From Argopecten irradians (taxonomy: Eukaryota > Mollusca > Bivalvia > Pectinida > Pectinidae), in contig NC_091134.1 in the NCBI RefSeq assembly GCF_041381155.1, forward strand, positions 57,443,467 through 57,507,466: a stretch of 64,000 nucleotides of DNA, read 5' to 3'. Position 1 is the first letter of the stretch, and each line of letters starts with the position of its first letter. Positions 1 to 64,000 of the stretch are shown piece after piece. The notes under the pieces were generated by a model. That model was not told the DNA's origin and searched no databases. It worked only from the letters and a program-made list of their open reading frames with translations. A program made the translations under genes and the position numbers.

Positions 1-3000
1 ATCACAATCCGGTACAAGCTGCTTATATGTCTATACCTAAACCGTTATACCAGGAGGTTAAGGATCATCTAACTGACCTCATGGGAAAGGGATTCATCCG
101 CAAATCACGGTCACCATACTCCAGTCCCGTTGTATGCGTCAGGAAGAAAGATGGTTCGCTGAGGCTATGTGTTGATTATAGAAAAGTCAACCAGAAGACA
201 ATACAAAAAAGTCCTGAGCCTATACCACGTATTCAGGACACTCTTGATGGTCTGACTGGTAGTAAATGGTTCACCGTCCTTGATCAGGGAAAAGCATTTA
301 CCACCAGGGATTCATGTCTGAGAAAAGTAAACCGATCTCTGCATTCACAACACCTTGGGGCTTGTTTTGAATGGAACAGAATTCCTTTCGGTCTAACCGG
401 AGCACCAGGCACCTTCCAGCGGTATATGAACGAAATACTGGAGGATTTTAGGGACAAGTTTTGTATTCCCTATTTAGATGACATCTTGGTTTATAGTCAG
501 AATTTCGAAGATCATCTTACCCATGTTCGGTCAATATTGAAAAGACTACAGGCAAAGGGAATCAAGTTAAAACCCAGAAAATGCGAAATCTTTCGGAGAC
601 AAGTACGTTATCTAGGGTGCCTTGTGTCTGCTGAGGGATATACGATGGACCCCGCGGACAAAGCTGCTGTACTCAAATTGAAAGATCAAGTACCCAAGTC
701 GGTTGGTGATATTCGTAAGCTAGTTGGCTTTCTGGGTTATTATCGAAAATATATACCTGACTTCTCGCGACGCGCAAAAGTTTTATATGATCTTCTTCAG
801 GGGACCAGCGGAAAACCACAGAAATCCAAATCAAAGAAAGCGGTTGGAAAGAAACAAAGTGTAGTGCCCCCTGATCAAAAGATAACATGGTCACCAAAAC
901 ATCAGGATACTCTTGTTGAACTTATAGACCTTTTAGTATCACCACCAGTAATGGCATTCCCAGATTTCCAAAAACCATTTCTGTTACACACTGATGCTTC
1001 AGGTGAGGGTCTCGGTGCAATTTTGTATCAGCGAGGGGACAAGGGACACCTGAACGTCATCGCGTATGCCTCTCGGACATTATCACCAGCTGAACGCAAT
1101 TATCATTCAGGAAAACTAGAATTTCTTGCCCTAAAGTGGGCAATGACCGAACGGTTCCGTGACTATTTATTCTACGCTCCGTTTTGTGAAGTTTACAGTG
1201 ATAACAACCCTTTGCAATATGTGATGTCCTCAGCAAAATTAGATGCAACACGCCTACGTTGGGTAGGGGAATTAGCGGATTTCAAATTCCGAGTCTATTA
1301 CAAGCCAGGAAAAGATAATCGGGACGCCGACGGATTAAGTCGTATGCCGTTAGACATTTCGAAGATGGTGTCCTTATGTACACAGGAAATTGACAGTGAA
1401 GCTGTCCGTACCATTATTAATGGAAGTGTCTTACAACTAAAGAAGAACTTTGTATGGGCTGAATCTGTCAGTCAGTCGGCCCCAATGCATTCCCAACTTG
1501 AAGACATACTCAACATGGACTCACCAGGTGAGCCTTTATCAGTAACAACATTAAGGGAAGCCCAACTACAGGACAACGACGTTGGACCTGTGATGCAATA
1601 TGTTGGATGTGCAACAAAACCAAACCCAGAGAATCTTCGTCAAATGTCATTGCCATCAAAACGTCTGCTGCGTGAGTGGTCAAAACTTCAAATTGACGAG
1701 GACGGTATTTTTGAAACGAGTAGTACCTGTTTCGAATGGAGATTCCAGATTCCAACTAGTTCTTCCGTCCAAATACCGTGCTGAAGTGTTGGAATCTCTA
1801 CATTCAGACATGGGTCACCTGGGTGCAGCGCGAGTTTTGGATTTGGCAAGATCAAGATTCTATTGGCCAGGAATGGCGTCAGAAATTGAACATTGGGTGC
1901 AGAATGTTTGTTCCTGTCTCAAGGACAAACCCCCATCAAGAAAACAACGTGCTCCACTGAAACCAATAGCGACAACACATCCTTTCGAAATGGTATCGGT
2001 AGATTATGTTCACCTTGGAAAAATCGAAGGGTGGATATGAGTATATCTTAGTTCTCGTTGATCATTTCACGCGTTTCGCACAGGCTTACCCCACTACCAA
2101 CAAATCTGGGAAGACAGCAGCGGAGAAAAATATTCAACGACTTTGTGATGAGATTTGGTATGCCACACAAGCTTCACCATGACCAAGGCCGTGAATTTGA
2201 AAATGAACTATTTGGCAGACTGCAAACATAATGTGGAATCAAACACTCCCGTACCACACCCTATCATCCCGAAGGAACGGACAGACAGAGAGATTTAATA
2301 GAACACTTTTAGGAATGCTTCGTACTCTGCCTAAGGGTCTTAAATCTGACTGGAAGTCCCATGTCAACAAGGTTGTGTATGCCTACAATGCAACGCGAAA
2401 CGACACTACTGGATATCCCCCATTTAGGCTACTATTTGGTCACGAACCACTCCTACCAGTTGATGTTCGTTTTTGAGAAAGCACCCACGGGAATGTTCAG
2501 CTCAAATCTAAGAGCTACGAGGAATATCACAGGAAATGGATGGAGGGCATGGAAAAAGCATATGAAATTGTTCGTCGAAATGCAAACAAATCTGCTTTGA
2601 AGGGTAAGAGACTCCATGACTCGAAATATGGATGTGCATCCCTAGTACCTGGTGATAAAGTGCTTGGTAAGGAACTTCAAGGAGAAAGGAGGCCCTGGTA
2701 AACTTAGGTCGTATTGGGAGGAAGATGTTCATGTTGTGATTCATCGCCCAAACAATGATTCTCCAGTCTACGACGTTCAGGCAACAGGTGGGAAAGGTTC
2801 GCCGTTTACATCGCAATATGTTAATGCCATGTAATAGTTTGAGAGAACCAGAAGTGAAGGTTCCAAAACCCAAGAGGAGAAAACGTCCTCAAACGCGACA
2901 ACCGGTACGTAATATTTCGAGTTCCTCCTCAGAATCTGATGAAGACTTCCGTATTCTAAGACCACCTTCTGATCTTAACCCGGATGCTGAGACATTTGTC

Positions 3001-5812
3001 CCAAGTCAAGATGTACAATCTTCAGGACTACGGCGTCAGTCAGAGGCAGTCAGCTCAGAAATGTCAGATTCGTTAGCGAGCTCAACAGACAGTGAAACAG
3101 TTACGAAGACTGTGCTGAGAAACCGTCAAGGGGGAACGTGTATTCCAAACAGTGGATGTGAATCTACAATCCAGGGACGACACATGGAATCGGCACCAAG
3201 ACAACCAAATCAGCAAACCGCGGGTATCGTTTCTGAAAGTGAATATGACACATCCTGTTCAGAGTCGCGAAGAAGTGTACGAACGCGAAAACCAATTAAC
3301 AGATTGACATATGATCAGTACGGCAAGCCAATTTCATACAATGCTTGGCCAATACGCGCGTGGGACGCGGGATATAATTATTAGCAAAACTAACTTTGAT
3401 ATCATATATCGCATGTAAATATATTGTTGGATAAGTTTGAAAGTTCTAGTCAATATGGAAGTGTAATCGTTACAGTATTATAAACATTCAGTTCAATATT
3501 TTTGTCCAATAAGGTGGTGCTAGATTTGTAATCAATCTAGTTGAGTGGAAGGTTTATGGAGACATTTACAATTATGTATAAAACATAAAACATTGTGTTT
3601 ATGATTGAATACTTTTATTCAAGTAGTCAGTTAGGTGTGGCCAACCTGTTGACAGAATTTCTTTTGTAAAGAAAAGGAGGTTTAATACCTTAGTACACAA
3701 TATTGTAGATAATCTTACCAAGAGCTCACTAAATGAGTATACCTTCCTGTTGTTGACAATGAATAGAGTATCTAGATTTTCATTGTTAAAGAAAAGTGCC
3801 AATATGAGTTAAGTTGCTGATTGAAGTAAACTAAAAGTTTTAAGTCAGTGGTTAAAGGAAAAGGGGAGCTGTTTCCCCTAGGTGAGGATTTTGGTCGTGA
3901 AACTACTGCAGAGTATTGAATAAGATAATTCAAGAGTTCAGGTTTAATATTTTTTTATTACTTATTGTTCATTCTGGTTAACAGAAGTTGATGAGAGTAT
4001 GTACATGTGTTACCTACATTTTGTTGATGTCTAAAGATGTTTTCAATGTCAGGAGACATCTAATTTGGAGGGGGAGAGTGTGACGGTTTGACTGTTTAAT
4101 AGTGGGCTATAAAATTTTTTGGTATAAATACGTAATCGAGGGCGCCCTAGAACTTCTCACTGTTGATGACGTAATCGAACGCATCCCAACTATTGATACG
4201 TTTGAACCGCCATTGATGATGTGTCTGTTTTCCTTCTCCAGGTATGTTTTCATGATTTCTGTGAATTTATTCATTGATCAGCTTGTCCAAGTATTATACA
4301 CATGTGCATAAGGTGTTTATACATTAAGTTGAATGTATGATTAAGCATGATAGACCCTGTAAATATTGTTATGAGTGATTTGAAGCGTGCCGGTTTTGCA
4401 CAGCGTTCATCCATGTGATGCCATGGATAACTGTATTGTCTAAAGAGGGTTTTTGGCACCATCGCATTAATCTTTCTTGATATTAAGTGTTTCTGAAGTA
4501 TTTCTTAATTGTTTATAACTTCGATAGAATAATAATACCGGAAATTATGTCAAATTAGGAAATCCTCTCATTCGTTTTATTCTAAGATTACCCATAATGC
4601 TTTTCGAAATACGCGCCAGATTGATAGCACATGGTTTTTCCCATGATGCACCGGAAACATGGCTGCGCCCATGAAAGCTAGTTCCGGTTCTGTTTTCATT
4701 TATAATAAAGTACTAAATTGGGTATTATTTTAATACTAGTCATAAGTAAACAGGTCTAGTCCAGTTGTTAACTAATAATTGTACTGTTTTTTTAGTAAAT
4801 ATGAATTATTTCAGGGATAATGTGAACAAATAACTGATACAAACCAAATTGTAGAATATTTTTATTTTTGTTGTCATTGTTTCATTAACTATATAATATG
4901 GTTCTAATCCAGTTATAAGTATTCAAGGGTTATTATAGTTAATTAATGGCCCAAGTCAGGATTGTTTCCTGAGAACTCAGGCTTTGTGTCTGTGTTTGTG
5001 AATAACGATTGACCCTGTGAACCGCCATTGTTGATGAGTGATTTGAAGCGTGCCGGTTTTGCACAGCGTTCATCCATGTGATGCCATGGATAACTGTATT
5101 GTCTAAAGAGGGTTTTTGGCTACCATCGCATTAATCTTTCTTGATATTAAGTGTTTCTGAAGTATTTCTTAATTGTTTATAACTTCGATAGAATAATAAT
5201 ACCGGAAATTATGTCAAATTAGGAAATCCTCTCATTCGTTTTATTCTAAGATTACCCATAATGCTTTTCGAAATACGCGCCAGATTGATAGCACATGGTT
5301 TTTCCCATGATGCACCGGAAACATGGCTGCGCCCATGAAAGCTAGTTCCGGTTCTGTTTTCATTTATAATAAAGTACTAAATTGGGTATTATTTTAATAC
5401 TAGTCATAAGTAAACAGGTCTAGTCCAGTTGTTAACTAATAATTGTACTGTTTTTTTAGTAAATATGAATTATTTCAGGGATAATGTGAACAAATAACTG
5501 ATACAAACCAAATTGTAGAATATTTTTATTTTTGTTGTCATTGTTTCATTAACTATATAATATGGTTCTAATTACACAAATCCAGTTATAAGTATTCAAG
5601 GGTTAGCTCTGATATATAGTTAATTATCTGTGGTAATGGCCCAAGTCAGGATTGTTTCCTGAGAACTCAGGCTTTGTGTCTGTAATATTGATGCTTTGGT
5701 TTGTGAATAAACGATTGATACGTTTGAACCGCCATTGATGATGTGTCTGTTTTCCTTCTCCGTGTCTACCTGTAGTCTAAACCTCGTGCACTCCGTGTGC
5801 ACAAGGGTGTAA
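1..5812 (+). mobile_element. Ty3/Gypsy LTR retrotransposon, 3' part, broken fossil
   Basis: Protein-level resemblance gives the usual Ty3/Gypsy order: reverse transcriptase from the left window edge to about 620 (YLDD at about 470-480), RNase H about 960-1330, integrase zinc-binding and core regions about 1790-2470, and a basic then Ser-rich C-terminal tail to 3384 that ends in a conserved-looking RKP-x-NRLTYD stretch. About 680 bp of non-coding DNA follows, then a purine tract just before 4079 and the 3' LTR. The gag, protease and 5' LTR lie outside the window. The pol region has a handful of breaks, so the copy looks dead. Age cannot be read because the partner LTR is not here. Right edge is approximate. 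Confidence 0.9.
4079..5812 (+). repeat. 3' LTR of the Gypsy fossil, with internal tandem duplication
   Basis: The LTR starts with TGTGACGG immediately after a purine-rich tract. TATA-like motifs (CTATAAAA, GTATAAATA) follow within 60 bp, as expected of a promoter-bearing LTR. A roughly 670-700 bp block is present twice in tandem (about 4350-5010 and 5012-5733). Both units contain the same landmark around 'gaagcgtgccggttttgcac'. A 40-bp segment near 4200 recurs near 5722, so the LTR has been internally expanded. The end near 5812 is inferred from the loss of repeat similarity and is uncertain by tens of bases. Confidence 0.6.
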
Positions 5813-5894
5813 CCTTTAGTCTACTACCAACTGTATATACTCATTGTGTAGTATCAGAATTGACTTCTAATTACGGAACACTGTTTGTTCTCAG

Positions 5895-6110
5895 GGAGAA
5901 CGTGGGCCCCGTCTGCCGTCCTTTAGCCTCCAGTTTCAGGAAGCGAATACTGGTTCTGTTTCCTTCATGGACAACGAAAGTAGGTACAGCAAACATTTTG
6001 CCAACGCCGTGACCCGTCCTCAACTGACAGTACAGGGACTCTCCACAACAGATGATCGACTTGTACAGTGGATGGTCAGTCAGCAGAGGAGGGACTCCGA
6101 ACGGCAGTAA
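5895..6110 (+). pseudogene. Orphan last exon, paralogue of the 60-kb gene
   Basis: An AG acceptor at 5893-5894 (context tgttctcag) is followed by 71 open codons and a stop. The peptide begins GERGPRLPSFSLQF and ends TTDDRLVQWMVSQQRRDS plus three residues. It matches the last exon of the minus-strand gene at 59942-60160 almost throughout, with the same acceptor position, phase 0 and a near-identical C-terminus; one small indel and a few substitutions separate them. The preceding exons are not visible; the Gypsy LTR ends about 80 bp upstream, so they may be displaced beyond the left edge or lost. It could be the 3' end of a living paralogue or a dead duplicate. The apparent antisense reading frame here is a shadow. 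Confidence 0.6.
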
Positions 6111-6339
6111 AGTGAAGGTGAGGTTCGATATTAGTTGCACGACAAAACAGCAGTCAAAAGCTCGACAAAGTCATGTAGGCAGTGGAATTTCATACAAAAT
6201 AGTGTCTATGCATTAAATGGGTATATCGAATACACATTAGATAAATCGGTTACAGCTCCAGCTTGTTTCAATACTGAAATATCTAAATCAAAATAACATC
6301 AATATTTACATGGATGTTAATGCGAGTTTATTTTTTCAG

Positions 6340-6440
6340 GATAAGGAGAAAAATGTGGACAATCATGGGGCCATGATCACAGACTATGAAGCATTTTACA
6401 GTATCAGTGAAGAGGTCATTTTAAGAATAGAAAATTATCC
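6340..6440 (+). other. Candidate internal coding exon, unrecognised
   Basis: A strong pyrimidine tract and acceptor (ttttttcag) precede 33 open codons plus 2 nt. They read DKEKNVDNHGAMITDYEAF and on to LRIENYP, ending at a good donor (gtaagt). The exon starts in phase 0, so it could splice to the same upstream exon as the orphan exon at 5895 as an alternative. No next exon was recognised in the following kilobases. The family is not recognised and the call rests only on splice signals plus openness. Confidence 0.3.
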
Positions 6441-7780
6441 GTAAGTTGCAGGACATTTATCGATCAAATGCAGAAAAATTGTTTGATTCTTATCTTAGAC
6501 ATCTTGGATATATACATATACATGTGGTCTGTATGTACTCATGTGGTCATTATTGCATAGTAGCTCGTACAGTGTATGACCTATACGGAATCATGGAACA
6601 ATGTAATTTAGTCTTGAAGAGGCGATAAGTCCGAAGTATGTCAATCACGCAGATTGATTCATTAGAAAACAATTCTTCGACGACAGCTTATTAACATATT
6701 GGAAGTACTTGTGTCGTATTTAATTCACGAATGATTACCAATATCCATGGTAACTCATTTGACCATTCTGTGTCACGTACATGTATATAGGCTGTGATGA
6801 AATGATCAGCATTTCGATGAACTTTGTTCGTTTAAACCCATTCTGTTTGAATATTTTTTTAAAGATATCATTAATAAAAAATTTCACAAACACACAAAAA
6901 GAGTTATGGTTATTTGTCAATCTTTTTTCTCAATCCATCTTACCCCCTCTTATTTCTGTTACCAGTAGAAATGCATTTAACACTTCTTATTTACAAGTAA
7001 AAGCGCACATCACAGAATCTTATAATTAATGGAAATGTGCCTCTAAAGGTTTATTTAATTCTTAAGTATTTGTATGTTCTTAAGCTCTTCTTGTAAGTGT
7101 TTAACTTAATAATGAATTCAACGTTTCGGCAGACTTGTAAAACGATTGGTCTTTCGTTTTTCATACCTGACCAATCAAATACAGATATCAACCGATACAT
7201 CACTCGGCAGAAAACGCAGTGACAATAGAATTGCTTCCCCTAGAACATCGTACTCATATTAAACCGTACAAAACTAATAAAGCCTTTAATTGGCATAGTA
7301 ATACAATAGAATCATCAGAAGCGGGTCAGCCTCTATTCGTAAACTGATTTTCTTGATTAAAGAAATAAACCAAATCTTGGTGGAGTATTATTACACCCAC
7401 TCCCAGCGAAGACATTGTGACTCTTATTGTATCTTAACTAGGCAGTTATCGACAGATATTAGACTGGGGTTCCATACAAAAGGCAGTTTTATGGACAGAA
7501 ATTGGTCACCAAACCCAATATTGTACGGAAAATGTTCCTGGGAATGAGATAGCTGGGATTATAATGGTTAGGTTGCTCGATATTATATCATAGATCATGT
7601 ATCTAATTCACTAATCGTCTTGACCTACCAATTAATGCGAACCACCATCTTCATTGTCTCCATATGTTCTTAATTAAACAGATAAGATGGATGTGATTTA
7701 TAAATAACGATGGAATATTCCAAATTAAAAGTTCACGGGCTGAAATTGGTTGAAATCTTGATGTCACGTCTGACGGTCTC
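6441..7780. other. No gene seen
   Basis: AT-rich sequence with only short chance reading frames. I see no repeats with clear ends and no splice-bounded coding stretch. Confidence 0.5.
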
Positions 7781-7839
7781 CATTGGAATGGATACGTGGA
7801 TATAGACCAAATGTGTACATAGCAATGCAGGGAGAATGG

Positions 7840-7965
7840 AAATTTGGATTTAGAACATATGCAACAAGACTGGGACTCGAACCGGGATCTCCGCGCAATA
7901 GAGATGTAACAGTAATTGATCAGAAGTCTCTCATCAGCCGTTCAACGCAGTCCAACGATGTTGAT
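7840..7965 (-). repeat. Possible tRNA-derived SINE head
   Basis: On the minus strand there is a good pol III B-box (GGTTCGAGTCCC) inside a T-arm-like hairpin. An A-box-like stretch lies about 60-80 nt upstream of it. It is not a clean cloverleaf, and it differs from the tRNA-like sequence at 33 kb, so it is probably another tRNA-derived repeat rather than a tRNA gene. Confidence 0.35.
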
Positions 7966-8439
7966 GATCTGCAATTAACATACCCTGGACAAGTGTTTCC
8001 TTTGTAAATTTGCGGTACGTGTACACAGGGACTTGTCCTATCATATAGTATATATATATACACACGTGTACGCAGAAGCTCCCCTCCCTTCTACATTACA
8101 AGTCCCTGTGTAAGCGTGTAGCTACAACTAAAAAGACACATAATATACTAATGCAATGAGATCTGGCTTGAATCGAATAGGGTATTAAAGTTTTTTAACC
8201 AATCGTATATGAATTCAGTTGCGTCATTTCGGAGGAAACTTGTTGGACACCGTCTCGATATTCGTTATTCGGTTGCCGGTTTGTCTGCCCGTCTGCAAAT
8301 TAAGATTTATTTTCATGTAATACATTTTGTATAACTGCAACACACAGCAATTGTAAGTCATTGTGTCTGTCGTCCATGTGTAGTCCGGAATCTGAAACAT
8401 GGCAAAGCTGTCAGAAAACAAGTGGGATTATTAATTGTG

Positions 8440-8700
8440 ATTTTTATGGGCAACAACTCTTTAACACGCCAACTAATAACTATGGAACTCGATAGACATA
8501 TCCATAACGGGCAAAGGAAATAAAGTGTGTTCTTCATTGGAAATCCAAGACAGCCGTCATGGTTTCTGATTGGTTAGCCGATAACTCCAATTTAACTGGC
8601 CAACTAATAACTATGAAATTTCACAGACATACACAATGTACATGTAAAATATCTTTTCTAGACTGGAAATTCAAAATGGCCGTCGGCGATTTTAAATGGT
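8440..8700. repeat. Two-unit diverged tandem repeat (~150 bp period)
   Basis: The stretch 'ccaactaataactatg' occurs at about 8470 and 8600. Both are followed at similar spacing by 'gacat' and then a ttggaaat.c.aaa.ggccgtc block. The layout resembles the cores of the hairpin-bounded elements elsewhere in the window, but I cannot see the ends. Confidence 0.45.
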
Positions 8701-8719
8701 TCGTTTAGATGTGTTAATG

Positions 8720-11700
8720 TTGGGACTCTCGGGGGTATACTGTATACATTTTTTGTACAATGAAAACAACTTTGAGAATACCTACCTGTCATATATATAG
8801 TAATAAAATAGAGGTCCCTGATTGGTCAAATATAAGTATAAGGCGTTGACTAATTTCAATGTAAATGTGTACTCTTGGGACTTCAGTCATGCTGATTAGA
8901 GCGAAAAAATTATTCATTTCAGACATTTTAGTTCCCAATACCAATATGCAAAACAGTTACGTGAATCATTGTGTAATGTTTTACTAGTTCATCTGAATTG
9001 AAATGGTGTGGGGGCGGAGGTGTTAGGTAGCCATTGACATGCATACAGTTGTAGATTTATTATTTATTTGTTGTTAAATACAAAATAATAACACTGACGC
9101 CTAATGAAACACATGATTTAGAATATCAATAAAATAGCAATCCCTCAGAAACAATATATATAGTATGGAATGAACCAGAGACACCTGTAAAATACAGGTG
9201 TATTGTAAAGATAATTACCCTCCTCCCCTAATGACAAGTGTCCTTATATCGTGATGATTGATAGGCGGAGGTCTCAGTCGCATTACCACAGAATGACGCC
9301 ATTATGGAGGGGCATATTAATAATTGAACTAACGACCTATCCTATCGGAGAAGGGAAGACAAACCATGGGTGTTGGGTCATATTTTATACATCACAACGG
9401 AGTTTATGGATACATCTCCAAACAGAGACAAAACAATTGGATAGACATTACAGGCACAATAACGATCTGTAGAAACAAGTGTGACAGCACATACAATGTA
9501 AAGATACTTGTGAAAACACAAAAATATCATATTGTCTTACCAAACGGCCCATATTAACGATCGATTACATATACACCATAAGAAAGAAATGTATTTATAT
9601 ACATTGTATACGCCTCAATTCCATTCATTTGCCCTTTTATAACGGGACATTTGTATTTTGAAAATATGAATGTAACAGTACTGAATTGATGAATTGATGA
9701 AAACATTGATGATTCATGTTATGTATCATCTGACTTATAAGGTATTAACATAAAATCGCTTTGTTCAAGGACACAATCAGAGACCAAAATGTCTGATTTC
9801 TGTCACCAATCCTTGGATCATCCTTACTTTCCCTTCAAACTGACTTACTAAACTTTTGATCTTTTTTTTTTTAAATTTACCTATTATTAGACATAAATGA
9901 ATAATACATTCTCGATCTTATTAAATATGAATATCTCAGTCCACTATCATACCTATTTATTCCATGAAGATGAGCCAAAACTGTGCCATACACAGATTAA
10001 GATCAGACAACACTTCACCACGGTTCTGGTATACATGTAGGTACTAAGGTTTTCATTTACAACAACTTTACTAGAAACTAGTAATAGGTTAATATTTATT
10101 GCTGTAGTTGTTTTGGATCCAAAGATTATTCAACAAAATAAACAAGCAAAATAGTATCCTAGAAAATGAAAATGTAATGAAAGAGTTATTTTTCTGTGAG
10201 AAATGTTTTGTCCAAATTTAACAAGAAAATTACATGCATATATGGACATTCTATTGTAATGTAAAATGATCAGCTCATCATCATTATAATAATAATCTGT
10301 CATCAAATACATTGTACACTGCAAAAACTACATAGCTTGGTAACTGCAACATAATTCATAATACTAAAGGAATACATTTTGGAGAAATTCTTAATCCAGA
10401 CACAACAACATAACATGATTATAGCAATCATAAAAACATCCAATAAAATATTTTATCATTTCAATTAAAGCTGGAATGATTGAATGATACTCTGAAAAAG
10501 TCTTTTACAGCATTTCATATTACTGTACTAGTTAAATATTTTTGAAAAGGATAATAAACTATCACACCACATTGAAACTCTATAAGCTGATGACCTTTCA
10601 TTGAATTTCCAACATATTTGTCAGAACTACTTCCTATAAGCCCCCTTCTCACTTTTTGAGGCCTCGTATATCACTTTTCTTGAATCAAATGAAAATATGA
10701 AAACCGTGTAGCTTTCTTTATTGATTTATTTTGAAAATTTAATAATTTCATAAAAGGCTAGCCCATATTTGGTTCTTTAAAGCACACTTTTCTGTTTTGT
10801 TTTAAAAAGCGCTCTGGGCCCTTATTAGGTCGAATACAGTACATGTACATTTTAAGAATGTTGGTGACAACTTTTCCGAGATGTGGACAGTAATGCTTAC
10901 CATAGCTATCACCGGCAGTGTTAACTAAATTAATTGTAATCTATGACAATACACAGGGACAATCTACAACTGTACCAATCCCCAGAATATGTGCTTTACC
11001 ACAAATAACTTAGTACTGTTAACTTTGCACAACTGTACAGATGAATCTCGTATCCCTGAACAGGCTTTCTTCAGATAATTTTAATATTTTTAATAAAAAA
11101 AAATTCTTGCCATTATTTCAATTTGAAAGTACCATCTTTGTGTTGGAAATCAAAAACATTTTTTATTTGATATATGATAACTGTTTCCTTCATCAATCTA
11201 ACAATACTTTATATAATTGTGTTAATAGATGGGGCTATCCATCATGGGTCTAACCCAGCTGAATGGCCACTAACCAGATAATCTGGCCACATGAAGGACA
11301 TCACTTTCCTGCAAAATCCAGTTATGGTTTTGTCAGCTGGAATTTTTTACTCGCGCAAATCACATTCAGACTTGATGGAAGCCTGGCTGAACCCCATTTC
11401 TCTGGGCCTGTTTGAAGTCTGTGGTGTTGTCCTTATTTGAACTCTCCACACACAAAATCCAGCCACCTGTAGCAGATATTGGGATACATCGTTTGGGGAT
11501 TTCAGATCAAAACCTTAATAGTGACACCAAGGTCACTTTTTCTTTTCTTTTTGAAAATTAATTATGATGTTAGACCACACAATTTTCATTTTTTTTTCTA
11601 AATTTCATTTCAATATTAAATGGTGACAAACATTTTTTACTAATCTTTTTCTTCATTCTTATATGTCCATGAAAAACAAAAATCCTGAATTGAAAACTTG

Positions 11701-12070
11701 AATAGAGATCCTGAAATAAATATATATATAAACAGTGCTACATCACAACATATCTATATTACTGGAAAATCAATAATTACAAGCAGGTCGTAAGATTAGT
11801 TTTCCACAAATATGGTATACATATACCTATACAGTCTTATCTGTGTAAGAGTTTAAAGAGAACCTGCTAGCATCCACAATAGTGTTGAGTACGATATTTC
11901 CCCATTGTTTTTGAAAACTAGATATCATCCTGGTCAAGTTTCCTTAGCTACCCAAATCCTCAATTGGACAGTCCCGCTGGTAAAATACAATATTGAATTT
12001 TTGAGCTTTCCTCAAACAAAAATTCACATAAAATAAAAAAATCCACCTAGTGTCACAAACACATCTATTA
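8720..12070. other. No coding gene seen; right part is probably TRAPPC3 3' UTR
   Basis: Nothing coding is recognisable. The part adjacent to 12070 lies directly downstream of the TRAPPC3 stop on the minus strand. A minus-strand AATAAA (TTTATT on plus) near 11162 could end a ~900-nt 3' UTR; this is inference. Confidence 0.4.
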
Positions 12071-29459
<17,389 letters not shown>

Positions 29460-29751
29460 AGTTGGCGTACTTTAATAGGAAAATATCCTAAATTGTCATC
29501 ATTGTTATGTTACAATGTAAAGCAGATAAAATCATAGTCACACCTCCTCATGTACCAACCTTACTTTAAAACGGCAATTTTGATTGGACATTGAATTATG
29601 TCTGGCCAATCAAAATAGGTGTAACGGAAAACGTCGGTATTTTAATCGAATCTTTATCATTGGTGTGTTTGTATTCAACACACATATGTGGTTACGAATC
29701 AAACGTGTATGCAACGTTGATGACTGACACAGGCATGCACGAAACGAAAAG
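29460..29751. promoter_or_regulatory. Divergent TRAPPC3 / RWDD1 promoter
   Basis: Only 292 bp separates the two start codons, which face away from each other. It contains an exact 11-bp inverted repeat, ATTTTGATTGG (29577-29587) and CCAATCAAAAT (29606-29616), so that two CCAAT boxes point in opposite directions, 19 bp apart. CCAAT (NF-Y) pairs are typical of housekeeping bidirectional promoters. No clear TATA box at standard distance. Transcription start sites are not known. Confidence 0.65.
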
Positions 29752-32700
29752 ATGACAGACTTTAAAGAAGAGCAGAATAATGAAATAGAAGCGTTAGAGT
29801 CAATATACCCCGACGAAATTACGGGTATGTCATATGTTTTGAGTAAACACATTTGTCTACAAAGTTTAATGAGTCTACATGCACTGTATTTAGCAATAGT
29901 TGATGGCAATGGTTTAATTTGTGATGTACATACATTTTACGACTATATAGGTCTACTTTCGATTTGATTTGTCATTATGTATTTTTTTTTCATGGCTTTG
30001 TCAAAATTTGTGATGTACATACATTTGTAGATAAACAGTTTATCGTGTATACATGTAGCGGGTCATTACTTTCGATTTGTCTAGGCAAGCTAACCAGTCA
30101 AGCTGTTTTGTCCGTAGGTGTATTGTGTACCTGTGCTGTGACCTTTGTATTTCTCTATACTGTGGTAGTGTTTGTGTCGTGCATTCATTTCTCGTGAGAT
30201 GTCCTAAATGTGTGTCTGTGTTTTCTCTGTTGTGATTGGCTGCCTAGACTCGGGTATGGGGATAAATTCGGGGTAGTTCTAGTAGACTGGGCAGTCTGAT
30301 GGATTAAGTTCCTGCGTGCTGCCAGCTCCGCTACTAGGCTATAGGTGACTATTTTATATTTAGTAATTAGATGGGAATAAAACTGTAATAGATAATTAGG
30401 TACGGGAAAGGGGGCTGGTTATAATATGTGTGTGGATGTATGTGTGCATGATGTATGTTGTAAATAGTTACTGTTATAGTCATAATAAACTGTTCATTAT
30501 CGTCTAAACCCTGTAGTTTGTTCTTCCTCCTACCAACAGACAAGCATATTAAATAATACCCAACGAACCTGGGTTGCACTAGGGGCGCGCCGGGCGAAGT
30601 TTGACATCCTTTCAAACTGGGCCCGTCTCGCTCCTGTTACAAAAGTGGTGCTGTTTTTGACCAGAGCTTGTTCTGTTTGTAGGGGGAGAATATATATTTT
30701 GTAAATTTATAGCCAGTAGTTCAAGATGTCCATGTTTGGGAATAGCTTCAATAGCCTCGCATATAGTCTAGGATTACGCACGCCTAGGACACAGGGACCC
30801 GACAATATACAAAGCAATGATAACACCGGTTTTTTTTGGGGAGCCCACTACACCAGAACATCCAATTATAGTAGAACCCGTATATTATACACGGAGTGAT
30901 GAAAACATGTCCATAGAAATGTACAAATGTATGATAGTAGTTATAGCGAGGCTGGTTCTAACAATTGTAAAGAAGGTGTTGACTTATTATACATGTAATT
31001 ACAGAATCAGCTTCCAATGCAACAATTAGTAACATATAGAAAAAAGTGTCAACACATATACACTGTTAAGTATTATGGACAAAATAACACAACAGATATT
31101 GTGGAGTACACATCTCCACATACAGAACATGTGAGCATATAGTAACAAGAGGATGAGGACACATTCATCATTGGCAATGGGTGTACAATCGCAGGGCGGA
31201 ACTGGTCAAGTACCAGTGTACCCTGTGTACTTCGAACAGTATTGCAACCTATAAGGCGCCATTATCAGTTTACCTGGGACGCAGCGAAGGAGGGGGTTTG
31301 ATCCCCCTGAGGCCGGTTCCTAAGCGGGTTGCAGCATATAGCGGGAGTGTCCAGCGGAGGAGACACATTGCTGCTGGAACCGGTCCAAGGTTGATCAAGA
31401 CCTCCGGAGTGCGGGGAGGATGGGGATGAGGAGGGAAGGACCATAGCCACCACCGTGACATATGGACTAGGGAGGAGCCGAGATGGAAGCGCCGATTACA
31501 CTGGAGATCTACAATGTATACTGTACAGAACTATGGACTGTGTTAACGTGTTCTGTCTGTGAACGGAAAAGGAACATTATATTTTTGGTGTACATTTATT
31601 TTTCATGGTTCAATTATACAATTGTTAATTCTTAAAACTATTATGATAAAAGTTATCTTTATAACGTATTTACTTTGTAATTTATACATGTGTCTAAGAG
31701 TTTGTTTTTTGTATGCAAGATTTGTCACGGGATGTAACTTTTTGAAAGAAAGGGGGAGTGTAGCGGGGGACATTAATTTATATGTTTACTGTCTAGGCAA
31801 GCTAACCAGTCAAGCTGTTTTGTCCGTAGGTGTATTGTGTACCTGTGCTGTGACCTTTGTATTTCTCTATACTGTGGTAGTGTTTGTGTCGTGCATTCAT
31901 TTCTCGTGAGATGTCCTAAATGTGTGTCTGTGTTTTCTCTGTTGTGATTGGCTGCCTAGACTCGGGTATGGGGATAAATTCGGGGTAGTTCTAGTAGACT
32001 GGGCAGTCTGATGGATTAAGTTCCTGCGTGCTGCCAGCTCCGCTACTAGGCTATAGGTGACTATTTTATATTTAGTAATTAGATGGGAATAAAACTGTAA
32101 TAGATAATTAGGTACGGGAAAGGGGGCTGGTTATAATATGTGTGTGGATGTATGTGTGCATGATGTATGTTGTAAATAGTTACTGTTATAGTCATAATAA
32201 ACTGTTCATTATCGTCTAAACCCTGTAGTGTGTTCTTCCTCCTACCAACAGACAAGCATATTAAATAATACCCAACGAACCTGGGTTGCACTAGGGGCGC
32301 GCCGGGCGAAGTTTGACATCCTTTCAAACTGGGCCCGTCTCGCTCCTGTTACACATGTAATAGTCTAATTAACACAAAAAATAATATGAAATAATTTATT
32401 TTGCCTTTGGTACATACGCATTCAGTAGTTCATTCCATGGCGCAGTTCATTCCATATAGGATATTGTGGTACGGAATTTTTTCGGGATGCAATAAATTAT
32501 TTTTCATATTTTTAACTTGAAGTAAAATTAGAAGCTCAAACTTTTCAATGGTGGTATTGATGTAAAGTAAGTAACTTTTGTAACTGAAGAAAAATACTAA
32601 CTCGTCTGCTCCTGTTTTTAATAGTGAAAAAATACCATTTGTCAGCGGTGGAGCATCTTTAAATATGTTGGACACATTGATATAGATTAATAATAATATG

Positions 32701-35700
32701 AATCATGCATGGCATGTGAAGAGCAAAGCTCTACTTGTTTATTTTCTTTTCTATTTCAAGTAGAAGTCATAATTTCAAAAATAAAATGATGTACTTTGAA
32801 GTAGACCTATACTAGTAAGGGCACGAAATGCGAAGCACTTCTTAGATCACACAAACATGAAAGTATAAGAAAGAAAAAAAACAGTTTTCAAAATTCAATC
32901 CTACACTCTGAAAATTTCAGTTAGCGGCTGCCATTTTTTACCCTATGTATCCGTGTGAATGCGATACTTTGAAGTAATCTTGTTATAAAATCAAGCGATC
33001 CAAACACTCTTATGATCCGATCATCAGGCAGGAGCTTATAGTGCTGTAACAGGAGAGAAGAAAATGTAGCGACCAGACCGGGATTCGAACCCGGAACCCT
33101 CCGAACACTAGCCGAGTTCTCTACTGACTGAGCTACCTGGTCACCGATGATCGACCAAGTCCAATCCCGCTACACTCCTCGCTCCTTTCTCAAAGTCTTT
33201 GCCCTTAAAGACACACGAGACCCTTCCAAACACCATCACCATGGGTTATTTAGTTGGGCGCCAATTCTGTAACAGGAGAGGAGAAAATGTAGCGGCCAGA
33301 CTGGGATTTGAACCCGGGACCCTCTGAACACTAACCGAGTGTTCTACTGACTGAGCTACCTGGTCACCCAGGGGTTTTATTATCAGGCGGTACCCAGTAC
33401 TTTTTGCCGGTTGAACCTGGCTGTGGTACCGCTTGATTTGGGCTAAATTACATTGGATAGCATACAGATGGTATAGAAAAGTACCCCCTGAAATTGCAAT
33501 TGTACCGCCTTTCCTGGAAACCCCTATCACCGATGATCGACCCAGTTCAATCCGGCTACAGTGCTATCACTCTTTATTTGCAAGCCTTGAAGTAATTTGG
33601 ACCATGCAGCTTCCAATATAATCGGCTGACCAAAAACAGAAATTCCATTACAGAAATAAAATTTCTTTCTTCTCAAATAGGGGTTTGGAACAAGGATAGA
33701 GTGTGAATATATGTATAAAAATAAACAGAAAATTCTGCTCTGTTATTTCCATAAATTGCACATTTTAAAATTGCATAATTTATGGTTACTGAAACATCTG
33801 GCTGCGCCTTTTAAGGCCTTGCCTTCAGTCATGTTATACGATATAATAATTTTCTAGTATAATAAAAATTTTAGTTTCAACAGAACTCAAAGATTCAAAT
33901 TTGGACGTTGATTTTCTGTGTCCACGCAGTGCTACAGGCCTGGGGTGCCACGAATGTGAATCCTATGAATTCGCGCCATTTGTTGACGTGATGAAACGTC
34001 ATGATTCATTGTGCTCATCTACACTTGGTAGATATTTTGACTGCATTCCATAGCTTTTTTTAATTTCAAAAGTGTTATCATTATTCCTTTTAAAAAAATG
34101 TTTAATTACTCCTGTAAATGCATTTGCATTATTTAAATATATTTATTGTGGAAAGCAGTATCGAAGCAATGCACAAACCGGAACAGGTTAAACAAAAAAA
34201 AAAATTAGCCATCTATCCATGCAGTTCATAATTGATCTCAGTCATGTATTTTTGCTTACGTACATGTTACCGGAACAGAACTTCGAAAGAGCTTTGCTCT
34301 TATAAATTTAGGCAAAGTATATCTGAGAGCGCACTAATTAATCCATTCTTTCGTTTGTTGGTTTTTAATTGTTACCAAATAGAAAAATACCTGACCCAGC
34401 GATTGAGCTCTTATCAATGTTATGTGTTTTGTTCTTATTACTTATTGTGTGCATTGACTTACTGTACTGTCGAAACCATTTTTATAATGAATGAACTGAA
34501 TTACTGGCATGGAGTTTATAACAAGAAAAACAATATTTAGCATAAACTACTTCTACTTTCACTTTATGCAAAAATATGTGACTGGCAGTACATCATGTGA
34601 CATATTTTTGCATAAAGTGAAAGAAGAAGTCACTGACTGTGGCTAAAAAATGTTTCTTGCATTTAAGTTTTGATGTGAGATCTGCCAAGGGTTTCAGGGA
34701 GAGTATCGTACTGAATACTCTTGGCTAGCTAGTGAAGTTGCATTTATAGTCAATTTACATGGATTTTTGTTACTATCTAAATTCTCTTCTTACTCTGTGT
34801 AGTTACTGCATTTAAAAAAAAAAACAATGTTTAAAGAGGACACCTCCATTTCTGAGATGTTTTTTTCATCATCCATTATTTTCCTTTTACATTGCAGTAT
34901 TATCAATAGAACCTCATCATGTTTTTACTGTGGATATCAAGTCACAAGAAATAAGTGATCCCTACAACACAGATGAGGCACCAGAACCTACAGGTAAGTG
35001 CTTCTTCTGTTTATTAAAATATAAAGCTGGGATTGAATATGTAACAGAACATGTTGAGACCAGACCGGGCTCTGAACATCAACAGAATGCATTACTGGTG
35101 AAATACTTGATAACCTATATAGCTATGACTTACTGATAACCAAGTTCTGTTACACTCTTCCTCTTTGCTTTACCAAACACACAACAATTCACAAGTTTGC
35201 ATATCCCGTGCTTAGTCAATTGTACTTCCAATGCAGGGGTTGGCAAGCTTGTTCATTTTCTAACGAGAGAGGAGACAATGTTTTGTAGCCAGATCAAGGT
35301 TCAAGTCTGGGACCTCCGAGTACGATACTGTAGCTGGATGCTCTATCAATTAGTTACTTAGTTTAAATATAGCGATGATCGACCCTGTGCAATTCTGCTA
35401 AAATATATACTGTCTACTCTGTAACTAGTGTTGTTCTGATTAATCGATTTAGTCGATGTCTAGTCGTTTCTAACCAGAAATTGATTAATCAATCTTTGTT
35501 TATCATAATCGATCACAGTGACTCACGTTGGCAATATATAATGATAAGAATTTTGTGGATCATGACGTATATTTATTGCCAAGGAAGCTAGCATTTAATC
35601 TACATCTTCATTTTCCGATGTAAATGTGTGAAAGACGATTCCTGCTACAATATCAGGACATATGGATTTTCCCAGAAACAAAAGTGAAAGATTGGTAATT

Positions 35701-38700
35701 TGGTAGAAACGTCACTTGTTTGGAAGTGATGATCGATCATGAAAATGCAACTGATTCCCAGCAGTATCTATTCCCAGTGTTCTCAGTTAGCACACAAAAT
35801 TCTCCATTAATTCTTTACAATGTACCTTATATGCTATTATCAGGTTTTTAAAAGGACATGAACCTTTAAGTAATTTAAACTGTAAGTTTGACTAAAATAC
35901 ATATATCTATGGCATGTCAGATACCTTACTAATTAGAATATATCAATTATTATGCATATATTATTAATTATATGTCGATACTTTCGTGCGAAGTCCTTCC
36001 GTCCGTCTTTCGTCTTTTAACATTTCTTGTTACTGCTATTTCTCAGAAAGGGCTGAAGGGATCTTTCTCAAATTTCATAAGTAGGTTCCCCTAGGACCCT
36101 AGTTGTGCATATTGCATTTTGTGACAAATCAGTCAACAAGATGGCGGTAAGGCAGCCATCTTGGATTTTGATAGTTAAAGTTTGTTACCATTATTTCTCA
36201 GAAAGTACTGAAGGAAGGTCTCTCAAATTTCATGTCCAGGTTCCCCAAGGGCTTTAGTTTTGCATATTGCATTTTAGGACCTATCATTTAAGAAGTTCAT
36301 TTTGTATTTTGATAGTTGAAGTTTGTTACTGCTATTTCTCAGAAAGTACTAAAGTGATCTGTCTCAAATTTTATATGTAGTTTGTTTGAAAAAGTTTGAA
36401 AAGCGGAGAAAAGATCCCTCTTTCCCTTGTCAGACATTGATCATTCTTTGTTGGGGGCCAAGATCCATCTGAAATCTTTTGTAAGAATTGTATTTGAACC
36501 TGTTATAATTCTTTGATTCATTTAGTATTTTTTGTTGCCTATAGCTGAATGCACGCTGCAATTTTCTTATGTGGAGAACTATCCAGAAGAGCCACCAGTG
36601 TTTGAAATTACAGAATATGAAAACTTGGAGGAAGATCAAATTGAAACACTGAACAGTTTGATAACGGAAAATGTAAGTATATTACACATCAGTCACAACT
36701 CTGTAACCAGACATAAATAAAATCTAGGAAAAAAAATTTTCAGCTCAATAAGTTTAGCATGGCCACAAGTTAGATCACAGGCAAGGTTACATGTCAGATC
36801 TTTGGCAAAATATTGATAGTTATGATCTAATAATTGTTATTTTGTTGTAGATAAAGGGGAGCAACTCTAAAATTATTTTAGTAAGATCATAGCTGGTTTA
36901 GAAAATGAAATTTCCTCAGTTTGATAATTTTGCCTTATCTAGAAGTTACTGACAAGGTCAGATCATGAGCAAAGTCATTGGTCAGATCACTGGCAAAGCC
37001 ATGTGTCAGATCACTGACAAAGCCACGTGTCAGATCACTGGCAAAGCCATGTGTCAGATCACTGGCAAAGCCACGTGTCAGATCACTGACAAAGCCACGT
37101 GTCAGATCACTGACAAAGCCACGTGTCAGATCACTGGCAAAGCCATGTGTCAGATCACTGACAAAGCCACGTGTCAGATCACTGGCAAAGCCACGTGTCA
37201 GATCACTGGCAAAGCCATGTGTCAGATCACTGGCAAAGCCACGTGTCAGATCACTGACAAAGCCACGTGTCAGATCACTGACAAAGCCACGTGTCAGATC
37301 ACTGACAAATAGTGGTTTCTGATGTAGAAACTATTATCAGACTTCATTTTGCATATACAGTAAAACCCCGTTATATTGCCACCCGTTTTACCGCCAAACC
37401 CGCTTATCGCCATGAATTTATTCAGAACGGATTTCCCTCCATACAAATACACCCGTTATACCGCCAAACCCGCCTACCGCCATCCGCCATCACATTTGCG
37501 GAACAAATGATTAAAATAACACTATAATGACCTCATTAATATCGCCAAATTCTGTTGATAGGGACACATGTTTTTGTAAAGCTGCCGACTGACAGGTAAA
37601 CAGCTAAACACACACTATGGCCGCGTGTATGACCCTGTGTGCACGGTGAAATCAATTAACAATATGGGTACAACTTTGTTATAGTTTTACAGGTAGGTGT
37701 CGTAAGTTGTGGTGAATAAAACTCACTTCTGAACATGCATTTTACGTACTATTAACGTTAGTTATTTATTGACAAAAAGGAACCCACAAAGTTGTTTCTC
37801 GATATCGCCGTTCGTTTATATTGGACTATAAAATGCAACTAGCAATTTAAAGAGCGATAGAAATATTACGTACGTGCAGAAGAATCCGCTGTTTATAAGT
37901 AAGATCAAATCGTTGTCTGAGTGCCGTTTATTACCGGAGTACCTGTTTTGATATTTGCAGACATGTGCTTATGTGAGGTCACGATATACCGTCAAACTCG
38001 ATATATCGCCAAAATTTAGGAAAACAGAAGGTGGCGATATAACGGGGTTTTACTGTACATTGTATATACATGTACATGTATTTGATATTAATTTTATTCA
38101 AATGATGTAACGTTTTATGATACATATTAATTTTGACAGATTGAGGAATCTCTTGGAATGGTGATGATATTTACCATAGTCTCAGCTGTACAGGAAAAGC
38201 TCACAGAGATTGTTGAGGAATCAAGGAAGAAGCGGATAGAGGATGCAGAAGCAGCGAAAAAATTACTGGAAGAACAGGAAATGGTAAATTATATATATAT
38301 ATATATAAACTTTATTCTATAGGACAATATTATCTCTCATAATGACAACATTCATATATTTCTTTGAATTGTCTGGAATACTTGCAACAATCTATCATGT
38401 ATAAATTCAGAATAGCAGTTTTAATTGGTGTATTGAAAGTTTCACTATATGTTCCTTGTAAAAGTAATGACCATATATGTATGTCAGTTATTTCATGGTA
38501 CACTTTTTATGTGCAGAAAAAGTTTGAGGGAACCAGAGTTACAATAGAAACCTTCCTTGCATGGAAAGCTAAATTTGACGCAGAGATGAGTGAACAGAAA
38601 AGGCTGAAAAATCAGACAGTTGTAGGTCCTAAGGGTCTCACAGGTAGGCATTAATATTCTGTGTCTTTGTTTAGTGCTTAGATCTTTTGACCCAAGGTCA

Positions 38701-40258
38701 TTTGGAGCTTAGCTATATCATCAACATACAAACCTATTCATTGTTTTAAGCCCACCATTATCAGATGGTCCATCGTCCTTCATCTGTCCGTCCGTCCGTC
38801 CATTAACAATTAATTCTTGTTACCAAGCCCACCATTATCAGATGGTCCATCGTCCTTCATCTGTCCGTCCGTTCGTCCATTAACAATTAATTTTTGTTAC
38901 CACTATTTCTCAGAAAGCACTAAAGGGATCTTTTTCAAATTTGATATCTATGTTCCCCTTGGACCCGAGTTGTGCATACTTTATTTTGGGACCAATCTGT
39001 CAAAAGATGGCCACCAGGCAGCAATGTTGGATTTTAATACTTAAAAGTTTGTTACCGTATTTCTCAGAAAGTAATGAAGGGATCTTTCTCAAATATCATA
39101 TCTAGGTTCCCCTTGGATGCTTGTTATGCATATTACATTTTGGGACAGATCGGTCAACAAAGTTATTTTGATAATTAAAGTTTTGTTACGGTTATTTTCC
39201 AAAAAATACTGAAGGAATATGTCTCAAATTTAATACATAGGTTCCCCAAGGTTGTGCATATTGCATTTTGGAACCGATCAGTCAACAAGATGGCCGACTG
39301 GCCGCCATTTTGGATTTTGATAGTTAAAGATTGTTATTTTTCTGAAAGTACTTCAGGTATTTTTCTCAAATTTCATCTGCAGGTTTCTCTAGCGGCCAAG
39401 TTGTGCTTATTGGATTTTGGTATTGATGGGTCAACAAGATGACTGACCGGCTGCCATGTTGGATTTTGATAGTTAAATTTTAAAAAGTAGAGAAACGATC
39501 CGTCTGTCATTTGAATTTTGTCAGACATAGATAATTCTTTGGTGGGCGCCAAGATTCCTCTTGGATCTCTTGTTTAATAACTTTTTCACTTAAAATGTTA
39601 TTTGAAAATGCATTTCTTTCAATACTAGTTATCTGCAAGCATTGAACCAAAATTCTTTAATATTCTATAACATATTATTATGTGTATAATTTAGGAAAAG
39701 AGCTGTTCTTCACCGACGACACAATGAATGATTCTGATGTGAAGTTTCTTCAATCAGGTATGTTTTTTGTGTGTTTTTAAGACATTACCAGATAACATTT
39801 AAATTGTTGAAGTTTCAACAAAATTTAACAAAGGAACATTGTTTTCTCTGTCTATAATATAAGATTGTCTGAGATTTTACTATAGAATAATCAATCTTGT
39901 TCCCTCCTATCAAAAACTGTAAAACTAGATCTATCATGGAATAACATGTTTGGTTGATATCTACACCAAAGTATGTCAGCTGATTATACTTACCAACAAT
40001 CTTCTACTTTGATGGTTTTAGTTGTGTACATGTAATCCTCATTGATTTCAACACTGTGTAATTTTTGTTGGTTACTGACAGCTGCCGGCTTTCTGTCTAT
40101 AACTTAATAGAAAATATGTAAATAACAAGAAAAATATGATAAATTTTGTCATTACAGAGGAAGATACAGTAGAAGTTGATGAATCCTTGTTTCAAGACAT
40201 GGATGACCTTGACCTAGATGACAATGACCTTGACCTTGAAGATACAGCTGTTGATTAA
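29752..40258 (+). CDS. RWDD1: RWD domain-containing protein 1 (DFRP2)
   Basis: RWDD1 (DFRP2) binds and stabilises the GTPase DRG2 in the cytosol. I assembled seven exons: 29752-29824, 34898-34993, 36545-36672, 38140-38283, 38517-38643, 39695-39757 and 40158-40258. All introns are GT-AG, phases agree, and the product is 243 aa, equal to human RWDD1. The N-terminal RWD domain (about residues 8-115) starts [17 protein letters not shown] and carries the YPEEPP turn at 69-74. Then come [16 protein letters not shown], a charged helix rich in E/K (about 120-150), [17 protein letters not shown], and the acidic tail [15 protein letters not shown]. Introns carry an LTR element, two tRNA-bearing TRIMs, MITEs, a minisatellite and tandem-core elements, yet splice sites and reading frame are intact, so it looks functional. 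AATAAA lies 20 bp after the stop. Confidence 0.95.
30056..30640 (+). repeat. Left LTR
   Basis: From about 30084 on it matches the right LTR with very few differences. The first ~28 bp differ and resemble local sequence near 29950 (tactttcgatttg). Confidence 0.8.
31761..32352 (+). repeat. Right LTR
   Basis: Starts TAGCGGGGG after the purine tract and ends CTCCTGTTAC just before the ACATG duplication. Confidence 0.85.
32358..32663 (-). mobile_element. TTAA-type MITE copy, partial
   Basis: Reverse copy of the 40402-40760 element. It has the inner motif ctaattaacacaaaaaa at the left, then gcatcccgaaaa (as its inverse), and the terminal repeat gcggtggagcatctttaa at the right. The other end is interrupted by the LTR element: a short stretch before 30051 (gtttatcgtgtata) matches the expected continuation. 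Confidence 0.65.
33071..33142 (-). tRNA. tRNA-Thr-like (AGT) sequence inside the 3' LTR
   Basis: 72 nt that fold as a cloverleaf. Acceptor GACCAGG pairs with TCTGGTC (last pair G-T). The D-arm carries the A-box TAGCTCAGTCAGTAGAG. The anticodon arm has one mismatch and loop CTAGTGT (anticodon AGT after the conserved T). The T-arm CCGGG-TTCGAAT-CCCGG is perfect and contains the B-box. It is part of a mobile LTR, so a role in translation is unlikely. Confidence 0.6.
33294..33365 (-). tRNA. tRNA-Thr-like (AGT) sequence inside the 5' LTR
   Basis: Same 72-nt cloverleaf as the other LTR copy, with loop TTAGTGT and slightly weaker arms (T-loop TTCAAAT, T-stem one mismatch). The nested MITE lies just upstream of its acceptor stem. 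Confidence 0.55.
33369..33526. mobile_element. 158-bp MITE nested in the TRIM's LTR
   Basis: Imperfect terminal inverted repeats CAGGGGTTT...AGGCGGTAC and, inverted, TAGGGGTTT...AGGCGGTAC. Flanked by a 5-bp duplication TCACC (33364-33368 and 33527-33531). Removing it restores exact collinearity of the two LTRs, which dates it after the TRIM. Confidence 0.85.
34549..34632. repeat. Foldback hairpin
   Basis: Arms with ttcactttatgcaaaaatat and its exact inverse around a ~15-bp centre; outer bases cttcta / gaagaag also nearly pair. Confidence 0.75.
35040..35402 (-). mobile_element. Second, decayed copy of the tRNA-bearing TRIM
   Basis: Fossil. LTR-like block 35040-35154 starts TGTAACAG and ends GTTACA; a ~105-bp interior begins ctcttcctctttgctttac, like ctcctcgctcctttctc in the first copy. 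A second LTR-like block at about 35258-35402 carries gagagaggagacaatg, gttcaagtctgggacc and gcgatgatcgaccc. So the LTR-interior-LTR layout recurs at an independent site (RWDD1 intron 2). The tRNA-like parts are too diverged to fold cleanly. Ends uncertain; no target duplication seen. Confidence 0.65.
35983..36480 (-). mobile_element. Tandem-core element, family of copy B (partial)
   Basis: About three units of 150 bp with 'ctatttctcagaaag', 'caaatttcat' and 'ccatcttggattttgatag', all inverse to copy B. The right edge (ccaagatccatctgaaatctttt) corresponds to copy B's starting hairpin in decayed form. The other end hairpin is missing. Lies in RWDD1 intron 2. Confidence 0.75.
36961..37312 (+). 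repeat. 24-bp minisatellite in RWDD1 intron 3
   Basis: About 14 units of 24 bp based on CAAAGCCACGTGTCAGATCA with CACGTG/CATGTG and CTGA/CTGG variants. Because 24 is divisible by three, two frames stay open across it (about 115 codons each); these are artefacts. CACGTG is an E-box, so the array is also a multi-E-box tract. Confidence 0.9.
37358..38055. mobile_element. pogo/Tigger-like MITE, 698 bp
   Basis: Terminal inverted repeats CAGTAAAACCCCGTTATAT and its inverse, flanked by TA on both sides. A second inner repeat (cgccaaa..cgc / ggcgatat) is present. The 'CAGTAAAACC' ends with TA duplication are characteristic of the pogo/Tigger branch of Tc1/mariner. No transposase. Lies in RWDD1 intron 3. 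Confidence 0.85.
38747..39575 (-). mobile_element. Tandem-core element, family of copy B
   Basis: Reversed relative to 22783-24334. The hairpin end appears at the left (agcccaccattatcagatgg), duplicated together with ~77 bp (38749-38825 and 38827-38896, including tgtccgtccgt). The core is about four diverged ~150-bp units. The right edge gccaagattcctcttggatc + tcttgttt corresponds to the starting hairpin. Lies in RWDD1 intron 5. Confidence 0.75.
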
Positions 40259-40277
40259 TATTTTAGATGTTTTATAT

Positions 40278-40283
40278 AATAAA
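40278..40283 (+). terminator. RWDD1 polyadenylation signal
   Basis: AATAAA 20 bp after the RWDD1 stop codon; a short 3' UTR is implied. Cleavage site not known. Confidence 0.5.
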
Positions 40284-40401
40284 TTAAAAATTATTTGAAA
40301 TTACGTTTTTGTTGTAATGTTGGACCCCTTGTTGGTCTTAGTAAGCAATATAAAATTGCACTCACCTGGTAAAAAAGTTGTAGGGAATAATCAATCTTTT
40401 C

Positions 40402-40760
40402 TTAAAGATGCTCCACCGCTGACAAATGGTATTTTTTCACTATCAAAAACAGGATCAGACGATTTAGTAATTTTCTTCACTTACAAAAGTTACTTTACAC
40501 CATTACCACCTTTGAAAAGTTTAAGCTTCTAATTTTACTTCTAGTTAAAAATATGAAATATAATTAATTGCATCCCGAAAAATTCCGTGTCACTATATCC
40601 TATATGGAAGGAAGTACTGATTGCGCATGCACCAAAGGCAAAACGAATTATTCTATACTATTTTTTGTGTTAATTAGGCATAGATATAAATGATTAAACA
40701 CCAATTATTGTTCAAATGATGAATATCATTAATGCTCTGTCGGCGGTGGAGCATCTTTAA
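40402..40760 (+). mobile_element. TTAA-type MITE, uninterrupted copy (359 bp)
   Basis: Terminal repeats TTAAAGATGCTCCACCGCTG and, inverted, the same with one mismatch at the far end. TTAA at both edges fits a piggyBac-like target duplication. No coding capacity. Reference copy for the split copies at 16884-18504 and 32358-32663. Confidence 0.8.
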
Positions 40761-41016
40761 TAAGGATGAAACACTACCACAATTATTGATACATTGTATA
40801 TTATTATAATAATTACAGTCATATACAATGAACAGACAATTCAATAAAAATCCAAAGTAGCCAGGCAATGTTCAAAGTGCAGCAAAGATGGAAAAAGTGA
40901 GTGGACAAGAAAATTTTAACTAGATATTTTATACCATGCATGAAATCCATAAACATATCTATTACTTTTCACATTAAGAAATGTAGTTTATTAACCTAGC
41001 AGGAGCTGATGTTTTT

Positions 41017-42009
41017 TAGGTCATCTGACTGAAGGGTGAGGATGACCTACAATGTATAGTCGTATGTTTCATCCGTCCATCGTCCGCAGTGCGCCGTCCG
41101 TTAACTTTTCACATTTTGAACTTCTTCTCAAGTTCTACCAGTGCGATTTAGCTGAAACTTACATGAAATGGTCATGACATGGTCCCGACCAAGTGTTGTT
41201 ATTTTTCGGGTCGATCCGAAATTAAAGATGGCCACCACAGCCGCCATCAAAAACACATTTTGAACTTCTTCTCAAGTTCTACGAGTGCGATTTAGCTGAA
41301 AATTGCATGAAATGATCCTGACATGGTCCTGTCAAATTTTGTTAATTTTCGGGTCGATCTGATATCCAAGATGGCAGCCGCCATATTGAAAACACATTTT
41401 GAACTTCTTCTCAAATTCTATCGGTGTGATTTAGCTGAAATTGCATTAAATGATCATGACATGGCCCGACTAAGTGTTGTTATTTTTCGGGTCGATCCGA
41501 AATCAAAGATGGCCGCCACAGCCGCCATCTTGAAAACACATTTTGAACTTCTTCTCAAATTCTACCGGGTAATTTAGCTGAAACTTGCATGAAATGATCC
41601 CAACATGGTCTCAACAAAGTGTTGTTATTTTTCGGGTCAATCCGAAATCCAAGATGGCCGCCACAGCCGTCATCTTGAAAACACATTTTGAACTTCTTCT
41701 CAACTTCTACCAGTACGATTTGGCTGAAACTTGCATGAAATGATTCTGACATAGTCCCGATAAAGTGTTGTTATTTTTCGGGTCAATCCGAAATCCAAGA
41801 TGGCCGCCACAGCCGTCATCTTGAAAACACATGTTGAACTTCTTCTCAAGTTCTACCGGTGCGATTTGGCTGAAACTTGCATGAAAAGATCCTGACATGG
41901 TCCCGACAAAGTATTGTTACATTTCTGCTTGATCTCAAATCGAAGATGGCTACCATGACACTGTATCCAATTAATTTCCTATACGTTAAGGCCCTTGGGC
42001 CTCTTGTTT
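41017..42009 (-). mobile_element. Hairpin-bounded tandem-core element (copy D)
   Basis: Read on minus it starts AAACAAG + perfect hairpin AGGCCCAAGGGCCT and ends with hairpin AGGTCATC...GATGACCT + A-rich. About six ~150-bp units each carry 'cacattttgaacttcttctc', 'gatttagctgaaacttgcat', 'gttatttttcgggtcgatcc' and 'aagatggccgccacagccg'. Same plan as copies A-C with unrelated core sequence. Confidence 0.8.
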
Positions 42010-42299
42010 GAAATAAAATTTGTTGAAAGAAATTGAAAATGATCCTGATATGGTCCTGACAAAGTGATACCATATATAATTAATTTTACCATTGCCAAGG
42101 TAGTCGGATGACCATTTGGCGTTTTCTCAATTTTGTTTCAAAATTCATCTGGACTGCCATTCGAACTTTGTCTCGGTCTGCTAAAAATGTTAAATAAATT
42201 CCTTTACTTGACTATACATGAGGAAAAGATGCTATACATGAGAAAAGATGGTTGTATTTCACAATAATTCCACTGATGATATTAGTTGTACATATCTAA

Positions 42300-42710
42300 A
42301 ATAAGCAGGATAAGGAGGGTGGGGAATGTCAAGAGGAATCAAATTGCAGACTCTGTGGTAACCCAGAAAACGTGCAAGCTCATTCTGTCTTCATTCTCAG
42401 TTGCATTGGCGAATGGATGGTATGTCGTTGCAGATATATTGGGCATGAACAGGAAGGCACTAAGGAAGGATGGTACATCTGTATGTGACTGAAGTTTGGC
42501 AACTTTGTCCAGGGAAAGTACAGAAGGTGACACAATGGACTACTTGGGACTTGGTACTGATGGGGACTTACAATGTCAAGCTGATCTTGGTAGAGATGGC
42601 TTCATTACGACTTTAGCGGAGACGTGAACATGGAAAGTGAACTACAAGACCTTTTGTGAATACAAAAGGTGCTGTGATCACAGATTGATGGACATGTGAG
42701 CAGTCCAGGG
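42300..42710 (+). pseudogene. Unrecognised coding-like stretch, Cys-rich; possible dead exon
   Basis: After a possible acceptor (aataagcag) one frame gives about 60 codons with clustered Cys: GGECQEESNCRLCGNPEN then CIGEWMVCRCRYIGHEQEG. The same frame carries two more open runs separated by stops (one containing GDTMDYLGLGTDGDLQCQAD). The Cys spacing hints at a zinc-binding fold, but I do not recognise a family. It may be chance or a decayed gene. Confidence 0.25.
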
Positions 42711-43628
42711 ATGGGATTGACACCAAGATATATTAGGTGATCCACAGACCAGTAAGGTCATTCTGTTCAAATTTTGCGGAAAGCCAGGAGTCAGTGTCCT
42801 AACAACAACGTTTTCACTCCTGCTTTGAACTTCTCAATTAGGCAATAGATATTTTGACGGATAAACAAATAGACGGTAATTGTTTTGACGGCATCACATT
42901 TTCTTTTTGGTGAACGGGGTTGATGACTTCAGTATTTTGACATCCTTTGACATTTAGTTTGAAAAGGACTTCATAATTAAAAATGTACAACATAAAATCG
43001 ACCGTGTCGATTAAGGAGGGTCATTATCACTTTGTGTTATAATTCCGAATGTTAATTTTTGTGTGTTGTTTTGTTCACTATAAAATTTATATTTGGAGTT
43101 CTCCAAGTTACAATTTCAAGCTAAAAAGGATTTTATTGGGACAATACACCGACGATACAGCTAGCACTTATAAACTTATAAAATAATAACACCTTATAAA
43201 ATCTCACTTAAACTACTCTAAGGTATACGAGTCTACTACATGTAATAATATGATAATAAGTAAGATAATATTTTATGATAATTATGTAACAATTTCCTGC
43301 AAAACTATTAATTCTATAAAAAGAAAAAACAAACTTACTTTATTAACAAAACGTTCTGCTAGATTAGCTTTCATTTTCCATTCTATTTTCTTAGTGTTAA
43401 TTTGTGTCTTCAACATTGATTTTGTATTATTTATTTTGAAAATCAAACTGGTTTAAATTTTGGGTTGTACTTATCATATAGCATTTCACTTATAAAACTG
43501 TCTTTATCAAAACTATTTCATGAAAACTAGAAACTAATCTGAAATATATACACGGAACAAAGAAAACATTATGTAACATAGCAGCTTACTTTTCAGTTCA
43601 CCATCATACTTTAAAAAAAGATGCATAT
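42710..43628. other. No gene seen
   Basis: AT-rich sequence without recognisable coding or repeat structure. Confidence 0.45.
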
Positions 43629-43734
43629 GGTGACTTGATAAGTAAGTTATAGAGTGGTTCTACACGAATGGTAATTTTACGAATGGTAACTTGATAAGTA
43701 AGTTATAGAGTGGTTCTACACGAATGGTAATTTT
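43629..43734. repeat. 56-bp tandem duplication
   Basis: 'acttgataagtaagttatag' and the following 35 bp occur at 43633 and 43689 with no visible difference. Confidence 0.85.
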
Positions 43735-44567
43735 AGATAGTCAATACACGAACATTCAATACCTTAGAACTGACTTGTAACTATAACTGAATAGGCTTCA
43801 ACTGCCTTCTAGAGAGGTCTAGAATAAATCTACTTGGTTGTGAGAATCATGACTTTTATTAAACTTTATGGATTATCTACTTGGTTGTGAGATGCATTAT
43901 TCTCATGATAATGAGAACAATCGGTAACATGCAGGGCAGTAGTGGAGAAGATATGGAAGACAACACTTAGATATCTGATTCAACATGCCATGCTTGGGTT
44001 TGGCCGATTCTACCTTGTACTGTATATGGACCTTTATGATGCCATCAAACGGGTAGAGCCTTATTCTCATCGTGATTAAGTTTTACATGAGAAGTAAAAG
44101 AGGACGTATTAAGCCCAATCTAAAAAGCCAGTATAACAAATGGGATTTCAGAAAAATCATGATTTTTCATTCGAATGTGAAGGAAAAATTGTTTTTAGCA
44201 CTATTAACCTAGCAATAATGACCGATATACTGATGGAAACTGAGCAAGCAGCACAATACGGCCATATCAGTTTAGGTCCTCTTTCTAGAGATATATAGTA
44301 TACATTGAGTGATGAGTAATTAATAAAACAAATATAGTAATTAAAGTAATCCAGATATGCAATCTTGCCACAACATGTCCTGTTAACCTCAGCCATTGTG
44401 TAAGTTTATTAAAATTTAATTCACATAATTCGGAGATATGTCATATATGGCCTTCTCAGGATTTTGCATGACTCTGAGGCAGAATATGATACTTGACAGT
44501 TATGGTCAAGTAAGTGTGCCACGGCATCCCCTATTCTGTTTGCGATGCGTATTAAATGTGTGTGAAT

Positions 44568-44691
44568 GTCTGCATGTTTTGGAAGGCTGCGGTAAAGTAG
44601 TTTTATGTGTCATTTTAATAGTTGAATTCTCATTGTCTGCATGTTTTGGAAGGCTGCGTTATATTAGTTTTATGTGTCATTTTAATAGTTG
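44568..44691. repeat. 66-bp tandem duplication
   Basis: 'tgtctgcatgttttggaagg' starts at 44568 and 44634; both units end with 'cattttaatagttgaa', with a few differences between them. Confidence 0.85.
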
Positions 44692-44947
44692 AACCCTTCT
44701 AATTTTTATAGTGCTACCTCACAGAAACAGGTCGCTAACACGTAACAGTACATTCACCTGACTGGTCATACTCACAAAGGCAATTATGTTATTTCACTCG
44801 CTCCCACTATATGCTGGTCGTCAAACTGTAGCAGAGACTGTCGCTTTTATTGAGTATGGTGTTCATCCAGGGTCTTCATCCCTGGAGATGACGCTCAAAT
44901 TTAGGCCAAAAAGAGAAGAATTCATTTTGTTCTCACAGTTAAAGAAT

Positions 44948-44972
44948 TATAATAATAATAATAATAATAAAC
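44948..44972. repeat. (AAT)n microsatellite
   Basis: About seven ATA/AAT units in a row. Confidence 0.8.
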
Positions 44973-45287
44973 ATATCTTATCATTGTCTTTTTCATCCAT
45001 ATAATAAAACATTGTATCTGCCTGCATAGACAGTTACGTACAGAGGATGTTTTTGACTCGTGTAGCGGGACGAGCAACCAGCTGGCTACTGAGCTGGTCG
45101 AAAGTGGAGGGGTTGCAAGAAATCTTCTTAAAACTAACCTGATCAGAGCTCTTTAAAAGAACATAATACCATTTCTACAATTATTCTAAGCGCATATTAT
45201 GTCATATTTGATATCATATCAAAATGTTATTCTATTATGTAATTTTCAAAATGGAGAAAAAAAATACTTACAATATTGACTTAGAAC

Positions 45288-45513
45288 ATTAATTGATTTA
45301 GCGTTAGAGAAAGGTGGTTTAATACAACTAAGGTGGTTGTGATTCTATTTTATTTATAAAAAAGGATAATTTAACGAAACATGTAAAATATATACAAAAC
45401 CAAAAATTGACAGAAGCTTTTCGGTATTAATTGATTTAGCGTTAGAGAAAGGTGGTTTAATACAACTAAGGTGGTTGTGATTCTATTTTATTTATAAAAA
45501 AGGATAATTTAAC
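45288..45513. repeat. Exact 88-bp direct duplication with 50-bp spacer
   Basis: 45288-45375 and 45426-45513 are identical by eye (start attaattgatttagcgttag, end aaggataatttaac). Confidence 0.85.
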
Positions 45514-45949
45514 ATCCATACAGTATCTTCAAGTGTAACGATATGGATGTTTTTATTTTAATAAGCTTTGCTGTTACTTGGGTTTTATTTTTATCAACCA
45601 ATGACCCCCCTCTCCTACTTTTGATTAGTAGCAATGACTTAGTCCTCACTGCTGTTACATTTCGCAAATTCAATGGATAACATCTACAAAGTGTTGTTGA
45701 TAGTTTAATAATTTTCGATTTCCACGAAAATCACACTATCTGCATGACTTAACTAGTTCATCGTATAGAGAGTACAATTTAAAAGATGATACTGCGTTCC
45801 GAGGAACTGATTTAGAAATTCTTTATTCAATAAGAGAAAATAACGGACGATAATTCTTGACGTCATTGCGTGTTCCTGTAACACTGTAAACAGGTATGAC
45901 GTACGTGGTGACGGAAATTAGAAAGGTGTTGGCATTTAGAGGATAAAAG

Positions 45950-47745
45950 GACAATATGTTTACAAAGAAAATCTACATTGTCTTTAAAGACCCACTACTT
46001 TTCCGAAACAGCTTTTGATTTTGAAATCTGGAATATAAAACGAGATTTTTTATTTTTGTTGAGTCGCAAAAGTCATTAGCTTACCGTTAATACGACACTC
46101 ATAATCAGCTTCTGAACAATTTAGTACAAATGAATTAAATGGTAATTTTCATAATACAGATGAATCTTCACTATAACATAGATTACAACGGGAATCTTGC
46201 ATTTTGTTTGGTATTGTGACCTCATTTTAGGATATCAATATAAATTTCGTAAGGAGCTTTAATTTTTTTATGTTTCGGAAAGATTATAGGTCTTTAATTA
46301 TAGTTATGTCGGGCTCAACTACTTTCAAGAAGGGTCTATTTTTATTATTGGCATTAGATATTCCTGTCTCGGTTTCTAAAAAGGTACCATTCCTGAATAT
46401 TTCCATTTTGTCACAGAGACTCCCATTACTCTAATGATAAATATGACTTGCATTATCAGTCAATAAATGCAGCTTAGACTTGGTGTACAAATACCTATAT
46501 ACATGAATAGGAAACATTTTAACTGACACTAAGTTACTCCGCGCGGTAAAATTGACACTATCATTATATGAATCAGTTAAGTTATGGAATTATAAAAAAA
46601 TATCTTTAAACGTCTGGATTATTAATGGGAAACGGAAGCCTTATTGAAACGTTAGTGAAAAATATCGAGTTTTTGTTGTCTATTTACATTATTTAAATTT
46701 GTTTTTATCTCATTGACCTCGGCTGTTTAGGTCAATTCGTTAAAGTAAGATTATCAAATATTCACTCGCATTTAAAATATGTCTTACTGTACTCCCACCT
46801 AGATTGCATTTATATCTCCAATAATTGCAATCTATCAATCCCTTAGTTATTTAATATACTTTAGATTGCTTTAAATATAGAAGGTAAAGAGATATTTTGC
46901 CTCTTTAGATTTATAAATTGATAATATTTTTACATTTAAGAAACAGAATTTTAAATTTGTTGATTTAATACGGGTTATTGTATATCTTCAAAGACACATT
47001 ACTTTCTGAAAATAACGTAACTTGTACATGAATATCAATGGTAACGTCAATATATAACACAAAAATCGCAGTTTTGATATCAGTGGTTCTATAAACATAG
47101 TAACATCGATAGCTAGAATAGTTTCAACAAATCGGAAATTGTACGCTTTACCGTATATAAATTGGTATGATGAGTTACCACTAGGTAAACTACTGAAATG
47201 GACACTTTGTCTTCAGATACTGTTACTATGAATTGCAAATAGTCTGTCCTCAATGACAATTGGATCTTTCGATAACCTGCTAACTTTCAGAAATTTTTTT
47301 CTTAAAAACTATAAGAAAATACGAAAATATATATCGATGGCCTAAGATTAGGTTATATCATAAAACAAAAGATTTCCTGTGTAATATATGTTAAGAATGA
47401 AGATTTCCTAGCTGTTTTGCCGTTTGGCGCAATAAAAGACAACTTACGCGATGACGGTGGGATACATAAGACGACCCGCGTTATGAATATCAACATTTGA
47501 TTTATTTTGATGAAATTGTTCAGAATGCGATGGAAACTAGCATTAACGGTAAGCTAATAACTCGTCCAGCTCTACAATGTTATCTTGTTTTATATTCCGT
47601 TTAATTATCAAAAGCCGTTTCCGAAATTAAATTGTTGTTAACACCAAAGGTCGTTACTTTTCTCATACTGCGATGACGTTATTGTCAGTTAGCCGTCCAC
47701 ACATAACATCAGTTTTCAAACTAAATGACGTCATTTGTGACATAG
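45950..47745. mobile_element. Inverted-repeat element, ~1.8 kb, non-coding
   Basis: Left arm about 45985-46095 and right arm about 47540-47660 are inverted relatives: tccgaaac.gcttttgat, ggaatataaaac.agat, and tagcttaccgttaat all recur inverted. Inner copies of an 'aaagac..a.tactttc.gaaa' motif lie near 46270 (inverted) and 46990. CRE-like TGACGTCA sites sit near both outer edges. No reading frame of note; exact ends are unclear. Confidence 0.5.
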
Positions 47746-49975
47746 CTTCTATTCGTAATGAATCGATATTTTCAACTTCAAAAGCTTGCGTACATTAAAC
47801 TAGGTGATTGAGAGATTTTTTCGGAAACATTCCTTGACCAAAAATGTTTGGTAAGCGATGTTTGGTAGGCTTTTTATTTTGCTTAATGCCCGATAGCCGT
47901 TTTGATGTTTTTGTGTTTTGTTTTTTGTTTAACTTCATTTTATACACTATCGTGTACAATTATATTTGAAATTAATACCTGTGTGACAGTACATCCTAAT
48001 TTCAATAAAACATAATGATAATATATTCTAGAATATGGACATATAGTTACTGTGTAAATAGTCGGACGCATTTTGGGTATATTTAAGGTTCGAATTACCT
48101 TATTGAGAGTGATCTTGAAATTAACATCTGTTATGCTTTTCACCTTTGTTAGTTATTCTCTTTCCCTTCCTCAGTACCTATCTAGTTGTTATGTAATGCA
48201 CAATATACCATATGTAATTTACATATATTAAAGTACTTTTTATCACATACACGTATTATAGTGACTTCGTCCGTGTAATATTCATATCCGCACATCCTAT
48301 AGAAATAATTCTTTGATATAAGATGAGTTTTTTTCAGTAATTCAATGTCTTTTAAAAACTGTTTGTGATTGCGCTATACCCATGATAGTAGAAAGAAGTG
48401 CACTCTCATTCATTTATAGTGAATGAATCTTTTTCCTGCGCAACAAGAAAATGATTTACTTACGTTTTAAATGTCATCTGTATAGGGATTGAATGTATTT
48501 TTCTAATTTTTATAGCGGTTATGAATAGCAGAAGCTGTCTACATATCCCGCGTTAGCACTCCTTGGAAGATATGTAGATATCTTCTGCTATTCATAGCCG
48601 CTATGAAAATTAGAAAAATACATTCAATCCATATATTAACATTAGAATAATTTATTAAAATAAACATTATTGAAAGGATATATATTATATTTAAAATTAT
48701 GACACCCATGCACGACGAGAAACGTTAACGAGATTAACAGCTGGATAACAAAGTCGTTCCACAACGTCAAGTTTTCAAGCTACCGCCTTCCGGTCGACCT
48801 ATTTTTGCAAATGACAAACGATAAACAAGAAATATTAAGTTTTGATTGACTTATTACACTAAACCTTAGTTGATTCTATATCAAGAAACAACACATTAGA
48901 GATTTGACATTAAAATATTGTGGGGGACTATTTTTATCGAAACAAAACTGGCGTATTGTTTGAAATCAGCTGATCGATGCACGAGAATAGTTGTATTCAT
49001 AGTGTATTCATATTGTTTTCATAGGCAAATATTCGTTTTCGTCAGTTGGTTGATTCATATAGTGACGAAACACTCGGAATGTAAATATAAGCACACAGTT
49101 GCAGGATAATCACGGTACATGGTTAGATCTTACAATACATGATTTAATATGGTGATCGACTCAGAAAGTTGAGATGACTCGGCAAAGCCTCGTCGTCATT
49201 GCCATTCGCACTAAAATAAACCATGTATTGCAAGATACCAACCATGTATTCTCTATTGGATATCTCACCAGTGTAATATGACCTAGAACGATTTGCCTTA
49301 ATTAACTGTTCTGAGCAGGTAATCCATTGCGGCGTCATCATATAAAAAATGGCGTGACGTTAGGAGGACGATCCAACAAAATATTTGCTCCCACTGCATT
49401 TTGCGACGCATTAAAAAATCGAAATGTAGGTGTTTAATTTTGTGATAAAAATAATCTTGGTTGTGGTCATTTTATATAAGATAAAAGACACTGAAAAATT
49501 CAAATGAACGAGCATTTAAGACCAAACGTGTATATGTTTTCGCCAGATCCTTCTGGCTAAAGGCTGATTTTGTTTACTCACATTATAGAAAACAATAAAA
49601 ATCACCATCTAAAAGACTAGTATAATGATTGACTGAACATGGGCAACATTTCAAAGCCACTTTTTAAACATACAATTTTGATTCAGTACTATTCTGTAAG
49701 TATTTTCGAAAGTCGGTAACATAAGTTTAACGATTAAGATTTATTGAAAACACGTGAATTGATGCTAACCTGCCATTCTGTATAATTTTACCGCTATCTT
49801 CTCATTTACATGTGTAATGGACATCATCTCGCAAAGAGATGGTTTAGCCTTTGAATTTTCGCCTTTCGCTATAAGGTCCTTTCGGCGTTAATGTTCTCAC
49901 ACTCAAATGACGTTATTAACAGTTAGCCGATCACAAATAACATTTAATTTTCCATCCAAATGACGTCATTACTCA
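47670..49975 (+). repeat. Module with two CRE-like sites, present twice
   Basis: About 75 bp at 47672-47740 and at 49908-49970: 'atgacgttatt..cagttagccg', then 'acaataacat' like bases, then 'aaatgacgtcatt'. Both are in the same orientation and spacing is conserved. The first lies in the right flank of the inverted-repeat element. The sequence between the two modules is unrelated. Confidence 0.5.
48486..48630. repeat. Foldback element, 145 bp
   Basis: Arms of about 60 bp with ggattgaatgtatttttcta and its exact inverse, continuing through tagcggttatgaatagcaga; centre cccgcgttagcactcctt. Confidence 0.85.
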
Positions 49976-50680
49976 TGATAAAACTTGTCTAAAAAAATAT
50001 AAATATAACATATGGGACAAGTATAATTCCAACCGTGTGGACAAAACAAAATTGTCAAATTTTCGAGGCGATCTGCTCCTTTATCAAGATATACAAAACG
50101 AACATGATAACATAATAGGAAACGAACAGTAATGCGGGACAAAGTAGACAAATATCAAACTATAAATTAAACATAAATATAACATAAAAACATATCACTT
50201 GTCTAATAAACATCTTTGACAGAGTAAATATTATGAAACAAATACAATTCGAGTTTATGCGAAAATGAACTTAAAAAACCCAATAGATGGTCAACATACA
50301 TGTACCTAACATAATTTTATTTCATTTACTTTTATATTAATTTCATATATGAATAAAGTCAATGGACTTCTTAAAATTAAGTTTGATACAAAAACAATGA
50401 TCTAGTATTATATCATTCAAAGTTAAACTTTTTACCAATTTCATTTTTAAAAGCTTGAAGCCATTAATTGTGCTATATAGCCTAAGTGTCCTATATCCAT
50501 TGTATAATGCGTTCAGTAAGATCAAGGCCGTGATTTTTATGGTAAAATGCTACATACAAATTGGCAAACAATCTATTTCATTAGTTGAAACTACAGAGGG
50601 TTAAACGTTTCAGTGAGATCGACAATAAAAAACAATTTATTAGTAGTGTCACGAACGGACATTTATAAGAATGAGAATAA
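48640..50680. other. No gene seen
   Basis: Apart from the CRE-like module near 49.9 kb, I see only short chance reading frames. Confidence 0.45.
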
Positions 50681-50687
50681 AAACGAT

Positions 50688-50930
50688 TTAGATACTTCTG
50701 CATTTGTAATATTTCTTTGTGTCAGCATCGATACAGCACGTTTCCCCGTCCTTCATTAATATTTCATAAAACAATCTCCGGGTTTCCGTAGGAATTCGAG
50801 CAGAAGCATTTAATGTGCCCGTTAGATGATAGTTGTCAAATACAAAATCAATTTCGACCTTGATCACCCGCCGACTACCGATTCCAATTTTCTTGGGCTT
50901 ACGTTTCTTTCCATGTCGTGTGTCCACTGC
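50688..50930 (-). other. Candidate terminal coding exon, unrecognised
   Basis: On minus, an acceptor (tttcaccaacag or cacctgcag) is followed by about 80 open codons and a stop. The peptide has a basic start (RHGKKRKPKKIG), then RRVIKVEIDFVFDNYHLTG and ends DGETCCIDADTKKYYKC + RSI. Codon choice and paired cysteines look protein-like. GKKR could be a dibasic cleavage/amidation site or part of a nuclear signal. No partner exon found; family not recognised. Confidence 0.35.
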
Positions 50931-51421
50931 AGGTGTTAGCTGTTGGTGAAATATCATTGATGTGTAGGTAGTGTTGGAATCTGTGATAACTTATTGTTCA
51001 AATGTCTGTTTTGTCCGGAAAACCAATTACACTTTTATTGGCAATCTATATTTAACCTGGTTCATCCAGTAGTTCACCAAATAACATAAATGCTTATACC
51101 CGGCTATCCTTACCAAAATACATAAATATTTAATAGATAGATAAATAAATTCATTGTAAATACAAATGTAAATAATTATAAAAAAAACACCTAATAAAGT
51201 AATAACAAAAATCAAAATAAAAAAGAAGTCTCTGCTTATTATCAAGCTTTTAAATATACAATATTATATGGCGTGTCATTATTTATGATTTGAAATTATT
51301 TTTTTCTTATTTCTAACATTAATGAGAGCGAGAATATCATACTATTATATTTTAGATTAAATATAAGTAAAAGTATTTAACCTATATTTGTTTATCTACA
51401 AAGTAATCGTAGAGACTGTTA

Positions 51422-51540
51422 TTTTCGCGGGGATGATATTGTTGCGGGGATGTGGGGATGATATTGTCGCGAGGATAATATTGTCGCGGGGATGCGGGGA
51501 TGATATTTTCGCGGGGATGCGGGGATGATATTTATACGGA
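51422..51540. repeat. Degenerate minisatellite (GCGGGGATGATATT)
   Basis: Five to six units built on 'gatattgtcgcggggatgcg' with 20-36 bp spacing. A G-rich island in otherwise AT-rich sequence. Confidence 0.8.
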
Positions 51541-53370
51541 TAATGTTATGGTCGCGAAAATTTGATCCGCGAAATGATGAATGAAGGATGAATCAATTGT
51601 ATGCTTATACCAAGGAAGCGAAATATTAAATTGGTGAAAATAACCGTTTTTGTGGTGTTTTGCGGTATCTAATAATGTTTTGTAGGATGGATTTAATATT
51701 TTGTAACCTTTTGGTTTTTTTTAGAAATATAGCTCACGATGTAAGATGTTTCATGATAGATTATATTGTCCATTTCGAATGACAATTTATGAAATAAATC
51801 TTTTTAATTATCAGAAACTATTAATTAACATGAACATATCTTTGACAGAATAAATGCTAAATCGCCTTTAAAACGTCACGTTGAAGATAAACCTTTTAAT
51901 TTAAAGTAAGCCGAACAACATAATTTCTATAATATATAGATAAATATTATTTATATATAGATAAATATTATATATTAAATAAATAATATATATATTAACA
52001 TACATGTGGTAAATACAAGATAAATACATATAAAGTTAAGTCATTTAAAGTAAAACTGGTCCAGCAAGTAGATAGGAGGATGTTCATGCCACTAAAACGT
52101 TTCAAATTCAAATTCAAATTCAAATTATTTTATCAATTTTAGGCTTTACAGCCCATCAATACAAATACAACAAATGTATACAAGGCACGCACTGCACTAA
52201 AGCGCACACATTGTATGCTACGTTTGCCGTTTCTAACGATTATTACAATGTATATTGTATATCTATATTATACCTATTACTGTTACTAAATGATATTTTC
52301 GACATTTTTTGTAACATAACATGTTTATTGATACTAGGCAAAAGTCAATAGGAGTGGACAAAAATCTTACCTTGAAAGAACTATAATGTTTTCAAGACTA
52401 AACAATAAAACTGCACAAAATATATACGTTGTATTTTAACCTATGTAGCTGATCGCCATTCAAAACGTCTAAATATTAATAATTAGCAAACTTCTAAAAG
52501 GTAGAATTTAAGAATATTTCTACATTACTACACAAGTAGTCGCATTAAATACGTCATATGCCGTTATGTTATATGAAGTCTCGGCCTCTTGTATAACTTA
52601 TTACCGTTAAACATGTTCAGTTACATATGTACAGCATGGTTCTTCAGGTAGTGACATTCAGTGCGTCCAGTCAGTGATTTTCATGGCCATAATCTATTTT
52701 CGCGATTATTCAGGAAGATGGTAAGGTGATTTGATCTGTAAATAAAGTAAATTGTATATCAAATATATAATATTTTAGAACTGTTTTAATAAGTGAGAAT
52801 TAAATTCGTCCGTTTCAAAAATGTGAAAATTAACAACATATTTTATTGAAAGCAAAATTTTGTGGCGCAGTCAATTTGAAGTGAAAATTTGATTTTGAAC
52901 AAATTACCTTCATTTTGATTATATATATATGCAATTAAATCTATATTACAGTTATACGTCATAAGGAAGTAATTTTTTTGCGATTTATGCAGTCCAAGCA
53001 CCACAGCACTTATCACGTAGCTGTATGACATAAGATAAACTACCATGTAAGTAGTTTTTAGCGTCTTTTGTTATAATCTTGAGCTCATGTTGATCACTTT
53101 ATATATGTGTTTACACACATTCAGAAGGAGGTGGGCAGACTACGTAATGTCTGTTTTCAAGGTGCTAATTAAAAGAGCGATGTCATCCCTATAAAACGAC
53201 TCGATTGTCAGATGATTTCAAAATTTGTTTGCAGTGTATCATATTTTAAGTCTATCATATTTTAAGTCTGAACGTTTAAATGAATATAAAACGTGTAATG
53301 CATTTTATACATATGTGAATCGTAAGGGTATACTGTACGTGAGTTTATCATGAGTTTAAATTATAACATC
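51541..53370. other. No gene seen; upstream flank of the bHLH gene
   Basis: AT-rich. Contains a short possible LINE 3' end (52101-52210) and otherwise nothing I can name. Confidence 0.45.
52101..52210 (-). repeat. Possible LINE 3' end with (AATTTG)n tail
   Basis: Four AAATTC units precede 'ctttacagcccatcaa'. This matches the 3' end of the LINE at 12945 ('ttttacggcccatcga') in the same orientation and at the same place next to a simple-repeat tail. Confidence 0.4.
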
Positions 53371-53374
53371 ATTG

Positions 53375-53382
53375 TATAAATA
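53375..53382 (+). promoter_or_regulatory. Candidate TATA box of the bHLH gene
   Basis: TATAAATA about 205 bp upstream of the chosen ATG. Would predict a start near 53405. AT-rich background makes chance occurrence likely. Confidence 0.3.
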
Positions 53383-53581
53383 TAGCGATAAAAGACAATT
53401 TAAATAATTTCTGTGGTATCTAGAATTACCCCGTTTGTGGTATCCAAACTGCAGTCTGTTAGCTGCATCATTAATATTGCAAGAGCTAATCTCCGGTAGG
53501 GCCCTCTTGTCACCGATCGCGTGCCAACATTCCAGAGGTATGTGCTAATCGCTAACGCAGTGTACTTTCGATCTACATAAG

Positions 53582-56500
53582 ATGACAACAAACTGCCAGT
53601 GCCGTTTCTCGTCCTCCTTAGGTCAGACTCAGAAGCAAGCAGGTGGTGAATTTTACCCTGCTTCAGGAACAGACACCCGTTGCTCTGAAATCTCGCGCCA
53701 AACCGTCATGACAGTAAAGGAAAGAAGTAGCAAGAAACAAAGTGGCGGAAAATCAGCCTATCGACATGTCCCCCATAGCCAAAAACCGCCGCAGGTTGTC
53801 GAACGTCGAAACGCACGTGAGAGAAGGCGCGTGCAGGCTGTCAACACTGCATTTTTACGTCTCAGAAAGCACGTTCCGTCACATACGAAACAGAAGAGAC
53901 TTTCAAAAGTGAAAACTCTGAGAGTGGCGATTGATTATATAAAACAATTGCAAGATATGATTGTGGACCACGATCATTCAGTTGGTGGTTTTCACCGAAA
54001 GGTTTTGCCAAGTACAGATAATATTGGACAGGAAAATGTTATTCCAAAAATACGAAACATTAACGAAAATTTAGCAATGGTACCGAGAAAGCCTCATTTT
54101 CCATGGGATATGCCAAAGAATTGTTCTCAATCACAGGTGAGATTTGTTTTGTATTTCTGTTCCTCTACATTAAGTTCGTCAAACACTCATAACTTTACTT
54201 GGACATCGATTATAACGTTATTAGTTTTAACGTACATGTATTCTTTGATATTTTATCCTAACTTGTTATATCGATAGCATATGACCTTGATTCTATCAAT
54301 CTCTTTACTCTTAGTTCCTGTCTTCATGAACTTATTCTGTCCATTTGTATTCTGTAATTATAAATAGGCTTACATTTATTTGCAGAGTCCATGATTCACG
54401 TATATAATGTCACTAGCAAAACTACTCCTTTATTTTAAATGGTGTCTTTTGTATTTAGAATTGCTAAGTGATAATTGTATTAGATACTGTATGGGAAATA
54501 ACAATGTCTTATACATAAAATGTGTAAAAGACGATATTGAATATCCATTGAGAGTTTGAATTAATCAATTACTACAATGAAAATCACTTAAATGATAAGA
54601 TCTTACTATAAATCTACTATTCATGTTATTACAGTGGAAAGATATGTTGTTCATCAATCATTTAGGTTTCAAACTGTTGAACAGGATTTATGTTGAATTC
54701 CAGCATTTCAAACACAACGGAGTAAATTGTTTTTAGAAATGTTGTAGCTTCATAATGTACAATGTATTGTCTAGTATGCAATATAACATTAAATATTTGA
54801 TTTGATCTATTAATATATTTTTTCTCGTTTTCCAGAACTAATGAATAAAGAGATAAGTAAAAGTTACTTACTTAAACACTGTCAAATCACGTAGGTTTCA
54901 TTAAAATGTGTAGTTTACATCAATGAGAATAACTGATCTTGTTAATTCTAAAGTTTTCTTTATCTAAAAAAAGTTCACTAAAATATTTGGAATTCACACC
55001 ATGTTCTTTGTTATACATAACCCAATGGTTTATAGGCAGTGTTTTACACATAAATAAAGTTCAATATACGGTTTTTTGTCTCATAACTTGATGTGTAGTA
55101 TGATCAATTTATTAGTGGATTAACCAAAAACTGTTATTTAAATTGTATAAATTCTTTAGCTGTCACTAACACATTTGTTCTTGTATTTTTTATTTCAATA
55201 AAAATACAATAGGCTTGAATATTGATAAACTGATATGTGGTCTGAAAAAAAGGAAACTATATCAACAATTATGTATAAAGGGGTTCCTGAAGCAGGGAGA
55301 AATTGGTGTAGGAAAGTTCTTGTCTATTAATCTATGTCAAATCTACTTACTAGGATGGACTGATTAAAGGTTGTCTTTTTTACTGTTGATATAATTTTTT
55401 GTACTTTATGATTAATTTATTTTGTATGGTAGACATGTCCTTTATGCCTAATAATCCGTTCTGATATAACTATTTGTGAGTAACAATCATCTTACACTTA
55501 TTATTACAATTTCGGTACCTCCAAGAAAGAAAGTTTAATATTTTGAAAGATATGCATTTTTCATATCCTGTTTTCATTGTTTCATTTTCTAACATTATTT
55601 TCTAAACGTTGTGTATTTAAATGATATCATCCTATCCAATTGACGATTTATAATCATAAGTGAAAGTGAATGAATTTGTACAATGATGAAATTAAAACCA
55701 TTTGATAATTTTCACTTCATGTATACACTTCTGAACTTTGGATGATTTGGAAGACGTTTTAGTTTGAAGGAATCGTCGCTTAGCAATAAAACAGTAATTC
55801 TTGTAACAATAGAATATAGAAGGTAAATCGTCAAATCTTCTGGTTCGTCAATTTCACAATAGCTGTTCAATAATTCAATAATTTCGAATATTTGTGACAT
55901 CTATGTTTTATGACACATTATAGTGTACATAGTTTAATCGTTTCATTGTACCATTGTATGTACATATATATATATATATGATAAATTTAAAGAAAAATCC
56001 TTACGGATTGTTTTTATTTCTTATATATATATATTTTTTTTAATTTAATGGAAAAGTATTAGCACTACAGGTTCTTAGAAATAAAACCACCTCATCATAT
56101 CGAAATTCCAACGAAACCAAGAAAGACTGTTTAGATAGTTTCGGTATATGATAAGCTTTAATATAACATCTCTGTGTTTTCTGTTGTGTAAACGTGTCTA
56201 AGTTGAATAAGATATTAATGTTCTTGTCAGAAGTATGGTACTTTGGCTACTGATTTCGTTTCAATGAAATGAGAATTTCCAATGAAAGGTTACTCTATTC
56301 AATACAAGATATTGTAAATTATCATCGGTTTGTTCATGAATGCCCCATTATCTTTTTATCGAAGTCGTGAATATGTGTACAAGCAATTTTTACTAAATGC
56401 TGAAATTGAACATTGTTTTGTTCTAAATATGGAAATAAGATTTTTATACCCGAACTCGTCAGAAGTTATTCACTACCATAAACATCCGTATTCAAGTTTC

Positions 56501-57074
56501 GTTCATATTTGAGCATTACCAATTGTTTACCCATCATTGTTGGATGTAAACTGCACAGGTATAAGGTGGATATAAGATGAACTTACGTTGATTAAAAGTA
56601 CCATTTATGTATTGTGAGACTAACAGATGATGAAAAGTAGTTGTTTCCTCATAGAAATGTTTTGGAAAATACACTCACTCCGGCACAGAGTTTTCATTTG
56701 TAGAAAATATTTACATCTTTTTTTGCGCAGAAATAGTATCACAACATTATGATGTTTACATTCTCGTCTGGGGGTATCACGAATATGGTCGTTGATCAAG
56801 TGAAGGACGCTAGTTCCTTCTGATCATCTGGTCCTTTACTTCCTATGCTGGTCACAGCTATCGTTACAATTACATATTTATTTTCTGATTATTGTTTTTA
56901 AGAACATTACCTGTAGCTGAATATGCAATTTTTTTAGTGAAATACGTTTGATGTTTTATTTTATAGGTGGACTATCATTCCGCACATACGAGTGATGATG
57001 ATGACATGGTTGTTTCCCTTCCGGAATATGGATCCCTGGGAATGCACGAGATCACCAGCCTCCCGGACACGTGA
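53582..57074 (+). CDS. Achaete-scute-like bHLH transcription factor
   Basis: Nuclear E-box-binding proneural-type factor, expected to pair with a Daughterless/E protein. Exon 1 is 53582-54136 and exon 2 56967-57074 (gtgaga donor, ttttatag acceptor, phase 0), 220 aa. Residues about 73-127 are the bHLH: basic VERRNARERRRVQAVN, helix 1 AFLRLRKHVP, loop, helix 2 RLSKVKTLRVAIDYIKQLQDMI, followed by VDHDH. The RRN-RERxRV basic region, RLSKV-TLR helix and the trailing HD fit the ASCL family better than Twist, Hand or Ptf1a. The N-terminus is Ser/Gln-rich and low in structure. Exon 2 is short and acidic (SDDDDMVV). Most ASCL genes have one coding exon, so the intron is unusual; without it the frame runs on into intronic sequence. 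Met43 is an alternative start. Confidence 0.85.
54137..56966 (+). other. Intron of the bHLH gene
   Basis: 2.8 kb, AT-rich, with a (TA)n tract at about 55963-55980. No nested gene or clear mobile element seen. Confidence 0.6.
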
Positions 57075-59040
57075 TTTTGACTGGCTTGACCCAAGCTCCT
57101 CTTAAAACCTGACATAATGATTTTCTGGTTGCTGGAATCGAACAAGTTTAAACTAATATAAATATCCACGGTTCTTACTTTCTCGGCAATAACGTATTAC
57201 GCACATCCCCGATGTTTGACCGGAAGTGTATATCAAACTGATGTTGCGATAAACGTATTCATACATGTAGGTACGTAATTGGTACGAGACTTAAATTATA
57301 TTATATATTTATTTTATTTATTTATCAATTTATTTATTTATTTATCTATTTAAGGAAAATAATATAATAAAGTATTATTATCGTAACATGCCCTCACACC
57401 TTGTAATACGATCCAGATCTGTATTTTGAAACTTTGGAAAGTTAAGATTTTGTTTCAAAATAGACGATTCTGTTTTTTTGGAGGAGGGGGTGTCCTTTTC
57501 ATCCTGCAACCAGCATTGGTGTTGTCGGAATGCACCTACCACATATATTTTTGCTGTATTTGGCACTTACGGGGAAAAACATAGCTGTATCTAAGAATTT
57601 CAGCACGTGCGCCGAATCTACAACCTACATCTGAGGCGAATAAGCTGTATTTTGGCGAGGGTTAAAAAGATAAAGGTGACCAGTTTTGTGTTTCTTAACC
57701 CTCGCAAAAATACAACATATATTTGAAGACACTGACCATGTATTCTCTATGTATGTCAATCATTTCAGCCAAGCCTTGGTGCAAATAAAGAATAATGAAA
57801 TGCAAATCTGTGTACATTGAATGGAAATAGAGGATTAAATAACAAGAAAAATTAGCCAAACGTAATTAATTTGGATGCTACATTATGAAACGACTGACAA
57901 TTAAATCGACGTTTGTATCAAACAGATTTTAGAATTTTCTTTAGTTGGAGATCGGTATGTTCTCGTAGATCGATCATCACGTGTCATTATATGGCGAAGG
58001 ACGTCGCGTGATAGAAGATAGTATCAAATGATACAACAGTTTAAATGAAACTGCATCTCTGATGTCTTCAAATAAATTCTATGATTGAACAAATGTGAGA
58101 TCATTTAAAGGACTGTAAAAGGTAGAGGTACTGGCATTTTTATCGATTGAACATGTCGGCCATATTTGATGTTTACTGCAGATTACAGGGCGTTGAGTCA
58201 ATTGAATATAACGTGTTCGGGCTTAAATGATGGGTTATGAATAAGATTCAATCATGCTAAATATAGAAAGCTGGGGTAATCGATGTGTCTACTCAAATAG
58301 TGATATTTAATGTTTCTGAGACACATGGGACCGAAATGAATTATATATTTCTTCGCGTGTAAAGTACATGTATATTATTTGTTTTGAAAAGAACATTTAT
58401 ACAGTTATCGTTATTCAACGATATTTGTCTAAATTATATGACAGCTAAACTTCCAATATAACGCCCAAATTAATCCATGCTTTATTGTGACCTAATGTAG
58501 GTTCGTGAGGATTTTTTTTAATGTTGCAAAGTATGTTGAAATGTTATTTGTGAATAAATACCGGTATAAGCAATTCAAATCTTGTTGTTGTTGTTTTTAT
58601 TGTTAATAACATTGAAAATTATAAATCTATAATATATCTACATGAAATGTTTGGATAGCGTAACGATCTTGAACAATTTACTCCTCAATCAAAAGAAAAT
58701 GTGTAAGTGGCTGATAACAATACGGTATGGCACAGGACCATAAGGAGCTGTATCTCACAAATTTTAAGTTATAGCCTAGATAAAGAAAAAAGTACCAAGT
58801 CTTTGTTTGAAACTTTTTGAATGATACTTTACAAAGTATACTCCGTATGAATTCACTAAAAATATGAGTTTTAAACACTATTAGTTGTCATGATACTTCA
58901 ATTTGCTCAACTCAAAATCGTAGAGCCATGTAAATCCGTGTTTAATTTAGAATACTGTATGAATTTGAAAACCAGTAAACCTTTACATTCCAAAGTATTA
59001 AAAGAAACCTCAAGTAATAGATATCACTTCAAAATGTCAC
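57075..59040. other. No gene seen
   Basis: AT-rich, with a TTTA-rich stretch at 57305-57355 and one inverted repeat (57639-57735). Otherwise nothing recognisable. Confidence 0.45.
57639..57735. repeat. Short inverted-repeat element, same family as 62415-62520
   Basis: Arms 'aagctgtattttggcgaggg' + ttaa and 'ttaaccctcgcaaaaataca' around about 30 bp. The second copy at 62415-62520 has 'aagctgtattttggcaaggg' and a longer interior. Both are followed by 'tgtattct.t'. Confidence 0.65.
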
Positions 59041-59056
59041 CTTTTGGGTAATAGGT

Positions 59057-59179
59057 ATGGTCGACTTGGACAAAGAGGACTACGGTGTAGATCAACACGT
59101 TGACACGGCCAGTTTATTCCAGGACGAGGAAGCCATATTCGATTCCAGATGTGGAAATCAACATAAATCTTTCATATAG
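59057..59179 (+). other. Candidate small ORF or terminal exon
   Basis: Forty codons from ATG to TAG: MVDLDKEDYGVDQHVDTASL and an acidic DEEAIFDS part. A possible acceptor (taatag) lies just before. The composition is protein-like for so AT-rich a region, but there is no partner exon and no family I know. Confidence 0.2.
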
Positions 59180-59631
59180 CGTTTTTATCAGAAAAATAAT
59201 TAAGCAGTTGTAAAAACATTTATTATTTCTGGTTATCAGGGAACATGACGGCCATTTCGAAAGTGGACATTTCACTTTAGTGGGTCATTACATAAAAAAC
59301 AAGTACATGTATAAACATTTTGTTCAGTTAACTTTACGGTATTTCAATGTAAAAGAGAGTTTCTATTGTGCACGTTTATTTTTAAATTTTGTAAATAAAT
59401 CTTAATTATTTTTCACAAAATTCCTAATTACTGTTTTTTTGGACATATTTTTTATACTACTTGAATATGTTTTTAGAACATAATTACAAATGGACTGCAT
59501 TAGGAATTTGTATTTTTCAGAAAATTTCGCTTAATATAATAAGAGCATATTCTTATATGTTCCTAATATATTCAACAATAAATTACACATCCATATAAAT
59601 CTATATGAACAAGGTTTTAATACTGAAAACT

Positions 59632-59788
59632 TTAAATATTAAAACTTAAATACAATAAACTAATCTTGGGTAATGTAAGAGTTGCTGTTGCTTCCTCCGG
59701 CATGTGCTGATCGTGGAAATTACAGCCTTCCTCTTTCCAATATAAGCTTCTCTGTGACTTGTCTCTGATCTGCATGTATCTGAAATGT
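59632..59788 (-). other. Candidate alternative terminal exon
   Basis: On minus, acceptor ttgatacatttcag is followed by open frames. One reads YMQIRDKSQRSLYWKEEGCN and on for about 30 residues; the frame in phase with the upstream gene gives IHADQRQVTEKLILERGRL then a stop. It sits 150 bp downstream of the last exon of the 60-kb gene and could be an alternative 3' end. Weak. Confidence 0.2.
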
Positions 59789-59941
59789 ATCAAAACAGGG
59801 TTTGGTCGATCATCGATAACCATATACATGTAAAGACTTATATTTTACATGTAGCTATTCTTAATTTATGTATTGTTCAATGGAAACATCATTACGAACA
59901 TAATACTAAGCAGTGACACAACGGACCTCACCTTCACTTTA

Positions 59942-61249
59942 CTACTGTTCGGAGTCCCTCCTCTGCTGACTGACCATCCACTGTACAAGTCGATCATCTG
60001 TTGTGGAGAGTCCCTGGACTGTCAGTTGAGGACGAGTCACGGTGTTGGCAAAATGTTTGCTGTACCTACTTCTGTTTTCCATGGCGGAACCGGAACTCGT
60101 ATTCGCTCCTTGGTTCCGGAACTGGAGGCTGAAGGACGGCAGACGGGGACCACGTGCTCCCTGAATCGAACATTAATTAATTAAATATTTTAATGCACCT
60201 ACGTGTATTCAGTGTTTGAAATGCTTGAAAACCTGTGCCCACTAATTATATACGTTTATAACTATTTTATCGTTTTCAGTGTTGAAACATTTAAACTTTT
60301 AGCATACACGCAGCTTACCCGTGGTCGAAGTTGTCTGTTTCGGTAATCCCTGGTCGCCAGTGCATGCTCGTCGATAAGGTTCTCGACTTCTGCTTCAAAT
60401 TCTACGATACGGTCGGCCATATCCGCCAGATCTTGAGTCGCGTTTGCGATGGTCCTAGCTCCTCTTGCGGCATTGGGTCTGGCTAAAATCCGGAAATTTC
60501 GCTGAGGAGGATAGATGGAATCATCACTGCTAGAGGAGGAGGAAGAAGATCTGCCATCGTCTTCTATCTCGAGATCCGACGTCTCGCTTGTCTCCAATAT
60601 GTCGTGAATCAGTGTCAGAGCCTCATACTCACAGATTCCTCTCTTAGTGGCTACCATTTGCGACATGTCTGATAATCTACTGTTAGTTCTTTGAAGGATT
60701 TTTTTCTTCATGTCTTGGCGTGTAGGAGTTGGCGATCTTTCCCATCCGCTCGATGACACATCACCTTCATATCCATATCCTGTCACGGTGTCAATATCTC
60801 TTGACAATTCGTCTTGTTTAGTTTAGTTTGCTTCGCATTCTCCTTCGGAAGAAGTTGAAAAGTTTTGATGATAGGGTAAATGAAGCACTGTCTTTCCCTG
60901 TTGTCGACGAAGACTCACTTCTGAGTGCTTCCTGCCTTAGATCATCTGAATCATCTCGATAGTACGGTATATCAATTTCACTTTCTATGTCCATGCTCTG
61001 TACATATGAATATTCGTCCATGAAAGATGGTGGGTACATACTTAGACTTATCACGTCATCGTCCGTCATAGTTGCCGCGGACAGAGCTTGCTGACACTTT
61101 TCTACAATGTCTCTCGTAGCTTGTGAAATGTGACATTCCAAATCTTTCTTAGAGTCTGTGGAACTTGAACTCTTGCTGATTATTTCCGACATCTTCTCGT
61201 CTTCGTCTCGGGACCTCGGATTTCTTACTTTTGTAAACTTGCAGCCCAT
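59942..61249 (-). CDS. Unrecognised Ser- and acid-rich protein with MGC N-terminus
   Basis: I do not recognise the family. Proposed exons: 61249-60919, 60812-60319 and 60160-59942, giving about 347 aa. The last intron (158 nt, gtaagc...gattcag, phase 0) is well supported because the third exon has a close paralogue at 5895-6110 with the same acceptor. The first intron (106 nt, gtgagt...acaag) is inferred: the frame of exon 1 meets a stop at 60818 while another long frame opens there, and this GT-AG pair joins them in phase. The N-terminus MGCKFTKVRNP suggests N-myristoylation with Cys acylation, hence membrane anchoring. Ser-rich and acidic tracts (SSSSSSSSDDS) are probably disordered. DLADMADRIVEFEAEVENLI may be a short coiled coil. 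The C-terminus RPQLTVQGLSTTDDRLVQWM is the most conserved part between copies. Confidence 0.65.
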
Positions 61250-61348
61250 ATTAGTTGATTTGTGAGTAGAGAAAAAAATGTATGTTCATAAAGGCTCGTA
61301 GCTAGGCTAGAGTTGGGCGATCCCGAAATGCAATTAAAACAATGAGTA

Positions 61349-61381
61349 TGACGTCATAATTCTAAATTGAATATGACGTCA
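61349..61381. promoter_or_regulatory. Two perfect CRE sites upstream of the 60-kb gene
   Basis: TGACGTCA at 61349-61356 and again at 61374-61381, 25 bp apart centre to centre, each inside TATGACGTCATAAT. They sit 100-132 bp upstream of the minus-strand ATG, a usual place for CREB/ATF control. Confidence 0.5.
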
Positions 61382-61389
61382 TAATGCTT

Positions 61390-62410
61390 TTATCTTGGCT
61401 TTGATAATACCGAGAATGTATCATTTGCAGTTGAATATTGCCATAATTGTTTTTTTTTTAAACTTGGTGTAAATTATTTGCTTTTCTTTTTTTCTTTTTG
61501 ATTTACTTATTTGCTTTTATCTATAGTTAGAGTTAGTTTTTAATTATAGTTGTGATTAGTTTTCATTTATCTCTGTTCTGAATCTCACGGTTGTATTGGG
61601 GCAGGGAAACAATTTGGTTTTTGACCTTTTTATTGAAGACCCATCTCTCTATCAGTGTAGAAATTTCTCTTGTTTTAGATTCACGTACCAGGCTATACAA
61701 AAGCGTTGTAAGCATATGCATACGTTTACGGATATATATTGGATAACTCATGGAATAGGTTATTTCATATTATTGCTTACATTATCTATCGCGTTCAACA
61801 ATATTACATTTAAAATAAACAAATACTGCAGTAATGTTACTAAATTTATTTCCTCCAAAATTGAAGGTTTCAAAAAGGATGACATGACATTAAAGGATTG
61901 ATGCAGGATATCAACAAATCGATCATCGCGGTCCAGATAATTGAGTATCGATACACCTACAACAATTGACTATCGCGGTCCAGAGAGATAAATATCCGGA
62001 CATCATAACCAATTTATTAAAACACATTTCTGTAAAGAAATGCATAATATGGAATGAAAAACGTTTCACTAATTTATGTTAAACTTCTTTTTTAACTCAA
62101 TTTTGTACGAGGAAGGAATTGGAGTTATGTCCCTCTAGTCACATAGTCGTGATGTCGATCACATAAGTTCAGTAGCTAAGAAACCGATTGTGTTGACGTC
62201 CATTTTAAGGGTGTTTGTGGGTTAAGGAGTAATCAGAACTGAAATATTTCTGTGATTTTATTGTACATTTTTTGTGAATTTGATATATACAACAATATGC
62301 TCTACATGTTTTAAGATATGAAGAGTGCCCTGACATATAGGCCGTGCACATGTTACGACGTCCATAGTACAGTCGAGGGACAGTCACATAGAGAATGTTT
62401 TGCATGGCCA
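61390..62410. other. No gene seen
   Basis: AT- and T-rich. A small repeat 'atcgcggtccaga' occurs twice (about 61925 and 61973). A 101-codon frame at 61596-61901 lacks features I could support. Confidence 0.4.
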
Positions 62411-62414
62411 GTGT

Positions 62415-62520
62415 CTTAATATAAGCTGTATTTTGGCAAGGGTTAAGAAAGACAAAAATGGCAAGCCACTTTTCGCCACTGTTGTCTTTCTTTAGCCTTA
62501 CAGCTTATATTTTAAGACAC
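62415..62520. repeat. Short inverted-repeat element (second copy)
   Basis: 'gtgtcttaatataagctgta' at the left pairs with 'cagcttatattttaagacac' at the right. Inner arms gggttaagaaagac / gtctttctttagcc also pair. Confidence 0.75.
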
Positions 62521-62551
62521 GACCGTGTATTCTTTGTTGCAACATTACAAA

Positions 62552-62630
62552 AATGATTTATAAATTTAGCAATGTTTAAATGATTTATAAATTTAGCAGT
62601 GTTTTAATGATTTATAAATTTAGCAGTGTT
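62552..62630. repeat. Three-unit 27-28 bp minisatellite
   Basis: 'atgatttataaatttagcag' plus tgttt(a/t)a, three nearly identical units. Confidence 0.9.
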
Positions 62631-62936
62631 ACATTCATTAACATATTCGTAAACACAATTTTCAACAAACATGTCCGACTTTCAAACAATGGATCAACTA
62701 ATAGGAGGTCAATGGAATCGGCGCACATGTTAAAATGCATTTTTTCCCATTGCCGAATACATCAAAAAACCTATGTGATAAGTGTATTCCGACAATGCAA
62801 ATGATGGTTGCAGGAAACTCGATCGTGATTTAAATCGTGACATAATTGTCCCTCACGATCGCTGACCCACTCAATGGAGTACCATATTAATTTAAACTAT
62901 CAATCACAGCATCCTCCCTATAGCCGATAATATTCT

Positions 62937-63090
62937 ATTATGGCCCTTTCGTGAGGGAACTGTTCTCCTATAGTGTTGTCTGGCGATGTATAGTCCCCGA
63001 GTCGAAGACGAGGGGACTATTTCGACTCGGGGACTATACCTCGCCAGACAACACTATAGGAGAACTGTTCACGAGGGAAAGGGCCATAAT
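62937..63090. repeat. Foldback element, ~154 bp
   Basis: Arms contain 'cctatagtgttgtctggcga' and 'tatagtccccgagtcgaa' inverted, around the centre gacgaggggactat. The outermost ggccctttc / gaaagggcc also pair. The inner motif is shared with 18257-18391, and 'gggactatac' motifs continue in the flank (63155-63205). Confidence 0.8.
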
Positions 63091-63209
63091 AGATTTAGTA
63101 CGTCACATGACATTCATTGTGACGTCATATATTTGGTCGCGTGTTCATTCCCGGGGGACTATACTTTGGTATAGTTCCCGTAGTCAGGTATAGTCTCCCG
63201 TAGTCAAGA

Positions 63210-64000
63210 AGGACAGGGAACTGTCGCAAAATAGACCATGGCTGTTATCCAATCGCATTCCTAGTAATTATCATGTGATGTACTAAATCTAGTTATGTTC
63301 CTGCTTGATAGATCGGGGCGTATGCGATTCTTTATCCACACAAAAGCTTAACAAATGAGAAAATCATTAGAACTTCATAATTGATTTTCATAATGCATTA
63401 TTCTTTCAAACATGTCGATTATGGAATAGATATCAAATTTTCTTCGCTTAGATTTTATGTTAATAAGCTATCGATGTTGTAATTATGTGATGTGGCCGGT
63501 AAAACAGTTGTATTAGGACTTTTCTCAATTATACAGGCCGAGAAACACTACCGTGTATCTGACATATTTCCATTTCTTGTGTTATTTTTCTGCGACCTAA
63601 TACATCAAATTGAAATTAAAATCTAAGTAAAAGGCTATAAAGCACGCTTAAATCATTCCGAGTGCTCCCCGACATCCTTTCTTGGCCGAGTGTAACAGAC
63701 GTAGAGAGAGATGAGTCTGACGATAAGTTTGTTGCTAAAAACACATTCACTTTGAACAGCCATTCCTTTCACGGGAATTTAGAATAACAGCTTTAACAAC
63801 GGCGAGCTGCCCTCTGTATCAACAGTATCTACAGGACGTGGACTTCGTGTATATTGTATAAATATCTGTATGCAGAGAGAAAATAAATCTTCCAACATAC
63901 GAGCATATTAAAGATACATAAATAAAAATAATGATATGTATATTTTAGATTTATCTAAAAGGAATTTTGTTTGTGCTTTTTACGGCTTGTTCATCAGGCC
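63210..64000. other. No gene seen
   Basis: Nothing supportable. The stretch 63650-63890 is less AT-rich and could be a promoter or 5' UTR of a gene beyond the right edge; this is a guess. Confidence 0.3.

Follow-up and report, generated by a model that had tools for sequence, protein, structure and literature searches.

Positions 33045-33560 of the 64-kb stretch of DNA analysed here (the window) hold a pair of short repeats, each with a tRNA-like sequence inside. Do they belong to an LTR retrotransposon transcribed from a pol III promoter of its own, to an LTR element in which the tRNA is a passenger, to a pair of working tRNA genes, or to two neighbouring SINEs? The preliminary description had proposed a hybrid of SINE and LTR logic and had named no animal counterpart of Cassandra, the plant element with a small-RNA promoter in its LTRs. 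The latter statement is superseded, as tRNA-bearing elements of this kind were published in 2024 under the name Helenus (PMC10886601). The locus is very probably an old Helenus-type TRIM (TRIMp3) into which another sequence was inserted later; TRIMs of this type are LTR retrotransposons that lack genes and whose LTRs carry a pol III promoter derived from a tRNA. This assignment is a match of described features.

Architecture of the element

The element comprises 353 bp plus a nested insert of 158 bp and reads on the minus strand (sense 33560→33045), an orientation that we add to the preliminary description. The coordinates given there are exact, and sequence analysis recovered each of its parts: the 130-bp TGT...ACA repeats, the 93-bp interior, the nested insert, the primer-binding site (PBS), and the purine tract (Table 1). 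Both LTRs have the same exact TGT...ACA ends and the same order of U3, tRNA-like sequence, and short U5. The interior is too short for mobility proteins, and the arrangement of 130 + 93 + 130 bp without a coding region is that of a TRIM. A comparison of the LTRs in two pieces shows 12 differences over 130 positions, corresponding to a Jukes-Cantor distance of 0.099, and on this ground we regard the copy as old. Three of the differences fall within U3 (3/33) and nine in the remainder (9/101), the two parts overlapping by four identical columns; by reading of the alignment, three of the twelve are CpG-type changes.

The nested insert has short inverted ends and interrupts the sense 5' LTR. In a BLAST comparison with the window, its only other match extends over 13 bases (E 0.32). 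It may be of the hAT-like class.

Table 1. Features of the main element and of the second, decayed element (positions in the window)
Feature	Positions	Strand	Remarks
Target-site duplication GTGC, left	33041..33044	.	Sequence and script
3' LTR in sense (LTR_A)	33045..33174	-	130 bp, TGT...ACA
TTTT, predicted pol III terminator	33061..33064	-	Only TTTT of the 3' LTR; 5 bases past the tRNA discriminator base; putative function
tRNA-like sequence, 3' LTR	33069..33142	-	ARAGORN tRNA-Thr (agt); Rfam 33070-33142, 45.2 bits
Interior, non-coding	33175..33267	-	93 bp; sequence
Polypurine tract, adjoins sense 3' LTR	33175..33191	-	Purines 16/17
PBS TGGCGCCCAAC	33253..33263	-	Identical to Drosophila gypsy PBS 11-mer (tRNA-Lys)
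5' LTR in sense (LTR_B), downstream part with tRNA-like sequence	33268..33368	-	LTR comparison
TTTT, predicted first terminator, to be read through	33284..33287	-	No other TTTT in the 5' LTR apart from the insert; putative function
tRNA-like sequence, 5' LTR	33292..33365	-	ARAGORN anticodon unclear, 4-base 'agtg'; Rfam 26.7 bits
Nested insert, MITE-like, foreign to the element	33369..33526	.	158 bp; ends CAGGGGTTT / AAACCCCTA; 5-bp TCACC duplication
5' LTR in sense (LTR_B), U3 part	33527..33560	-	33527-33531 is one TCACC copy of the insert's duplication
Target-site duplication GTGC, right	33561..33564	.	Script
Second element, decayed 3' LTR in sense	35040..35154	-	Starts TGTAAC, ends TGTTACA; score 45 (35046-35118), maximum of 33 in 2000 shuffles
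Second element, polypurine tract	35155..35171	-	Purines 16/17
Second element, decayed 5' LTR in sense	35261..35400	-	Score 66 against LTR_A, maximum of 30 in 2000 shuffles

The signals for reverse transcription and integration lie where an LTR element has them. The PBS is located four bases from the end of the 5' LTR, and its sequence, TGGCGCCCAAC, has a single exact occurrence on the two strands of the 64 kb. The same 11-mer is the PBS of Drosophila gypsy, with tRNA-Lys as the named primer, and labelling in a gypsy reporter fell or was lost when the 11-mer was mutated or deleted (PMC6541305). On the side of the 3' LTR, the interior begins with the polypurine tract (PPT); counting both strands of the window, 0.09% of all 17-mers are as rich in purines. 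The flanking duplication, earlier put at 4-5 bp, is present and measures 4 bp, not 5. In this window, two 4-bp words at about this spacing are identical with a frequency of 0.006. The element at 33045-33560 has a PBS after the 5' LTR, a PPT before the 3' LTR, and a 4-bp duplication, as Helenus elements of animals do.

tRNA-like sequences in both LTRs

Both tRNA-like sequences have the sense orientation relative to the element, and they are the two tRNA genes that ARAGORN reports in the 64 kb. In a covariance scan, which the preliminary description had put forward as a check, the LTR_A copy is the sole hit to any Rfam family above gathering in the whole window, and the 5' LTR copy remains below the tRNA cut-off of 29 bits. 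The cloverleaf with A and B boxes and a Thr (AGT) anticodon, described earlier for each repeat, is accordingly borne out in part: ARAGORN recognizes a tRNA-like sequence in both LTRs, but a clean Thr (AGT) in one.

With the A-box pattern loosened by one base, a relaxation chosen with these copies in view to fit them, the window contains two pairs of A and B boxes at tRNA spacing (44), one in each of these LTRs. The strict A-box pattern is unmatched in both copies, which have CAG at the box end where CGG is expected. The tRNA-derived LTR sequence with A and B boxes that characterizes Helenus is hence present, its A box in the relaxed form only. A 5S rRNA, which would point to Cassandra, has no Rfam match at the locus up to E = 1, and tRNA is the only family above gathering there.

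A second paired copy and other features of the window

On the same strand, 1.5 kb from the main element, positions 35040-35400 hold a more decayed relic built in a similar way. Its parts are arranged as in the main element: an LTR, the interior, a tract with 16/17 purines, and the other LTR. Its LTR scores exceed those of all dinucleotide shuffles (n = 2000; Table 1), while an opposite-strand control scores 18, like its shuffles. In a control over the whole window with 60 shuffled queries, the score of 66 lies above all and the score of 45 above all but one. The interior of the relic is unlike that of the main element (score 18; 1010 of 2000 shuffles as high), the best candidate for a PBS has five mismatches in 11 positions and is not recognizable as such, no clean target duplication was seen by eye in the flanks, and the sequence read contains no A-tail. 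Both copies that can be recognized in the window are paired.

Convincing solo LTRs were not found in the window. At 7852-7901 (minus strand), a lone B box, GGTTCGAGTCCC, coincides with a borderline LTR-like match (score 45; one of 60 shuffled queries scored higher in the whole window), possibly a tRNA SINE or the remnant of a solo LTR. Another LTR-like match, at 59.80 kb, scores 34 and falls within the range of the 60 shuffled queries (mean 31.8, maximum 47). A search of viral contigs with the LTR-end pattern gave 0 matches.

The window further contains a broken Gypsy-type LTR retrotransposon (3-3384, plus strand) with matches to reverse transcriptase, RNase H, and H2C2 integrase in broken frames and a weak integrase-core match below the Pfam cut-off; the window does not reach the 5' end of this retrotransposon. 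In BLAST searches against the window, the interior of the main element has no match but its own at E up to 1, the LTR and interior queries being one base off the final borders. Consequently, no partnership with these Gypsy remains is demonstrable. A second retroelement remnant, perhaps LINE-like, is located at 13688-14743 on the minus strand (RVT_3, E 6.3e-07; RNase H below the Pfam cut-off). Tandem arrays occupy 22887-24253 (155-156 bp units), 41110-41950 (146 bp), and 36957-37309 (24 bp), and the consensus units of the 155-bp and 146-bp arrays have the stretch ATCCAAGAT in common. An open frame at 53549-54277 (plus strand) encodes a helix-loop-helix domain (E 5.5e-19) and probably belongs to a host transcription-factor gene.

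Relation to Helenus and other TRIMs

Kojima (2024) named TRIMs with tRNA-derived LTR sequences Helenus, which together with Ajax and Cassandra make up TRIMp3 (PMC10886601). Helenus occurs in six animal phyla, is reported from five bivalve orders, counts 51 families in pteriomorph bivalves, and ranges from 311 to 1263 bp in length. The primers of the bivalve families include tRNA-Lys, target duplications in animal families are 4 bp long, and Gypsy is the presumed helper of animal Helenus (all PMC10886601). A 2026 meeting report also mentions Helenus work.

Compared by description, the element at 33045-33560 shows no difference from the bivalve Helenus families in the features that PMC10886601 describes: it shares their TRIM size, a tRNA-derived part with both box motifs in its two LTRs, the PPT, the 4-bp duplication, and, with some families, the Thr type of the tRNA and a primer site for tRNA-Lys. 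This resemblance is also the one ground on which a bivalve host is likely. The earlier reading as a hybrid of SINE and LTR fits this anatomy and coincides with the published interpretation of Helenus; its claim to novelty falls. We regard the hybrid interpretation as plausible; both it and the kind of element were already in print.

Other TRIMs resemble the element less closely. Cassandra of plants is likewise a gene-less LTR element with a pol III promoter inside its LTRs, and its transcript runs from the small-RNA part of one LTR to that of the other (PMC10886601). It differs in carrying a 5S rRNA instead of a tRNA and a methionine PBS (PMC10853983), and it is reported from plants. The animal TRIM biv-TRIM, of bivalves, has a PPT and, at 77-80 bp, a short interior, and it is known in tandem and solo forms; its repeats measure 202-218 bp, it has no unambiguous PBS, and no tRNA-derived repeat part is mentioned in the portions of PMC6934838 at hand. 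PbTRIM of the harvester ant shares 4-bp duplications, a PBS, and a PPT, but its PBS is of the tRNA-Leu type, and the portions of PMC3532108 at hand mention no tRNA-like sequence in its LTRs.

Proposed transcription and retrotransposition

With the A and B boxes directing it, pol III would start at or just before the tRNA-like sequence of the 5' LTR. One T4 run lies 5 nt behind the tRNA-like sequence of each LTR and another in the insert, while the interior is free of T4. Since these are the only T4 runs of the LTRs, a full-length RNA needs read-through in the 5' LTR. Pol III can read through T4. A fraction of the polymerases would thus pass the first T4, cross the T4-free interior, and end at the corresponding TTTT of the 3' LTR. 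The predicted RNA, which runs from 33365 to 33061 on the minus strand and measures about 305 nt, would carry the tRNA unit at both ends and in this way obtain the R region that LTR-type reverse transcription needs. Transcripts halted at the first T4 would measure 82 nt and be dead ends for copying. A helper Gypsy element would provide capsid, reverse transcriptase, and integrase; minus-strand DNA would be primed by tRNA-Lys at TGGCGCCCAAC, the plus strand by the purine tract, and integrase would generate the GTGC duplication.

The inferred placement of termination and read-through is what our analysis adds to the published Helenus model. In the main text of PMC10886601 the word terminator occurs once, with reference to Cassandra, and a discussion of a terminator for Helenus was not found in the portions at hand. 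According to the same source, pol III transcription of Helenus is without experimental validation. A wider proposal combines three elements: the tRNA unit as R region; the T4 as a built-in switch that turns most transcripts into 82-nt tRNA-like RNAs and leaves a read-through fraction as the template of about 305 nt; and the spread of such LTRs as the cause of the bivalve tRNA-Thr excess considered below. We offer it tentatively and regard it as rather doubtful in its entirety.

Alternative readings

The T4 behind the 5' LTR tRNA counts against the pol III model, as it should stop many transcripts before the PBS. It thereby favors a TRIM that captured its tRNA by chance as a passenger and is transcribed by pol II from U3, as LTR elements normally are. 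The pol III model is also weakened by the A box, which departs from the strict consensus in both copies, and by the folding energies given below. In the LTR pieces and the interior, however, the sense strand contains neither a TATA box (TATA[AT]) nor a poly-A signal (A[AT]TAAA). Moreover, the B box is kept in both LTRs despite their 9% divergence, and a comparison of Helenus families reveals conservation around the A and B boxes (PMC10886601). We therefore judge pol II transcription of a passenger tRNA unlikely.

For LTR_A, the ARAGORN call, the Rfam score, and fully paired acceptor and T stems would also suit a functional tRNA-Thr gene that the element spreads and that adds to the host tRNA pool, and seven bivalve Helenus families can encode a tRNA-Thr (PMC10886601). 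The 5' LTR copy speaks against such genes, with its score below the Rfam cut-off, its unclear anticodon, and one unpaired position in each of the two stems. Further, the tRNA-like strands fold with energies no better than those of shuffles (z -0.94 and 0.07), and the minimum-energy folds of the two strands both fall short of a full cloverleaf. A contribution of Helenus to functional tRNAs was itself judged unlikely (PMC10886601). On the ARAGORN, Rfam, and folding results, a pair of functional tRNA genes is disfavored and very improbable: the tRNA-like sequence would act as a promoter, and a role as a working tRNA is unlikely.

An ordinary tRNA-derived SINE, present as a tandem or neighboring pair by chance, is rejected for this window as scarcely credible, even though the tRNA-like part of each LTR resembles a SINE head and the lone B box at 7852-7901 comes with a weak LTR-like match: instead of the single unit with an A-rich or simple-repeat tail and a LINE-type duplication that marks tRNA SINEs (SINE2), the locus has no A-rich tail (longest A run 3 in the LTR pieces and interior), exact TGT...ACA ends common to both copies, a PBS and a PPT at the inner junctions, a 4-bp duplication around the pair, and a second paired relic of similar layout nearby.

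tRNA-Thr excess in bivalves

The Helenus-type TRIM at 33045-33560, with its Thr-type tRNA, may also bear on tRNA gene counts in bivalves. Ostrea edulis has 339 tRNA-Thr genes, 282 of them AGU, and Mercenaria mercenaria has 791, an excess for which additional analyses were said to be needed (PMC9679248). Helenus-type LTRs may be a candidate explanation for the excess in both species. Venerida, the order of Mercenaria, is not among the five bivalve orders with reported Helenus. Against this explanation, a tRNA-Ser motif that is even more enriched lies outside repeated elements, and the tRNA genes are unclustered (PMC9679248). In C. gigas, 641 tRNA genes (PMC9679248) stand against 1124 LTRs of one Helenus family (PMC10886601), and many Helenus LTRs are consequently not counted as tRNA genes in that species.

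The element described here provides independent support for tRNA promoters built into animal LTR elements. It is a clear anatomical example and comes with a testable prediction of where its RNA would start and stop. Where such elements occur, their LTRs may inflate tRNA gene counts, as has been found for rust fungi (PMC10886601).
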